A stretch of DNA of 64,000 bases, taken from positions 1 through 64,000 of the forward strand of contig NZ_CABFJY010000004.1 in the NCBI RefSeq assembly GCF_901687125.1, written 5' to 3'. The position numbers and the translations under genes are program-made. Positions 1 through 64,000 of this stretch are shown here, piece by piece. Each line of letters begins with the position of its first letter. The stretch's first letter is position 1. The notes beneath the pieces were generated by a model. The model searched no databases, had not been told where the DNA came from, and saw nothing but the letters and a program-made list of their open reading frames with translations. This DNA is from Actinobacillus vicugnae (GTDB taxonomy: Bacteria > Pseudomonadota > Gammaproteobacteria > Enterobacterales > Pasteurellaceae).

Positions 1-127
1 AACTCGCCAGCTCTAATTCTAAACGAAATAACTGTGAAAGCCCTTCTTTTAACACAAAACTCACTACATCAAATTCCGTCTCGCCATTGACCTTGAGGCT
101 GTAGCGGTAATTGGATTGTACTGTCAT
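1..127 (-). CDS. vgrG: Type VI secretion tip protein VgrG, N-terminal fragment (runs off the window)
   Basis: Only the first 42 codons lie in the window. They read MTVQSNYRYSLKVNGE..., followed by an FDVVSFVLKEGLSQLFRLELE-like stretch, the characteristic start of VgrG/phage late-control D-type spike proteins, where an opening beta strand is followed by a conserved 'sE.LSqpfrfeLe' segment. VgrG trimers tip the type VI secretion needle and carry effectors. A strong AGGAGG ribosome binding site precedes the ATG. It is transcribed away from recB in the same direction, about 240 bp downstream of it; that gap is AT-rich and I see no gene in it. The C-terminal part, which would show any effector fusion, is outside the window, so only the family can be called. 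Confidence 0.8.
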   Translation of the reverse strand, partial: MTVQSNYRYSLKVNGETEFDVVSFVLKEGLSQLFRLELELAS

Positions 128-368
128 ATTTTTACCTCCTAGAATCAAATTTTAAAGATCCCCCTTGTTTATTGAATATAAACAACAAAATTAAAAATGC
201 AAGCAAATTATATACCTCTCCATGGTTATCATAATTACATTTATATCGCTAAACATTATTTTGAAAACCATACTTATTAATATCCACATTTAAGCAACAA
301 GAGAAGTTTTACTTTCAAAAAAAGAGCGACCAAATGGTAGCCCTTTTAATTAAACAAATCATGAAATG

Positions 369-3300
369 TTAGCCAAATAATTCATTCATTCCATCAATTA
401 ATTCCTTGCGAGGTTTATCGAAAAACACACCGCTATTTGGCGTGCCATTCATACCTCGTAAAAATAAATATGCCACGCCCCCAAAATCACGTTCATATTT
501 ATATTGCTCACCTAAACGCACTTGTAAATAACGATGTAGCGCTAAAGTATAAAGTAGATATTGTAAATCGTATCGATATTGCCCTATCGCTTTAGCAAGA
601 TTTTGTTGGCTGTAATCTTGAGGTAAATAACCTAAGAAATTCGATTTGTAGTCGATCACATAATATTTATCGTCCATTTGCACAATACAATCGACAAAAC
701 CACGCACATAGCCTTCTAATTGTGGCAAGTGTAAATCTGCTAATGAGGCAGAAACTGTACCATATTGCTTTAATAGCTTATTTAGGCTTTTCAAACCGCG
801 CTCATTTTTCAAGCGCAAATAAAATTGCCATTCATTTAAACGCTTACTCATCGGAATATCTTTAAGCACAAATTCAGCCTCACCAAATGGGGTAGCAAGT
901 ACTTGTTCAAACCATTTTTGTAACGGTTGTTGCCATTGCTCATCTAAATTTAGCTGTTCGCAAATGGCTAAAATTTGCTGAAAATCAACTGCTTGTTGGA
1001 AGTCACAATGTTCAAAAAAGTTATGCAAAATATTCCCAACTTTAGTGCTATGTGGGAATTGGTAAGGTGAATAAGCATCTACCTCTTCTGTATTCAATCC
1101 AAGAGAATCATCCGCTTCAACAATCATTATTTGTTGATCATAATCTTGTCCCGCATTCTCCAAATTTTTGGGTAAATGGTGTTCCGCATAATTTTGCGCC
1201 GCCCATTCGTGCTGTTGATGTAACGTACTAAAACTCGTCACTAAGCCTAGTTGATGAATTTCGCCACTAAAATGACGTGCAGATAACACTTTTAGGCTAA
1301 CGAGTGTTGGGCGCCAGCTATCATTTGCAATATTTTCGTCTAATTCGACCGCTTGGCATTCAATACCTTTTTGTCGTAAATAAGTTTGGCTATCCCACTC
1401 CGCCTTAACCACTTTATCTAAACCAATTTCACCATTACTCAACAAATAATGTAATGCATTCCAACCGCTTTCAAACCATTTTGGCAAAATCAAATTAATT
1501 TGAGATTCTGCACGAGTCATTGCGACATAAAGCAAACGCAGATCTTCTGCTAATTCTTCACGATCTAACAAGGTCTGAATCGCTTCCGTTGGCTTACCAA
1601 AATACCAATGTGATTGCCCTTGCTCATCACGATAAATTGTTAAATGATTCGCTTTCGCACCTTGGCTTTTTTTGGCAACAAACGGTAACCACACAATCGG
1701 ATACTGCAAGCCTTTTGAGCCGTGAATGGTTACGATCTTAATCAGTTCTTCTTCGCTTTCTAAGCGCAAAATATGCTCTTCTGCCTGATCGATTTGGCCA
1801 AGTTGGCGCTCGTACCAACGCACCAATGCTGACTCATTTTCTAAGCTAGGCATTGCATTTTGCAATAGTTCAGTTAAATGCAATAAATCAGTTAAATGGC
1901 GGTCACTTTCCGTTGGATGAGATCGTAAGCGCTCAATAATGCCTTCTTGCATAAACAATTTATGCAACATTGGTAAAATCCCTTGTTGTTGCCAAATTTG
2001 TTGATAAGCAATAAATCGCCCAACCTGTTCATCCCATTGCAATTCACTGTTTTTCAGTTGATGGATTTCTGCTGCAGAAAGCCCCCAAAGTGTAGAGCCT
2101 AACGCACTCAACAAATAACTTTGATGATAAGGATTCAAACAAGCATACAACACCCATAATAGCTCCTGTGCCATTTCTGATTGATAAACACTTTGCTTTT
2201 CAGATAAAAACACCGAACGAATCCCCAGCTCCGCCAAGCTATTTTTGATTAAGGCGGCTTGAGTATGGCTACGCACTAGAATCGCCATATCTTTTGCTTG
2301 AAAAGCCTTAACTTCTCCATTTGCTTTTTTTAGGCCAAATTTGACCGCTTCCATCTGTTTAAGCTGTTGCTGAATTTGGTAAGCGCACTGTTTAGCCGCC
2401 AAATTTTCATCAAATTTTTCTTGCAAATAGCAATTCACATAATCCGATCCGATTAATGTTGTATCGTTTTGCTTAGATTGCACTGGCTGAAACTGAATGC
2501 CATCATACAAGAAAGGGCTGTTTTTGCTATCTGCTGGAAATGCAAATAAACGGTTAGTCGCCTCTACAATCGGGGGCAACGAACGCCAGTTTTTCGCCAA
2601 TGTACGCTTTTCTTGCGCCTGTTGAGAAGCGGTCAAATAAGTGAAAATATCTGCACCACGGAATTTATAGATCGATTGTTTTGGGTCGCCAATCATAATA
2701 AATCCTTGATTGTTATGCGCTTGCTGCATAAAAATCTTTTCAAAGATTTCGTATTGCTCTTTATCGGTATCTTGGAATTCATCAATCATCGCAAATGGAA
2801 ATTGCGCACGAATCTGTTCTGCAAGTGCATCGCCTCGTTCCGCTTTTAAAGCCTGATTTAAAAACGTCAGCATATCGTTAAAGCTTTTTTCACTGTGGGT
2901 TGCTTTATAGTCTGCCAGCTTTTCTCTTAGCGATAACAAAAATTGATAAAGCAATAATGGCTTTTGTTTGTCCGCAAATTGTTGTTGATAAGCGGTCAAA
3001 ATTTGCTGGTTTTTTGCAAAATGTGAGTGTGTTAAAGGCTCTGCGCCCTCTTCGGCTTTTTCAATTAAAAAGTCCTGACAAAAACGCTCAAACTGATCCG
3101 CAGGCAAATAGCACAGCGAACTGTTTGCCCATTCATCTACTGCCTCTCGCCATTTCACTAAATAGCGCGTTTGATACGAACGGCGATTTAGTGCTTTTTT
3201 CTCGCCTGTTTTATATTTTTTTGCTAATTCTGCTTCAATTAAACCAAGTACTTCTTCACCAGCGACAAGCCAATGCTGTTTAGCTTCGGTTAAAAATTGT

Positions 3301-3980
3301 TGCAATGCGGCTAAATGTGAAGCGAGATCATTTGTCAGCCAATTTTGTTCTGCCGATAACGTAGGCAATTCTGCCGCAATAAAAGCACGAACCGCACTTA
3401 ATGCATTTTCAGGTGTATGGAGATATTCTGCGACTGAAGCCGTTTCAGACAACCCCATTGGGTAAAACATTTCACGCCAAACTTCTTCGCTTAAACAACG
3501 TAATAACTCATTTTCATCTGGCTGTAAATCGCTATCAAAACGCACGCCTGAATCAAACGCAAACTGAAACAGCATTTTTTGGCAAAAACTATGAATAGTA
3601 AAAATACTGGCGAGATCAATTTCTCGTTCTGCAATGCGTAATCGTAAAACCGCTTCTTCTACACTTTGAATCTGTTGCTGTAACTGGCAGAAAAAATCGT
3701 TCGGATCATAAGTTTGTTGCGCATCAAAATGTTGTAAAAAGGTTCGAAACGCTTTGATATTTTTACGAATACGATCTCGAAGCTCTTCAGTTGCAGCTTT
3801 GGTAAAAGTTACCACCAAAATTTGTTCTACCGTTAAAGGTGCACAGCCAATACCCAATAGCAAACGCAAATATAAATTCGCCATAGTAAAGGTTTTGCCC
3901 GTGCCTGCGGAAGCTTCAATTAAAGCAGTACAATTTAGCGGTAGCTCAATTGGAGAAAGCGTTTTCATCATGTTATTCAT
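369..3980 (-). CDS. recB: RecBCD exodeoxyribonuclease V, beta subunit RecB
   Basis: RecB is the 3'-5' helicase and nuclease subunit of RecBCD, which processes double-strand breaks for recombination. The 1203-residue protein has the family length and order: Walker A ASAGTGKTF near residue 24, the Walker B-type DEFQDTD near 400, the superfamily 1 motif with IGDPKQSIYKFRGAD soon after, UvrD-like motifs (VTIHGSKGLQYPIVWLPF, LLYVAMTRAE) in the middle, and a C-terminal PD-(D/E)xK nuclease with GFVDCIV and YVIDYKSNFLG around 1090-1110. Its ATG overlaps the norM stop by one base (TAATG), so the two are probably translationally coupled. The usual neighbour recD is not next to it; a vgrG start follows instead. 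Confidence 0.96.
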   Translation of the reverse strand: MNNMMKTLSPIELPLNCTALIEASAGTGKTFTMANLYLRLLLGIGCAPLTVEQILVVTFTKAATEELRDRIRKNIKAFRTFLQHFDAQQTYDPNDFFCQLQQQIQSVEEAVLRLRIAEREIDLASIFTIHSFCQKMLFQFAFDSGVRFDSDLQPDENELLRCLSEEVWREMFYPMGLSETASVAEYLHTPENALSAVRAFIAAELPTLSAEQNWLTNDLASHLAALQQFLTEAKQHWLVAGEEVLGLIEAELAKKYKTGEKKALNRRSYQTRYLVKWREAVDEWANSSLCYLPADQFERFCQDFLIEKAEEGAEPLTHSHFAKNQQILTAYQQQFADKQKPLLLYQFLLSLREKLADYKATHSEKSFNDMLTFLNQALKAERGDALAEQIRAQFPFAMIDEFQDTDKEQYEIFEKIFMQQAHNNQGFIMIGDPKQSIYKFRGADIFTYLTASQQAQEKRTLAKNWRSLPPIVEATNRLFAFPADSKNSPFLYDGIQFQPVQSKQNDTTLIGSDYVNCYLQEKFDENLAAKQCAYQIQQQLKQMEAVKFGLKKANGEVKAFQAKDMAILVRSHTQAALIKNSLAELGIRSVFLSEKQSVYQSEMAQELLWVLYACLNPYHQSYLLSALGSTLWGLSAAEIHQLKNSELQWDEQVGRFIAYQQIWQQQGILPMLHKLFMQEGIIERLRSHPTESDRHLTDLLHLTELLQNAMPSLENESALVRWYERQLGQIDQAEEHILRLESEEELIKIVTIHGSKGLQYPIVWLPFVAKKSQGAKANHLTIYRDEQGQSHWYFGKPTEAIQTLLDREELAEDLRLLYVAMTRAESQINLILPKWFESGWNALHYLLSNGEIGLDKVVKAEWDSQTYLRQKGIECQAVELDENIANDSWRPTLVSLKVLSARHFSGEIHQLGLVTSFSTLHQQHEWAAQNYAEHHLPKNLENAGQDYDQQIMIVEADDSLGLNTEEVDAYSPYQFPHSTKVGNILHNFFEHCDFQQAVDFQQILAICEQLNLDEQWQQPLQKWFEQVLATPFGEAEFVLKDIPMSKRLNEWQFYLRLKNERGLKSLNKLLKQYGTVSASLADLHLPQLEGYVRGFVDCIVQMDDKYYVIDYKSNFLGYLPQDYSQQNLAKAIGQYRYDLQYLLYTLALHRYLQVRLGEQYKYERDFGGVAYLFLRGMNGTPNSGVFFDKPRKELIDGMNELFG

Positions 3981-5371
3981 TATTTAATTCGTTCTAATTT
4001 TGCTAATAATTGCTCTGCAGGCATTTGTTGAATTTTGCGCATTTGGTAAATCAATAAACCAGCGGCAATACTTAAACTCACACAGAATACAAACCAAAAG
4101 CCAGCAGCTGCCATTGGCTCAACGATCCAATTTGTTCTCGCTAAAATATAGCCGAGAGGAATACCAATCACCCAATAGCAGAACATAGTGACATATAAAA
4201 TCGGTTTGGTATGTTTATAGCCACGCAAAATACCATTTGTGACCGCTTGTAGCGAATCAGGAATTTGATACACCGCAGCAAAAAGCAATAAATGTGCCGC
4301 AATTGCAATCGAAACAGGATCACTGGTAAAAGCAAGCGGAATAATTTCATCCAATACCACCACCACAATCGCTGCTAATAGCGCAAACAACGCTCCATTA
4401 AACAGGGCGTGATAGCTAATGATTTTTGCTTGCTCCACTTGTTTTTGCCCAAGCGTTTTGCCCACGACAATCGTCGTTGCAATACTAAACGACATCGGGA
4501 TCATAAACAGCAACGAGCTTGTTTGGAGTGCAGCTTGATGACTTGCCACCACTTGCGATCCTAATGGCGAAAGTAATAGCGCAGAAGTCGAAAACAACAT
4601 CACTTCGGTAAAAGTCGCAAAGCCAATCGGTAAGCCTAATTTGCAAATTTGCAGTAAAGTTTGACCGCTTGGCATTTCAAACCAACGGCTAAATAAGCCA
4701 ATATCTTTTTGCGGTTTATTGGTATAACTGTAATGGAAAAGCAACAAGAACATCACCCAGTTCACCATTGCAGTCGCGACACCACAACCCACTGCCCCCA
4801 TTGCAGGCAAACCAAACTTACCAAAAATAAAAATATAGTTAAGTAGAATATTAATTAACAAACCGAAGAAAGTAATGCGCATTGCAGGTTTTGGATTAAA
4901 AAGCCCATCATTCATACAGCGTAAATTCACCGCCATTAACGCAGGGATCACGCCAATTGCCATAATGGCCAAATATTGTTGCGATTTAACTGAAAACGCT
5001 TGTGGTGTGTTCATATAATCCAAAATCCAATGACTATTTAAAAAGATAACAATCAATGGAATCGACAATACCCAAACCAGCCAAAATCCTTGGCGAATTT
5101 GATGCGCAATCAAATGACGTTGATTTGAACCATTTAGATACGAAACTGTGGGGGTAATCGCATTCAGCAACCCCAACACAAATAAAAAGAGTGGGAAATA
5201 GATAGAGTTACTTACCGCAATTGCTGATACATCATCATCACTCACTAACCCCGCCATAACAATATCAGCAAGCCCCATTCCCGCCACTGAAAGCTGAGAA
5301 ATAAAAATCGGGAGAGTCAATTTAAACAATTTGCGCGTGTTCTCAGGATACTTTTGCCATTGCAGATTCAT
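3980..5371 (-). CDS. norM: MATE-family multidrug efflux protein, NorM/MdtK type
   Basis: A 463-residue membrane protein of the MATE family, which exports cationic drugs such as fluoroquinolones in exchange for Na+ or H+. The whole length is hydrophobic with about twelve membrane segments. The N-terminal LFKLTLPIFISQLSVAGMGLADIVMAG and the later symmetric half are typical of NorM. I start at the ATG at 5371 (MNLQWQKYPENTRK) because GAGGT lies 6 bases upstream; an in-frame ATG 14 codons earlier lacks this. It overlaps recB by one base. The actual substrate cannot be told from sequence. Confidence 0.9.
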   Translation of the reverse strand: MNLQWQKYPENTRKLFKLTLPIFISQLSVAGMGLADIVMAGLVSDDDVSAIAVSNSIYFPLFLFVLGLLNAITPTVSYLNGSNQRHLIAHQIRQGFWLVWVLSIPLIVIFLNSHWILDYMNTPQAFSVKSQQYLAIMAIGVIPALMAVNLRCMNDGLFNPKPAMRITFFGLLINILLNYIFIFGKFGLPAMGAVGCGVATAMVNWVMFLLLFHYSYTNKPQKDIGLFSRWFEMPSGQTLLQICKLGLPIGFATFTEVMLFSTSALLLSPLGSQVVASHQAALQTSSLLFMIPMSFSIATTIVVGKTLGQKQVEQAKIISYHALFNGALFALLAAIVVVVLDEIIPLAFTSDPVSIAIAAHLLLFAAVYQIPDSLQAVTNGILRGYKHTKPILYVTMFCYWVIGIPLGYILARTNWIVEPMAAAGFWFVFCVSLSIAAGLLIYQMRKIQQMPAEQLLAKLERIK

Positions 5372-5730
5372 AATTACCTCATTTAAAAATACCTCGCTAT
5401 TATACGGCAACAAGTGGTCATTTTTCGCAAAATTTTTGCCAAAATGACAGTTTATGGACGGAAACCCTGCTCTTCTAATATCTTAAACTACAGAAACCAT
5501 TCATATAAATATGATATCTATTTTCTATTAAGCTCACTAAGCTTTAAACTTTAAAGAATCCAAATTCAAACATTTTGATAACTAATTAATTATCAGAATA
5601 TAGCTTAAAATAAATAATATAAGAAAATATTGAGATAAAAATCACATTTTTTAAATTAAAACAATTACACAAAATTATTTTAATTATTAAATAGCAATTT
5701 AATAACAAAACAGCATGATTGAGGTACTGT
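5372..5730. other. AT-rich intergenic region without a supported gene
   Basis: About 360 bases between the divergent norM and the HAD-phosphatase remnant. It is strikingly AT-rich, especially from 5500 to 5720. It must hold the promoters of both neighbours, but no single promoter stands out among many AT-rich hexamers. The one open reading frame present on the minus strand (about 5586-5780) has low-complexity composition and runs into the neighbouring gene, so I do not accept it. Confidence 0.5.
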
Positions 5731-6560
5731 ATGGCTTTTTCAAAAAATAACTTACCACTAGAATTTCCCCGCCCTACCAAAGTAAAATTTTTAGCTTGCT
5801 GTGATTTAGATGAAACTTATATTCCTTATGCAAAAGAAAATAAACATAAAGGAGGCATAGAACATTTAGAAAAATTTATGATTGAACATGCGATTGCTAA
5901 AGGTATTATGCTTGGTTGGATTACTAGAACAAACTTAAATTCAGCACTACGAAAAGCATATAACTATATATCACATAGCCCACACTTTTTATGCTGTAGT
6001 TTAGGTACAGAATTTTATTGGATTAGAGACGGAGTATTAGTTCCATCAAAATCTTGGGAGCAAAGAATTATTAAATCAGGTTATTCTCATGAAAATGTAA
6101 ATAAGATTATTAAAGAGATTGAAAGAAATCATATTTCAATAGAAAAACAACCAAAAGACTATCAAGGAGCTTATAAAATAAGTTTCTATTATTAAGAGAA
6201 AGCATGGAATCTGATTTCAATTTAATCAAAGCATTAGCCGATAAATATCATATTCGTGTGATGTTTACTAAATGTAATCCTGCTGCTGGCGATCCTGAAA
6301 ACTGTTATGATATAGAATTTATTCCTACATGCTGTGGAAAAGATCAAGCAGTATTATTTTTACTGGAAGAATTAAATATTTCTCAAAATAACGTGTTGGC
6401 ATTTGGCGATAGTGCAAATGACGTTACAATGTTTAGTAAAGCAGGAAAAGGCTATCTTGTTTCAAATGCAGACAAAACAGCAATAAAAACTTATGGAAGT
6501 AGCCTTAATCTACCATATTGCCATGGAATTCTTAATATTCTAAAGGAAATCTCGTTATGA
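5731..6560 (+). pseudogene. HAD-superfamily (IIB, sucrose-phosphate-phosphatase-like) hydrolase, frameshifted
   Basis: Two adjacent reading frames make one HAD-type phosphatase. The first part (ATG at 5731, GAGG upstream; stop TAA at 6193) carries the nucleophile motif CCDLDETYIP and motif II WITRTN. The second (from about 6204) carries the motif III lysine region CCGKDQAV and the motif IV acid cluster AFGDSANDVTMF. The frames differ by a shift near 6186-6195: removing two bases from the local TATTAT stretch would join KISFY to LRESMESDF in one frame. The intact protein would be about 275 residues. Substrate is unknown; cap type and motif layout suggest a sugar or phosphosugar. Its base composition is more AT-rich than neighbours, which could mean transfer. 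A sequencing error at the shift is the main alternative. Confidence 0.7.
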
Positions 6561-6628
6561 TTATTGAATGTAGTGAAATAAAATAGTTCACAGCGAATTC
6601 ACTGCATAAAGATTGGATAAATTTGAGC

Positions 6629-6656
6629 CGTCATGGAATTTTCTTACCATGACGTT
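6629..6656 (+). terminator. Possible terminator hairpin after the HAD remnant
   Basis: CGTCATGG and CCATGACG form an 8-bp stem with a 10-base loop, followed by TTCTTCCT. The tail is not a pure T run, so termination would be weak. Confidence 0.4.
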
Positions 6657-6776
6657 CTTCCTATATATTGAATGTTAATTGTCCGTCCCATCCATTGTTT
6701 TTTATTCCGCTTACCACTTAATCTTTTGATTCTATACGCATATCGTACGCATTTTTATTATAGATAGACGATATAA

Positions 6777-6818
6777 TAAAAAATGAGCTAAAGCTTTAAA
6801 TATCGCTTTAGCCCATTT
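6777..6818 (-). terminator. Intrinsic terminator of lysW
   Basis: Read on the minus strand, AAATGGGCTAAAGC pairs with GCTTTAGCTCATTT across a 10-base loop (one G-U pair) and is followed by a T-rich tail. It begins 18 bases after the lysW stop codon. Confidence 0.75.
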
Positions 6819-6835
6819 AAGATTTTAGATATGAA

Positions 6836-8344
6836 TTATTTCGTTAATTTCTTCGAAACTAAAATTAGTGCAATCATCACAGCACCTGTTGCGAAGAATC
6901 CAAACAATGCTGATTTGGTGAAACCAACCACTAAATAACCAACAATTGCCGCCACAGCTACTAATAACGCATAAGGTAATTGTGAAGTCACGTGATCTAT
7001 ATGATTACACTGTGCGCCTGTTGAAGATAAAATTGTCGTATCTGAAATCGGTGAACAGTGGTCGCCACAAACAGCTCCCGCCATTACCGCTGACATACAT
7101 GGAATTAATAAACTTACATCTACATTAACTGCCATGCCTGCGGATATCGGCAACATAATACCGAAAGTCCCCCAACTTGTTCCCGTTGCGAATGCCATTA
7201 CTGTTGCTAACACAAATAAAATAGCGGGTAAAAATGCTGGATCAATATTGCCTGCAACTAATGTCGAAAGATAATCACCCGTATGCATATCTTTCACAAC
7301 ACTACTGATTAACCACGCGAGTACTAAAATCGCAATAGCGCCAAACATTGAGTGACAGCCATTCCAAATCGCTTTTGGATAATCTGCAACATTAATTAAA
7401 CCAAGCGTACAAACTACTACTGCGAATACCCCAGCTGAGCCACCAATTACTAAAGAAAGGTTCACATTGGTATTTTCAAATGCGCCAAGTAAGCTAAATG
7501 TGTCGAGTGCTTGTGCGCCTGTATAAATCATTGAAGTCACAGTAGTAACAATAAGTACTAAAATTGGAATAATTAATGCATACACTCTGCCTTTGGTGTC
7601 AATATTTTCATCTTGTGTATGGTGTTCAACCGCTTGCGCTAAGCGTTCAAAACGTGCCATTGAACCAATATCAAATGAGCTATAAGAAACAAAAAATACA
7701 AATAACAATGCAAAAATCGCATAGAAGTTCATCGCACTCATTGAAATAAATGCACTCATTGCCGTGTATTCAGCAACATTATAAGTCACTAATAAACCGC
7801 CAATGGTGGCAATAATTGAGGCCCCCCAACTTGAAACAGGCATTAATACACACATTGGAGCTGCGGTAGAATCTAAAATATATGCCAATTTAGCACGCGA
7901 TACTTTAAATTTATCAGTAACAGGACGAGCAATTGCCCCCACAGCTAAACTATGGAAATAGTCATCAATAAAGGTTACGAAAACCAAACATGCTGTAAGT
8001 AATTTTGCACCACGTCTATCTTTAATATGTTTTCTCGCCCAATTAGCAAAAGCTTGATTACTTCCTGAATAAGTCAGTAAGGAAGTAAATACGCCTAATA
8101 AAAGTAAGAAAATAAGAATTTGTAATTTACCGAATGACCACTCGCCTTCCGAATATACCAAGCCAACTGCGATATTCTTTAAATAAGTAGAACCATCCAT
8201 AAATTGTGGTGCTAACATAAATGCACCAACTAAAATGCCAACGCCTAACGAAAGTAAAACTTTACGCGTAGCAATTGCTAAAATTAGCGCAAGTGCGGCT
8301 GGTGCAATCGACCATAACGAACTTGAATAATCAACTAGATTCAT
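6836..8344 (-). CDS. lysW: NhaC-superfamily transporter, predicted lysine transporter LysW
   Basis: A 502-residue polytopic membrane protein of the Na+/H+ antiporter NhaC superfamily (TFIDDYFHSLAVGAI and ATGTSWGTFGIMLPISAGM motifs). NhaC members in Pasteurellaceae and others that sit behind a lysine riboswitch have been predicted to be lysine transporters and named LysW; here the riboswitch is clearly present just upstream, so lysine uptake is the best call, although family homology alone would say Na+/H+ antiporter. The start at 8344 has AGAGG 5 bases upstream. An in-frame extension further upstream would read through the riboswitch and is rejected. A terminator follows the stop. Expression should fall when lysine is plentiful. 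Confidence 0.85.
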   Translation of the reverse strand: MNLVDYSSSLWSIAPAALALILAIATRKVLLSLGVGILVGAFMLAPQFMDGSTYLKNIAVGLVYSEGEWSFGKLQILIFLLLLGVFTSLLTYSGSNQAFANWARKHIKDRRGAKLLTACLVFVTFIDDYFHSLAVGAIARPVTDKFKVSRAKLAYILDSTAAPMCVLMPVSSWGASIIATIGGLLVTYNVAEYTAMSAFISMSAMNFYAIFALLFVFFVSYSSFDIGSMARFERLAQAVEHHTQDENIDTKGRVYALIIPILVLIVTTVTSMIYTGAQALDTFSLLGAFENTNVNLSLVIGGSAGVFAVVVCTLGLINVADYPKAIWNGCHSMFGAIAILVLAWLISSVVKDMHTGDYLSTLVAGNIDPAFLPAILFVLATVMAFATGTSWGTFGIMLPISAGMAVNVDVSLLIPCMSAVMAGAVCGDHCSPISDTTILSSTGAQCNHIDHVTSQLPYALLVAVAAIVGYLVVGFTKSALFGFFATGAVMIALILVSKKLTK

Positions 8345-8408
8345 AAAACCTCTAAAAAATATAACTTTGTAATGAAATTGAAAGCCAAACAAAGAAGAGG
8401 ATCTACTG
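8345..8408 (-). promoter_or_regulatory. Likely expression platform of the lysine riboswitch
   Basis: Between the aptamer and lysW, minus strand, CAGTAG (8403-8408) is complementary to CTACTG at the 3' side of aptamer P1. CCTCT (8396-8400) is complementary to the lysW Shine-Dalgarno AGAGG (8349-8353), and the inner CTTTG (8390-8394) can pair with CAAAG (8365-8369). There is no terminator with a T run. This fits translational control: with lysine bound, P1 forms and CCTCT is free to cover the ribosome site. The pairing scheme is inferred by eye. Confidence 0.5.
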
Positions 8409-8481
8409 AGATATTTTATGCGAATTGCATAATGAATAAAGGTGGACAATATGAAATAAGAAAAATATGAACCAACCCTAA

Positions 8482-8648
8482 CAGTAGCACTCCGTAACAA
8501 TAGATGTTACGACAGTGTCGTCCCTTTCGGTAACGACCCCAACCAATTAAGATGACGCTTAACTGATTTCGGCAAATACGCCTTTCCTTCTTCCTCATCG
8601 TTTTCCACTCAGAAAAAATACTTATCGGATTTGCACCTCTACAATTTG
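8482..8648 (-). promoter_or_regulatory. Lysine riboswitch (L box)
   Basis: On the minus strand the conserved L-box blocks appear in order: GTAGAGGTGC at the 5' side of P1 (GTAG at 8639-8642), GGAAAGGCG followed by TTGCCGAA, GGTTGGGGTCG, CTGTCGTAACA, and the closing GGAGTGCTACTG, whose CTAC pairs with the first GTAG. These match the lysine-binding junction of B. subtilis lysC-type riboswitches. It lies about 140 bases upstream of lysW on the same strand. Confidence 0.9.
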
Positions 8649-8906
8649 TAGGACGGCGTAAGATTACCTTAATATTGAAGGTTTGCCAATAGCTAATTTC
8701 AACTATTTAAGCAAGATTAATAGATAAATCATTCCTATACAGGTCTTATCTCAATCAATTAGATTATATTCAATAAATTATTTGTTTACCTCAAATATAT
8801 ATTCCGTTAATATAGGTTTAGTTCTGGAGTATTTCTTCTTTTCTAGAATTAAACACAATAATGAAATTATTATATTTTAAATATGGTCTTTATTTGGAGA
8901 TGAAAA

Positions 8907-9314
8907 ATGTCTGATATCTTAAAAACATTATCTAATATTCGTAGCTTACGAGTAATCGCACGCGAAACCTCTCTAGAACAATTAGAGATTTTACTTGAAA
9001 AAGTATCTATTGTTGTAGAAGAAAAGCGTCAAGCAGTACGCGCTCAGGAGTTAGAGCAAGCTAAATTTATGGAAGGTTTAAACAAGTATAAAGAATTACT
9101 TGAAAAAGATGGAATTTCTGCTGAAGAACTTGCAGTTTTACTTGGTAGCGTATCAGATCGTAAAAAACGTGAACCACGTGCACCGCGTCCTGCAAAATAT
9201 AAATTTATTGATGAAAATGGCAATGAAAAAACTTGGACAGGTCAAGGTCGTACACCTCGTCCAATCCAAAAAGCATTAAATGCTGGTAAATCTTTAGAAG
9301 ATTTTGAAATCTAA
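8907..9314 (+). CDS. hns: H-NS family nucleoid-associated protein
   Basis: A 135-residue protein with the H-NS plan: an N-terminal helical oligomerisation part with a coiled coil rich in Glu/Lys (residues 1-65), a basic linker (RKKREPRAPRPAKYKF), and the C-terminal AT-rich-DNA-binding motif TWTGQGRTPRPIQKAL near 108-123. Family members bind curved AT-rich DNA in the minor groove and silence transferred genes. It is a single-gene unit: GGAGATGAAAA precedes the ATG and a strong terminator follows. AT-rich upstream DNA, including the lysW leader region, could itself be an H-NS target. Whether it is hns or the paralogue stpA cannot be settled; H-NS is the simpler call. Confidence 0.9.
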   Translation: MSDILKTLSNIRSLRVIARETSLEQLEILLEKVSIVVEEKRQAVRAQELEQAKFMEGLNKYKELLEKDGISAEELAVLLGSVSDRKKREPRAPRPAKYKFIDENGNEKTWTGQGRTPRPIQKALNAGKSLEDFEI

Positions 9315-9324
9315 TCAATGCCAT

Positions 9325-9353
9325 CAATAGGGAGTAATATCACTCCCTATTTT
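9325..9353 (+). terminator. Intrinsic terminator of hns
   Basis: AATAGGGAGT pairs with ACTCCCTATT around the loop AATATC, then a TTTATTAT tail; begins about 12 bases after the hns stop. Confidence 0.85.
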
Positions 9354-9517
9354 TATTATCTAAAAATAATTACCCCCGCCACTTTAAATTTCGATTCGAA
9401 ACACATTTCATCAACTTTAAAACTTAATTTTTATAAATCGAAATACATATAACTTTTGATTAATAATACAAATTATTCCCTATTAGTACACTCATTCTCT
9501 TTCAAGGGGTAAAGCAC

Positions 9518-9535
9518 TTGGCAAACGTTTGCCAA
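9518..9535. promoter_or_regulatory. Perfect 18-bp palindrome, LacI/PurR-type operator
   Basis: TTGGCAAACGTTTGCCAA reads the same on both strands. The central 12 bases, GCAAACGTTTGC, equal the core of the E. coli PurR consensus, and a central CpG is the hallmark of LacI-family operators. It stands in the 486-base gap between hns and lldP, 265 bases before lldP. A PurR is encoded at the right end of the window, but no purine gene is near this site. Confidence 0.55.
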
Positions 9536-9675
9536 AGTAAAAAAGTTGTAATCTATTTAAGATTGAACGATAAACCGTCCTCCTATCAGTACTAACTCAT
9601 GAACGTTACATTTAAAAAAATGTTAAATTTTATGGTTTTTTGTTGATTTTTTTTTAAGCAAACAAACAATAAAAG

Positions 9676-9691
9676 TGTGATCATGGTCATA
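9676..9691. promoter_or_regulatory. CRP-like site upstream of lldP
   Basis: TGTGATCATGGTCATA matches TGTGA-N6-TCACA at all but one half-site base. It lies about 110 bases before the lldP start, a suitable place for catabolite control of lactate use. Apart from this site and the palindrome at 9518, I see nothing definite in the 9354-9800 gap. Confidence 0.5.
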
Positions 9692-9800
9692 ATTTGAAAC
9701 AAACCCCCTATTTTTTTAAAAAATCTCACATAAAATGCACCTATCCAAAAGTTAACATTTTTTTAACTTAAAACATTATAGTCTCTTTGCGAGGTTTTTT

Positions 9801-11393
9801 ATGGCTCTCTTTCTTAGTATATTCCCAATTGTTTTACTCATTTACTTAATGGTAAAACGTAATGCTCTACCATCTTATGTGGCGCTCCCTTGGGTTGCTG
9901 TAGTGGTATTAATTATTCACCTACTTTTCTTTGCAACAGATATCACTATTGTTAGTGCAAATATCGCTTCAGCGATTATCTCGGTATTAACGCCGATCAC
10001 TGTTATCTTTGGTGCAATCTTGTTTAACCGTTTCTCAGAAGCGTCTGGCGTAACCAATACGTTACGTAAATGGTTAGGAACAATCAATCCAAACCCTATT
10101 GCTCAGTTAATGATCATCGGTTGGGCATTCGCATTTATGATCGAAGGTGCAAGTGGTTTTGGTACACCAGCCGCTATCGCAGCACCAATTCTTGTTGGTT
10201 TAGGTTTCAACCCAATTAAAGTCGCCATTCTTGCTTTAGTAATGAACTCTGTACCAGTTTCATTTGGTGCAGTAGGTACACCAACTTGGTTCGGTTTTGG
10301 TTCATTAAATTTAGTGGAATCACAAATTCTTGAAATCGGCTCAATGACAGCGCTTATTCATGCATTCGCTGCATTAGTGATCCCTGTAATGGCATTAAGC
10401 TTTATCGCAACTTGGAAAGAAATTCGTCAAAATATCGTATTCATTTATTTAAGCGTATTCTCTTGCATAATTCCTTACTTCTTCCTTGCGCAAGTAAACT
10501 ATGAATTCCCATCATTAGTAGGCGGCGCAATTGGTTTATTTATTTCAATCTTCCTTGCCAATAAAGGTGTTGGTTTAGCAAAAGTTGAAAATACTTTAGA
10601 TAGTGTAGTAACGGGTAAAGAAGTTGCAAAAGCATTACTTCCAACAGGTTTATTAATTGCGTTCTTAATTGTAACTCGTATCCAACAATTACCATTCAAA
10701 GCAATGATGAATAATGCGACAATATGGATTGGTACACAATTAGGCTCACTAGGTCAATTTGAAATTAGTCAAGGCTTAGTATTCAGCTTGAAAAATATTT
10801 TTGGTACATCGGTAAATGCAAGCTATAAATTACTTTACGTACCCGCATTAATCCCATTTGTAGTAACCGTATTAATCTGTATTCCACTTTTCGCTTTAAG
10901 TGGTTCAAAAGTAAAAGAAGTATTTGCAGGTAGTTTCAAACAAACTAAAAACCCATTCATCGCATTAATCGGTGCATTAATTATGGTGAACTTAATGTTA
11001 GTGGGTAATGATGGTTCAATGGTAAAAATTATCGGTAAAAGCTTTGCAGCAGCAACAGGTGAATACTGGACAATCTTTGCTTCATACTTAGGTGCGGTAG
11101 GTGCGTTCTTCTCAGGCTCTAACACAGTATCTAATTTAACCTTCGGTAGCGTACAGTTATCAACTGCAGAAATTACAGGTTTATCTACTTCACTAGTACT
11201 TGCATTACAATCTGTAGGTGGTGCAATGGGTAACATGGTATGTATTAACAACATCGTGGCAGTAAACTCTGTACTTAATATTCAAAACCAAGAAGGTGCG
11301 ATTATTAAGAAAACTGTAGTGCCAATGTTTATCTACGGCGTGATTGCTGCAATCGTTGCACTTGCAGTAATTCCACTCTTCTTTAATGTTTAA
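9801..11393 (+). CDS. lldP: L-lactate permease
   Basis: A 530-residue transporter of the lactate permease (LctP) family, which carries L-lactate with protons across the inner membrane. It is hydrophobic throughout with about 13 segments and has the family signatures FMIEGASGFGTPAAIAAPIL (near residues 115-135), VPVSFGAVGTPTWFG and FFSGSNTVSNLTFG near the C-terminus. GAGG stands 8 bases upstream of the ATG. It heads the lldPEFG cluster, separated from lldE by 175 bases that include a hairpin. It probably shares the CRP-like site upstream. Family members can also take glycolate, but the neighbouring LldEFG genes favour lactate. Confidence 0.95.
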   Translation: MALFLSIFPIVLLIYLMVKRNALPSYVALPWVAVVVLIIHLLFFATDITIVSANIASAIISVLTPITVIFGAILFNRFSEASGVTNTLRKWLGTINPNPIAQLMIIGWAFAFMIEGASGFGTPAAIAAPILVGLGFNPIKVAILALVMNSVPVSFGAVGTPTWFGFGSLNLVESQILEIGSMTALIHAFAALVIPVMALSFIATWKEIRQNIVFIYLSVFSCIIPYFFLAQVNYEFPSLVGGAIGLFISIFLANKGVGLAKVENTLDSVVTGKEVAKALLPTGLLIAFLIVTRIQQLPFKAMMNNATIWIGTQLGSLGQFEISQGLVFSLKNIFGTSVNASYKLLYVPALIPFVVTVLICIPLFALSGSKVKEVFAGSFKQTKNPFIALIGALIMVNLMLVGNDGSMVKIIGKSFAAATGEYWTIFASYLGAVGAFFSGSNTVSNLTFGSVQLSTAEITGLSTSLVLALQSVGGAMGNMVCINNIVAVNSVLNIQNQEGAIIKKTVVPMFIYGVIAAIVALAVIPLFFNV

Positions 11394-11481
11394 CATTAAA
11401 GGAGTAGATGAATAGCGAACAAGGCGTGTTAAACTACGCTTTGTTCAAGCGGTTAAATTTAATCACTTTTTTACATTTTAA

Positions 11482-11511
11482 ACAAAAGGAAGTCATTTGG
11501 CTTCCTTTTGT
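11482..11511 (+). terminator. Strong hairpin between lldP and lldE
   Basis: ACAAAAGGAAG pairs with CTTCCTTTTGT (11 bp, 8-base loop). The following CATTTATAAC is only moderately T-rich, so it may end part of the transcripts or protect the lldP message end. A single uptake-type sequence, CAAGCGGTTAAA, lies just before it. Confidence 0.5.
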
Positions 11512-11568
11512 CATTTATAACTTTCTAAATACGATTATTTCTTATTTTTATTTAAGTGGGAGTTCTTT

Positions 11569-12294
11569 ATGAACGTAAATTTCTATGTCACTTGCATTGC
11601 GGATATCGTAAAAGCGGGCGTGGCAAAAAACAGTGTGTTATTACTAGAAAAGCTCGGTTGTAATGTCATTTTCTTAGAAAAACAAGGTTGTTGTGGTCAG
11701 CCAGCAATTAATAGTGGTTACGCAAAAGATGCAGTAGCTGGTATGAAAACCTTAGTCGAAACATTTGAAGTGAATGATTACCCTATTGTAGCACCAGCAG
11801 GTTCTTGTGTTTATGCTATTAAAAACTACCCTGAATATTTCAACCGTTTTGGTGAAACCGAATGGGCAAAACGTGCAGAAAAAGTTGCAGCACGTTTTTA
11901 CGATCTAACCGATTTTATCGTTAATGTTTTAAAAGTAGAAAACGTTGGCGCTCGTCTTACTGGTAAAGCAGTTTACCACCCTTCTTGTAGCTTAACGCGT
12001 AAACTTGGTGTTGTGAATGAGCCTCTCACGCTATTACAAAATGTTAAAGGTTTAGAGCTTCTACCTATCCACAACCAACAAACTTGCTGTGGTTTCGGTG
12101 GTACTTTCTCGGTGAAAATGGCAGAGATTTCTGGCGAAATGGTAACGGAAAAAGTTATAAATATTACCGAAGTAGAACCTGAATATTTAGTAGGGGCAGA
12201 TGTAAGTTGCCTGATAAATATTGCTGGTCGTCTAAACCGTGAAGGTAAAAACGTTAAAGTAATGCATATCGCAGAAGTGTTAATGCAAGAGTAA
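11569..12294 (+). CDS. lldE: L-lactate oxidation iron-sulfur subunit LldE/LutA
   Basis: A 241-residue member of the LutA/LldE/YkgE family, one of three soluble subunits that oxidise L-lactate to pyruvate in place of the flavin-dependent LldD. It has two cysteine-rich CCG domains: CCGQPAINSGY near residue 43 and CCGFGGTFSVKM near 172, each with a preceding cysteine, as in glycolate oxidase GlcF and GlpC. GGGAG precedes the ATG. lldF starts 13 bases downstream, so they form one operon with lldG. No lldD or lldR-type regulator gene is present beside it. Confidence 0.93.
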   Translation: MNVNFYVTCIADIVKAGVAKNSVLLLEKLGCNVIFLEKQGCCGQPAINSGYAKDAVAGMKTLVETFEVNDYPIVAPAGSCVYAIKNYPEYFNRFGETEWAKRAEKVAARFYDLTDFIVNVLKVENVGARLTGKAVYHPSCSLTRKLGVVNEPLTLLQNVKGLELLPIHNQQTCCGFGGTFSVKMAEISGEMVTEKVINITEVEPEYLVGADVSCLINIAGRLNREGKNVKVMHIAEVLMQE

Positions 12295-12307
12295 AGAGGG
12301 GAATGAG

Positions 12308-13717
12308 ATGTCACATTTACAAACAAGTACACTACCGTTTAAACAACGTGTTGAACAACAAGTACATAATGAAGTAATGCGTAAAGCGGTAGTTAAAGCA
12401 CAAGAAACTATCGGCGCTAACCGCCAAAAAATGGTGGATGAACTTGGTAACTGGGAAGAATGGCGTGATCTTTCAAAACAATTTCGTAACCACGTATTAG
12501 CAAACCTTGATGCTTACTTATATCAATTAAGTGAAAAAGTAACACAAAATGGCGGTCATGTTTTTTTTGCAGAAACCGCTGAAGAAGCCACCGCTTATAT
12601 TCGTAAAGTTGCGCTAGAGAAAAAGGCAAAAACCATTGTTAAATCAAAATCAATGGTAACCGAAGAAATCGGCTTAAATCACGTTTTAGAAGCTGAAGGT
12701 ATGAAAGTGGTTGAAACCGACTTAGGTGAATATTTACTCCAAATCGTAGGCGATAAACCCTCTCATATCGTAGTGCCTGCGATCCATAAAGATCGCCACC
12801 GTATCCGTAAAGAATTACATGAAGTGCTTGGCTACCAAGGCTCTGAACAACCAGAAGAAATGAATGCTTTTGTTCGCCAAACTTTACGTAAAGACTTTTT
12901 AGAAGCCGATATCGGTATTTCAGGCTGTAACTTTGCTGTACCAGAAACAGGTTCAGTTTGTTTAGTAACCAATGAAGGTAACTTACGTTTAGCGACTACA
13001 TTACCAAAAACACATATTGCAGTAATGGGTATGGAACGTTTAGCACCAACTTTTAAAGAAGTAGATGCGTTAATTACGATGTTATGTCGCAGTGCTGTGG
13101 GTGCAAAATTAACCGCTTACAACACTTGGCTAACAGGACCTCGCCTTGAAGGTGAAACCGATGGTCCTGAAGATTTTCACCTTGTGATTGTCGATAACGG
13201 TCGTTCAAAAATCTTAGAAAGTGAGTTCCAAGAAGTTTTACGTTGTATCCGTTGTGGTGCTTGTTTAAATACTTGCCCTGCATATCGCCAAATTGGCGGC
13301 CACGGTTACGGCTCAATCTATCCAGGTCCAATTGGTGCAGTAATTTCACCATTATTGGGCGGATACGATGAATTTAAAGAGCTACCGTATGCTTGTTCAC
13401 TCTGTACTGCGTGTAATAGCGTTTGCCCAGTAAAAATTCCACTTGCGCAATTAATCCTTAAACACCGTGAAAAAATTGCTGATGCGGGGTTAACGCCACT
13501 TACCGAGCGTCTTTCAATAAAAGGCTTTACTTTCGCTAACTCAAATCCAACTGTTTGGAATATGGGGGTGAAAGTAGGTGCGAAAATTGCAGGTAAATTT
13601 ATCAAAAATGGTAAAGCGCCAATTAACGTTGGTGCATTAGCAGAATGGACTAAAGCGCGTGATTTACCAAAAGCTGAAGGTGAAAGCTTCCGTGAATGGT
13701 TTGCAAACCGTAAATAA
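12308..13717 (+). CDS. lldF: L-lactate oxidation iron-sulfur subunit LldF/LutB
   Basis: A 469-residue LutB/LldF family protein, the electron-carrying subunit of the LldEFG lactate oxidation complex. The N-terminal two thirds hold the LUD domain (ETGSVCLVTNEGNLRLATTLPKTHI near 217-245). Two [4Fe-4S] ferredoxin motifs follow: CIRCGACLNTCP near 313 and CSLCTACNSVCP near 362. These would pass electrons from lactate towards the membrane. A run of eight T within the gene near 12560 is a possible slippage point but the frame is intact. Spacing of 13 bases to lldE supports co-translation. Confidence 0.93.
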   Translation: MSHLQTSTLPFKQRVEQQVHNEVMRKAVVKAQETIGANRQKMVDELGNWEEWRDLSKQFRNHVLANLDAYLYQLSEKVTQNGGHVFFAETAEEATAYIRKVALEKKAKTIVKSKSMVTEEIGLNHVLEAEGMKVVETDLGEYLLQIVGDKPSHIVVPAIHKDRHRIRKELHEVLGYQGSEQPEEMNAFVRQTLRKDFLEADIGISGCNFAVPETGSVCLVTNEGNLRLATTLPKTHIAVMGMERLAPTFKEVDALITMLCRSAVGAKLTAYNTWLTGPRLEGETDGPEDFHLVIVDNGRSKILESEFQEVLRCIRCGACLNTCPAYRQIGGHGYGSIYPGPIGAVISPLLGGYDEFKELPYACSLCTACNSVCPVKIPLAQLILKHREKIADAGLTPLTERLSIKGFTFANSNPTVWNMGVKVGAKIAGKFIKNGKAPINVGALAEWTKARDLPKAEGESFREWFANRK

Positions 13718-13756
13718 TTTAACTTTAACCATATATAATCGATAACAATTAACTCA

Positions 13757-13814
13757 ACAAGCGGTCATTTTTGGCTAAACATTTGCAAACAATCAGCAAA
13801 ACCCGACCGCTTGT
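13757..13814. repeat. Inverted pair of uptake signal sequences between lldF and lldG
   Basis: ACAAGCGGTC at 13757 and its reverse complement GACCGCTTGT at 13805 flank about 38 bases. This is the A. pleuropneumoniae-type uptake core. It lies inside the operon, so if it folds it may lower lldG expression relative to lldEF. Confidence 0.7.
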
Positions 13815-13852
13815 GCTTGTAATCACTAACGTGATAAACACAGGACAAAGCA

Positions 13853-14554
13853 ATGGATTTACAAAATCGTGAAAACTTTTTAAATAAATTGGCGCAACGT
13901 ATGGGCAGAGCGCGCAAACTCGTGCCAGATCAAATGGAAGCGCCAGTAAATAATCACCCAACCACACGTTTAACTAATCTTTCTCAACAAGAACTTTGCC
14001 AAGAATTTATCAATTTTGCCAAAGTATTATTAGTTGATGTAGTAGAAACTAAAGAAGCAGAGGTTGCACAAGCGGTATTAGACGTCTGTGAAAAATATGG
14101 CGGTGGCAACATCGTATTAAACAACGACAACCGTCTAGCATCACTGGGGATCACCGATGCTGTTAAAGCAAAATTTGATAGCTATATTTGGGATTTTACC
14201 AACCGTGAAGCCAATATTTCACACTCAGAAAAAGCTAATATTGGTATCGTATATGGTGAATATGGCTTAGCTGAATCTGGCGGTATCGTGTTATTCGCCT
14301 CTAAAGATAACGGTCGTTCAACCAGTTTATTACCTACAACTTCGATTGTCGTAGTGCGCAAAAGCACTGTGTTACCTCGTGTTGCACAACTTGCACAAAT
14401 TCTGCATGAAAAAGCACAAGCAGGCGAACGAATGCCATCTTGTGTAAATATTATTTCGGGCCCAAGTGCCACGGCGGATATTGAATTAATCAAAGTTGTC
14501 GGCGTACACGGCCCTGTATCAAAAATCTATATCGTGATTGATGATTTAGCCTAA
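13853..14554 (+). CDS. lldG: L-lactate oxidation subunit LldG/LutC
   Basis: A 233-residue LUD-domain protein of the LutC/YkgG family, the third subunit of the LldEFG lactate oxidation system. The shared LUD signature is seen in YGLAESGGIVLFASKDNGRSTS (near 138-160) and SCVNIISGPSATADIELIKVVGVHGP near the C-terminus. No cysteine cluster is present, as expected for this subunit. AGGA lies 9 bases before the ATG. It is separated from lldF by 135 bases with an inverted uptake-sequence pair and is followed by a strong terminator, closing the operon. Confidence 0.93.
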   Translation: MDLQNRENFLNKLAQRMGRARKLVPDQMEAPVNNHPTTRLTNLSQQELCQEFINFAKVLLVDVVETKEAEVAQAVLDVCEKYGGGNIVLNNDNRLASLGITDAVKAKFDSYIWDFTNREANISHSEKANIGIVYGEYGLAESGGIVLFASKDNGRSTSLLPTTSIVVVRKSTVLPRVAQLAQILHEKAQAGERMPSCVNIISGPSATADIELIKVVGVHGPVSKIYIVIDDLA

Positions 14555-14570
14555 CTTTACGTCTAATGCA

Positions 14571-14602
14571 AAAAGGCTAGAGATAATCTCTAGCCTTTTG
14601 TC
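14571..14602. terminator. Bidirectional terminator between lldG and the TssA-like gene
   Basis: AAAAGGCTAGAG pairs with CTCTAGCCTTTT around a 5-base loop, with A-rich and T-rich flanks on either side, so it can serve both convergent genes. Confidence 0.8.
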
Positions 14603-14620
14603 TATCTACATTACCCTCAT

Positions 14621-15826
14621 TTATTGCTGTTCAGCTTGATATTGCATATATACTGCGAGTAATACTGAAAACTGCTGCTCTATTTCAGCTTGTAATACGC
14701 TATCATGCGGATTTTGAGAAAGTTTAAATAAATTATGTTCTAGCAATGGTGATTTATTTAATTCCTTTTCAATCTCGTAAAGCGCTGTTTTTAAACGAGA
14801 AATAGTAATACTCCCTTTATGCTTTTCAGCCTCTAATAACTCAGCCTGTAGTGCGCTCACTTTAGCTTTAACCAAATTTGGTTGAATCGTTTGCTGTCCA
14901 ATCGTTTGTCTTTGGCGCTGTTGTGCTTGCCAGGTTGCTATCGCATTTCGATTTTCTTCGGTTTCCGAAAGTTTGGCCTGCTCAATTAATTTTTCAGCCA
15001 AATTTAATCCATAAATAGGCGATGAACTTGCTTTTAATTGCACAGCAAGAGGGGGTTCAGGTTGTTTTTCATAGATAAATAGCACACTTGCCACAATCAA
15101 ACCCAATATAAAGCTAGCGACTGAAAAAAGTGGCAATTTATACGACTTTTTCTTTTCAACAATATGCTGGCTGATGGTTGGCGTAAGCTGTTCTTGTACT
15201 TTAACTTGGGGTTTTACTTGAACTTTAGACACATTCGGTTTAGGCGTTAGCTCATTTAATTTATGTGGTGAGTCAAGTAAAGCGTGATTTAATAAAGGGA
15301 TCGAGATTTCTATTTTTTCGCTTTGTTGTCTTTGGGCTAATTTTTCTCGAATAAGGGTAAGCAAATTAATAAATCGGCAATCTGGATAATCTGTTAAAAA
15401 ATCTACAATCGTTATTGTAGTATGTTCCAATAATTCAATCTCTTTTAGCGGAACAGCAATAAAATCAACCTGTTCAAATTTTCTAACCAATTTAGATGCC
15501 AGCCAATTTAAAGCGGTAATACGTGCTTGCGTCCCATAAGGCCAAATCTCTTTCCAATATGAGGGTAACACCATTGCTAGCAATTCAATATGTTTAAAAA
15601 GCGTTTGGTAATCTGTATTTATTGTTGTTTTTGCGACCACATAATAAGCTAATGTTTGTAAATCTACCCCATTCTCGGCGAGCAATTGCGCAGAAAGCGT
15701 CTCTACTTTGTGCCAATCGGTACTTTTATCAGGTCTATTCGCAAAATTAATTTGCTCTCTAATCGCCATAAATTTATCTGAATCTGCGGGCGACCCACCT
15801 AAATATAGATTTTTAATTAACTGCAT
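14621..15826 (-). CDS. TssA/VasL-like type VI secretion protein with a membrane anchor
   Basis: A 401-residue protein. The N-terminal part (about 1-200) has the ImpA_N/TssA look: YLGGSPADSDKFMAIREQINFANRPD, then DWHKVETLSAQLL and a region with SYWKEIWPYGTQARITALNWLASKL. One hydrophobic segment (SVASFILGLIVASVLFIYE, near 240) splits it from a helical Glu/Gln-rich C-terminal part like the VasL domain. TssA-type proteins prime and cap the contractile sheath; membrane-anchored VasL-like versions are less well understood. I start at the ATG at 15826, which has AAGGA upstream; a longer in-frame extension is basic and unlike the family. No other type VI gene adjoins it, though a vgrG begins 14.5 kb away. 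Confidence 0.75.
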   Translation of the reverse strand: MQLIKNLYLGGSPADSDKFMAIREQINFANRPDKSTDWHKVETLSAQLLAENGVDLQTLAYYVVAKTTINTDYQTLFKHIELLAMVLPSYWKEIWPYGTQARITALNWLASKLVRKFEQVDFIAVPLKEIELLEHTTITIVDFLTDYPDCRFINLLTLIREKLAQRQQSEKIEISIPLLNHALLDSPHKLNELTPKPNVSKVQVKPQVKVQEQLTPTISQHIVEKKKSYKLPLFSVASFILGLIVASVLFIYEKQPEPPLAVQLKASSSPIYGLNLAEKLIEQAKLSETEENRNAIATWQAQQRQRQTIGQQTIQPNLVKAKVSALQAELLEAEKHKGSITISRLKTALYEIEKELNKSPLLEHNLFKLSQNPHDSVLQAEIEQQFSVLLAVYMQYQAEQQ

Positions 15827-15920
15827 TACTTTATCCTTTCTATACAATGATGATTTATAAAAATATTTTGATATACGTTGCTTATTATAGCGCTGAATTT
15901 TGCTGGTAAGGAAACAAAAA

Positions 15921-15958
15921 AGACCGCTTGTCGATTGAATAACAAGCGGCCTCTTTTT
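15921..15958. terminator. Uptake-sequence hairpin acting as terminator
   Basis: AGACCGCTTGT and ACAAGCGGCCT form a close inverted repeat with a 9-10-base loop, followed by T runs on both strands. It ends the small YgjV-like gene before the TssA-like gene. Confidence 0.75.
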
Positions 15959-15978
15959 TATCATTTTAACAAAATGAA

Positions 15979-16200
15979 TTACGCTTTTTCACGTAAATGT
16001 TTTACGAAGAAATAGAGATTGGTGCAAGTAACAAAAAAGTTTAAACCTGCAACAGGTAATGAGCCGATCATTAAGCCATACAAGGTGAAACACGCACAAC
16101 CTAGCGCATTCACAAGGCGTAATTTAATCACGTCTTTTAATAAAAAAGAGACACCAACCAAAAACATTGCAAAATAACCAAATAGTTCTACATAATCCAT
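15979..16200 (-). CDS. Small inner-membrane protein, YgjV-like family
   Basis: A 73-residue protein with about three hydrophobic segments (ELFGYFAMFLVGVSFLL, LRLVNALGCACFTLYGLMIG, VAGLNFFVTCTNLYFFV) and a short basic tail. It resembles one half of the YgjV-type inner-membrane proteins of unknown function, which have a PQ-loop/SWEET-like plan with a conserved 'kLr.vN..g' segment. Similar short proteins are sometimes mislabelled uroporphyrinogen decarboxylase; nothing supports that. AGGAGAT precedes the ATG. It is a single gene between folA and a terminator. Confidence 0.7.
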   Translation of the reverse strand: MDYVELFGYFAMFLVGVSFLLKDVIKLRLVNALGCACFTLYGLMIGSLPVAGLNFFVTCTNLYFFVKHLREKA

Positions 16201-16325
16201 AAGAAGATCTCCTAAAATTAATATCTACAACTATTTTACTGAGTATTTTGTGCTTGTGTTGAACTTTAAAAAAAGCAAAGGATTGCGTTCACATTTTTAT
16301 GTTTTAATTGCTGATAAAATCAACA

Positions 16326-16814
16326 TCAACTACGTTCAAGTAGCATAAAACGACATTGATAAGGATTTTGTTCATCAATGTCTGACCACTTTTCTTCGAC
16401 TAGCTGCCAGTTCTGCTCATCAAATTCAAAGAACGTATCCCCCTCAATTTCCGCTTGAATCTCCGTTAAGTACAGTTTATCAGCCAAAGGAATCGCCTGT
16501 TTAAACAGTTCACCACCACCAATCAGCATTATTTCATCTACATTTGTAAAAGTTTTGGCTAATTCAATCGCTTGTTCAAGGCTTGTTGCTGAATACGCCC
16601 CTTCAACCGCAAATGCAGAGCGCGATAAAATAATATTTGCTCGTTTTGGCAATAAACGCCCAATAGATTCGTAGGTTTTACGCCCCATAATCACAGGTTT
16701 ACCCACCGTATTTTGACGAAACCACGCCAAATCTACTGGTAAATGCCATGGCATTTGATTATTTTGCCCGATCACATGATTCTGCGTACGTGCCACAATT
16801 AAACTGATTTTCAT
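16326..16814 (-). CDS. folA: Dihydrofolate reductase
   Basis: Reduces dihydrofolate to tetrahydrofolate with NADPH; the target of trimethoprim. The 162 residues match the family length. The N-terminus has the signature VIGQNNQMPWHLPVDLAWF, including Trp-His-Leu-Pro and the active-site acid of the family (Asp after PV), then the NADPH-binding IMGRKTYESIG and IMLIGGGELF segments. I chose the ATG at 16814 (MKISLIVARTQ), with AAGGG upstream; seven extra codons from an earlier ATG would be unusual. It is divergent from proB and shares the AT-rich 124-base gap. Confidence 0.95.
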   Translation of the reverse strand: MKISLIVARTQNHVIGQNNQMPWHLPVDLAWFRQNTVGKPVIMGRKTYESIGRLLPKRANIILSRSAFAVEGAYSATSLEQAIELAKTFTNVDEIMLIGGGELFKQAIPLADKLYLTEIQAEIEGDTFFEFDEQNWQLVEEKWSDIDEQNPYQCRFMLLERS

Positions 16815-16938
16815 CGATTTGCTACCCTTATGCATTTTAGTTTAATTTAAGTTGAAATTAAACGTGATTTTATCAAACAAAAGTGCTACTTTTCACATAA
16901 TTTCTTTTTTCTTTAACCAACCTACCAAAACAGACATT

Positions 16939-18030
16939 ATGAGCAAGACTATTGTTATCAAATTTGGGACAAGCACCCTCACCCACGGCGGTCAAAGTCT
17001 AAGCCGTCCTTATATGTTGGAACTTGTAAAACAAATCGCTGAACTGCATAAACACCACCGTGTGATTGTGGTTACTTCTGGCGCAGCCGCCGCTGGACGT
17101 GATTATTTAGGTCATCCCGAACTGCCCAAAACACTTGCTTATAAACAAATGCTCGCTGCGGTCGGTCAAAGCCAGCTAATTCGCACTTGGGAAAATTTAT
17201 TCGATATTTATGGCATTCATATCGGACAGATTTTATTGACCCGTGCAGATATTGACGATCGTGAGCGTTTTTTGAATGCACGAGATACACTAAATGCGTT
17301 ATTAGAACAAAAAATCATTCCTGTCATTAACGAAAATGACACAGTCGCAACTGAAGAATTTAAAGTAGGTGACAACGATAATTTATCAGCCTTAGTCGCA
17401 ATTCTGGCGCACGCTGATCAGCTCTATTTATTAACCGATCAAGAAGGCTTATTTAGTGCTGATCCTCGTAAAGATCCAAACGCAACTTTACTTTCTGTTG
17501 TTGAAAAAATTACCCCAGAAATCCGTCAGATTGCAGGTGGTAGTTCTACAGGGCTTGGCACAGGTGGAATGAGCACCAAAATTACCGCTGCGGATATTGC
17601 AACCCGTTCTGGAGTGGAAACCATTATTGCTTCTGGCGCTCGTGAAAATGTGTTGGTTGATTTAGCCAACGACATAGCAATTGGTAGCAAATTCTTAGTC
17701 CAATCTGACCGTTTAGAAGGCAGAAAACAATGGCTATTTGCCGCACCGCAGGTTGGTTCATTAACCGTAGATAAAGGTGCCGAAGTAGCATTATTGCAAC
17801 ATAAATCGCTTCTTCCAGTTGGGGTATCAAATATTAGTGGGGTGTTCAGCCGCGGTGAAGTGGTTAAAATTTTTAATCAGGAAGGCAAAGCACTAGCGCT
17901 GGGGTTAGCTCGTTACAGTAGCGAAGCATTAGCACGTATTAAAGGCAAAAAATCAGCAGAAATTGAGTCGCTACTCGGTTACGAATTTGGTTCAGTTGCC
18001 GTACATATTGATGAAATGGTTATCTATTAA
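16939..18030 (+). CDS. proB: Glutamate 5-kinase
   Basis: Catalyses the first step of proline synthesis, ATP-dependent phosphorylation of glutamate. The 363-residue protein has the amino-acid kinase domain ([11 protein letters not shown] at residue 8, [14 protein letters not shown] near 50, [24 protein letters not shown] near 134-157, [17 protein letters not shown] near 215) and a C-terminal PUA domain ([20 protein letters not shown] onwards). The start at 16939 begins [10 protein letters not shown] as in orthologues; an upstream in-frame extension is not accepted. proA is not adjacent. A pair of uptake sequences follows. Confidence 0.95.
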
Positions 18031-18035
18031 GCAAA

Positions 18036-18071
18036 GCAAGCGGTTAAATTTACTAAAAATTTGACCGCTTA
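18036..18071. repeat. Inverted uptake-sequence pair between proB and the permease gene
   Basis: CAAGCGGTTAAATTT and AAATTTGACCGCTT form a near-perfect inverted repeat; the stem may end proB transcripts in part, or the run may continue into the next gene 15 bases later. Confidence 0.65.
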
Positions 18072-18085
18072 TAAAAGGAGAATAA

Positions 18086-18862
18086 ATGGAACTTGGCATA
18101 GATATTTTAGCCATCTTATTTAGCGTTGCCGTGCTTGCAGGTTTTATTGATGCGATTGCTGGTGGCGGTGGATTACTTACCATTCCTGCGCTATTGACTG
18201 TTGGCGTTCCACCTGCGATGGCATTAGGCACAAATAAATTACAAGCCTGTGGTGGTTCGTTTTCTGCCTCACTTTATTTTGTGCGTAAAAAAGCGGTCGA
18301 TGTCAAACAGATTTTCCTATTGATCTTATTGACTTTTATTGGTGCTGCTTGCGGTACAATCTTCGTGCAAACCATTGATGTAAATGCACTTAAAGCCTTG
18401 CTACCGTTTTTAGTGTTACTGATTGGTTTCTATTTTTTATTTAGCCCGAATATTGGCGATGAAGATCGAAAACAACGCATTAGCTTGCCACTGTTTGCGT
18501 TTACTGCAGCAGCTGGTGTTGGCTTTTATGACGGAATGTTTGGACCAGCCACAGGTTCATTTTTTACCCTAGCGTTTATTTTATTGCTCGGTTTTAATTT
18601 ACCTAAAGCGGTAGCACATGCCAAAGTATTGAATTTCACCTCAAATTTTGCCTCATTGATTTTCTTTATTTTAGGCGGTGCAGTGTTATGGAAAATTGGC
18701 TTTATTATGATGATTGGGCAATTTATCGGCGGTACACTCGGGGCAAGAATGGTGGTAACCAAAGGCAAAAAACTGGTGCGCCCGATGTTAGTCAGTATGT
18801 CTTTTATTATGGTAATTAAAATGTTATACGACCAAGGACTGTTATCTTTTTTAGGAATTTAG
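18086..18862 (+). CDS. yfcA: TauE/SafE (TSUP) family membrane permease, YfcA-like
   Basis: A 258-residue polytopic protein of the TSUP/TauE-SafE family, whose members are thought to export sulfite or sulfonates; the substrate of YfcA is not established. Family signatures: AGFIDAIAGGGGLLTIPALL near residue 13-35 and MALGTNKLQACGGSFSAS near 50, repeated in weaker form as GFYDGMFGPATGSFFTL near 145. About seven to eight membrane segments are visible. AAGGAGAATAA precedes the ATG. Its stop directly abuts the nth start, so the two genes are co-transcribed. Confidence 0.88.
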   Translation: MELGIDILAILFSVAVLAGFIDAIAGGGGLLTIPALLTVGVPPAMALGTNKLQACGGSFSASLYFVRKKAVDVKQIFLLILLTFIGAACGTIFVQTIDVNALKALLPFLVLLIGFYFLFSPNIGDEDRKQRISLPLFAFTAAAGVGFYDGMFGPATGSFFTLAFILLLGFNLPKAVAHAKVLNFTSNFASLIFFILGGAVLWKIGFIMMIGQFIGGTLGARMVVTKGKKLVRPMLVSMSFIMVIKMLYDQGLLSFLGI

Positions 18863-19498
18863 ATGAATCAAGCAAAACGAATTGAAATTTTAACCCGTTT
18901 ACGCAACGAAAATCCTCACCCAACTACAGAACTTAATTACAGCAATCCGTTTGAATTACTGATTGCTGTAATTCTTTCTGCGCAAGCTACTGACAAAGGG
19001 GTAAATAAAGCAACGGATAAATTATTTCCCGTGGCGAATACGCCACAGGCGATTTTAGCTTTAGGCATTGATGGGCTAAAAGAATATATTAAAACGATTG
19101 GGCTATTTAATAGCAAAGCGGAAAATATTATTAAAACCTGCCGAGATCTCATCGAAAAACATAACGGTGAAGTGCCTGAAAATCGAGAAGCATTGGAAGC
19201 ACTTGCGGGTGTTGGACGTAAAACCGCCAATGTAGTGTTAAACACCGCTTTTGGTCATCCAACCATTGCGGTAGATACACATATTTTCCGTGTAGCTAAT
19301 CGCACAGGTTTTGCTCCTGGTAAAGACGTAGTAAAAGTCGAAGAGAAGTTATTGAAAGTAGTGCCCGCTGAATTTAAAGTGGATGTGCATCACTGGCTGA
19401 TTCTGCATGGGCGCTATACCTGTGTTGCTCGTAAGCCTCGTTGTGGCTCATGCATTATTGAAGATTTGTGCGAGTTTAAAGATAAAACCGATTACTAA
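18863..19498 (+). CDS. nth: Endonuclease III (DNA glycosylase/AP lyase)
   Basis: Removes oxidised pyrimidines from DNA and cleaves the abasic site. The 211-residue length is standard. It has the helix-hairpin-helix LAGVGRKTANVVLN (near 112-125) with the catalytic Lys, the catalytic Asp in AVDTHIFRVANRTG (near 138), and the C-terminal [4Fe-4S] loop with Cys spacing C-X6-C-X2-C-X5-C in CVARKPRCGSCIIEDLC. The ATG immediately follows the TAG of the preceding permease, so translation is likely coupled. Confidence 0.96.
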   Translation: MNQAKRIEILTRLRNENPHPTTELNYSNPFELLIAVILSAQATDKGVNKATDKLFPVANTPQAILALGIDGLKEYIKTIGLFNSKAENIIKTCRDLIEKHNGEVPENREALEALAGVGRKTANVVLNTAFGHPTIAVDTHIFRVANRTGFAPGKDVVKVEEKLLKVVPAEFKVDVHHWLILHGRYTCVARKPRCGSCIIEDLCEFKDKTDY

Positions 19499-19507
19499 TC
19501 AGTGCTC

Positions 19508-19565
19508 ATAAGCGGTCAAATGCTGTGAATTTTTTGCAAAAATTTAACCAAATTTGGCCGCTTGT
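19508..19565. repeat. Inverted uptake-sequence pair downstream of nth
   Basis: AAGCGGTCAAAT and ATTTGGCCGCTTGT flank about 30 bases with the internal TTTTTTGCAAAAAATT; T-rich tail. Probable terminator of the yfcA-nth transcript. Confidence 0.65.
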
Positions 19566-19694
19566 TTTTTCCACTTTTTCTCTAAATTTAACATTTCCAA
19601 CATAACTTTTAACATTGATGATTTCTTTTCTATTTCAGGGTGTTACAATAACAACTTTACTACTCGATTCCCTCCTCCCGATAAAGGAAAAATC

Positions 19695-20999
19695 ATGCCG
19701 ACTCAGAATTTACTGACAGCTAAAGATGAACGTATTGCGATTGTATCTGGGCTTAGAACGCCATTTGCTCGCCAAGACACAGGCTTTAAAGATGCGTATG
19801 CCACCAGCCTTGGTACAATGGTGACCAATGAATTACTTAGCCGTACCTCCATTGAACGAAATGAAATTGAGCAACTGGTTTTTGGTCAAGTCATCCAACA
19901 ACCTGATATTCCCAATCCTGCTCGAGAAATTGCAATCGCATTAAATATGTCTCATATGCAATCTTATAGTATTAGTAGTTCTTGTTTATCTGGCTTACAG
20001 GCAATCGCCAATGTAGCGGGTAGTATTGTAAGCGGTTCGATTTCTGCGGGAATAGCAGGAGGTGCCGACTCCATTTCAAACGCACCATTAAGTATTAGCC
20101 CACGTGTTATCTATAATTTCAAATCTATTTTTGCAGCGGAGACACTGGACGAAAAATATCGTCGTTTTCGCCAATTCTCTTGGCGTGATTTCAAACCACA
20201 TAGTGTAAACCTGAAAGATTTCACCACCCAAATGTCAGTGGCAGAAGTTTCAGAACAAATGGCACAACAATACAATATTAGCCGATCGGATCAAGATGAA
20301 TACGCTCGCCTTTCCAACCGAAAAGCTGCCGATGCGTGGAAAATCGGTTTGTTAAAAGAAGAAGTGATGCCTTCTTTCCCTAGCCCGTATAAGGACTTTG
20401 TCGTTTCTGACACGCTGATATCTGCGGCTACTCGTTCACGTTATTACCAACGTTTCTCCCCTATTGTCAATAAAGAGTATGCCACCGTAACAGAAGCGAA
20501 TATGCCACAACCTGTAGATGGTGCGGCTGCGGTATTACTGATGAATGAAAGTAAAGCAAAAGCACTTGGGCTTGCACCGCTTGGCTATATTCGTAGTTAT
20601 TCAATTACAGGTAATGATATTTGGCAAGATATGTTTGCAGGTGCAACCATTGCGAGTGCGCAAGCGCTCGACCGTGCAGAACTGCAATTACAAGATATGA
20701 GCTTTATTGATATTCATGAATCATCCGCCAGCCAAATGCTCGCTAATATTCAATTTTTTGAATCCAATGAATTTGCAAAAAAATATCTAAACCGCACCGC
20801 TTGTTTGGGCAAAATTGATGTAGATAAATTGAATCATTTAGGGGGTTCTATTGCATTTGGCAACCCACGTGCGGTCACCAGTTTGCGTACGATTATCCAA
20901 TCACTTTATGCCCTAAAACGTCAAGGTGGCGGATTAGCGTTGGTTGCGTCCAGTGGTTTAGGTGGCTTAGGTGCTGCAATGGTTTTAGAAAGCGAATAA
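19695..20999 (+). CDS. fadI: FadI-like acetyl-CoA acyltransferase homologue with substituted catalytic residues
   Basis: A 434-residue thiolase-fold protein closest to FadI, which cleaves 3-ketoacyl-CoA in anaerobic beta-oxidation. The N-terminal half has RIAIVSGLRTPFARQDTGFK and the nucleophile-type Cys97 in SSSCLSGLQA. His341 (IDIHESSA) corresponds to the HEAFA motif. However, the usual GHP histidine is Asn390 (AFGNPRAVTS), and the second catalytic Cys of TACAAGG is Ser420 (VASSGLGGLG). With both base residues lost, normal thiolysis is doubtful; a non-catalytic or altered role is possible. AAAGGAA precedes the ATG at 19695. It lies 10 bases before fadJ, forming a fadI-fadJ-ydgA transcript. 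Confidence 0.8.
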   Translation: MPTQNLLTAKDERIAIVSGLRTPFARQDTGFKDAYATSLGTMVTNELLSRTSIERNEIEQLVFGQVIQQPDIPNPAREIAIALNMSHMQSYSISSSCLSGLQAIANVAGSIVSGSISAGIAGGADSISNAPLSISPRVIYNFKSIFAAETLDEKYRRFRQFSWRDFKPHSVNLKDFTTQMSVAEVSEQMAQQYNISRSDQDEYARLSNRKAADAWKIGLLKEEVMPSFPSPYKDFVVSDTLISAATRSRYYQRFSPIVNKEYATVTEANMPQPVDGAAAVLLMNESKAKALGLAPLGYIRSYSITGNDIWQDMFAGATIASAQALDRAELQLQDMSFIDIHESSASQMLANIQFFESNEFAKKYLNRTACLGKIDVDKLNHLGGSIAFGNPRAVTSLRTIIQSLYALKRQGGGLALVASSGLGGLGAAMVLESE

Positions 21000-21009
21000 G
21001 GAATTGAGG

Positions 21010-23130
21010 ATGATTGAACAACAAGCACAAACACCTGCATTTCAAGTAGAAATTGATGAAAATCGTATTGCGATTATTCGTATTCAAACCACCGATCAAG
21101 ATGCCAACTGGCTACCTGAAACTTTTGTGAGTGAACTGCGTAGCGTAATTGGTAGTGTGATCTATCAACAAGCACGTGGCGTCATTTTCACTTCTGCGCG
21201 CACTCGTAATTTTATTCAGGGCTTCAAACCTAGTCTGTTAAAAGCGCAATCTCCTGAACAGCTCAAAGCCTTTTCGCAAGAAGCACAAGCTGTGATGCGA
21301 GAAATTAACACGCTCAAAATGCCTGTTATTGCTGCTATTGACGGTAATTGTTTCGGAATTGGTTTAGAGCTTGCCTTAGCCTGTGATTACCGTGTCGCAA
21401 GCGATGAAAACTATACACAATTTGCAATGCCACAAGTTCGTTCTGGTTTATTGCCATTTGCTGGTGGAACACAACGTTTACCACGTTTAATCGGCTTGCA
21501 AAACGCTACTCCACTTTTACTGTTTGGTAACAAAATTACTGCAGAACAAGCACATAAGTTTGCATTAATTGATAAATTAGTGCCAGCCGCTCGTCTTTTT
21601 GATACGGCTTATCAGCTGTTGTTGAATAATAAAGTGCAAAAAATTGATCATAAACGACCGCTTACCTTATTCAAAAAGCTTCGCAAACAGTTAGAAGGCA
21701 ATACGCTCTTCCGTAATAAATTTTTAGATCGTACTGAAAATTTGGTGTGGCTAAAAACCTTTGGTAACTACCCTGCGGTCGCTCGCTTAATTGAATTGCT
21801 AAAAGAACCGCATTTCAAAGCAGGCTTAACATTAGAACAAGCTGCATTTGCAGAGCTATTCCATACTGAAACTTCTAAAGTGCTAATCGAGTTGAAAAAA
21901 ACTGAGCGTGCGATGAAAAATAAATATCGCATTCGTGGTAATGTACGCGATGTGTCTCAAGTGAGCGTGCTTGGCTCAGGCTATATGGGCGCAGGAATCG
22001 CCTATTTAACTGCAAATAATGCGCAAATTCCTGTTCGTATTAAAGATATTCATCCATCTGAAATTCGTAAAGCATTACGTACGAGTTTTGAACTGATGCA
22101 AAAAGCCGTAGATACAAAGCGACTAAATCACGGTGAAATGATCCAACGGATGAATTTGATCACGGGTGGCGAACGCTTAGTTGCTGCAAAATCAACTGAT
22201 TTTATTATTGAAGCGGTCTATGAAGATCTCAAACTTAAACAACGTATGTTGCAAGAAAGCGAGCAGTATTATGACGAACACGCTATTTTCGCAACCAATA
22301 CTTCTACTTTTGCGATTAAAGATATCGCCTCTGTAGCACAACGCCCTGAAAATGTGATTGGTTTCCACTATTTTAGCCCTGTGGTAAAACAAAAAATGGT
22401 CGAAATCATTCCGCATGAAACGACTTGTGAACACACTATCGCTACCGCAATCCATTTTGCGATTCAGCAAGGCAAAGTACCATTATTAGTGGCAGATAAA
22501 CAAGGATTCTTTATCAATCGAATCCTAACCCCACTTTTACTAGAAGCAATTCAATGTTTGATTGATGGTGAAGCAATTGAATTTATCGACCGCTCATTAC
22601 AAGAATTTGGCTTCCAATTAGGCCCACTGGCGATGATTGATGAAATGGGGCTAGATGTGATTGCAAAATCAAACCCTGCGCTGGTACGTGAGTTAGGACA
22701 GCGTTTTATGTTGCCTGAAAGGGTTGATTTGTTGATCCGCAATGAACGCAAAGGTTGTAAAAATAAACGTGGTTTCTATATGTATGATCGTTTCGGTGAA
22801 CGTCTACAAGAAGATAAAAGTATCTATCATGTAATGGAAACTATTGCGCATAATGATCTTGAATCAGAACAAATCGCTCGCCGTTGTATTTTACGTATGA
22901 TCAACGAAGCTGCATGGTGCTTACAAGACAATGTGATTCAATCAATCGACGAGGGTAATGTTGCCTCAGTACTCGGTGCAGGATTCCCTGAATTTAGAGG
23001 TGGGATTTACGCTTATATAGAGAAAATCGGTGCGAAAAAAATTGTTAAACAGCTACTCCTACATTCAAAATTATATGGTGCACGCTTTGAGCCATGTGAA
23101 TGGTTAGTACAACAAGCAGAACAAGTTTAA
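21010..23130 (+). CDS. fadJ: FadJ-like multifunctional fatty-acid oxidation protein, hydratase site altered
   Basis: A 706-residue fusion of an N-terminal crotonase (enoyl-CoA hydratase, about 1-190) and a C-terminal 3-hydroxyacyl-CoA dehydrogenase, as in FadJ/FadB. In the crotonase, Glu120 (FGIGLELALACDYR) is kept but the second catalytic Glu of the LPE motif is Gln142 (FAMPQVRSGLLPFAGGTQRLP). In the dehydrogenase, the NAD loop VLGSGYMGAGIAYL, the catalytic His of GFHYFSPV and the following MVEIIP glutamate are all kept. So hydration is doubtful while dehydrogenase activity is plausible. I use the ATG at 21010 with GAGG just upstream. It follows fadI and precedes ydgA by 23 bases. Confidence 0.82.
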   Translation: MIEQQAQTPAFQVEIDENRIAIIRIQTTDQDANWLPETFVSELRSVIGSVIYQQARGVIFTSARTRNFIQGFKPSLLKAQSPEQLKAFSQEAQAVMREINTLKMPVIAAIDGNCFGIGLELALACDYRVASDENYTQFAMPQVRSGLLPFAGGTQRLPRLIGLQNATPLLLFGNKITAEQAHKFALIDKLVPAARLFDTAYQLLLNNKVQKIDHKRPLTLFKKLRKQLEGNTLFRNKFLDRTENLVWLKTFGNYPAVARLIELLKEPHFKAGLTLEQAAFAELFHTETSKVLIELKKTERAMKNKYRIRGNVRDVSQVSVLGSGYMGAGIAYLTANNAQIPVRIKDIHPSEIRKALRTSFELMQKAVDTKRLNHGEMIQRMNLITGGERLVAAKSTDFIIEAVYEDLKLKQRMLQESEQYYDEHAIFATNTSTFAIKDIASVAQRPENVIGFHYFSPVVKQKMVEIIPHETTCEHTIATAIHFAIQQGKVPLLVADKQGFFINRILTPLLLEAIQCLIDGEAIEFIDRSLQEFGFQLGPLAMIDEMGLDVIAKSNPALVRELGQRFMLPERVDLLIRNERKGCKNKRGFYMYDRFGERLQEDKSIYHVMETIAHNDLESEQIARRCILRMINEAAWCLQDNVIQSIDEGNVASVLGAGFPEFRGGIYAYIEKIGAKKIVKQLLLHSKLYGARFEPCEWLVQQAEQV

Positions 23131-23153
23131 TTTATACAAAAAGGAGATAGCCA

Positions 23154-24566
23154 ATGAAAAAATCAACCATTGCACTTTCAGTGGTTGCCGTATTAGCAGC
23201 AATCACCACGGGTGGCGCCTATTACACAGGCAATCAAATTGAACAACGTTACCCTGAACTGATTGCAAAAGCTAATACGGGTTTAAAAGTATTAAATGCC
23301 TATGATGTCAATGCACAAATTGAGGAAATAAAACTTACTAAAGGGTTATTTAGCTCAGATGTGGAATATGATTTAAAAGTGCAAACCAAAGAGCAAACTT
23401 TCACGCTAAAAGGTCATGATAAACTTTATCATGGTCCATTACCGCTCAATCGCTTAATCAAAGGCAATTTAGCACCTATGTTATTAAGCGCTGAAACGCA
23501 AATTTCGACACTTGATGAAAAAGTGAAAGCTTACTTTACCGATAGCAATGTGCTTTCAGCAACCACTCATACCAGTTATCGTGGTGATGTGTTAGGTAAT
23601 GTTACGATTAACCCATTTAAATCGAAAACGATCGAAGCCTCAAAAATTTATTTTGAAGGCGACTACACTGGCTTAGGTAAACAAAAGCTACAAACAGACT
23701 CGCTTAAATTACAAAATGGTAACGAGACGATTGCGCTAACAGGTTTAAATTACCAAGCTAATTACCAAACCAATCAAAATTACCCTGCAATAAAAGGCCT
23801 TGGCGATTATCAATTTGCACTGAAAAAACTCACCATTACCTCTGAGAATTGCCCTATTTTCAATTTAAATGAACTACGTTCTAAAGGTAACAGCAACATT
23901 GCCAACGACCGTGTGCTTAGTAGCACCGATTTAACCTTTAAAATGGACGGTAACAACGGTAGCGCAAATGCAAAACTTGGCCAAATGCATTTTGATATGC
24001 AGGCAGATCTGGATGCCAAATCGTTTAATGAATTCATGGTGTTATCTGAAAATTTTGATGAAAAAAATCCAGAATTTGAGCAACAACTTCATACTGCTTT
24101 AACTCGCTTGCTGACCCAATCTGCTCAGTTAAAAGTGAAGGAATTATCACTAGAAAATAGTAAAGGGAAAAATCGTTTTGCGCTCAACTTAGATTTGAAT
24201 AAGTTTGATATTGCACAGGTTTCACAATTAAGCTCAGTCGAACAAGTGCTGAAAATCTTTAAGCCCTCTAGTCTAAATTTAGATTTAAATTTAGCCACAA
24301 CTGAAGAGTTTATCGCAAAATGGTTAACGATTGTGCCAGACCAAAATTATTTGGGTAACCCTGAAGAAAATGCCAAAAGAATTGTGCAACAACTTGCGTC
24401 CATTGCAAAACAATCTCAACTTGCTAGCGTAGATGCGGAAAATGTGAAACTGGCATTAAATATTGAGAATGGAAAAGTCAATTTAAATGGCAGAACACTT
24501 TCTGAATCTGAACTACAAATGATACTTTGGGCACTTGTACTCAGTATAAGTGGTTTAGTCAGATAA
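23154..24566 (+). CDS. ydgA: YdgA-family (DUF945) envelope protein
   Basis: A 470-residue protein of the YdgA/DUF945 family, function not established. It begins with a signal-anchor (KKSTIALSVVAVLAAITTGGAYYTGNQIEQRYPEL), where the 'YpeL' after the membrane segment is typical of the family, followed by a soluble, probably periplasmic, repetitive beta-rich body of AsmA-like flavour. It ends with a hydrophobic stretch (QMILWALVLSISGLV). AAAAGGAGATAGCC precedes the ATG, 23 bases after fadJ, so it is likely in the same transcript; whether that link has meaning is unknown. An inverted uptake-sequence pair closes the unit. Confidence 0.82.
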   Translation: MKKSTIALSVVAVLAAITTGGAYYTGNQIEQRYPELIAKANTGLKVLNAYDVNAQIEEIKLTKGLFSSDVEYDLKVQTKEQTFTLKGHDKLYHGPLPLNRLIKGNLAPMLLSAETQISTLDEKVKAYFTDSNVLSATTHTSYRGDVLGNVTINPFKSKTIEASKIYFEGDYTGLGKQKLQTDSLKLQNGNETIALTGLNYQANYQTNQNYPAIKGLGDYQFALKKLTITSENCPIFNLNELRSKGNSNIANDRVLSSTDLTFKMDGNNGSANAKLGQMHFDMQADLDAKSFNEFMVLSENFDEKNPEFEQQLHTALTRLLTQSAQLKVKELSLENSKGKNRFALNLDLNKFDIAQVSQLSSVEQVLKIFKPSSLNLDLNLATTEEFIAKWLTIVPDQNYLGNPEENAKRIVQQLASIAKQSQLASVDAENVKLALNIENGKVNLNGRTLSESELQMILWALVLSISGLVR

Positions 24567-24575
24567 GTCATAAAT

Positions 24576-24633
24576 ACAAGCGGTCTATTTTGCTGGGAAT
24601 TTTGCAAATTCCTTTCAAAAATAGACCGCTTGT
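24576..24633. terminator. Inverted uptake-sequence pair between convergent ydgA and ribH
   Basis: ACAAGCGGTCTATTTT pairs with AAAATAGACCGCTTGT (16 bp). It is placed so that it can end both convergent transcripts; T-rich flanks follow. Confidence 0.75.
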
Positions 24634-24655
24634 TTATAAATCTAACAACCAGAAA

Positions 24656-25117
24656 TTAAATCGCTTTTAATACGTTTACCATTTCGATTGCGCCTAATGC
24701 ACATTCTGAGCCTTTGTTACCCGCTTTAGTACCCGCACGCTCAATTGCTTGTTCAATGTTTTCTGTAGTTAATACACCGAAAATCACTGGAATACCTGTT
24801 TCTAACGCAACTGCACCAATACCTTTTGCTGCTTCATTACATACATAATCATAGTGCGTTGTTGAACCACGAATTACAGTACCTAAACAGATTACTGCAT
24901 CATACTTACCGCTGGTTGCCATTTTTTTCGCAACGAGTGGAATTTCAAATGCACCAGGTACCCACACTGTATCGATCTGATGTTCATCCGCACCGTGACG
25001 CACTAATGTATCAATTGCACCGCTTAATAATTTATCGTTGATAAAATCGTTAAAACGTGCCGTTACGATACCGAATTTTAAACCTGTTGCAACTAAGTTG
25101 CCTGTAATTTTTGCCAT
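24656..25117 (-). CDS. ribH: 6,7-dimethyl-8-ribityllumazine synthase
   Basis: Joins the ribityl-pyrimidine to dihydroxybutanone phosphate, the penultimate step of riboflavin synthesis, in a 60-subunit or pentameric shell. The 153-residue protein has the usual [20 protein letters not shown], the [15 protein letters not shown] signature, [23 protein letters not shown] with the catalytic His, and [19 protein letters not shown] start at 25117 ([12 protein letters not shown]) where orthologues start; GGACAAAAAA lies upstream. It is the last gene of ribD-ribE-ribBA-ribH, separated from ribBA by 131 bases that hold a run of hairpins. Confidence 0.95.
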
Positions 25118-25159
25118 TTTTTTGTCCTCTGAAATTATGCAAAATTGCTTGAAAATTTG

Positions 25160-25237
25160 ACCGCTTGTGAGCGGTAGGGACACGATGCTTCGTGTCCTTA
25201 TTATTCATCATATGGACGCCAAGCGTGGCGTCCCTAC
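25160..25237. repeat. Cluster of three hairpins, including a 64-bp element with inverted ends, inside the rib operon
   Basis: Between ribBA and ribH lie ACCGCT-TGTG-AGCGGT (25160-25175), GGACACGA-TGCT-TCGTGTCC (25178-25197) and GGACGCCA-AGCG-TGGCGTCC (25214-25233). The latter two sit in a 64-bp unit (25174-25237) that starts GTAGGGAC and ends with its reverse complement GTCCCTAC, which looks like a REP-type or miniature mobile palindromic element. Confidence 0.65.
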
Positions 25238-25248
25238 TCATTATTCCA

Positions 25249-26454
25249 CTAAAAATTAAACATATGTCCCATTTTTACCTGTTTTACTTTTAGGTAATCA
25301 ATGTCGTTTTTATTTGGTTCTACAATAATTGGCTCACGTGCAATAATATTTAAGCCCTGCTCTTTTAAGCCATCAATTTTAGCGGGATTGTTGGTTAATA
25401 AGCGGATAGATTTCACGCCCAACATTTGGAACATTTGTGCACCAATATAATATTCACGCTCATCTTCTTTGAAGCCTAATGCCACATTTGCTTCTACTGT
25501 ATCCATACCTTTATCTTGTAATTCATAAGCACGTAACTTATTAATTAAACCAATACCACGTCCTTCTTGGCGTAAATAGAGAATCACCCCCCTGCCTTCT
25601 TTCTCAATTTGGGTCATCGCTGCCGCAAATTGCTGACCGCAGTCACAGCGCTGAGAACCGAAAGCATCGCCTGTTAAACATTCTGAATGAATACGCGCTA
25701 GCACTCGTTCGCCGTCGGTTAAATCACCTTTGACTAATGCAACGTGTTCTTTACCAGAAATCACTTCCACAAAGCTATGCGCCATAAATTCACCATATTT
25801 GGTTGGCATTTTTACCACAGAAATTTGTTTCACTAAGCTATCGTGCTTACGGCGATATTCTTGTAATTGCTGAATAGTGATAAATGGCATATTGTGCTCA
25901 ATCGCAAATTTTTGCAAATCTGGCATAGTCATCATCGAGCCATCTTCTGCCATAATTTCACAACATAAACCTGCGTGTTTTAAACCTGCAAGGCGAGCTA
26001 AATCCACCGTTGCTTCAGTGTGGCCATTACGCACTAATACCCCACCGTCTTTTGCAACTAACGGGAACATATGACCAGGGCGACGGAAATCGCTTGCTTT
26101 CGCATTGTCTTCAACTAATTTTAGTGCAGTTAAAGAACGCTCAAAAGCAGAAATCCCCGTGCCTGTTTCGATATGATCAATCGCAACCGTAAATGCAGTT
26201 TCATGGTTGTCAGTATTTTTCGCCACCATGGGATGAAGCTCTAATTTTTCTGCAATTTCACGAGAAATTGGCATACAGATCAAGCCTTTACCGTAAGTTG
26301 CCATAAAATTGATATTTTCTGGTGTAGCAAATTCTGCTGCACAAATAAAATCGCCTTCATTTTCACGATCTGCATCATCAGTCACCAAAATAATCTGACC
26401 TTGACGAATCGCTTCAATTGCTTCTTCTACTTTTGAAAATTGGAAATTACTCAT
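25249..26454 (-). CDS. ribBA: Bifunctional 3,4-dihydroxy-2-butanone-4-phosphate synthase / GTP cyclohydrolase II
   Basis: Supplies both precursors of riboflavin. The RibB part (about 1-200) has [20 protein letters not shown] with the Mg-binding acids and [32 protein letters not shown]. The RibA part (about 205-400) has the zinc-binding cysteines in [21 protein letters not shown] and the [21 protein letters not shown] segment with catalytic Arg. Both sites look intact, in a 401-residue fusion. Third gene of the rib operon; a 54-base gap separates it from ribE. Pasteurellaceae such as A. pleuropneumoniae are known to have this gene order (ribGBAH). Confidence 0.95.
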
Positions 26455-26508
26455 TTTATTTTCCTAGAATATAAATTATGTTGATTGGCAAGACTCTACA
26501 AATAGTCT

Positions 26509-27156
26509 TTAAAATCCTGCTTGTTTTAAAAAGTCGAAACTTAACTTGCTTTGTGGCTTACTCGCTGGCTTTTTGAGCAAAAATTGTTCGATGTATTTGC
26601 CGACAATATCGTTTTCTAAATTTACTGTACTACCGATATTTTTTGCACCTAAATTCGTTTCTTTAATGGTATGAGGAATAATCGAAACACGGAAACTATC
26701 TTCTGTGGTATCCACAACAGTTAAGCTAATGCCATCAATAGTAATTGAGCCTTTTTCGATAATATAGCGCATTAATTTTGGTGCAGTTTTAATACGATAC
26801 CAAGTTGAGTTATGTGCTGGAATAATTTCGGTAATTTCACCTGTGCCATCAATATGACCTGATACAATATGCCCACCAAAACGTCCGTTTGCTGCCATTG
26901 CTCGCTCTAGATTCACTGGGCTATTTGACTTTAGTTCGCCTAATGAAGTACGTTTTAAAGTTTCTGACATGACATCTGCAGTAAATTGATTACTCGAAAA
27001 AGAGGTAACCGTTAAACAGACGCCATTTACCGCAATGCTATCGCCTAAATGCACATCTTGTAATACTTTGTTTGCATTAATAGTGACGACTGCAAATTCG
27101 CCCTGTTTATGAATTTGAGCAATTTTGCCAACTTCTTCAATAATACCTGTGAACAT
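26509..27156 (-). CDS. ribE: Riboflavin synthase, alpha subunit
   Basis: Converts two ribityllumazines to riboflavin and the pyrimidine precursor. The 215-residue protein is two tandem lumazine-binding domains: the first starts MFTGIIEEVGKI and ends near RAMAANGRFGGHIVSGHIDG, the second begins TGEITEI and includes SITIDGISLTVVD and LENDIVGKYIEQF. The start at 27156 gives the invariant MFTGII N-terminus; AGGAAAAACAAA precedes it. The gene begins 16 bases after the ribD stop. Named ribB in older Actinobacillus literature. Confidence 0.95.
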   Translation of the reverse strand: MFTGIIEEVGKIAQIHKQGEFAVVTINANKVLQDVHLGDSIAVNGVCLTVTSFSSNQFTADVMSETLKRTSLGELKSNSPVNLERAMAANGRFGGHIVSGHIDGTGEITEIIPAHNSTWYRIKTAPKLMRYIIEKGSITIDGISLTVVDTTEDSFRVSIIPHTIKETNLGAKNIGSTVNLENDIVGKYIEQFLLKKPASKPQSKLSFDFLKQAGF

Positions 27157-27172
27157 TTTGTTTTTCCTATCG

Positions 27173-28258
27173 TTAAATGACTTCATAATCCAACAAAATA
27201 TCTTCGCCAATTAATTCGGTTGATTTCAGTTGTAATTTGACCGCCTGTGCAATTTGTTGAATCCCTTCGCCACCAATGGGCGTTTTTGCTTGTTTACCAC
27301 CGACTAGCTTTGGTGCGATATAGCAATGTACTCGATTCACAATACCATTTTGCAACGCACTGAAATTTAAATTTGCCCCTCCTTCCAGTAGGAGGCTATC
27401 AATTTGCATTTCCCCAAGCTTTTGCAAAAGATCTTGCAAATCTACCCGCTTATTAGCTGCTTTACAGACTAATACCTCTACCCCAAGCGGTCGGAATTGC
27501 GCAATTTTTTGCAAATCATCACTGACTGTGGCAATAATGGTGCGATAAGTTTTTGCGGTTTGTACAAGTTGGCAATCCAAAGGGGTACGCAACTGGCTAT
27601 CACACACAATACGAACAGGCTGTTTAGCGTTTGGCATTCGGCTATTTAGCATCGGATTGTCCGCTAATACAGTGTCCACCCCTACCATAATTGCACTGTA
27701 TTGATGACGCGTTTCTTGCACTTTTGCGCGCGCTAATTCACCAGTGATCCATTTTGATTCACCTGTACTGGTTGCTATTTTACCGTCGGCGGTCATCGCG
27801 TATTTCATCAACACATATGGGCGTTTGGTTTGAATATAGTGGAAAAATATCGGATTCAGCGCATCACATTCCGTTTTTAGTAAACCTTCCACTACTTCCA
27901 CGCCTGCTTGGCGCAATTGCGTTGCGCCTTTACCAGCTACCAGTGGATTAGGATCACTTGAGCCAATCACGACTTTTTTAATGCCTCGCTCAATCAATAA
28001 ATCTGAACAAGGAGGGGTGCGCCCGTGATGACAACAAGGTTCAAGTGTTACATAAGCGGTCGCACCAGTAAGATCTTCCTTACAGTGCAAAATCGCATTA
28101 CGCTCTGCATGCCAGCCACCCAGCTTTTCATGATAGCCTTCAGCAACGATTTCACCGTTTTTAACGATCACACAGCCAACCAGCGGATTAGGATTTGTCC
28201 AGCCTAAACCTTGTTTTGCTAAAGCAATCGCTCGGCGCATATAGTCTAAATCAGTCAT
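27173..28258 (-). CDS. ribD: Bifunctional diaminohydroxyphosphoribosylaminopyrimidine deaminase / reductase
   Basis: Performs the second and third steps of the GTP branch of riboflavin synthesis. The 361 residues hold an N-terminal cytidine-deaminase-like zinc domain (HAERNAI near 50 and VTLEPCCHHGRTPPC near 75-85) and a C-terminal DHFR-like reductase (KYAMTADGKIATSTGESKWITG near 150-172 and LLLEGGANLNF near 290). I begin at MTDLDYMRRAIALAKQG (28258), as in orthologues, although its ribosome site is weak. First gene after the FMN riboswitch. Called ribG in older usage. Confidence 0.94.
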   Translation of the reverse strand: MTDLDYMRRAIALAKQGLGWTNPNPLVGCVIVKNGEIVAEGYHEKLGGWHAERNAILHCKEDLTGATAYVTLEPCCHHGRTPPCSDLLIERGIKKVVIGSSDPNPLVAGKGATQLRQAGVEVVEGLLKTECDALNPIFFHYIQTKRPYVLMKYAMTADGKIATSTGESKWITGELARAKVQETRHQYSAIMVGVDTVLADNPMLNSRMPNAKQPVRIVCDSQLRTPLDCQLVQTAKTYRTIIATVSDDLQKIAQFRPLGVEVLVCKAANKRVDLQDLLQKLGEMQIDSLLLEGGANLNFSALQNGIVNRVHCYIAPKLVGGKQAKTPIGGEGIQQIAQAVKLQLKSTELIGEDILLDYEVI

Positions 28259-28340
28259 ATATTTAATTGGGATTTTCAAGGCAGGAATGAGAAGGGTAAG
28301 CACACAACATTTCGTGCCTATTTCCCTTCCCTAAAAGTCA

Positions 28341-28376
28341 AAAAGCCTTGAAATCTTTCGATCTCAAGGCTTGTAA
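28341..28376 (-). terminator. Riboswitch-controlled terminator of the rib operon
   Basis: Minus strand: AAGCCTTGA pairs with TCAAGGCTT across a loop with GATCGAAAGAT-type sequence, then TTTTGACTTTT. It lies between the FMN aptamer and ribD, so it is the likely off-state structure. Confidence 0.75.
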
Positions 28377-28411
28377 AAAAGATAGGAAAAACCACCGCTT
28401 ACACGGTTATT

Positions 28412-28530
28412 TCATCTTCTTCCATCCAGACTATACTGTCGGTACTGGAATTTCACCAGTTCCTGCCAAACCGTTTCCGTTCAGCTCGCGGACTTTACCG
28501 CCGATCGGGAATTTCACCCTGCCCTGAAGA
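28412..28530 (-). promoter_or_regulatory. FMN riboswitch (RFN element)
   Basis: Minus strand shows the nearly invariant RFN blocks in order: CTTCAGGGCAGGGTGAAATTC, CCGATCGGCGGTAAAG, CCGCGAGC, GGCAGGAACTGGTGAAATTC, CCAGTACCGACAGTATAGT and the closing CTGGATGGAAGAAGAT. Bound FMN should favour the downstream terminator and so shut off ribD-ribE-ribBA-ribH. Confidence 0.97.
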
Positions 28531-28550
28531 TTATTAAAAAATTGTTACAA

Positions 28551-28579
28551 ATTTTGCGACTTTTGATTGTCAATGTCAA
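28551..28579 (-). promoter_or_regulatory. Probable rib operon promoter
   Basis: Minus strand: TTGACA (28574-28579) and CAAAAT (28551-28556) with a 17-base spacer, just upstream of the FMN aptamer and downstream of the glpC stop. Confidence 0.5.
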
Positions 28580-28586
28580 GTAGCAA

Positions 28587-29861
28587 TTAATGTTTAGCTA
28601 ATGCCATAGACAACAGAGTAATTGGGTGTAAACAAGTTACATTACTCGACATATCAATCTGCCATTTACAGGTTTCACATTCTGAAATCACATAGTCGAA
28701 GCCACCTTCATTGATATGCTCAAATAAAGTACGTCCAATCGCTTGTGAAGTTTCATAGTTTTCTGCTTTAAAACCGTAAGTACCTGCGATACCACAACAT
28801 TGTGAAGGTAACATCACTACTTCTAATTCTGGAATTTGTTTTAACAAGTCCAAAGTATAAGGCGCCCAACCTGCTTTTTCTACATGGCAAGCAGTGTGAT
28901 ATGCCACCCGTAACCGCATCGGTTTAAGCGGTAATTTTTTGCCTGATTTTTGCAATTTATACAAATAGCGAGTCACAATATCAATATGCGATTTCACTTT
29001 GGTGTTCGGCATACCAAGTACATGACTATACTCTTCTTTAATATTAGCCGTACAACTTGAAGAAGTACCAATCACTTCTAGCTGTTTATCAACAGTCTTT
29101 TCAAGATATTTGAGATTAAACTCCGCTTGTTTTTTGGCTCGTTCAGGAAAACCATTGACCATTAGTGGCAATCCGCAACATTTTTCTTTTTCAAGTAACA
29201 CCACACCAATATCTAGCGCATTCATCACATCAATAACTTCTTTACCTAATTGCGGATTATTGTAGTTCACATAACAACCGTGATAATAAGCAACTTGTTG
29301 TTTGAATTGTGCTTGGCGTTTAGCTTCTTTTTTCATATACCAGTTACGGAACGAACCAAACGAATATTTCGGTAAGGTTCGATGTTGGCTGACTTTCAAA
29401 GTTTTCTCTAACAAGAAACGCGTTGCTTTTAAACCTGTGATCGTATTAACAATTGGTGCAAATGGCGTATTGAGCGTTCCCATAATATCGGTATTACTTA
29501 ACACCGCATCACGCAATTTATGGACAAGCGGTTTATTTTGACGCTCAACATGACGATTTCTTGCACGTACGATAATATCGCCAATTTTCACATCTGATGG
29601 ACAGGCAATTTCACAGCGCTTGCAGTTGGTGCAATATTTCAATGCCTCATCATAGAAATCAGGGCTTTTTAAACGTAAACGTTCACCATCAGGGCCCGAC
29701 TGTTTCGGACCTGGGTAAAACGGATTATTGCGTGAAACAGGACAAACAGCGGTACAAGCGGTGCATTTTAAACAGCTTTCAAAACTTGGATCAAAATGTT
29801 GATGAACCACAGGAGATTGTGCATTGTGTCGTGCGTTTTCAATCAATTGCTGAATATTCAT
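28587..29861 (-). CDS. glpC: Anaerobic glycerol-3-phosphate dehydrogenase, iron-sulfur subunit GlpC
   Basis: Anchors GlpAB at the membrane and passes electrons towards menaquinone. The 424 residues carry two [4Fe-4S] motifs near the N-terminus ([13 protein letters not shown] at about 32 and [14 protein letters not shown] at about 83) and two CCG domains ([11 protein letters not shown] near 223 and [11 protein letters not shown] near 350, with upstream cysteine pairs) as in the LldE/GlcF family. Its ATG overlaps the glpB stop by 4 bases, and it is the last gene of glpABC. Confidence 0.95.
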
Positions 29862-31144
29862 TTTGCACCTCCTATTTGTTCTGCAACGGTTAATGCGGTT
29901 ACAATCGAAACACCTGAACCACAGCCTTGCTCAATACCTTGAAAACCACCAATTACATTACCAATCGCATATAAATTTGGCACAACAGCACCCTTTTTTT
30001 GTACTTGGCAAGCCGAGTTAATCACTACTCCCGCTGATTGATAAGGCTGAGGCGCTGCAAAGCGGTTGTTTGTCCAACTGAAGCGGTCGGAATAATCAAA
30101 ATTTTTACTACCGCAAATATCTAAATCAAACACTGGCTCTTTTACATGCTCAAACTCCGCCACCAGCCCATTACTAAAGAAACTACCTGAAGCTAGCACA
30201 AAATGATCGGCACTAATTGGCTCCTCTTGGTGTGAGCTGGTAAAAATACGTGCGACCTTATCACCTTCAAATTCAGCTTTAACCGCACGGTCACCATTCA
30301 TCATCATTCCGCCTAATTGTTCAAAACGCAGACGCAATTGACGATGCTGACGAATACCTAACAAAGACGGTGGCAACGTTGGTAATTCGAATAACATTAG
30401 TCCTGTTGCCTGTTGCAAACTGTTGAAAAAATCTTGATTGTCTAAACCAAAACAAGCGGGTAAAAATACCGCTTTAGCGCTACCTGCAGCTTGTTGAATT
30501 TCTTCTACCAAATCTTCAAACGACAATTTATGTTCCAGCAGTTGAGCAATATTCACACTACGGAACTCGCGTGAGTTTTGGCGTAGATAATCCAATTCAG
30601 GAATATTTAGATAACCGATTGTAAATTCGTAATCTGTGAATTGACTATGCTGTTTTAGGTTTTCGACCAATAATTGCGGTTGGAAATCGTGATAGCCTTC
30701 AATACCTAAAATTGCTATCTGTTTTTCCACTAACGAACTTAAACTTTCAACCGTTGGCACGCTATTTGGCGATAACCAAGTTGCACGAATGCCACCAAGC
30801 GGTGTGATTCGATCGTGATTTTGCAGTGTAGAACCTTCTAGATCTAAGTTAAGTGATTGAGCTAATTGCTCGAATTGTTGTGCTTTCGCAATCACTTGTT
30901 GTTTCCCTACAATGCTATAGGGATGTTCAGGTGCTTGTTCTGCCAATATATCTAACGCTTGGTAAACATGTTGGATTTTTTGACCGCTTGGTAAACGAGA
31001 AAGCAAATCCATTGAGCCAGAAGAAAAATCAATCGCTGCTTGTCCGTTATTAATAATCGCACAGCGTTTGCCTTGTTGTTGGAGCGCAATTCCACAAGTT
31101 AAACCTGCTAAGCCGCCACCAATAATCACCACATCAAAATTCAT
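29858..31144 (-). CDS. glpB: Anaerobic glycerol-3-phosphate dehydrogenase, subunit GlpB
   Basis: Second subunit of the anaerobic dehydrogenase that oxidises glycerol-3-phosphate to dihydroxyacetone phosphate. The 428-residue flavoprotein starts with the Rossmann motif [20 protein letters not shown] and ends with [29 protein letters not shown], a typical FAD-binding C-terminal segment. It overlaps glpA by 11 bases and glpC by 4, so the three are tightly coupled. Confidence 0.95.
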
Positions 31145-32819
31145 TGCTATTCACTCCTTGATCTTCTGCTCTTGACACATCATTCAAGCCAAGCAAGCTA
31201 TAGTAAATCCAGCTAGTAAATTCAGCTTCTCGCATCGCATCGCCCCATGCAATCGGCTGAATACCACGCCAACGTTCTTCCATAAATGAAGCTAATTGAG
31301 TGGTGGATTCTTTCGGGGTAGCGACTTTGAATCGGCTCATCAACCCTGCGGCACGGCAAGCACAAAGCTCTGCTTGGCAAGTTCCCATACCAACACGGGT
31401 GCGGCGGCGTAAATCGACTAAATTACTGACATTCAACTCATCAACAGCATAACGCACTTCGCCCGCTGTCACAGCTTCGCATTCGCAGACTAAAGTTTTA
31501 TCTAAACGCTCGCTTTCAAGCAAACGCAATGCTCTTGAACCATGACGATATACCGCAGAATGGCGAATCGTATTCGGCAATGAAATTATTTTTTTACTGG
31601 TTTCTTCACGACTTTCATTTGAACCTGGTAAAGGACGTTCAGCGGTACTACACAAGCGGTCAGATTTATTCAATTTTTTGCAAACTAAATCGGTCGCCCA
31701 TTCCGCCATTAAACGGTAAGTCATTAATTTACCGCCCGTAATCGTGATAAAACCGTCTAATCCATCACGTTCAGCATGATCGAGCAATACAATGCCACGA
31801 CTCACATTACGACCAGACGGGTCATCATCTGTTGCCACCAAAGGACGAACACCTGCGTAAGCACGCAATACACGGGTGTGACGTAAACTTGGTGCAAGTT
31901 TTTCCCCTTCACGGAATAAAATATCTACTTCTTCAGGGGTCACCACCATATTATCGATTTGATCATAAGGAATGCGGTCAGAGGTAGTTCCGATCACACA
32001 AATAGTATCACCTGGCACCAAAATATCGGCATCAGCTGGCTTACGGCAACGGTTGATCACCATATTGTTAATTCTATGCCCCATAACCAATAATGCACCT
32101 TTAGCTGGGAACATTCGAATTTGAAGATCAGCATATTCAGCAATACCCTGCCCCCAAATACCACCCGCATTGACTACCACAGGGGCAAAAAATTGGCGAT
32201 TGACTTGATTGCGATGATCGAACACATTCACCCCAATCACAGTACTACCTTCACGAATCAGACCTTTGACCTCACAGTAGGTAAAGATCTTCGCACCATT
32301 TTCGGTAGCATCTAACATATTGGAAGCGGTTAAACGAAATGGGTCTATAGAACCATCTGGCACCACTACCGCACCAACAAGTTCAGGGTTTACTGATGGT
32401 TCCATATATTTTGCAAGATCTGGCTCAATTTCAACCGCTTCTATCCCAGATGCTGTACAAGCTTGGATAAAGTTTTTCTGGTAATTAAGATCGTCTTCGG
32501 GAAGCGTGATAAAAAGCCCTTTGGTGTCATCTACACAATGACGAGCGATTTGTTTTAAGATTAGATTTTCTTTAATGCACTCTTCTGCTGACTCTCGATC
32601 ATTAACCGCATAACGTGCACCACTATGCAATAAGCCATGGTTACGACCTGTCGCGCCAGTGGCAATATCTCTACGTTCTAACAATACGCATTTTAAGCCT
32701 CTTAGCGCACAGTCTCTGGCGATCCCAGCACCTGTGGCACCGCCACCAATAATAATGACATCAGTGCTTATTGGCGAAAAATCAGCAACATTTTGATACA
32801 TCTGAGGTGAAATGTTCAT
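31134..32819 (-). CDS. glpA: Anaerobic glycerol-3-phosphate dehydrogenase, subunit GlpA
   Basis: Catalytic FAD subunit. The 561 residues include the N-terminal [23 protein letters not shown], the family motif [18 protein letters not shown] near 75-90, [17 protein letters not shown], and a C-terminal BFD-like [2Fe-2S] region with [18 protein letters not shown] and [17 protein letters not shown] start at [11 protein letters not shown] (32819) behind GGGAGAGG; a longer hydrophobic in-frame extension would run over the promoter and is rejected. Divergent from glpQ across a gap with two CRP-type sites. Confidence 0.95.
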
Positions 32820-32930
32820 ACTCGACCTCTCCCACATTTGAAATGAAATAAAACGAAACAATAAAAACAAAGTTATTGTATAAAAATGAGCGTTTTTGAA
32901 CAAGAGAATGAGCATAAAAGAAATCAAAAA

Positions 32931-32946
32931 TGTGAATGACATCACA
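32931..32946. promoter_or_regulatory. CRP site in the glpA-glpQ gap
   Basis: TGTGAATGACATCACA is an exact TGTGA-N6-TCACA match. It is 112 bases before the glpA start and 147 before glpQ, so could serve both. Confidence 0.75.
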
Positions 32947-32971
32947 AATTGTTTAAATTTGTTAAATTCTT

Positions 32972-32987
32972 TGTGGAATAGATCACA
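32972..32987. promoter_or_regulatory. Second CRP-like site in the glpA-glpQ gap
   Basis: TGTGGAATAGATCACA has one mismatch in the left half. It lies 25 bases from the first site and is nearer to glpQ. Confidence 0.6.
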
Positions 32988-33042
32988 AATTCAGACAAAT
33001 CTGCTTTTCTATTCATTTGGTTCCGCTATGCTGTGCGCGGTT

Positions 33043-33066
33043 TTGTTGATAAATAAACATCAACAA
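33043..33066 (+). repeat. Inverted repeat in the glpQ leader
   Basis: TTGTTGAT and ATCAACAA flank 8 bases and stand directly upstream of the glpQ ribosome site. It may be a leader hairpin; the spacing does not fit the FNR consensus. Confidence 0.45.
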
Positions 33067-33092
33067 ACGCTAAGCTAATCAAGGAGAAAATA

Positions 33093-34181
33093 ATGAAACT
33101 AAAAACATTAGCAATGAGCTTACTTGCAACTGCGGTTTTAGTTGGCTGTAGCGCACAACAATCAACTAAAGCAACGGTTCAATCAGACAAATTAATCATT
33201 GCACATCGTGGGGCAAGTGGTTATCTACCAGAACATACATTGGAATCTAAAGCACTCGCTTTTGCTCAACAAGCGGATTATTTAGAACAAGATCTTGCAA
33301 TGACAAAGGACAATCGTTTAATTGTAATTCATGACCACTTTTTAGATGGCTTAACCGATGTAGCAAAAAAATTCCCAAAACGTGCACGTAAAGATGGGCG
33401 TTTCTATGTTGCAGATTTCACGTTAAAAGAAATCCAAACCCTTGAAATGACTGAAAATTTCAAAACCGAAAATGGTCAACAAGTACAAGTTTATCCAAAC
33501 CGTTTCCCTATCTGGAAATCTCATTTCAAAATTCATACCTTTGAAGACGAACTTGAATTTATTCAAGGCTTAGAAAAATCAACGGGTAAGAAAATTGGTA
33601 TTTACCCAGAAATTAAAGCACCATGGCTTCACCACCAAGAAGGTAAAGATATCGCTTTAGAAACACTTAAAGTACTGAAAAAATATGGCTACGATCAAAA
33701 ATCAGATCTAGTTTATTTACAAACCTTTGATTTTAATGAATTAAAACGCATTAAAACCGAATTGTTACCAAAACTCGGTATGGATATAAAGCTAGTACAG
33801 TTAGTAGCATACACCGATTGGCATGAAACCGAAGAAAAAGACGCGTCTGGCAAATGGGTTAATTACAACTATGACTGGATGTTTAAAGACGGTGCAATGG
33901 CAGAAGTGGCTAAATATGCCGATGGCGTAGGTCCTGGCTGGTATATGTTAGTGGACGATAAAAATTCAAAATTAGGTGATATTAAATATACGCCAATGGT
34001 GAAAGATATTGCCAAAACCAAAATGGAATTACATCCGTACACAGTACGTAAAGATGCACTTCCAGAATTTTTTAGCGATGTCAATCAAATGTACGATGCA
34101 CTATTAAATAAAGCTGGCGCAACAGGTGTATTTACCGACTTCCCAGACACTGGCGTTCAATTTCTTAAAGCAACAAAATAA
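33093..34181 (+). CDS. glpQ: Glycerophosphodiester phosphodiesterase, lipoprotein (GlpQ / protein D type)
   Basis: Hydrolyses glycerophosphodiesters to glycerol-3-phosphate plus alcohol. The 362-residue protein has a lipoprotein signal peptide ending LVGC, with Cys19 as lipidation site, and the GDPD fold with IAHRGASGYLPEHT near 38-50, the acids in EQDLAMTKDNRLIVIHDH, and IYPEIKAP near 170. Close to H. influenzae protein D (Hpd), a surface lipoprotein that takes glycerophosphocholine. Upstream are CRP sites; downstream is glpT, which would import the product. Whether it reaches the cell surface cannot be seen. Confidence 0.94.
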   Translation: MKLKTLAMSLLATAVLVGCSAQQSTKATVQSDKLIIAHRGASGYLPEHTLESKALAFAQQADYLEQDLAMTKDNRLIVIHDHFLDGLTDVAKKFPKRARKDGRFYVADFTLKEIQTLEMTENFKTENGQQVQVYPNRFPIWKSHFKIHTFEDELEFIQGLEKSTGKKIGIYPEIKAPWLHHQEGKDIALETLKVLKKYGYDQKSDLVYLQTFDFNELKRIKTELLPKLGMDIKLVQLVAYTDWHETEEKDASGKWVNYNYDWMFKDGAMAEVAKYADGVGPGWYMLVDDKNSKLGDIKYTPMVKDIAKTKMELHPYTVRKDALPEFFSDVNQMYDALLNKAGATGVFTDFPDTGVQFLKATK

Positions 34182-34211
34182 GCTTTTTTGAGCGAAAATG
34201 AAGAATAAATT

Positions 34212-34226
34212 TGTGAAATGCTCACA
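34212..34226. promoter_or_regulatory. CRP-like inverted repeat with a 5-base spacer, upstream of glpT
   Basis: TGTGA-AATGC-TCACA: perfect arms but one base short of the standard spacer of six. It may be a weak site or a remnant. Confidence 0.35.
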
Positions 34227-34261
34227 TTTTTACCAAAAATGTTGAAATATTTTCATAAAAA

Positions 34262-34277
34262 TGTGAGTAATTTCACA
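34262..34277. promoter_or_regulatory. CRP site upstream of glpT
   Basis: TGTGAGTAATTTCACA is an exact TGTGA-N6-TCACA match, 106 bases before the glpT start. Confidence 0.75.
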
Positions 34278-34331
34278 AATTTAGATAATTAATATGGAGT
34301 ATTACTCTTTTTTCGCTAAAATAGTGCCGAT

Positions 34332-34347
34332 TGTTCGTAATCGAACG
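34332..34347. promoter_or_regulatory. GlpR-type operator upstream of glpT
   Basis: TGTTCGTAATCGAACG contains the inverted repeat GTTCG-TAAT-CGAAC, which resembles E. coli GlpR operators. It lies downstream of the CRP site, 36 bases before glpT, a typical repressor position. No glpR gene is in the window. Confidence 0.6.
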
Positions 34348-34382
34348 TTTTATCAATAAGTATCATTTTTTGGAGTGTTTCT

Positions 34383-35828
34383 ATGTTTGGTCCGTTTAAA
34401 CCGGCTCCGCATATTGCGGAACTACCGGCAGATAAAATAGATGCAAGATATAAATTCTTACGTTGGCAAGTTTTTGCAGGCATCTTCTTTGGATACGCTG
34501 CATATTATTTTGTACGTGCAAATTTTGACCTTGCACAAAAAGGGTTAATTGAAGCTGGTTTATATAATAAAGCTGAGTTAGGTATTATCGGTACTGGTGC
34601 AGGCCTTGCTTATGGTCTTTCTAAATTCGTGATGGCGTGGATGTCAGACCGCTCAAATCCAAAAGTATTTTTACCATTCGGTTTATTATTATCTGGTCTT
34701 TGTATGACCATGATGGGCTTAATGCCGTGGGCAACCTCGGGCATTTTGGTTATGTTTATTATGATTTTCTTGAATGGTTGGTTCCAAGGTATGGGCTGGC
34801 CACCATGTGGCCGAACCATGGTTCACTGGTGGTCTAAATCTGAACGTGGTTCTATCGTATCTATTTGGAACTGTGCACATAATGTGGGCGGTATGGTTCC
34901 TGGCTTAATGGTTTTCTTAGCAGGTGCGGTTTATTTTAATGCCACAGGTGTAGAAGCAACCGCTAAAGATGTATGGCAACAAGCACTCTACTACCCTGGT
35001 ATTGCTGCAATGATCGCTGCGGTTCCAATCTACTTTATAATGAAAGATACGCCACAATCTTGCGGTTTACCACCTGTTGAAAAATGGCGTAATGATTATC
35101 CTGATAACTATGATGCAACCAAGTCGGAACAAGAATTAACCACAAAAGAAATTTTAGTGACTTATGTTCTGAAAAATAAATTGTTATGGTATATCGCAAT
35201 TGCGAACGTATTTGTTTATTTAATTCGTTATGGTGTATTGAAATGGTCACCAGTGTATTTAGGTGAGGTAAAACACTTTAATATTAAAGGTACAGCTTCT
35301 GCATACATTATTTATGAACTAGCAGCGATTCCTGGCACATTATTATGCGGTTGGGCATCGGATAAGATCTTTAAAGGTAAACGGGGTTTAACTGGCTTTA
35401 TCTTTATGATCTTAACAACATTAGCTGTAGTAGCATTATGGATGAACCCAGCAACACCAGAAGCAGAGCTTGCTCAATATGCAAATCAAGCATGGTATAA
35501 AAACCCATATCAATTAACAGATTTTATTTTAATGACTACGATCGGTTTCTTAATTTATGGTCCTGTAATGTTAATTGGTTTACATGCACTTGAACTTGCA
35601 CCGAAAAAGGCAGCAGGAACATCAGCAGGTTTTACAGGTTTATTTGGTTACTTAGGTGGTACAGTTTCAGCTTCTGCAGTTGTAGGTTGGGCAGCGGAAC
35701 ATTATGGCTGGGACGGTGGCTTCTACGTTATGATTACAGGCGGTGTGTTAGCTGTTCTATTAATGCTTATCGTGATGCTTGAAGAAGGCAAACATAAAGC
35801 AAAATTAGGTGATCACTACGGTAAATAA
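34383..35828 (+). CDS. glpT: Glycerol-3-phosphate transporter
   Basis: Major-facilitator antiporter that exchanges inorganic phosphate for glycerol-3-phosphate. The 481 residues show about twelve membrane segments. The organophosphate:Pi antiporter signature is seen in [11 protein letters not shown] (near 42-52, with the substrate-binding Arg45-type residue) and [24 protein letters not shown] (near 135-160), and the second Arg region [19 protein letters not shown] precedes the ATG. It follows glpQ after 201 bases that contain CRP and GlpR-like sites, so it has its own promoter, and ends at a strong terminator. Confidence 0.96.
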
Positions 35829-35853
35829 TCAACTTATCCTACCTTTTACTAAC

Positions 35854-35887
35854 AAGGGAAATATCGAAAGGTATTTCCCTTCTTTTT
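35854..35887 (+). terminator. Intrinsic terminator of glpT
   Basis: AAGGGAAATA pairs with TATTTCCCTT around an 8-base loop, then CTTTTTAATTTT. Confidence 0.85.
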
Positions 35888-35906
35888 AATTTTAATCAAA
35901 GTTTTG

Positions 35907-35935
35907 CTTGTTTTTCCAAATTTCACCCCCATAAT
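35907..35935 (+). promoter_or_regulatory. Heat-shock (sigma-32) type promoter of lon
   Basis: CTTGTTT followed after 13 bases by CCCCATAAT, close to the sigma-32 consensus CTTGAAA and CCCCATNT. It stands about 45 bases before the lon start. Confidence 0.6.
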
Positions 35936-35979
35936 GGAGAAATTCGTATTTTGATAGAACAGAAAAAGAGAGCAAATTC

Positions 35980-38388
35980 ATGGCACCAAGAAAAAAGAAA
36001 GCAATTGAGTTACCACTACTTCCATTACGCGATGTAGTGGTATTTCCTTATATGGTTATGCCGTTATTTGTAGGACGTGAAAAATCAATTCAAGCCCTAC
36101 GGGTAGCGATGGATGGCAATAAACAATTATTCCTTGTAACACAGCAAGATCCTAATAAAGAAGAACCAATCACTGAAGATGTTTATCAAGTTGGTGTAAT
36201 TGCGAATATTATCCAAATGCTCAACCTTCCAGATGGCACAGTAAAAGTGTTAGTTGAAGGTCAGCAACGTGCCAAAATCGAACATATTCACGATGATGAA
36301 AATGGATTCTGGGCTGGTGTTCAAGTTATTGCTTCAGAATTTGATGAAGAAGATAACGAGTTACAAGCAATTGCAAAAGCAACTCTCAGTGAATTTGAAA
36401 ATTATGTAAAAAATAACAAAAAAATTCCTGCTGAAATTCTGCCTAAATTACAAAAAATCGTTTCAGAAGATCGTTTAGCTGATACGATTTCATCCAATTT
36501 AATTGCACCAGTGAAGAAAAAACAAGCGTTATTAGAAGAAGCGAATCTAATTGCACGTTTTGAAGCATTACTTGTTGCAATGGCAACCGAAATGGATTCA
36601 TTAGAAACCGAAAGTCGTATTCGTAATCGCGTTAAACAACAAATGGAAAAAAACCAACGTGATTATTATTTGAATGAGCAAATCAAGGCAATTCAAAAAG
36701 AATTAGGTAATGGTGAAGATGCAGAACAAAGCGAATTAGATAAGCTAAAAGAAAAAATTGATGCGGCTAAATTACCTGTTGAAGTAAAAGAAAAACTAGA
36801 CAGTGAATTTAAAAAGCTCAAAGCGATGCCACAAAGTTCTTCTGAAGCAACGGTAGTACGTAGTTATATTGACTGGGTTTTACAAATGCCATGGCATAAA
36901 AAATCTGTTGTCAAAAAAGATCTAGCTAAAGCACAAGCGGTGTTAGATCAAGATCATTACGGTTTAGAAAAAGTCAAAGAACGTATTGTTGAATATCTAG
37001 CAGTACAAAGCCGCTTAAATAAATTGAAAGGTCCTATTCTTTGCTTAGTTGGACCTCCTGGTGTGGGTAAAACTTCGCTTGGTCAATCTATTGCTAATGC
37101 CACAGGGCGTAAATACGTACGTATGGCATTAGGTGGTGTGCGTGATGAAGCAGAAATTCGAGGTCACCGCCGTACTTATATCGGTTCGATGCCAGGTTCA
37201 TTAATGATGAAAATGGCGAAAGTTGGCGTAAAAAACCCGCTCTTCTTACTCGATGAAATTGATAAAATGGCACAAGATATGCGTGGTGATCCTGCATCAG
37301 CTTTACTTGAAGTGTTAGATCCAGAGCAAAACAAGGCATTTAATGACCACTATTTAGAAGTGGATTACGATCTTTCAGACGTAATGTTTGTGGCAACATC
37401 AAATTCGATGAACATCCCACCTGCATTACTTGACCGTATGGAAGTGATTCGTCTTTCTGGTTATACCGAAGATGAAAAAATGCATATTGCACGTGATCAT
37501 TTAATTGCGAAACAGCAAGAAAATAATGGTTTAAAAGCGGGCGAATTAACGATCGAAGACAATGCAATTTTAAGCATAATTCGTTATTACACCCGTGAAG
37601 CTGGTGTACGCGGTCTTGAGCGTGAAATTGCTAAAATCTGCCGTAAAGCGGTAAAAACATTAGTATTAGATAAAAAGCTGAAATCACTCATCGTAAATGA
37701 AGGCAACATAGCAGATTACTTAGGTGTAAAACGTTTTGACTACGGAAAAATGGATAATCAAAACCGTGTTGGTGAGGTAACTGGCTTAGCGTGGACAGAA
37801 GTTGGTGGCGATTTACTCACTATTGAAACCGCTTCAGTAAGCGGTAAAGGTAAATTCTCATTTACTGGTTCATTAGGTGATGTGATGAAAGAATCTATCC
37901 AAGCGGCAATGATGGTAGTGCGAGCAAGAGCCTCTCAATTAGGGATTGCGGAAGACTTCCATGAAAAACGAGATATTCACGTTCATGTACCAGATGGAGC
38001 AACACCAAAAGATGGTCCAAGTGCAGGTATCGCAATGTGTACCGCATTAATCTCTAGCTTAACAGGCAACCCTGTTCGCAAAGAAGTCGCAATGACAGGT
38101 GAAATTAGCTTACGTGGCAAAGTGTTACCGATTGGCGGTTTAAAAGAGAAATTGCTTGCAGCACACCGTGGAGGTATTACGACTGTGATTATTCCAAAAG
38201 ACAACGAGAAAGATTTGGAAGAAATCCCAGAAAATGCCAAAGCAGCACTCTCTATCCATGCAGTTGAAACAATTGACGAAGTGTTATCTATTGCATTAGA
38301 AAATCCACCAATGGGCATTGAGATCATTCCAGCTAAATCTCAAACGATTAAAGTGAAAAAAACTCGCTCAAAAGCAGCAATTCAGTAA
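35980..38388 (+). CDS. lon: ATP-dependent protease Lon
   Basis: Hexameric AAA+ serine protease that degrades misfolded and regulatory proteins in the cytoplasm. The 802 residues have the N-terminal substrate domain (LPLLPLRDVVVFPYMVMPLFVGR), a coiled-coil region, the AAA+ module with Walker A GPPGVGKTSLG near 358 and Walker B LFLLDEIDKM, and the C-terminal Ser-Lys protease with PKDGPSAGIAM (catalytic Ser near 680) and the Lys of LPIGGLKEKLLAAHRGG. A sigma-32-like promoter lies upstream. A bidirectional terminator separates it from dxr. Confidence 0.97.
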   Translation: MAPRKKKAIELPLLPLRDVVVFPYMVMPLFVGREKSIQALRVAMDGNKQLFLVTQQDPNKEEPITEDVYQVGVIANIIQMLNLPDGTVKVLVEGQQRAKIEHIHDDENGFWAGVQVIASEFDEEDNELQAIAKATLSEFENYVKNNKKIPAEILPKLQKIVSEDRLADTISSNLIAPVKKKQALLEEANLIARFEALLVAMATEMDSLETESRIRNRVKQQMEKNQRDYYLNEQIKAIQKELGNGEDAEQSELDKLKEKIDAAKLPVEVKEKLDSEFKKLKAMPQSSSEATVVRSYIDWVLQMPWHKKSVVKKDLAKAQAVLDQDHYGLEKVKERIVEYLAVQSRLNKLKGPILCLVGPPGVGKTSLGQSIANATGRKYVRMALGGVRDEAEIRGHRRTYIGSMPGSLMMKMAKVGVKNPLFLLDEIDKMAQDMRGDPASALLEVLDPEQNKAFNDHYLEVDYDLSDVMFVATSNSMNIPPALLDRMEVIRLSGYTEDEKMHIARDHLIAKQQENNGLKAGELTIEDNAILSIIRYYTREAGVRGLEREIAKICRKAVKTLVLDKKLKSLIVNEGNIADYLGVKRFDYGKMDNQNRVGEVTGLAWTEVGGDLLTIETASVSGKGKFSFTGSLGDVMKESIQAAMMVVRARASQLGIAEDFHEKRDIHVHVPDGATPKDGPSAGIAMCTALISSLTGNPVRKEVAMTGEISLRGKVLPIGGLKEKLLAAHRGGITTVIIPKDNEKDLEEIPENAKAALSIHAVETIDEVLSIALENPPMGIEIIPAKSQTIKVKKTRSKAAIQ

Positions 38389-38403
38389 CACTAAACTGAA
38401 ATA

Positions 38404-38438
38404 AAAAACCTCGAATATGTAATGTATTCGAGGTTTTA
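38404..38438. terminator. Bidirectional terminator between lon and dxr
   Basis: AAAACCTCGAATA pairs with TATTCGAGGTTTT around a 7-base loop, with T-rich flanks on both strands. Confidence 0.85.
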
Positions 38439-38440
38439 TT

Positions 38441-39631
38441 TTATAGATTAATGACCGCTTGTTCTGCTAATTCTCTTGCTAATTTATCAATATGCAATAC
38501 ATCTGCGATTTCTCTGACTTGAATCGGTGCAATATTTTCTACTACAGTTCGATTCACATGCACAATATCCATAAAACCAATACGCTCATTTAAAAAAGCT
38601 TCTACTGCCACTTCATTTGCCGCATTCATTGCAGTTGTCGCATATTGCCCTTGTTCAAACGCATCAATTGCTAATTTCAAATTCGGATAGCGGGCAAAGT
38701 CTGGCTCAATAAAAGTAAGCTCTTTCAATTTAAAGAAATCTAACGGCGCAACACCTGCGTTAATACGATTTGGATAAGCCATCGTATGCGCAATCGGTGT
38801 ACACATATCTGGGTTTCCCATTTGGGCAATTACCGAACCATCAATGTAACGCACCATGGAATGAATAATAGATTGCGGGTGAATAATAATTTCCATTTCA
38901 TCAGCGCTTGCATTAAATAACCAACGCGCTTCAATATATTCCAACCCTTTATTCATCATGGTTGCGCTATCTACTGAGATTTTTTTGCCCATAGACCAAT
39001 TAGGATGCGCTACTGCTTGAGCGGGCGTAATAGTTGCAAACTCATCCAATGGTTTGGTGCGGAATGGGCCCCCCGATCCTGTTAAAACAATTTTGCTGAT
39101 ACCTAATTCTGCAAGCGGACAAAAACCGATTTTTTGTTGCGCTTCTGGTGGTATAGATTGGAAAATCGCATTGTGTTCGCTATCAACAGGCAATAATTGT
39201 GCACCAGATTTTCGAGCTTCATCAATAAAAATTTGCCCGCAAGTTACCAATGACTCTTTATTTGCCAATAAAACTTTTTTACCCGCTTGTATCGCTGAAA
39301 GTGTTGGCAATAAACCTGCTGCTCCCACAATTGCCGCCATGACCATATCCACTTCTGGGTGTGCGCTCAGTTCGCAAATCGCTTTTTGGCCGCTTAATAC
39401 TTCAGTATTTAAATTGAATTGTTTGAGCTGTTCAGCTAATGCTTTAGCCGCTTTCTCATCATCTAAAGCAGCAAATTTAGGCTGGAATAACAAACATTGC
39501 GCAGCCATAAGCTCAACATTTTTACCGCCAACTAAACCAAAGACTTCATATTCAGTTTTGTTTTGCTCCACGACAGATAACGTGCTTTTACCAATTGAGC
39601 CTGTAGAACCTAAAATAACGAGTTTTTTCAT
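38441..39631 (-). CDS. dxr: 1-deoxy-D-xylulose 5-phosphate reductoisomerase
   Basis: Second step of the non-mevalonate isoprenoid pathway, NADPH-dependent; the target of fosmidomycin. The 396 residues include the NADPH loop [12 protein letters not shown] at the N-terminus, [11 protein letters not shown] near 124, the metal site and substrate region [12 protein letters not shown] near 150, LTGSGGPFR near 186 and [21 protein letters not shown] near 212-232. It lies 65 bases after relA on the same strand, with an inverted uptake-sequence pair between them. Confidence 0.96.
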
Positions 39632-39655
39632 ATGTATTCCTAATTGCCAAAATAT

Positions 39656-39689
39656 ACAAGCGGTCGTTTTTGCAAATTTGACCGCTTGT
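39656..39689. repeat. Inverted uptake-sequence pair between relA and dxr
   Basis: ACAAGCGGTCGT and TTTGACCGCTTGT around TTTTTGCAAA; probable terminator of relA. Confidence 0.7.
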
Positions 39690-39696
39690 TTTCATC

Positions 39697-41904
39697 CTAA
39701 TTTGATAAACGTTTTGCTTCAATTACATCGTCTAATTGCGCAATACGAGCCAAAAGTTTGCCCAGTAATTCAACATTGCTTAATTCAATGTCCATATCCA
39801 TAATAGCTAACCCTCGTTTCGCATCAATACGGCTTGAAACGCTTAATACGTTTACTTTTTCATTTGCCATCACCGCACTCACATCACGCAACAAACCATT
39901 GCGGTCATTTGCTGTAACACGCACCGCCAGGCTGAAACCACTCGCATAGTGGGTTCCCCATTCCGCCTCCACGATACGTTCTGGATTCACACTACGCAAT
40001 TCGAATAATTGTTCGCAATCTGCTCGGTGAATCGAAATGCCTCGCCCTTGAGTAATATAGCCAACAATTTTATCGCCTGGAATTGGCTGGCAACAACGAG
40101 CAATGGTGTGCATTAAATTCCCTACACCATCAATAATAATCTGCCCATTTTTACCTTTGTACTGCTGTGCATTATTAGCGTGCTTATTAACTTGCTTGAG
40201 CACCGCTTCATCTTCTTGTTCAGCCGTTGGTTTGATTAATTTACTTTGCAAATAGTGGCTTAGCTGATTGAGACGAATATCGCCCCCTCCGATCCCTGCA
40301 TATAAATCATCAAATTGTTTTAGGTTGTAACGAGGTAACGCATATTGTTCAATTTGTTTGAGCGTAAGCCCCAAACGTACCATTTCTGCTTCTAGTGCTT
40401 CTTTACCGATTGGAATATTTTTCTCTCGGTCGAGCTTTTTAAACCATGCAATAATTTTAGCGCGAGCTTTAGATGTGTTCACAAAGCCTAAATTTGGGTT
40501 CAACCAATCTCGGCTTGGGTTTGGATTTTTCTGGGTGATAATTTCCACCTGATCACCCATTTGTAATAAATAGGTAAACGGCACGATTCGCCCTGCAACT
40601 TTCGCCCCAATACAGCGATGTCCTACTTCACTATGAATTGCATAAGCAAAATCTAATGGTGTTGCGTTTTTCGGTAGATCAATTACTTCGCCTCGAGGAG
40701 TAAATACATAAACACGATCATCAAAGACTTGTGAACGCATTTCTGCCACCACATCGCCTGAGTCTGCAATATCATTCTGCCAAGCTAGTAATTTACGTAG
40801 CCATACAATTTTTTCTTCATAGCCTGAACGCCCCGCTGTTGCACCTTCTTTATATTTCCAGTGAGCAGCCACGCCAAGCTCTGCATCTTCATGCATTTTG
40901 CGAGTACGAATTTGAACTTCAATCGTTTTATCGCCTTCGCCTAACACGACAGTATGGATGGATTGATAGCCATTTGGTTTTGGATGCGCAATATAATCAT
41001 CAAAATGTTCTGGCAAGTGTTTATATTGGGTGTGAATAATGCCCAATGCAGTGTAGCAATCTTGCAAATTCGGTACAATTACACGCACGGCTCGCACGTC
41101 AAATAGCTGTTCAAAACGCAGATTTTTCTTCTGCATTTTTTTCCAAATACTATAAATATGTTTTGGACGTCCATACACTTCAAGATCGTTAATTTGTTCG
41201 CTTAAAGAAGCGGTCAAATTTGCCACGAAATCTGCAATATAACTCTCACGTTCAAGACGGCGTTCGCCAAGCTGTAACGCAATCACTCGATAGCATTGCG
41301 GATGTAACGCACGGAAGCAATAATCTTCTAATTCCCATTTTAGCTGACCAATCCCTAGACGATTCGCCAAGGGGGCGTAAACGTGTGAACATTCTTTAGC
41401 AGCTAACACGAGATCTTCTTCCGTATGGCGGTGTTTATCTCGCAAATAGGCGATACGTTCAGCTAATTTAATAACTACGCAACGGAAATCATCCACCATC
41501 GCAAGTAGCATACGACGAATATTGTCGATTTGTAGATCAGAGGCGCTATTGGCGCTTAGTTGACGAATATTATCCATTTCAAGTACGCCTTTAACCAAGT
41601 TTTTCACTTGATTGCCAAAGCGCTCTTTTACTTGAACAAGATCGATAATATGGTGTTTAACGAGAGGAAATAACAGCGCTGCTACCAGAGAATCATCATC
41701 CATATTCAAGCCGTGTAAAATCTCGACCATCTCAATGCCGTCCCACAATAAATGATAGGTATCGGTATCTAATTTCTCTTGGGCATAACGCCACACAATT
41801 TGTAACTCTTCAAAGGTTATGGGCGACATTTGCAAAGCAGCGCTCCAACTTGCCAACTCAAATGTACTAGGGTTTAGCTCGTGTGAACGGCGAATCGCTA
41901 CCAT
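39697..41904 (-). CDS. relA: GTP pyrophosphokinase RelA (stringent response)
   Basis: Makes (p)ppGpp on starved ribosomes. The 735 residues show a pseudo-hydrolase domain in which the HD metal motif is replaced (LFPLVKHHIIDL), as expected for RelA rather than SpoT; the synthetase domain with GRPKHIYSIWKKMQKKNL and FDVRAVRVIV, YIAHPKPNGYQSIHT; the TGS domain (VYVFTPRGEVIDLPKNATPLDFAYAIH); a conserved zinc-finger-like ARCCQPIPGD; and a C-terminal ACT/RRM domain. AGAGGAGGATTT precedes the ATG. Confidence 0.96.
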   Translation of the reverse strand: MVAIRRSHELNPSTFELASWSAALQMSPITFEELQIVWRYAQEKLDTDTYHLLWDGIEMVEILHGLNMDDDSLVAALLFPLVKHHIIDLVQVKERFGNQVKNLVKGVLEMDNIRQLSANSASDLQIDNIRRMLLAMVDDFRCVVIKLAERIAYLRDKHRHTEEDLVLAAKECSHVYAPLANRLGIGQLKWELEDYCFRALHPQCYRVIALQLGERRLERESYIADFVANLTASLSEQINDLEVYGRPKHIYSIWKKMQKKNLRFEQLFDVRAVRVIVPNLQDCYTALGIIHTQYKHLPEHFDDYIAHPKPNGYQSIHTVVLGEGDKTIEVQIRTRKMHEDAELGVAAHWKYKEGATAGRSGYEEKIVWLRKLLAWQNDIADSGDVVAEMRSQVFDDRVYVFTPRGEVIDLPKNATPLDFAYAIHSEVGHRCIGAKVAGRIVPFTYLLQMGDQVEIITQKNPNPSRDWLNPNLGFVNTSKARAKIIAWFKKLDREKNIPIGKEALEAEMVRLGLTLKQIEQYALPRYNLKQFDDLYAGIGGGDIRLNQLSHYLQSKLIKPTAEQEDEAVLKQVNKHANNAQQYKGKNGQIIIDGVGNLMHTIARCCQPIPGDKIVGYITQGRGISIHRADCEQLFELRSVNPERIVEAEWGTHYASGFSLAVRVTANDRNGLLRDVSAVMANEKVNVLSVSSRIDAKRGLAIMDMDIELSNVELLGKLLARIAQLDDVIEAKRLSN

Positions 41905-42141
41905 AAATCCTCCTCTTGTAAAATTTTGCGGAAATTTAACCGCTTAGCGGTTAGAAATTACCTAGCATTATACTTGGATTTAGCCATGATTGTTAGTGTT
42001 GATAAAACAATAAAAACGCAATTGGCGATTTTCTAAAAATCCCCAACCACCTCTTTCGAGTTATATAAATTGTGATAAATCAAACCAATCTCTACAATTA
42101 ATTGCGCTACGCTAGCTGATTCGCTAGAATGGAAACGTTTT

Positions 42142-42167
42142 AAGCGGCATTTTGCCGTTTTCTTTTT
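42142..42167 (+). terminator. Terminator-like hairpin directly before hemA
   Basis: AAGCGGCA pairs with TGCCGTTT (one G-U) around a TTT loop, followed by TCTTTTTG. It ends only about 12 bases before the hemA start, so it may be an attenuator or block ribosome entry. Confidence 0.45.
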
Positions 42168-42179
42168 GTGTGGGATTCA

Positions 42180-43490
42180 ATGACAATTTTAGCTTTAGGT
42201 ATTAACCATAAAACAGCCTCCGTGAATTTGCGCGGCAAAGTGGCGTTTGATGAAATCAAACGTCAGCTTGCGTTCGAGCAAATTCAACAGCAGGGTTTAG
42301 CTGAAAGCGTCGTGATTCTATCCACCTGTAACCGCACAGAGCTTTATCTACACAATGCGGAAATTACGCCCCAAGAAGAGCATCCAGACAACATCGCTTG
42401 GCGTGAACAATGCTTTAATTGGTTTGCCGAAATTCATCAACTCAATCATGCTGAGTTGCGTGAATGTATCTACTTCAAACAAAATTTTGAAGCTGCTCGC
42501 CATTTAATGCAAGTCGCTTGCGGATTAGACTCATTAATCTTAGGTGAACCGCAAATTTTAGGGCAAGTAAAACAAGCATATCAAGATTGCGAACACTTTT
42601 ATCAATCACAAGGCACTCAAGTTTCAACCAAACTTTCTCGTTTATTCCAACGTACCTTTGCTACGGCTAAACGTGTTAGATCTGAAACAGAAATCGGCGC
42701 AAGTGCCGTTTCGGTTGCTTATGCAGCTTGTGGCTTAGCTCGCCAAATTTTTGATAATTTCGGCAAATTGCGTTTCTTATTAGTCGGCGCAGGCGAAACT
42801 ATCGAATTAGTGGCAAGATATTTAATTCAGCATGGTGCAACCAATCTTATGGTTGCCAACCGTACTCATGTGCGAGCTGAAATGTTGGCTGAACGCTTAG
42901 GCACACCAATGCAAATCCTTTCGTTAAGTGCCCTACAAATTGGTTTAAATCAAGCGGATGTAGTGATTAGTTCAACAGGAAGCCCTGATATGTTAATTAG
43001 CAAAGAAATGGTTGCGATTGCGCAAAAACAACGCCAATTTGACCCGATGTTGTTAATTGATATTGCCGTGCCTCGTGATATTGATGAAAAAGCGGGCGAA
43101 TTAGATGCCGTCTATTCTTACAGCGTAGATGATTTACAAAATATTATTCAACGTAATCTTGCTCAACGTCAACAAGCTGCAGAACAAGCAACTGAAATTG
43201 TAGAGCAAGAATGCAAAGCTTTCTTTGAATGGCTAAAACAGCAACAATCTAGCGATCTTATTAAACGCTATCGCCAAGATGCTGAACAAACCCGCCAAGA
43301 ATTGCTTAATAAGGCAATGCAAGCCATTCACTCAGGTCAAGATCCCGAAAAAGTGCTAAATGAATTAAGTTATAAATTAACTAACAGCCTATTACACGCC
43401 CCAACCCAAGCACTACAAGCCATGGCAAAAAGCGGTAATTCAAAAGGCTTACAAAGTTTTTCTAAAGCACTCAAGCTAGAAGAATGCTAA
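42180..43490 (+). CDS. hemA: Glutamyl-tRNA reductase
   Basis: Reduces glutamyl-tRNA to glutamate-1-semialdehyde, the first committed step of haem synthesis by the C5 route. The 436-residue protein has the N-terminal LGINHKTA, catalytic Cys50 in [29 protein letters not shown] near 110-128, the NADPH loop [16 protein letters not shown], and [10 protein letters not shown] start at ATG 42180 ([11 protein letters not shown]) as in orthologues; it has a weak ribosome site, and a GTG-type start 4 codons earlier is less likely. This implies that the organism makes haem from glutamate. Confidence 0.95.
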
Positions 43491-43506
43491 ACTTTCATCC
43501 CCCAAT

Positions 43507-43557
43507 ACAAGCGGTCTATTTTTTGTAAAATTTTGCAGAAAATAGACCGCTTTTTTT
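43507..43557 (+). terminator. Uptake-sequence inverted repeat and T run after hemA
   Basis: AAGCGGTCTATTTT pairs with AAAATAGACCGCTT, then TTTTTTT: a textbook intrinsic terminator built from two convergent uptake signals. Confidence 0.85.
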
Positions 43558-43646
43558 GATCCTTTTTCCGTTCTCAATGCTTTTAGTATATAATGTGGCA
43601 ATTTTGCGACTCGCAAAGACTGAATTTTTAGAAGGACAGAATAATA

Positions 43647-45164
43647 ATGACTCCAGTTGTTGCCCTTGTGGGCAGACCAAATGTGGGTAAATCCACGTTA
43701 TTTAACCGCTTAACCCGCACTCGTGATGCATTGGTGGCAGATTTTCCAGGGCTTACTCGTGACCGTAAATATGGCCATGCCAATATTGCTGGTTATGATT
43801 TTATCGTGATCGATACAGGCGGTATTGATGGTACGGAAGAAGGCGTAGAAGAAAAAATGGCAGAACAATCGCTACTTGCGATTGAAGAAGCAGATGTAGT
43901 GCTTTTCTTAGTTGATGCTCGTGCGGGATTATTGCCTGCAGATATTGGTATTGCTCAATACTTACGCCAACGTGAAAAAACCACAGTGGTAGTAGCAAAT
44001 AAAACTGACGGTATTGATGCAGATTCACACTGTGCCGAGTTTTATCAGCTTGGTTTAGGCGAGGTAGAACAAATCGCAGCGGCGCAAGGTCGTGGTGTAA
44101 CGCAACTTATCGAACAAGTGCTAGCGCCATTAGGGGAGCAATTAAACGCTGAACAAGCGGTCGAAAATGATGAAAATGCTACAGAAGAAGCCGACGAATG
44201 GGATACCGATTTCGACTTTGATAATGAAGAAGATACGGCATTACTCGATGAAGCGCTTGAAGATGAAGCAGAAGAATCAATTGAAGATAAAAACATCAAG
44301 ATTGCGATTGTTGGTCGCCCAAACGTAGGTAAATCGACGTTAACTAACCGTATCCTCGGCGAAGAGCGCGTGGTGGTTTACGATATGCCTGGTACGACGC
44401 GTGACTCAATCTATATCCCTATGGAACGTGATGGTCAGCACTACACGATTATTGACACCGCTGGCGTGCGTAAACGTGGTAAAGTGAATTTAGCGGTTGA
44501 AAAATTCTCAGTAATTAAAACATTACAAGCAATTCAAGATGCGAATGTGGTGCTACTCACCATTGATGCTCGTGAAGGCATCTCAGATCAAGATTTATCA
44601 CTCCTCGGCTTTATTCTCAATGCAGGTCGCTCATTGGTGATCGTGGTAAATAAATGGGATGGTTTATCACAGGATATTAAAGATCAGGTGAAATCAGAAT
44701 TAGACCGCCGTTTAGATTTTATTGATTTTGCGCGTGTGCATTTTATTTCAGCATTGCATGGTTCTGGTGTGGGTAACTTATTCGACTCGGTTAAAGAAGC
44801 CTACGCTTGTGCAACACAAAAAACTTCAACCTCAATGCTTACCCGTATTTTACGTATGGCAGCAGATGAGCATCAGCCACCATTAGTAAACGGTCGTCGT
44901 GTAAAACTCAAATATGCGCACCCAGGTGGCTACAATCCGCCAATTATCGTGATTCACGGTAACCAAGTAGAAAAATTAGCGGATTCTTATAAACGTTATT
45001 TAAGTAATTATTTCCGTAAGAGCTTGAAAATTATCGGTTCGCCGATTCGTATTCAGTTCCAAGAAGGGAACAATCCATTTGCAGGTAAGAAAAATAAACT
45101 CACACCAAATCAATTACGTAAGCGTAAACGTTTGATGAAGTTTATTAAGAAAAGCAAAAAATAA
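43647..45164 (+). CDS. der: GTPase Der (EngA), ribosome assembly
   Basis: Essential GTPase with two tandem G domains that helps mature the 50S subunit. The 505 residues have G1 motifs [14 protein letters not shown] (near 8-21) and [14 protein letters not shown] (near 222-235), with NKTD and NKWD specificity motifs and DTGGI / DTAGV G3 motifs, an acidic linker between them (about 165-210), and a C-terminal KH-like domain ending in a basic tail. AAGGACAG stands before the ATG. A weaker uptake-sequence repeat follows. Confidence 0.96.
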
Positions 45165-45192
45165 TGATAAGAAATTCACATAAATAGTGAAA

Positions 45193-45248
45193 CCAGCGGT
45201 CAAAAAAACCAAAAACTTGCAAATTTCTGGTAAAAAAATACCGCTTGT
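45193..45248. repeat. Inverted uptake-sequence pair between der and hldE
   Basis: CAGCGGTCAAAA and TACCGCTTGT; the left copy is imperfect (CCAGCGGT). Possible partial terminator. Confidence 0.55.
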
Positions 45249-45298
45249 TTCTCCGTTGTCATTGCGGTGATTTTCGCAGTATTAAAAAGGATTAAAAT

Positions 45299-46729
45299 AT
45301 GATGATGCAATACTCTCCAAAATTTAATCATGCCAAAGTATTAGTACTTGGCGATGTCATGTTAGACCGCTATTGGTTTGGCGCAACAAATCGTATTTCC
45401 CCAGAAGCACCTGTGCCAGTTGTAAAAGTGCAAGAAATTGAAGAACGTGCAGGTGGTGCGGCAAACGTGGCAATGAATATTGCAAGCCTTGGCGTGCCTG
45501 TTGCACTACACGGCTTAATTGGGCAAGACGATGCAGGTCGTGCATTAGATAAATTGCTCAATTCGCATAATATCCAAAATCATTGTGTTGCATTAGATTC
45601 GCACCCAACCATTACTAAATTACGTATTCTTTCCCGTCATCAACAACTATTACGTTTAGATTTCGAAGAAGGTTTTCATCAGGTAGCAAGCGATTCTCTA
45701 CTTGCAAAACTTGAACAAGAAATCACCGCTTATGGTGCATTAATACTGTCGGATTACGGCAAAGGTACATTAGAATCTGTACAACAAATGATTCAAATTG
45801 CCCGTAAAGCAGGTGTGCCGACACTCATCGATCCAAAAGGGACTGATTTCGAACGTTATCGTGGTGCAACATTATTAACGCCAAATATGTCTGAATTTGA
45901 GGCGGTGGTAGGTCACTGTAAAGATGATGATGAAATTGTCGCTAAAGGCTTAAAACTGATTGCTGAGTTTGAATTAGCTGCATTATTGGTTACTCGCTCA
46001 GAAAAAGGTATGACGTTATTGCGTCCAAATCAAGCTCCATTCCATCTACCAACTCAAGCTAAAGAAGTTTATGATGTAACAGGTGCGGGTGATACGGTAA
46101 TTAGTGTGCTAGCAACCGCTATTGCAGACGGTCGTCCTTACGAAGAAGCATGCTATTTAGCTAATGCTGCAGCAGGCGTTGTAGTGGGTAAATTAGGTAC
46201 TTCAACTGTTACCCCAACCGAATTGGAAAATGCGATTCACCACCGAGAAGAAACAGGCTTCGGCATTTTAACTGAAGATGAGCTAAAACGTGCAGTAGAG
46301 CAAGCTAAACTGCGTGGTGAGAAAATTGTGATGACGAACGGTTGTTTTGATATTTTACATCAAGGTCATGTTTCTTATTTAGAAAACGCGCGTAAATTAG
46401 GCGATCGCCTAATCGTTGCGGTAAATACGGATGGATCAGTTAAACGTTTAAAAGGCGAATCTCGTCCAATCAACAATTTGAACGCGCGCATGGCGGTGCT
46501 TGCTGGTTTAGCTTCTGTGGATTGGGTTGTGCCATTTGCTGAAGATACGCCACAACGCTTGATTGGCGAAATATTACCTAATTTATTGGTTAAAGGTGGT
46601 GATTACAAACCTGAAGAAATTGCAGGTAGTCAAGAAGTTTGGGCGAACGGCGGCGAAGTTAAAGTATTAAACTTTGAAAATGGCTGTTCCACCACCAATG
46701 TAATCAAAAAAATTCAGGCATCAAAATAA
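45299..46729 (+). CDS. hldE: Bifunctional heptose-7-phosphate kinase / heptose-1-phosphate adenylyltransferase
   Basis: Makes ADP-heptose for the lipooligosaccharide inner core. The 476 residues join an N-terminal ribokinase-type kinase ([29 protein letters not shown], and the catalytic [14 protein letters not shown] near 260) to a C-terminal cytidylyltransferase-type domain ([22 protein letters not shown] with the HxGH motif near 355). Three ATG codons in a row open the gene; AAGGA upstream fits any of them. pyrR starts 8 bases after the stop. Confidence 0.95.
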
Positions 46730-46737
46730 CGTCAATA

Positions 46738-47277
46738 ATGGAAAAAATTATTATTGATGCTGAACAATTTCAGCGCACAATTTCTCGCATATCTCATCAA
46801 ATTATTGAGAAACACTCATCGTTAGATAATTTGGTATTAGTTGGAATAAAACGCCGTGGCGCTGAAATTGCAGCAATGTTGCAAAAAAGAATATCGGAAC
46901 TTTCGCAAACAGAATTGCCATTAATGGCATTAGATATTACCTTCTACCGTGATGATTTAGATGTCATCAACCAAGATCCTGTTTATATAGGTGCTGAAGA
47001 TCAAATTGATATCGAAGGTAAAAATGTGATTCTGATTGATGATGTACTCTTTACGGGGCGTACAATTCGTGCGGCGTTAGATGCTCTACTCGACTTTGGG
47101 CGTGCAACTCGAATAGAACTAGTTATTCTCGTCGATAGAGGGCATCGTGAATTACCGATTCGAGCTGACTATGTAGGTAAAAATATTCCAACAGCTCGTA
47201 ATGAACAGGTTCAAGTAAGGACTCAACATTACGACGGTGTAAATCAAGTCGCTTTAATTCGAGCCAATAATGAATAA
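46738..47277 (+). CDS. pyrR: PyrR: pyrimidine operon regulator / uracil phosphoribosyltransferase homologue
   Basis: A 179-residue PyrR-family protein. In Bacillus PyrR binds pyr mRNA and attenuates the operon and has weak uracil phosphoribosyltransferase activity. The family marks are present: the N-terminal TISRISHQIIEKH, GIKRRGAEIAAML, and the PRPP loop NVILIDDVLFTGRTIRAALDAL, then LVDRGHRELPIRADYVGKNIPT. No pyr biosynthetic gene is adjacent, so what it regulates cannot be seen here; a separate true uracil phosphoribosyltransferase, upp, is encoded 2 kb further on. It follows hldE by 8 bases and a small GTTC-GAAC hairpin with a T run follows. Confidence 0.9.
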   Translation: MEKIIIDAEQFQRTISRISHQIIEKHSSLDNLVLVGIKRRGAEIAAMLQKRISELSQTELPLMALDITFYRDDLDVINQDPVYIGAEDQIDIEGKNVILIDDVLFTGRTIRAALDALLDFGRATRIELVILVDRGHRELPIRADYVGKNIPTARNEQVQVRTQHYDGVNQVALIRANNE

Positions 47278-47283
47278 AATAAT

Positions 47284-47302
47284 GTTCTGCTGAACCTTTT
47301 TT
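47284..47302 (+). terminator. Weak terminator after pyrR
   Basis: GTTC-TGCT-GAAC followed by CTTTTTT; the stem is short. Confidence 0.4.
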
Positions 47303-47360
47303 ATCAATATTGCTCTAATAGGCTTTAGGGCTTATCTTTAATCTTTAAGGGAATTAACAA

Positions 47361-48305
47361 ATGAAATTAATCTCTGCAAAATCATTATTACTCACATTAG
47401 TTGCAGCAGTTAGTGTTTCGCAATCTGCTATGGCTTGGGAAGAACGTGTAGTAGCAATGGTGGATGGCATTCCAGTAATGGAAAGCCAAGTACAACGCTT
47501 ACTAGGCAAAAAATCAGGCGAAGCACAGCATAAAGCCGCTGTTGAACAAGTTATTGACGATATTCTCGTGCAAAAAGCAGTGAAAGAAGCGGGTGTAAAA
47601 GTAAATTATGCACATGTAGATCAAGTAATTGAGCAAATTGCAGCACGTAACGGCATTACTTACGGTCAACTGCTTGATGCATTAGATTATCAAGGTATCA
47701 GCTTAAACCAATACCGCCAGCAAATTGCACAGCAAATGGCAATGGAACAAGTACGTAATATCAGTATTGGTAAGTCAATTCAAGTTCAACCGCAAGATGT
47801 TCAAGCTCGTGCGCAAGAACTTTTAGCACAAGATAAAGCAAGTGGTAAATTAAAAACGGTGACAGGTAACCAATATCGCATTAGCCATATTCTGCTGAAA
47901 ACTACACCAGTATTAAATGATGCTCAAGCTAAAGCAAAATTAGCACAAATTACTGCAGATATTAATGCAGGTAAAATAACCTTTGAACAAGCAGCAAAAT
48001 CAAACTCTGTAGATTATGTTTCTGCAGCAGATGGCGGTGATTTAGGTTATAATTTCTTAGATATTTATGATCCAGCTTTCGCCAAAGCAGCAAGTACAGC
48101 GAAACAAGATAAAATCACTGCACCATTTAAATCTCAGTTTGGTTGGCATATTCTTAAAGTAACAGGCACACAACAAGGTGACCGTACTGAAGATGCATAT
48201 CATCAGCGAGCCTACGAGCAATTAGTAGATAAGCAAGCACAAGAAGCTGCTCAAGACTGGGTTAAAGCATTAAGAAAAACAGCTGACGTTCAATACGTTA
48301 AATAA
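47361..48305 (+). CDS. surA: Periplasmic chaperone / peptidyl-prolyl isomerase SurA (short form)
   Basis: Escorts outer-membrane proteins through the periplasm. The 314-residue precursor has a signal peptide (cleavage likely after QSAMA, residue 25), the SurA N-terminal domain beginning EERVVAMVDGIPVMESQV, one parvulin domain (YRISHILLKTTPVLNDAQAKA through FGWHILKVTG) and a C-terminal helix. E. coli SurA has two parvulin domains; the single-domain form is the Haemophilus type. AAGGGAATTAACA precedes the ATG, and rsmA follows 53 bases later past a terminator, echoing the surA-ksgA neighbourhood of other gammaproteobacteria. Confidence 0.93.
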   Translation: MKLISAKSLLLTLVAAVSVSQSAMAWEERVVAMVDGIPVMESQVQRLLGKKSGEAQHKAAVEQVIDDILVQKAVKEAGVKVNYAHVDQVIEQIAARNGITYGQLLDALDYQGISLNQYRQQIAQQMAMEQVRNISIGKSIQVQPQDVQARAQELLAQDKASGKLKTVTGNQYRISHILLKTTPVLNDAQAKAKLAQITADINAGKITFEQAAKSNSVDYVSAADGGDLGYNFLDIYDPAFAKAASTAKQDKITAPFKSQFGWHILKVTGTQQGDRTEDAYHQRAYEQLVDKQAQEAAQDWVKALRKTADVQYVK

Positions 48306-48311
48306 TTTTGA

Positions 48312-48337
48312 GAACCTCGCGACTTGCGAGGTTCTTT
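48312..48337 (+). terminator. Intrinsic terminator of surA
   Basis: GAACCTCGC pairs with GCGAGGTTC around a short GACTT-type loop, then TTTCCTT. Confidence 0.75.
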
Positions 48338-48358
48338 CCTTATTTCTAAAGAGTAAAA

Positions 48359-49228
48359 ATGAGTTCTACAAATTCTAAAAAACATTTAGGTCATACCGCG
48401 CGTAAGCGTTTTGGTCAAAACTTTTTACATGATATGAATGTGATTCATAACATTGTATCTGCTATCAATCCTAAAAACGGTCAGTTCTTATTAGAAATCG
48501 GCCCAGGTTTAGGCGCATTAACAGAACCTGTTGCAGAACAGGTTGATAAATTAACGGTCGTTGAACTAGACCGAGATCTTGCTGAACGCTTACGTCATCA
48601 TCCATTCTTAAATCACAAATTAACTGTGATTGAACAAGATGCTTTGCGTTTTAACTTCCGTGAATATTTTGAAAACCTTGCATTAAAAGAAGGTGAGGGA
48701 GTACGTGTATTTGGTAACTTACCTTATAATATTTCAACACCATTAATGTTCCATTTATTTAAGTTTCACGATCTCATTCAAGATATGCATTTTATGTTGC
48801 AAAAAGAGGTGGTAAAACGCCTATGTGCAGCACCAAACAGCAAAGCTTATGGACGTTTAACCATTATGGCGCAATATTATTGCCAAGTAATGCCCGTGTT
48901 AGAAGTTCCACCTTCAGCATTTAAACCTGCACCAAAAGTAGATTCTGCGGTAGTACGTTTAATGCCACATAAAGTATTACCACATCCAGTAAAAGACGTA
49001 TATTGGCTAAACCGAGTAACGACCCAAGCATTCAACCAACGTCGTAAAACATTACGCAATGCACTTTCAACCCTATTTAACCCAGAGCAATTAGAAGCGT
49101 TGAATATTGATTTAAATGCACGTGCAGAAAACCTTAGCATTGCAGACTATGCCCGTCTTGCTAACTGGTTATATGATAATCCTCCTGCAATAGATAACCG
49201 TGAAGAAATTATCAATGAGGATATTTAG
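48359..49228 (+). CDS. rsmA: 16S rRNA dimethyladenosine transferase RsmA (KsgA)
   Basis: Dimethylates two adjacent adenosines near the 3' end of 16S rRNA during 30S assembly. The 289 residues have the N-terminal [10 protein letters not shown], the SAM-binding motif [14 protein letters not shown] near 45, motif [16 protein letters not shown] near 123, and the C-terminal RNA-binding part with [19 protein letters not shown] precedes the ATG. An inverted uptake-sequence pair follows. Confidence 0.96.
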
Positions 49229-49237
49229 TCTCTAAAA

Positions 49238-49281
49238 ACAAGCGGCCGAGTTTGCAAAAAAATCTGCAAATTCGACCGCTT
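49238..49281. terminator. Uptake-sequence inverted repeat between convergent rsmA and upp
   Basis: ACAAGCGGCCGAGTTTGCA and TGCAAATTCGACCGCTTA pair over most of their length (with G-U pairs); serves both transcripts. Confidence 0.65.
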
Positions 49282-49323
49282 AGTTTAAGGAAAACTCAGA
49301 AAGCGCTTAACCTATTGAGCAAA

Positions 49324-49950
49324 TTATTTAGTACCAAAAATTTTATCACCCGCATCGCCCAGACCAGGAATGATATAGCCATGTTCATTCAAGTGGCTAT
49401 CAATTGAAGCAGTAAATAATTCAACATCAGGGTGAGCCTCTTCAAGTGCTTTAATCCCTTCAGGCGCAGCAACAAGCACCAACACTTTAATTTGTTTACA
49501 GCCTGCATTTTTTAGTAAATCAATGGTTGCGATCATTGAGCCACCTGTTGCTAACATTGGATCCACCACAATTGCTAAACGTTCTTCCACATCATTCGCT
49601 AATTTTGTGAAATAAGGTACTGGCTCTAAGGTTTCTTCGTTACGATAGATCCCAACCACACTAATTCGAGCACTTGGAATATGTTCTAACACCCCATCCA
49701 TCATACCTAAACCAGCACGTAAAATAGGTACTACCGTTACTTTTTTCCCTTTGATTCGCTCAACTTCAACTTTGCCACACCAACCATCAATTTCTACTAA
49801 TTCTGTTTCAAGATCGGTTGTTGCTTCGTATGTTAATAAACTGCCCACTTCTGTTGCTAATGCACGGAAATCTTTTGTATTAATATCCGCCGCTCGCATT
49901 AATCCTAATTTATGTTTTACTAATGGGTGTTTAACTTCTACAATTTTCAT
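49324..49950 (-). CDS. upp: Uracil phosphoribosyltransferase
   Basis: Salvages uracil with PRPP to UMP. The 208-residue protein starts [19 protein letters not shown] as in E. coli Upp, has [19 protein letters not shown] near 75, the PRPP-binding loop [20 protein letters not shown] near 128-147 and the uracil-binding C-terminal [29 protein letters not shown] lies upstream. uraA, often adjacent, is not present here. Confidence 0.97.
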
Positions 49951-50028
49951 TTGTGGCTCCTCAGCATTAAAATGCTTACGTTATACATGATTAAAGCAGA
50001 GCGCTACACTCTGCTTTTCCTAAAAATT

Positions 50029-51714
50029 TTATGCGTTTTGTACTTTTGCTAACTCTTCATCTCGCAATACACGACGAAGAATTTTTCCGACATTACTCTT
50101 CGGCAATTCATCACGAAATTCAATTTCACGAGGAATTTTATAACCTGTCAAATATTGGCGACAATAATTACGTAACTCTTCACGCGTTAAGCTTTCATCT
50201 TTTTTAGTAACAAAAATTTTGATTGCTTCACCAGACGCTTTACTTGGTACCCCAATAGCAACAACTTCATTTACTTTTGGATTATGTGCAATTACGTCTT
50301 CAATTTCATTCGGGTAGACGTTAAATCCTGACACAATGATCATGTCTTTTTTACGATCAACAATACGTAAGTTAAGATCTTCGCCCATCACAACAATATC
50401 ACCCGTTGCCATCCAGCCATCTTTCAACACTTCTGCGGTATCCTCTGGGCGCTGCCAATAACCTTTCATTACTTGCGGACCTTTTACCCACAATTCTCCA
50501 CGCTCTCCTATTGGAACGTCATTACCTTCATCATCTACGATACGAATATCTGTATTTGGTACAGGAATGCCGATTGAACCTGAATATTCCGTTGAGTCCG
50601 AACGTGTTGCGGCAATTAAAGGCGAGCATTCTGTCATACCATAACCTTCAATAATATGGCTACCTGTTAATTCATGCCAACGTTTTGCAACCGCTGATTG
50701 GATCGCGGCTCCACCGCCAACACTCAATTTTAGATTTGAGAAATCAACATCTTTCAGATTTTCATTATTCAATAATGCATTAAACAATGTATTTACGCCA
50801 GTTAATGCAACAAAGCGATATTTTTTCAGTTCTTTAACAAAACCTGGAATATCACGAGGATTGGTAATTAATAACCCTGTTACACCAAGTTCAATAAATA
50901 GCAAACAGTTTACTGATAGCGCAAATACATGATAAAGCGGTAACGGAATCACTGCGATTCGTTCACGAGTACCACGCAATAAAGGCTCTGCAACCCATTT
51001 TGCTTGTAATACATTGGCAATCACGCTACCGTGCGTCAGCATTGCACCTTTTGCAACGCCCGTTGTACCACCTGTATATTGTAAAAATGCGAGATCGTCT
51101 TTATAAATGCTTGGTTTTACATATTGGCGCTGTTTACCAATACTCAACGCTTCACGGAAACTAACCGCGTGCGGTAATTTATATTTAGGCACCAGTTTTT
51201 TCACATATTTCACGATAAAGTTTACCAATGTGCGCTTACCAAAAGAAAGCTGATCTCCCATACGGGTTAAGATCACGTGCTTCACACTTGTATCAAACAC
51301 GACTTTTTCTAGTGTTGCCGCAAAATTTGACACAACCACAATCGCTTTAGCACCACTATCATTTAATTGATGTTCCAGCTCTCTTGGCGTATAAAGTGGA
51401 TTTACATTCACAACCACCAATCCTGCACGTAATGCACCGAATAATGCAATCGGATATTGCAATAAATTAGGCATCATCAAGGCAATTCGCTCGCCTTTTT
51501 CTAGGCGTAATTCATTCTGTAAATAAGCAGCAAATGCTCGGCTACGCTCTTCTAATTTACGAAATGTTAATACCTTGCCCATATTGATATAAGCAGGCAT
51601 ATCTGGATGTCTGCGAACAGCTGACTCTAACATTTCAAGTAAAGATTCATACTGATTAACATCAATGGTTTGAGCTGAACCTTCTGGGTAATTTTTTAGC
51701 CAAATTTTATCCAT
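50029..51714 (-). CDS. fadD: Long-chain fatty acid-CoA ligase
   Basis: Activates fatty acids to acyl-CoA with ATP at the inner membrane. The 561 residues match FadD: ATP/AMP signature [14 protein letters not shown] near 213-226, [12 protein letters not shown] near 355, the TGD motif [13 protein letters not shown], and the FACS motif [23 protein letters not shown] near 450, with the C-terminal catalytic Lys in [11 protein letters not shown]. It starts 10 bases after the rseC stop. The product could feed phospholipid synthesis, since the beta-oxidation genes of this window look impaired. Confidence 0.95.
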
Positions 51715-51724
51715 ATTGTCTCCA

Positions 51725-52153
51725 CTAAATCCGTCCTAAAAACACAGGGGTATATTCACTTTCCTGTATTGTATCCATCTTTCTTTTTATGCCGATAAAA
51801 GCTCCGCCTGTGCTGATACACATAGCGAGTACAACCCATAATTCATTTGCAAAAAGTTGAGAAAATCCGACCGCTGATAAAATCAATACGCATAACGGTA
51901 TGACATAAATCCAAAACACACTACGTAAAAGCACCTGCTCCGCTAAACCAATGCGAATCTGCTCGCCCACAACTAACGGTTCGTCCACTTTTAGTTCAAA
52001 TTGCGGAGCAAATTTCTCTCCTGCTAACGCAGATAATGATTTCGTCCCACAACTCATTTTTGCCGCACAGCCACCACACGCACTTTTAGCATTGCATTGT
52101 ACAGTCGCTAAACCTGCTCGATAATCAATTACTGTCGCAGTTTCAATCATCAT
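51725..52153 (-). CDS. rseC: RseC: positive regulator of sigma-E / SoxR-reducing system protein
   Basis: A 142-residue inner-membrane protein of the RseC/MucC family. It has the N-terminal cysteine cluster ([22 protein letters not shown]) and two membrane segments ([23 protein letters not shown] and [18 protein letters not shown]). In E. coli rseC lies at the end of rpoE-rseA-rseB-rseC and modestly affects sigma-E; here it follows rseA after 209 bases with an uptake-sequence hairpin, and rseB is missing. fadD starts 10 bases downstream, so they may be co-transcribed. Confidence 0.88.
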
Positions 52154-52260
52154 CGTTTATTTTCTCGCACTATTGTTCTTCTACCAGAACACATTCTGTT
52201 TCAATTTGCCAACTGCCTTATATGCTATTTACAGGACAGAGGTCTTAATAGCTAATAAAA

Positions 52261-52315
52261 AAAGCGGTAAGATTGTAGCAAATTTTTGCAAAGAATTCGC
52301 TAAATCTTACCGCTT
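52261..52315. terminator. Uptake-type inverted repeat between rseA and rseC
   Basis: AAGCGGTAAGATT pairs with AATCTTACCGCTT (13 bp). It suggests that rseC is at least partly a separate transcription unit from rpoE-rseA. Confidence 0.7.
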
Positions 52316-52362
52316 ATTCGGTTAATATATTTAATCTGTTCAATAATGAAACTAAATTAAAC

Positions 52363-52992
52363 CTAATTAGTCTTTTGCGTTTCGCTATTTTGAGCGGGTT
52401 CTACCGAAGAAGTCTGCGCTTTCACCTTTTGCTCTTCGGTTAATGTTACTGTAGCTGCATTAGCATTACGTTGTAATTCGCTAGCTTGTAATAATACTTT
52501 AATTCTAGTTTGTTGTTGCTCTAATTGTGCCGCTGTAGGCACATCTTTCTCAGGTGCGTTATAGCTTACAGGTTGAACTGAATCACTAAATGGTTGCGTT
52601 TGTAATACTGGTTGATCAGCTTGTGCTACATCACTCGTTGCTCCCATCATATTCACACCTAATACCGCAACTAAACACACAGATGCAGCAATACCTGCCT
52701 GCATAAGTGGCGCTCCCCAACGTTTAAGTTTGAGTAACATCCCTTTTGGCTGAGCTTGAGGCTCTGTGCTTGCTACTGATGAAGATTCAATCTCTTCATT
52801 TTCAAGCAATGCTTCCATTTTTGCAGAGAAATCATCGCCAAGAATAATTTCATCACCATGCATAACACTGCTAATTGCATGATAGCTCGCCCATTTTTGC
52901 TTTAATTCAGGATCGTTACATAATTCGTTGATAAAAGCTTCATCAACATCATGCCCATCCATAAAAGCTGAAAGGGTTTCTCTTTGTTGCAT
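52363..52992 (-). CDS. rseA: Anti-sigma-E factor RseA
   Basis: Single-pass inner-membrane protein that holds RpoE inactive until cleaved by DegS and RseP. The 209 residues have the N-terminal RseA cytoplasmic domain (MQQRETLSAFMDGHDVDEAFINEL, then KQKWASYHAISSVMHGDEI), a membrane segment near 102-121 (MQAGIAASVCLVAVLGVNMM) and a Gln/Val-rich periplasmic domain. GGAGTTTATT precedes the ATG at 52992, which lies 19 bases after the rpoE stop. Unusually, the next gene is not rseB. Confidence 0.92.
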   Translation of the reverse strand: MQQRETLSAFMDGHDVDEAFINELCNDPELKQKWASYHAISSVMHGDEIILGDDFSAKMEALLENEEIESSSVASTEPQAQPKGMLLKLKRWGAPLMQAGIAASVCLVAVLGVNMMGATSDVAQADQPVLQTQPFSDSVQPVSYNAPEKDVPTAAQLEQQQTRIKVLLQASELQRNANAATVTLTEEQKVKAQTSSVEPAQNSETQKTN

Positions 52993-53011
52993 AATAAACT
53001 CCGATTGAATC

Positions 53012-53590
53012 TTAAATCTGTTGCATAAGAGGATTGATTTTTGCATCAATTGCTTCTCTTGCCCTGAAAATACGAGAACGAACTGTACCTACTGGGCATT
53101 GCATCACTTCTGCAATTTCCTCATAGCTTAGCCCTTCTAACTCACGCAAAGTAATTGCAGTTTTTAGCTCATCAGGCAAGCTCTCAATTGTGTCAAAAAC
53201 AACACGTTTTAATTCTTCGGATAACACCATATTTTCTGGTGTATCCCCCTCACGAAGTTGAACACCTGCATCAAAGCTTTCAGCATCTTCTGCTAAAATA
53301 TCCTCTTTAGGCGGACGTCTTCCTAAGGCTGTTAAGTGATTCTTTGCTGTATTTACTGCAATTCGATAAAGCCACGTATAAAAAGCGCTTTCCCCTCGAA
53401 AAGACTCTAATGAACGATAAGCTTTAATAAATGACTCTTGCACAATATCTGGAATATCATCACGTGCGACGTAACGAGTTAATAACCCTGCTACTCTATT
53501 CTGATAACGCACGACGAGTAAATTAAACGCTTTTTTATCACCTTGCTGTGCTCGCTCAACCAATACTTGATCGGTTACTTGATCACTCAT
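53012..53590 (-). CDS. rpoE: RNA polymerase sigma-E factor
   Basis: ECF sigma factor for envelope stress. The 192 residues have region 2 (FNLLVVRYQNRVAGLLTRYV, DIVQESFIKAYRSLESFRGESAFYTWLYRIAVNTAKNHL) and region 4 (LKTAITLRELEGLSYEEIAEVMQCPVGTVRSRIFRAREAI). The ribosome site AGGAG is 11 bases upstream, inside a short overlapping upstream frame. A sigma-E-like promoter is seen upstream, so it probably controls itself. It forms a unit with rseA. Confidence 0.96.
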   Translation of the reverse strand: MSDQVTDQVLVERAQQGDKKAFNLLVVRYQNRVAGLLTRYVARDDIPDIVQESFIKAYRSLESFRGESAFYTWLYRIAVNTAKNHLTALGRRPPKEDILAEDAESFDAGVQLREGDTPENMVLSEELKRVVFDTIESLPDELKTAITLRELEGLSYEEIAEVMQCPVGTVRSRIFRAREAIDAKINPLMQQI

Positions 53591-53642
53591 CTATCTGCGT
53601 TCTCCTAACGTTATTACGCGTATATTCTTTAGACACTTTCAT
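53583..53642 (-). CDS. Possible 19-residue leader peptide overlapping rpoE (RseD-like)
   Basis: A short frame MKVSKEYTRNNVRRTQIDE begins at 53642 behind AAGGAG (8-base spacing) and stops with TGA six bases into rpoE. The rpoE ribosome site lies inside it, so ribosomes translating it would reach the rpoE start. E. coli rpoE has a translated upstream frame (rseD) that couples to it; this one is shorter and I see no clear sequence similarity, so the analogy is by position only. Confidence 0.45.
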   Translation of the reverse strand: MKVSKEYTRNNVRRTQIDE

Positions 53643-53654
53643 ATCATATGCTCC

Positions 53655-53681
53655 TTAGTATATAAAGCACTGAAAAAGTTC
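53655..53681 (-). promoter_or_regulatory. Sigma-E-like promoter of rpoE
   Basis: Minus strand: GAACTT (53676-53681), 16 bases, then ACTAA (53655-53659), close to the sigma-E consensus GAACTT-N16-TCTRA. The transcript would start about 60 bases before rpoE. The rest of the 53643-53943 gap, about 300 bases, holds an uptake-sequence pair and nothing else that I recognise. Confidence 0.5.
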
Positions 53682-53859
53682 ATCAAAGAATAAACGAATT
53701 AAAAAATTTACAAACCATTTTAATCAAATACATAAGAGGCTAGTCTGGACGCAACACGCACTGCTTACTAGACTACTTAGATATCAGAAAATTCCATGTT
53801 CAATTAACAAAAAACTCATGTGATTAATAAATCACCGATTTGATTTTATCCTATAAATA

Positions 53860-53913
53860 AAGCGGTCAGATTTTACTGGATTTTTGCAAAAAAACCACTT
53901 TATCTAACCGCTT
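53860..53913. terminator. Inverted uptake-sequence pair after leuA
   Basis: AAGCGGTCAGAT and ATCTAACCGCTT with TTTTTGCAAAAAAA between; it sits 31 bases from the leuA stop, between rpoE's upstream region and leuA, and likely ends leuA. Confidence 0.6.
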
Positions 53914-53943
53914 CTTCAATTTTTTACGCTTTTTTCAATACTT

Positions 53944-55491
53944 TTATTTTTTTGCCTTTAAATCTGCAACTTTATGTGCACGATAAATTGCATTAATTGC
54001 ATGAATCAACGCACGTGCTGACGATTCCACAATATCTGTAGCTAAACCAACACCGTGGAAACGACGTCTTTCGTGTTCAACTACAATATCGACTTGCCCT
54101 AATGCTTCAGCCCCCTCGCCTTTTGCTGTGAGATTGTAGTGCGACATTTTAATATCCATACCCACAATTTTAAGGATAGCATTATACACTGCATCAACAG
54201 GTCCATTACCGCCATTTGATACTTCGCTGATACGTTTACCATCTAATTCAACCTGAACAAAAGCAGAAGCAGGTAAACCACTGATCATTTGCGAGGTAAT
54301 CACATCTAAGTGTAAACGATCTTCATCGCCTGCTTGCATATCGATAAAGGCAAGCGCTTCTAAGTCATAGTCAAATACTTGACCTTTCTTATCGGCTAAA
54401 TTTAAAAAGGCTTCATACAATTTATCTAAATCATAATCGGTTTCTTGGTAACCCATGTCTGCCATATGATTTTTCACTGCTGCACGACCCGAACGTGCGG
54501 TTAAGTTTAATTTTTCCTTCTTCAAGCCAATTGTTTCTGGCGCCATAATTTCATAGGTATTTTTATTTTTTACCATTCCGTCTTGGTGAATACCTGATGA
54601 ATGCGCAAAAGCGTTAGAGCCAACAATCGCTTTATTTGGCTGAATTGGCATATTACACAATTGACTTACCATTTGGCTGACACGGTGAATTTCTTGTGTA
54701 TTAATGCGCGTATCTTTGCCGTTAAACATATCTTGGCGAGTTTTAATAGCCATGACCACTTCTTCTAAGGCTGTGTTACCCGCACGTTCACCGATACCAT
54801 TAATCGTACACTCAATTTGTCTTGCACCATTTAATACAGCGGTTAATGAGTTTGCGGTTGCCATACCTAAATCATTATGGCAATGCACTGAAACTACTGC
54901 TTTATCAATATTCGGCACACGGTTCATCACATTTGCGATAATATCGCCATATTGTGTTGGTAAACAGTAACCTACTGTATCAGGAATATTAACGGTTGTT
55001 GCTCCAGCGTTAATCGCAGCCTCAACAATGCGACAAATATTATCAATGCCTGTACGTCCAGCATCTTCACACGAAAACTCAACATCATCGGTATAGCTTC
55101 TCGCGCGTTTTACAGCGTGTACCGCCATACCAATCACATCATCAAAACTTTTACGTAATTTTGATTCAACATGAATGGCTGAACTTGCAATAAAAGTATG
55201 AATACGGAATGCTTCTGCTACTCTTAATGCTTCTGCTGCAACATCAATATCTTTATCTACCGCACGAGATAACGCACATACACGGCTATTTTTAATATGT
55301 TGTGCAATGGTTTTTACTGATTCAAAATCACCTGCAGAAGACACAGGGAAACCAACTTCCATTACATCAACACCTAAACGTTCAAGTGCTAACGCGATTT
55401 GGAGTTTTTCTTTTACGGTTAAACTTGCTTTAAGTGCTTGTTCGCCATCACGTAACGTTGTATCAAAAATAATAATGTTGTTATTGCTCAT
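53944..55491 (-). CDS. leuA: 2-isopropylmalate synthase
   Basis: First step of leucine synthesis, joining acetyl-CoA to 2-oxoisovalerate. The 515 residues have [16 protein letters not shown] near the start, the metal-binding [17 protein letters not shown] near 200, the [15 protein letters not shown] signature near 228-242 and a C-terminal leucine-sensing LeuA dimer domain (about 390-515). I use the ATG at 55491 ([10 protein letters not shown]), which has GGAGAATCCC. A leucine-rich leader peptide and terminator upstream indicate attenuation. leuBCD are not next to it; the sequence downstream is a terminator and rpoE. Confidence 0.96.
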
Positions 55492-55596
55492 GGGATTCTC
55501 CATTCGTGCCGAAGCACCGATTTAAATAAATAAGTTAAATACCTATAGTAAACACCCGTTTTTCTTTTTTATTATTTCTTTAAATCAAGAAAAAAT

Positions 55597-55623
55597 AAAA
55601 AAAAACCCGCATTGGTATGCGGG
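55597..55623 (-). terminator. Attenuator terminator of leuA
   Basis: Minus strand: CCCGCAT-ACCA-ATGCGGG followed by nine T. It lies between the leader peptide and leuA. Confidence 0.85.
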
Positions 55624-55662
55624 TAAAGTGTGGATAGTGAACTATTTCTACTCAGCCAACCT

Positions 55663-55719
55663 TTATCCTCGCACAGAATGCGATAACAGAAGAAGTCGGA
55701 GAGAAAGTAGTTTTTCCAT
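55663..55719 (-). CDS. leuL: leu operon leader peptide
   Basis: An 18-codon frame reading MEKLLSLRLLLLSHSVRG, seven of its residues being leucine with four in a row. It is placed between a promoter and a terminator ahead of leuA, the classic arrangement in which stalling at Leu codons under leucine shortage prevents terminator formation. The ribosome site is weak. No other role is likely for such a peptide. Confidence 0.8.
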   Translation of the reverse strand: MEKLLSLRLLLLSHSVRG

Positions 55720-55767
55720 TGTGTTGTGTGTGTTTATGTTTGCATAGTTATTCAGAATACAAGAGCT

Positions 55768-55795
55768 ATATTAGCCGTTAATAGAGTGAAGTCAA
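55768..55795 (-). promoter_or_regulatory. Probable leuA promoter
   Basis: Minus strand: TTGACT (55790-55795) and TAATAT (55768-55773) with a 16-base spacer, about 50 bases before leuL. The remaining stretch to 56086, about 290 bases, is AT-rich and must hold the yigL promoter, but I see nothing else in it. Confidence 0.5.
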
Positions 55796-56086
55796 TAGAA
55801 TTTTTCACTTCTAGCAAACGTTTTCCTAACAATTTTAAAACACAAAAAAGTGATTAATTCTTTAATTGCTAAATTAATTAGCAATTAATCCCAAATTTAC
55901 ATTCTTACTCCAAATAAAAGCAATGCCTTTTTGTAAATGGCAAAGCCTTACACTTTTAATCTGTTTTGCGATTTTTTAAACGATTTTTGATTTATATAGC
56001 GTAAAATAGTGATTTATTTTGAAGCGGAAGCATAAATTTGCTAGCCTTTAAACCAATAGTTGCTAAAAAATATGTGAGGAATAACA

Positions 56087-56902
56087 ATGAATCAACCATT
56101 TAAAGCCATCGTTTCTGATTTAGATGGCACATTATTAAATGCAGAACATAAAATTGGTCAATTTACGATTGAAACATTAAGCAAGCTCGCCGCACAAGGC
56201 GTAGATATTTTTTTGGCAACGGGGCGAAATTTACCCGACGTAAAACATATTATTAATAAAGTCGATTTAACAGAAGCAATGTTAATTACTTCAAATGGTG
56301 CAAGAGCAAACTTTTTATCAGGCAAAACCGTTCTCAATCGCTATATACCCGAAGATATCGCTTTCCAATTAATGCAAGTCCCTTTTGATCCAACCCGCGT
56401 TTGTCTAAACACTTATCAAGCTGATGATTGGTTTATCAATATTGATATTGAGCAACTCAAAAACTATCATAAAGATTCTGGATTTACTTACCAAGTTGCA
56501 GATTTTAGTAAACATCATGGCAGACAAACCGAAAAAGTTTTCTTTATTGGTAAAACCCCTGAAGATTTGGTTCCAGTTGAAAACTATCTTCGCCAACATT
56601 TTGCCGATCAAGTTTATATCACCTACTCCGCTATCGTTTGTCTAGAAGTGATGAATAAATCCGTTTGTAAAGCGAATGCTCTTGAAGAATTAGTTAAATT
56701 ACGAGGCTATGAATTAAAAGATTGCCTTGCATTCGGTGATGGAATGAATGATTTTGAAATGCTTTCACGGGTGGGTAAAGGTTGCATTATGGAAAATGCA
56801 GATCCAAGACTAAAGCAAGCACTTCCACATAATGAGGTGATCGGTAATCACAAACATGAAGCGGTTGCCAGTTATATTCGAGCAATATTTGGCATTATCT
56901 AA
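56087..56902 (+). CDS. yigL: Cof-type HAD-IIB phosphatase, YigL-like
   Basis: A 271-residue HAD hydrolase of the Cof/YigL type; E. coli YigL dephosphorylates pyridoxal phosphate and sugar phosphates. Motif I is SDLDGTLLNAEH (near 10), motif II LITSNGARANF (near 67), the cap is in the middle, motif III Lys is in VCKANALEELV, and motif IV is LAFGDGMNDFEMLS followed by VGKGCIMENADP. These latter stretches closely resemble YigL. It stands alone between AT-rich DNA and an uptake-sequence hairpin. Confidence 0.85.
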   Translation: MNQPFKAIVSDLDGTLLNAEHKIGQFTIETLSKLAAQGVDIFLATGRNLPDVKHIINKVDLTEAMLITSNGARANFLSGKTVLNRYIPEDIAFQLMQVPFDPTRVCLNTYQADDWFINIDIEQLKNYHKDSGFTYQVADFSKHHGRQTEKVFFIGKTPEDLVPVENYLRQHFADQVYITYSAIVCLEVMNKSVCKANALEELVKLRGYELKDCLAFGDGMNDFEMLSRVGKGCIMENADPRLKQALPHNEVIGNHKHEAVASYIRAIFGII

Positions 56903-56910
56903 GGCGAAAA

Positions 56911-56966
56911 GAAGCGGTCAACTTTCTGAACAATTTTGCAAAATTTAGGTCAAAAACGACCGCTTA
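56911..56966. terminator. Inverted uptake-sequence pair after yigL
   Basis: GAAGCGGTCAA and GACCGCTTATTC with TTTTGCAAAA between; T-rich tail. Confidence 0.6.
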
Positions 56967-57003
56967 TTCTTTTATTATATTGATGACTTAAATCGGAAAA
57001 CAA

Positions 57004-58185
57004 ATGAAATTAAAAACTCTCATTAACACATTAGTCGTTGCAGGCGTTGTTACTGCAGGCTACTTTTATCTTTCCAACAGTGATGAATCACAAAAAGTCC
57101 ACTATATTACTGAACCTGTTTCTCGTAGCACGATCAATAAAAGCGTATTAGCAACGGGTTCTGTTCGTGCAAGTAAACGTACCGAAGTCGGTGCACAGGT
57201 TTCAGGTAAGATTATTAATTTATATGTAAGCCTTGGGCAAACTGTCAAAAAAGGCGATTTAATTGCCGATATTGATTCAAGCAATCAAGCGAATAGCCTA
57301 AGCACTGCTGAAGCAAATCTTGCTTCTTATCAAGCTAAACTTTCATCAGCTCAAGTGGCTTTAGAAGTTGCACAAGCAAACTACACTCGTTTAAGCAAAC
57401 TATACAAGCAATCAAGTGCATCACAAGCAGATTTAGAAACAGCAAAAAATACATTAGCGGCAGCTAAAGCAAGCGTTGATGAAGCTAAATCACAAATCAA
57501 ATCGGCACAAATTTCTGTAGCTGATGCCAAAACAAACTTAAATTACACGCAAATTGTTTCACCAATGGATGGCACAATCGTGTCAATACCTGTTTCTGTT
57601 GGGCAAACTGTAAATTCGGCACAAACATCCCCAACCATTGTACACGTTGCTGATCTTTCAAAAATGCTAATTAAATTAGAGATTTCAGAAGGTGACATTG
57701 CACAAGTAGCGCAGGGTCAAACCATTTCTTTTACTACTCTGGCTGAGCCGAATCATAAATATCACAGCAAAATTGACAGCGTAGATCCAGCGCTCACAAC
57801 ACTAAGCGACGATAGCTCCTCAAATAAATACACCGAAAAAGCAGGAAATACCGAAGCGATTTACTTCTATGCAAATTCACTGGTAGATAATGCAGAACAA
57901 CGCTTACGTATTGGTATGACAGTGCAAGGACAAGTGGAAATTGCTAAACGTGAAAATATATTGGTGGTTCCCACTTCTGCCTTAAAGAAAAAAGGTCAGA
58001 AGGCTTTTGTCATGGTGTTAGAAAATAACCAAGCGGTTGAAAAGAAAGTAGAACTTGGCTTAGCCGATAGCCAACATACTGAAATTATTTCAGGGCTAAA
58101 TGAAGGTGAACAAGTAATTACAACCCAACGTTCAAATGACGAATCAATTAGTAGCCAACCTCGTCGAGGTCCTGCTGGTTTCTAA
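57004..58185 (+). CDS. macA: Periplasmic adaptor (membrane-fusion) protein, MacA-like
   Basis: A 393-residue adaptor of the RND/ABC membrane-fusion family, closest in layout to MacA, which links the MacB ABC transporter to TolC. It has an N-terminal membrane anchor (TLINTLVVAGVVTAGYFYL), a split lipoyl domain (VGAQVSGKIINLYVSLGQTVKKGDLIADID and IVSPMDGTIVSIPVSVGQTVN), a long Ala/Ser/Lys-rich coiled-coil hairpin (about 98-185) and a beta-barrel with GMTVQGQVEIAKRENILVVPTSAL. MacA is normally followed by macB; here the gene is followed by a terminator and a gene on the other strand. Confidence 0.8.
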   Translation: MKLKTLINTLVVAGVVTAGYFYLSNSDESQKVHYITEPVSRSTINKSVLATGSVRASKRTEVGAQVSGKIINLYVSLGQTVKKGDLIADIDSSNQANSLSTAEANLASYQAKLSSAQVALEVAQANYTRLSKLYKQSSASQADLETAKNTLAAAKASVDEAKSQIKSAQISVADAKTNLNYTQIVSPMDGTIVSIPVSVGQTVNSAQTSPTIVHVADLSKMLIKLEISEGDIAQVAQGQTISFTTLAEPNHKYHSKIDSVDPALTTLSDDSSSNKYTEKAGNTEAIYFYANSLVDNAEQRLRIGMTVQGQVEIAKRENILVVPTSALKKKGQKAFVMVLENNQAVEKKVELGLADSQHTEIISGLNEGEQVITTQRSNDESISSQPRRGPAGF

Positions 58186-58190
58186 ATCAA

Positions 58191-58238
58191 ACAAGCGGTC
58201 AAACTTTGCTGAAAGATTGCAAATTTTGACCGCTTGTA
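58191..58238. terminator. Uptake-sequence inverted repeat between convergent macA and the BASS transporter
   Basis: ACAAGCGGTCAAA and TTTGACCGCTTGT with TTTGCTGAAAGATTGCAAA between; serves both directions. Confidence 0.75.
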
Positions 58239-58268
58239 ACTTATACTTTAATAGAAATGGTTCGATAA

Positions 58269-59213
58269 TTACTTATTTTTTTCGTTTTTCATAGTTGCAA
58301 AAAACATTGCTAATAATGGCCCTGAAATATTATGCCAAAAACTAAACACTGCACTTGGCACTGCAATTAATGGATTCGCTTTAAAGTGTAATGCTGCAAG
58401 TGCTGCCCCCAAACCTGAATTTTGCATTCCCACTTCAATCGCAATCGCCTTGCTATCCGCAACGGGCAATTTAAAAATACGTCCAAATAAATAACCCAGT
58501 AAATACCCCAAACCATTGTGTAATGCAACTACTAAAAAAACTAATAAGCCAGATTCAATAATACGATCTTTACTTACCGAAACCACTGCTGTCACAATTA
58601 ATACAATCGCTAAGACAGAAATAAGTGGCATAGTTTGGCTAAACTGCTCTACCTTTTGTTTAAATATCGAACGAATCACTACTCCAATAAAAATTGGTAA
58701 TAACACCATTTGCAACACTGAAATAAACATAGCACTTGCATTTATTTCCAACCATTCGCTCGCAAAAAGGTAGAACACCGTTGGGGTAAGCACGGGTGCA
58801 AGCAACGTTGAAACTGTTGTACAAGCCACTGAAAGCGCAGTATTACCTTTCGCTAAATAAGTCATTACGTTTGAAGAAGTTCCACCTGGGCAAGACCCCA
58901 CTAAAATTACCCCAATGGCTAAATCTGGCGGAAGCTGAAAAATTTTCGCAAGCCCAAAAGCAATACTTGGCATCACAATAAATTGTGCAATCACACCTAA
59001 AATAGCCGCTTTAGGATTTTTGGTTACTTCAGCAAAGTCTTTAAAGGTGAGCGTTAACCCCATGCCCAACATTACGATCCCCAACAAATACGGAATCCAA
59101 GGCACAAATTGTTTAAAAGTTTCAGGAAATTGTGCCGCAATAAAAGCGAAAACAATCACCCAAATCGCAAAAGTTTTGCTGACAAATTGTGTAAGTTTTA
59201 AAAGCGCATTCAT
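58269..59213 (-). CDS. Bile acid:sodium symporter (BASS) family transporter
   Basis: A 314-residue protein with about nine to ten membrane segments of the BASS family; bacterial members include ketopantoate (PanS-like) and bile-acid transporters. Family marks: MLGMGLTLTFKDF near 50, SCPGGTSSNVMTYLAKGNTALSVACTT near 107-133 (the sodium-site helix break) and EVGMQNSGLGAALAALHF near 262. The substrate is not determinable. It is a single gene facing hel, whose divergent promoter region contains one H. influenzae-type uptake core (ACCGCACTT). Confidence 0.85.
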   Translation of the reverse strand: MNALLKLTQFVSKTFAIWVIVFAFIAAQFPETFKQFVPWIPYLLGIVMLGMGLTLTFKDFAEVTKNPKAAILGVIAQFIVMPSIAFGLAKIFQLPPDLAIGVILVGSCPGGTSSNVMTYLAKGNTALSVACTTVSTLLAPVLTPTVFYLFASEWLEINASAMFISVLQMVLLPIFIGVVIRSIFKQKVEQFSQTMPLISVLAIVLIVTAVVSVSKDRIIESGLLVFLVVALHNGLGYLLGYLFGRIFKLPVADSKAIAIEVGMQNSGLGAALAALHFKANPLIAVPSAVFSFWHNISGPLLAMFFATMKNEKNK

Positions 59214-59330
59214 GTTGTGTCCTTAATTTGTTATTGATTTAGATTAAAAGAAATACAGGCTACCGCACTTTTTTGTAAAAGTGAATAGACAAAAATAAGC
59301 TTTATTTGTACTCTTTGAAGGCTTTGGTGA

Positions 59331-60182
<852 letters not shown>

Positions 60183-60190
60183 TTAAAAAT

Positions 60191-60226
60191 AACCGCTTAC
60201 TAGAGTAACTAGCAAGCGGTTAAATT
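60191..60226 (+). terminator. Terminator of hel
   Basis: AACCGCTTACTAG pairs with CTAGCAAGCGGTT (one mismatch) around AGTAA, followed by AAATTTTTC; built from uptake-type sequence. A further inverted copy near 60256 forms a second, longer pair. Confidence 0.75.
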
Positions 60227-60287
60227 TTTCTATTTTTGCAAAATTTAGTAGAAATTTAACCGATTGTTGTAGAAAAGATGAAAAAGA

Positions 60288-61007
60288 TTAAGATTTAATT
60301 TCTCGAGAGGCAACTTTTTCAAGGGTCTCTGGTTGGGTATTCATAATAAAATCCCAGAGCATACCTAAACGAGCAAAAAATTCTCTAATCCGAACTTTTA
60401 TATGACCTTCTGGATATTTTGCTGCAAAACATACAGCATCAATGTTGTGATATTTCGCAATAAATAATGCTCTTTCGCAATGAAATTGTTGTGTAACAAT
60501 CACAAAAGGTTCTAATTTATAAACATCCCGTGCACGCACAATTGAATCTAAAGTGCGATAGCCCGCAAAATCTTGCATAATCTTTTCTTTTTTTACCCCC
60601 ATTTGGCGTAAATCATTTCGCATTACTTTAGGTTCATTATAATAAGGTGTTTTATTATCACCGCTCACCAGTAAATGATTAACTTTACCACTTTTTAATA
60701 ATGATATTGCGGCTTCTAGGCGATATTTATAATAGAGATTAGGTGTACCTGTTGAATAATATTTTGCAGTGCCTAATACAACCGCAGTGTTATATTTAGG
60801 TAGTTTTTCGACTTCAGTATAAATACGATCTTTAACGTAAAATCCTGTTGCACCATCAATAACTATAATAAATAACATTAAAATGATACTTGCCCATCCT
60901 ATCAAAACAGCGCTTTTGGCAAAAAAATGTATACACCTTTGAAACAAAGGCGCTTTTACATTTTTGTTAGTGCTATTTTGTTGAGTTAATTCCATTTTTC
61001 TATGCAT
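60288..61007 (-). CDS. sanA: SanA/YdcF-type DUF218 membrane protein
   Basis: A 239-residue protein with one membrane segment near 33-55 (AVLIGWASIILMLFIIVIDGATGFYV) and a DUF218 domain: YNTAVVLGTAKYYSTGTPNLYYKYRLEAAISLL, LLVSGDNKTPYYNEPKVM, and FVIVTQQFHCERALFIA. This matches SanA, implicated in envelope barrier function at high temperature and vancomycin resistance in enterobacteria; the biochemical role is unknown. The start is uncertain: MHRKMELTQ at 61007 or MELTQ at 60995; neither has a good ribosome site. Confidence 0.82.
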   Translation of the reverse strand: MHRKMELTQQNSTNKNVKAPLFQRCIHFFAKSAVLIGWASIILMLFIIVIDGATGFYVKDRIYTEVEKLPKYNTAVVLGTAKYYSTGTPNLYYKYRLEAAISLLKSGKVNHLLVSGDNKTPYYNEPKVMRNDLRQMGVKKEKIMQDFAGYRTLDSIVRARDVYKLEPFVIVTQQFHCERALFIAKYHNIDAVCFAAKYPEGHIKVRIREFFARLGMLWDFIMNTQPETLEKVASREIKS

Positions 61008-61122
61008 TTAATGAGTAAAAGTAATTAAGATTGCTGGAAAGCTGACAAATTTTTCAAACAAATGTTCAAGTCTCTAGCATAGCCTAGCTAACTAAAATTG
61101 CAAGTATGACCTTTGCTCAGAG

Positions 61123-61146
61123 TTTTAGACGTTTAGACGTCTAAAA
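61123..61146. promoter_or_regulatory. MetJ operator 1 (tandem met boxes)
   Basis: AGACGTTTAGACGTCT (61127-61142) is two adjacent met boxes, one with a single base change from AGACGTCT. It is just upstream of the metX -35 element. Confidence 0.85.
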
Positions 61147-61151
61147 TCCCC

Positions 61152-61180
61152 TTGACAAATGCATTGCCTATCGCTACCTT
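61152..61180 (+). promoter_or_regulatory. metX promoter
   Basis: TTGACA (61152-61157), 17 bases, then TACCTT (61175-61180). It lies exactly between the two MetJ operators, so bound MetJ would flank and block it. Confidence 0.65.
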
Positions 61181-61191
61181 ACACATATTAA

Positions 61192-61207
61192 AGACGTTTA
61201 GACGTCT
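61192..61207. promoter_or_regulatory. MetJ operator 2 (tandem met boxes)
   Basis: AGACGTTTAGACGTCT again, identical to operator 1, 65 bases downstream of it, covering the early transcribed region. A single uptake signal (ACAAGCGGTC) follows at about 61223. Confidence 0.85.
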
Positions 61208-61267
61208 AAACTAGATAAAAACAAGCGGTCAAATTTCTACCTTAATTTGCAAACCTTAGGAATATCA

Positions 61268-62338
61268 ATGGCTCACAGCATTACTCTTTTTCAAGATTCA
61301 CCTTTAGCGTTAGCGCTTGGCGGCGAGTTATCCCCCGTTGAGGTAACATATCAAACTTATGGGAAACTCAACGCTGATAAAAGTAATGCAGTATTGCTTT
61401 GTCATGCCTTAACAGGTGATGCTGAGCCTTATAAAAATGCGCCTGAACAGGGCTGGTGGCAAGATTTTATCGGTGCAGGATTAGCTTTTGATACCGATCG
61501 CTATTTTTTTATTTGCTCTAATGTATTAGGTGGCTGTAAAGGTACTACAGGGCCTTCATCAATTAATCCTCAAACCAACAAACCTTACGGTAGTCTATTT
61601 CCTGTTGTCACAGTGCAAGATATGGTTAAAGTGCAAAAAGCTTTGCTAGACGCACTCAATATTCCTCATTTGCATGCGGTGGTTGGAGGCTCATTCGGCG
61701 GTATGCAAGCCACCCAATGGGGCATTACTTATCCCGATTTTATCGATAATATTATTAATCTTTGCTCTTCTCTTACATTAAGTGCTGAAGCAATAGGCTT
61801 TAATCATGTGATGCGCCAAGCCATTATCAACGATCCTAATTTCAATCATGGTGATTATTATGATAATTTACCCCCTGATAACGGTCTAAAAATCGCACGG
61901 ATGTTGGGTATGCTCACCTATCGTACCGATGTTCAACTTGCGCGCGCATTTGGACGTGAAACTAAACAACAAAGTGAGATTTGGGGCGATTATTTTCAGG
62001 TAGAATCATACTTAAGTTATCAAGGGGTAAAATTTCTAGACCGATTTGATGCAAATAGCTATTTACGTTTATTGCGAGCGCTAGACTTATATGATCCTGC
62101 ATTGGGTTATGCCAATGAACAAGCAGCGCTTCAACGGATTAAAGCTAAATATACCTTGGTTGGCGTAACTAGCGATCAACTTTTTAAGCAGATTGATTTA
62201 CATAAAAGTAAACAACGCCTTGAAAATGCGGGTGTACAGGTCGATTACTATGAATTTCATTCTAACTTCGGACATGATGCGTTTTTAGTCGATTATGATT
62301 TTTTTGAACCAATGCTCAAGAAAGGCTTAGCGGGATAA
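61268..62338 (+). CDS. metX: Homoserine O-acetyltransferase
   Basis: Acetylates homoserine for methionine synthesis, using acetyl-CoA instead of the succinyl-CoA of enterobacterial MetA. The 356-residue alpha/beta-hydrolase has the family [10 protein letters not shown] near 44, [16 protein letters not shown] near 85, the nucleophile elbow [15 protein letters not shown] near 140, and the catalytic Asp and His at GVTSDQLF and [11 protein letters not shown]. The ATG at 61268 has TAGGA upstream; a TTG-initiated extension is not needed. MetJ operators lie upstream. Confidence 0.95.
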
Positions 62339-62462
62339 ACTTATCTCGCGAAACATTCCCTCATTTATCCAAAGTGACATCAGAACATTTTTTTATACAC
62401 TTAACTTTCAAATTTTAGCTATAATAGACACTATTTTTATTCTAATTCTAAGAGAAACGATT

Positions 62463-63479
62463 ATGGCTACTATTAAAGATGTTGCTAAACTAGCAGGTGT
62501 TTCAACAACCACTGTCTCTCACGTAATTAATAAAACGCGTTTTGTCGCAGAAGATACGAGTAAAGCGGTTTGGGACGCTGTTCAACAGTTAAATTACTCA
62601 CCAAGTGCGGTTGCACGCAGCCTGAAAGTCAATACCACCAAATCCATTGGTATGATCATTACCACTAGTGAAGCGCCTTATTTTGCTGAAATTGTGTTAG
62701 CAGTAGAAGATTACTGTTACCAACAAGGTTATTCATTGTTTTTATGCAATACTCAAAATGAACCAGAAAAAATTCAAAACCATTTAGATATGCTGATCAA
62801 AAAGCGTGTAGATGGCATTTTAGTTATGTGCTCTGAATATACGAGGGATTCACTGGAGTTATTTAATGGCACCAATGTACCGATGGTAGTAATGGATTGG
62901 GGTAAAACCAACGAAAATAACGATGTCATTTTAGATAATAGCTTTGAAGGCGGTTATCTCGCTACACGTCATTTAATTGAAAATGGACACACCGATATTG
63001 GCGTTATCGCAGGCGAATTAACCAAAACTACGGTGAAAGAGCGTTATGAAGGTTTTGTAAAAGCTATGCAAGAAGCGAATTTACCAATTCGCCAAGAATG
63101 GGTGTTAGAAGGCGACTTTGAACCTGAAAGTGGCTTTGAACAAATGAACAACTTACTCCGCTTAGACAAATTGCCAACCGCAGTATTTTGCTTTAACGAT
63201 ACCATTGCACTTGGCGCTATTTCAGCATTAAGTGAAAAAGGGCTCAGTGTACCACAAGATGTATCAATTATTGGCTATGATAATATCCATTCATCACGCT
63301 TCTACTCTCCGCCATTAACGACGATTCACCAATCAAAATCTCGTTTAGGCGTGAAAGCGTTAAACTTATTATTAGAGCGAATTAAAACAGATAAATCACA
63401 ATATCAACCGCAAATAATTGAGTTTCACCCTGAGTTAGTTTTACGTCGTTCTGTTCGTAATTTAAATAAAATTGATTAA
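62463..63479 (+). CDS. purR: Purine repressor PurR
   Basis: LacI-family repressor of purine synthesis, with hypoxanthine or guanine as co-repressor. The 338 residues start [21 protein letters not shown], nearly the same as E. coli PurR, followed by INKTRFVAE, the hinge helix [19 protein letters not shown], and effector-domain stretches [37 protein letters not shown] and GDFEPESGF that are typical of PurR. An H. influenzae-type uptake core (AAGTGCGGT) lies inside the gene near 62605. The DedA-family gene follows by 15 bases. Confidence 0.93.
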
Positions 63480-63494
63480 TAAGGAGTTGTATGC

Positions 63495-64000
63495 ATGGAA
63501 TTTTTAATTAGCTTTTTTAGTAGCTATGGTTACTGGGCTGTATTTTTAGTTCTTCTTGCGTGCGGATTTGGCGTACCGATTCCTGAAGATATTACACTCG
63601 TTTCTGGTGGGGTAATTTCAGGTTTAGGTTATACCAATGTACATTGGATGTTAGTAGTGAGTATGCTTGGCGTGCTTATTGGCGATAGCACGATGTATTG
63701 GCTAGGTCGTATTTACGGCGAAAAAATTCGTCAATTTCCTTTAATTCGGAATATCGTTACTGAAGAACGTTACCAAATGGTACAAGAACGCTTTGAAAAA
63801 CAAGGCAATCGCCTATTGTTCTTAGCTCGTTTCTTACCTGGTTTACGTGCGGTAGTCTATCTGGTTTCAGGTATTACATGTCGTGTAAGTTATACACGCT
63901 TTTTATTAGTTGATTTTTGTGCTGCAATTATTTCAGTACCAATTTGGGTTTATTTGGGCGATTATGGCGCACAAAATCTTGATTGGTTACATGAACAAGT
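63495..64000 (+). CDS. DedA-family membrane protein (C-terminus outside the window)
   Basis: The first 168 codons of a DedA-family inner-membrane protein; the family takes part in lipid carrier translocation and envelope homeostasis. Seen are FFSSYGYWAVFLVLLACGFGVPIPEDITLVSGG, then GVLIGDSTMYWLGRIYGEK and the family motif LFLARFLPGLRAVVYLVSGI with the conserved Arg residues. I use the ATG at 63495 with AAGGAG 9 bases upstream; an ATG 4 bases earlier is in another frame. It is 15 bases after purR, so is probably co-transcribed. Confidence 0.88.
   Translation, partial: MEFLISFFSSYGYWAVFLVLLACGFGVPIPEDITLVSGGVISGLGYTNVHWMLVVSMLGVLIGDSTMYWLGRIYGEKIRQFPLIRNIVTEERYQMVQERFEKQGNRLLFLARFLPGLRAVVYLVSGITCRVSYTRFLLVDFCAAIISVPIWVYLGDYGAQNLDWLHEQ

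Follow-up and report, generated by a model that had tools for sequence, protein, structure and literature searches.

Two of the three active sites of the FadIJ complex, those of the thiolase and the hydratase, are rebuilt in the same 49 Pasteurellaceae genomes, including that of Actinobacillus vicugnae, and the third, that of the dehydrogenase, is kept in most. The fold, the partner, and the gene order are already known as those of FadIJ, and the chemistry is very probably different. We are confident that the complex is not a working β-oxidation enzyme. Our preferred reading is an ancient repurposing in which FadIJ was rebuilt for FabH-like condensation through an acyl-cysteine and for 3-ketoacyl reduction; we infer this chemistry rather than observe it, and assign the full statement a probability of roughly 0.38.

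The window, meaning the whole stretch of 64,000 nucleotides that was analyzed, includes the genes below. A TTG start at 19554 could give a longer fadI-like open reading frame.

19695..20999, + strand: fadI-like gene (434 aa; ATG at 19695, stop at 20999)
21010..23130, + strand: fadJ-like gene, the next gene after the fadI-like gene, with hydratase and dehydrogenase domains
23154..24566, + strand: DUF945 gene immediately after fadJ; this genome has no other DUF945 match
50029..51714, − strand: AMP-binding protein (PF00501, 561 aa)

Catalytic residues of the FadI-like and FadJ-like proteins

The FadI-like protein matches the thiolase N (PF00108, E 9.4e-47) and thiolase C (PF02803, E 4e-19) domains of Pfam and nothing else at E 0.001, including no KASIII domain. 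In a sequence search against solved structures, its best match is E. coli FadI (8bnu, E 3.5e-120). The AlphaFold model (mean pLDDT 84.7) also has E. coli FadI as its top structural match (8bnr; Z 54.8, rmsd 4.9, 430 aligned); the beta subunit of the human trifunctional protein (6dv2; Z 54.6, rmsd 4.7, 410 aligned) ties with it, and these two stand above other thiolases. Thiolases head and fill the best 50 structural matches (Z ≥ 51.2), so that the absence of KASIII among the matches listed is uninformative. Crystals of the His348Asn and His348Ala forms of Zoogloea thiolase also match the model. The protein passes the general NCBIfam model for acetyl-CoA C-acyltransferases (TIGR01930; 301 bits versus a cut-off of 240.55), and it misses the FadI equivalog cut-offs (484.1 versus 560 for NF006516 and 451.5 versus 711.55 for TIGR02446).

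FadI of E. coli K-12 (NC_000913) served as the reference for residue numbering. Alignment reveals that the nucleophile is kept (E. coli Cys99, here Cys97), as are the histidine of the HEAF motif (E. coli His343, here His341) and the adjoining Glu342. The GHP histidine (His392 in E. coli) is replaced by Asn390, and the second cysteine (Cys422 in E. coli) by Ser420. A sequence-only reading of this DNA had pointed to these two losses and to the retention of Cys97 and His341, and the alignment bears it out for the family as well as for the window. Indeed, the GHP histidine is absent from all 49 family homologs and the second cysteine from 46, and Cys97 and His341 are present in every one. Three further features go beyond that reading: the HEAF motif has become HESS, the hydratase site of FadJ is changed, and the changes are common to all family homologs found. 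Moreover, Ser344, Arg392, and Leu422 replace canonical Phe, Phe, and Ala.

The hydratase uses two catalytic glutamates and an oxyanion-hole glycine, and the dehydrogenase catalytic Ser, His, Glu, and Asn residues, as described in the available portions of PMC5715344 and, for the hydratase, of PMC11301753. The hydratase site of the window FadJ retains its first glutamate (Glu120), and carries Gln142 in place of the second and Ile117 in place of the glycine. Across the family, the first glutamate is kept in 49 of 49 sequences and the second is glutamine in 49 of 49, and the position of E. coli Gly115, three residues before the first glutamate, is occupied by V, L, I, F, or M throughout. The dehydrogenase of the window protein is complete (Ser432, His453, Glu465, Asn503, and the NAD glycine loop). 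Its His, its Glu, and three NAD-loop glycines are present in all 49 sequences, Asn in 46, and Ser in 42. One genus (g40, 3 of the 49) has Thr for Asn and Asn for Ser, and another (g10, 4 of the 49) has Leu for Ser, which weakens the case for a reductase step in those genera. The FadJ-like protein, whose AlphaFold model has a mean pLDDT of 85.4, misses the NCBIfam FadJ cut-offs (709.4 versus 869 and 669.2 versus 968.45).

Distribution, origin, and selection

A search of 140 Pasteurellaceae genomes at E 1e-40 recovered the fadI-like gene from 49 genomes in 24 of 43 genera, at 51 to 95% identity to the window copy, and gave no match in the other 91 genomes. Five loci came from a scan of named genomes, among them those of Actinobacillus capsulatus and A. 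ureae, where fadI is 94% identical. In all 49 loci, fadJ follows fadI. The GHP position is Asn in 42 sequences, Ser in seven, and His in none, and the second-cysteine position is Ser in 39, Gly in seven, and Cys in three. Invariant across the 49 are Cys97, His341, and Glu342, as well as Ser344, Pro391, Arg392, and Leu422 (a 36-row alignment gave the same picture), and the counterpart of HEAF is HE[ST]S.

Beyond the family, the canonical residues are present in 21 of 21 FadI sequences, comprising E. coli FadI and 20 loci from ten families of the order. The comparison with FadI and Pasteurellaceae homologs that the sequence-only reading had named as a check finds the changes common to the family and in none of the canonical sequences, a contrast well beyond chance. 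In a second set, the 17 best-scoring loci outside the family (six of the 20 loci just mentioned come from genomes that are also in this set), the first three FadI sites are canonical in all 17 and the full second-cysteine motif in 16, the match at L102 ending just after that cysteine; the FadJ hydratase motifs of these loci are canonical too. An order-wide search of 394 genomes with a profile built from 36 Pasteurellaceae rows placed 13 Pasteurellaceae matches at or above 722.9 bits and all others at or below 538.4 bits, a gap that arises partly by construction because the profile was made from Pasteurellaceae sequences. In a class-wide search of 369 genomes, only the copy in the window passes E 1e-160. 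Within the genomes sampled, the remodeled FadI is confined to Pasteurellaceae. In a tree built by a quick method from all columns, including the changed ones, a branch with SH-aLRT 100 separates all 49 FadI sequences from the others; the tree has three long end branches. This topology is consistent with a single origin of the remodeling, the 49 forming one clade.

Because many dS values are near saturation, the dN/dS estimates (NG86) are rough: 0.010 to 0.051 for fadI and 0.019 to 0.083 for fadJ, with 18 of 20 pairs yielding an estimate in each case, and 0.015 to 0.125 for canonical FadI pairs (6 of 8). The fadI value lies below the fadJ value in 17 of the 17 pairs with both. Both genes are under strong purifying selection. 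The sequence-only reading had suggested that selection keeps the protein and had named dN/dS as a check, and the fadI values agree with it. Reading frames are free of stops in 48 of 49 fadI genes and 49 of 49 fadJ genes. The one interrupted gene (L067) is in a genome of the same genus as the window (G001; 96% complete, 5% contamination), where an in-frame TGA splits fadI, and fadJ is open and constrained.

We give almost no credence to fadI being a relic in decay after the loss of β-oxidation. The 91 genomes without a match at E 1e-40 and the TGA in G001 are what such a history might leave behind, but the low dN/dS contradicts decay in the genomes compared, and the intact frames and conserved active-site columns also speak against it.

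In FadI, the fixed replacements are concentrated near the catalytic residues. It has 14 columns that are fixed (≥95%) in both groups with different residues. Seven of them are among the 44 columns that lie at most five residues from one of the four catalytic residues, and seven among the other 385 (Fisher p 1.5e-4, uncorrected for phylogeny). For FadJ, columns whose canonical residue is absent from all 49 sequences cluster around the hydratase site (9 of 36 versus 29 of 652, p 6e-5), and the enrichment of fixed new residues near that site is not significant (2 of 36 versus 13 of 652, p 0.18). The eight best-scoring other thiolases of the family, four of them in FadIJ genomes, have the NEAF, GHP, and CxG motifs intact in 8 of 8, with the frames picked via the NEAF/HEAF motif. 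Thus, no general erosion of thiolases is seen.

These patterns also bear on the idea of a FadI-like pseudoenzyme, whose role would be structural or regulatory: it would hold FadJ in the complex, and FadJ would serve as a 3-hydroxyacyl-CoA dehydrogenase only. MsTLP1, which has a thiolase fold without thiolase catalytic residues (PMC3406046, in the part available), offers a precedent, and the family-wide losses at the GHP and second-cysteine positions, the dehydrogenase His, Glu, and NAD loop intact in every FadJ, and the unvarying placement of fadJ behind fadI all agree with such a role. However, a conserved nucleophile would be superfluous for a mere scaffold, and Cys97, His341, and Glu342 are invariant together with four further site residues; in addition, fadI has the lower dN/dS in all 17 pairs with values for both genes. 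We regard the pseudoenzyme as rather unlikely, though as a serious rival to the repurposing. The sequence-only reading had listed a scaffold for FadJ among its options, which is possible but explains the conserved remodeling less well.

Metabolic setting and gene neighborhood

Acyl-CoA dehydrogenases of PF00441 were found in 8 of the 140 family genomes, all in genera that lack FadIJ, and the 49 genomes with FadIJ have none; the search did recover the E. coli control, and enzymes outside PF00441 would escape it. In genera g18 and g21 (G057-G060, G065, G066, and G075), where FadIJ is absent, acyl-CoA dehydrogenase-like open frames of 378 aa are present. With PF00441 acyl-CoA dehydrogenases missing from every genome that has FadIJ, β-oxidation is unlikely in these hosts. 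Judged by sequence, a classical cycle in these genomes would lack its first step, and would have to run steps 2 and 4 with some catalytic residues missing.

Of the 49 genomes, 34, that of the window included, have no PF02803 match besides the remodeled FadI, and 15 have at least one more. Five genomes (G087, G097, G099, G100, and G101) have two or three high-scoring thiolases each, which is unusual among the 140, and those of G097 are counted besides its remodeled FadI. It is possible that these extra thiolases belong to a short-chain fatty acid pathway.

Could FadI nevertheless be a slow but real β-oxidation thiolase with unusual residues? In PcaF, the His356Ala mutant (the GHP histidine) retains 30% activity, the His356Ala/Cys386Ala mutant (the GHP histidine and the second cysteine) 5%, and a mutant changed at the GHP histidine and the nucleophile cysteine 7%, according to the available part of PMC7337054. 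The first two values, the cysteine present at position 420 in three of the 49 sequences, the many genomes with no other PF02803 protein, and the general acyltransferase cut-off that the protein passes are compatible with slow turnover. Against it stand the lack of PF00441 proteins in all 49 genomes, the glutamine that replaces the second hydratase glutamate throughout, and the PcaF double mutant itself, whose 5% may be background because the nucleophile mutant still reads 7%. Upstream of fadI, moreover, consensus sites for FNR, CRP, FadR, ArcA, NarP, PurR, and Fur do not rise above base-shuffled controls at the 49 loci, in a region comprising 30 bp of fadI and as much as 250 bp before the gene (152 bases at one locus). 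We consider a slow thiolase quite improbable. The doubt that the sequence-only reading cast on ordinary thiolysis is supported. Among its three options, outright inactivity is not borne out, given the 30% retained by the PcaF GHP mutant, and another acyl-CoA reaction fits best because the substitutions that surround the conserved Cys-His pair do not vary.

E. coli fadIJ is a backup to fadBA without an obvious mutant phenotype of its own, as stated in the part of PMC9329746 available. A table in the accessible part of PMC1805755 has fadIJ absent in four columns, taken here as its Pasteurellaceae genomes.

Potential partners were sought in the same genomes. In the window, the AMP-binding protein at 50029..51714, which we take to be FadD-like, is a possible source of acyl-CoA. 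As fadIJ-specific partners, AMP-binding proteins and FabH-type proteins are uninformative, each being present in 140 of 140 genomes. One genome (G047) keeps fadIJ and has no FabH match, which raised the prospect that fadIJ replaces FabH there. FabD is essential. Its match is missing from G047 as well, so an assembly hole is likelier than a replacement, the sister genome G046 having both and G047 being a single contig.

The gene after fadJ encodes DUF945 in 28 of the 49 loci, within a main clade of 31 genomes. Irrespective of fadIJ, 135 of 140 genomes have a member of the DUF945 family, which is not specific as a functional partner; the gene is probably only a neighbor. In three genera of other clades (11 genomes), a class I SAM methyltransferase is directly downstream of fadJ:

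L045:1846-2481, − strand: SAM methyltransferase gene, with further loci at L041, L043, L044, L046, L047, L048, L050, L052, L053, and L054

A search of the 140 genomes at E 1e-10 recovers exactly those 11 methyltransferases, always behind fadJ, and this is the only gene found to be tied specifically to fadIJ. Two of the sequences were scanned and gave weak matches to PmtA, UbiE, CpaM, and BioC models, all below cut-off. The methyltransferase dN/dS of 0.06 to 0.57 (five pairs) indicates weaker constraint than for fadI. In G085 (L038:6684-8501, + strand), a ubiD-like frame lies a few bases behind fadIJ, with a ubiG-like frame after it, as judged by eye, which suggests a joint transcript of fadIJ with ubiquinone genes in that genome.

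Proposed chemistry and comparison with known systems

In the thiolase superfamily, two histidines, or an asparagine and a histidine, aid the nucleophilic cysteine and form the enolate oxyanion hole, and in Zoogloea thiolase the second cysteine acts as the base (PMC3406046, available part). A profile alignment places Cys97, His341, and Asn390 opposite Cys112, His244, and Asn274 of FabH, with a local 'GN' motif, at a probability of only 3.6% and in full only in local mode, global mode giving none. We take these three FabH residues to be its catalytic ones, and FabH can do without a base, since its donor is decarboxylated. A likeness to FabH is thereby weakly suggested, drawing partly on superfamily equivalences and on this low-probability alignment. 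A Cys-His-Asn site without a base would suit thiolysis less well than acyl transfer or a condensation with decarboxylation, and the fixed Arg392 and the lost Phe of HEAF suggest a changed substrate.

Under the repurposing that we prefer, Cys97 would still accept an acyl group from acyl-CoA, and His341 and Asn390 would form a FabH/KASIII-type Cys-His-Asn site that stabilizes an enolate. That enolate would be generated without the lost cysteine base, most simply if a malonyl donor is decarboxylated. FadJ would then receive the 3-ketoacyl-CoA so formed, and its dehydrogenase would reduce this to 3-hydroxyacyl-CoA. Dehydration of this intermediate would not take place at the hydratase site, which has one glutamate and a bulky oxyanion-hole residue, and we propose for that reason that the complex releases a 3-hydroxyacyl product. 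The methyltransferase linked to fadIJ in three genera may use this product, or a later compound, as its substrate. Against a condensation are the seven FadI sequences with Ser rather than Asn at position 390 and the three with Cys at position 420; in addition, no malonyl-specific feature was identified in FadIJ.

A more specific version holds that a degradative thiolase became a FabH-like, malonyl-using ketoacyl-CoA synthase, and the complex a CoA-based machine for elongation and 3-ketoacyl reduction, yielding a family-specific lipid or metabolite that is methylated in three genera. We regard this version as somewhat unlikely.

Another possibility is that the FadI-like protein is an acyltransferase or thioesterase that passes the acyl group from Cys97 to another nucleophile, with no C-C bond made or broken. 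Retention of the nucleophile alongside loss of the second cysteine, the base for C-C bond formation, in 46 of the 49 sequences is what such an enzyme would display, and the methyltransferase linked to fadIJ in 11 genomes hints at a product that is a small molecule or a lipid. A study of the Zoogloea Cys378Ser enzyme that PMC3406046 cites, going by its title, reportedly found altered partitioning of the acetyl-enzyme intermediate, which is in line with acyl transfer. This alternative leaves unexplained both the choice of Asn or Ser in place of the GHP histidine and the retention of the dehydrogenase, and we consider it unlikely, though a serious rival.

Pasteurellaceae include important colonizers of animals and humans. 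Since FadI and FadJ are the closest named families, annotation and metabolic models may well assign β-oxidation to these hosts, an assignment that both the residues and the lack of an acyl-CoA dehydrogenase speak against. Among the literature matches listed, which took in few subscription papers, none describes changed catalytic residues in FadI or FadJ of Pasteurellaceae. If our preferred reading is correct, FadIJ would amount to a natural experiment in which a thiolase was converted to a different condensing or acyl-transfer enzyme and both subunits were altered. The limits of thiolase active-site rewiring would become directly testable, and the genes would point to a new CoA-thioester pathway in Pasteurellaceae. 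If the malonyl-using synthase is real, a natural biosynthetic route would lie hidden under a β-oxidation annotation across the family.

Among known systems, FabH/KASIII may resemble the remodeled FadI in the Cys-His-Asn residues, which align at the low probability given above, and like 46 of the 49 it has no second catalytic cysteine. It differs in that the FadI-like protein has no KASIII Pfam match, is nearest to FadI in sequence, adjoins a FadJ-type gene, and has Ser for Asn in seven of the 49. CHS and OleA are Cys-His-Asn condensing enzymes as well.

Laboratory mutants provide a second comparison. The change from the GHP histidine to asparagine that was engineered in Zoogloea thiolase His348Asn (PDB 2wl5, by its title) is natural in Pasteurellaceae FadI, and PcaF His356Ala is altered at the same position (PMC7337054, in part). 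Unlike in these mutants, the GHP change in Pasteurellaceae is joined by further fixed changes and is kept by selection. Mycobacterial TLP1 likewise combines a thiolase fold with changed fingerprints, but it has no thiolase catalytic residues, is monomeric, and is 15% identical to Zoogloea thiolase (PMC3406046, part available), whereas Pasteurellaceae FadI keeps its Cys and His.

The closest known system is E. coli FadI-FadJ (8bnr/8bnu/6ysv), the second, 'anaerobic' trifunctional enzyme, which is the best solved-structure sequence match of both proteins. The two systems share their gene order, the nucleophilic cysteine, the HE pair, and the dehydrogenase residues. They differ in that the window proteins fall below the NCBIfam FadI and FadJ cut-offs, and in that the GHP histidine, the HEAF phenylalanine, the second hydratase glutamate, and the oxyanion-hole glycine are replaced in all 49 Pasteurellaceae pairs, and the second cysteine in 46.
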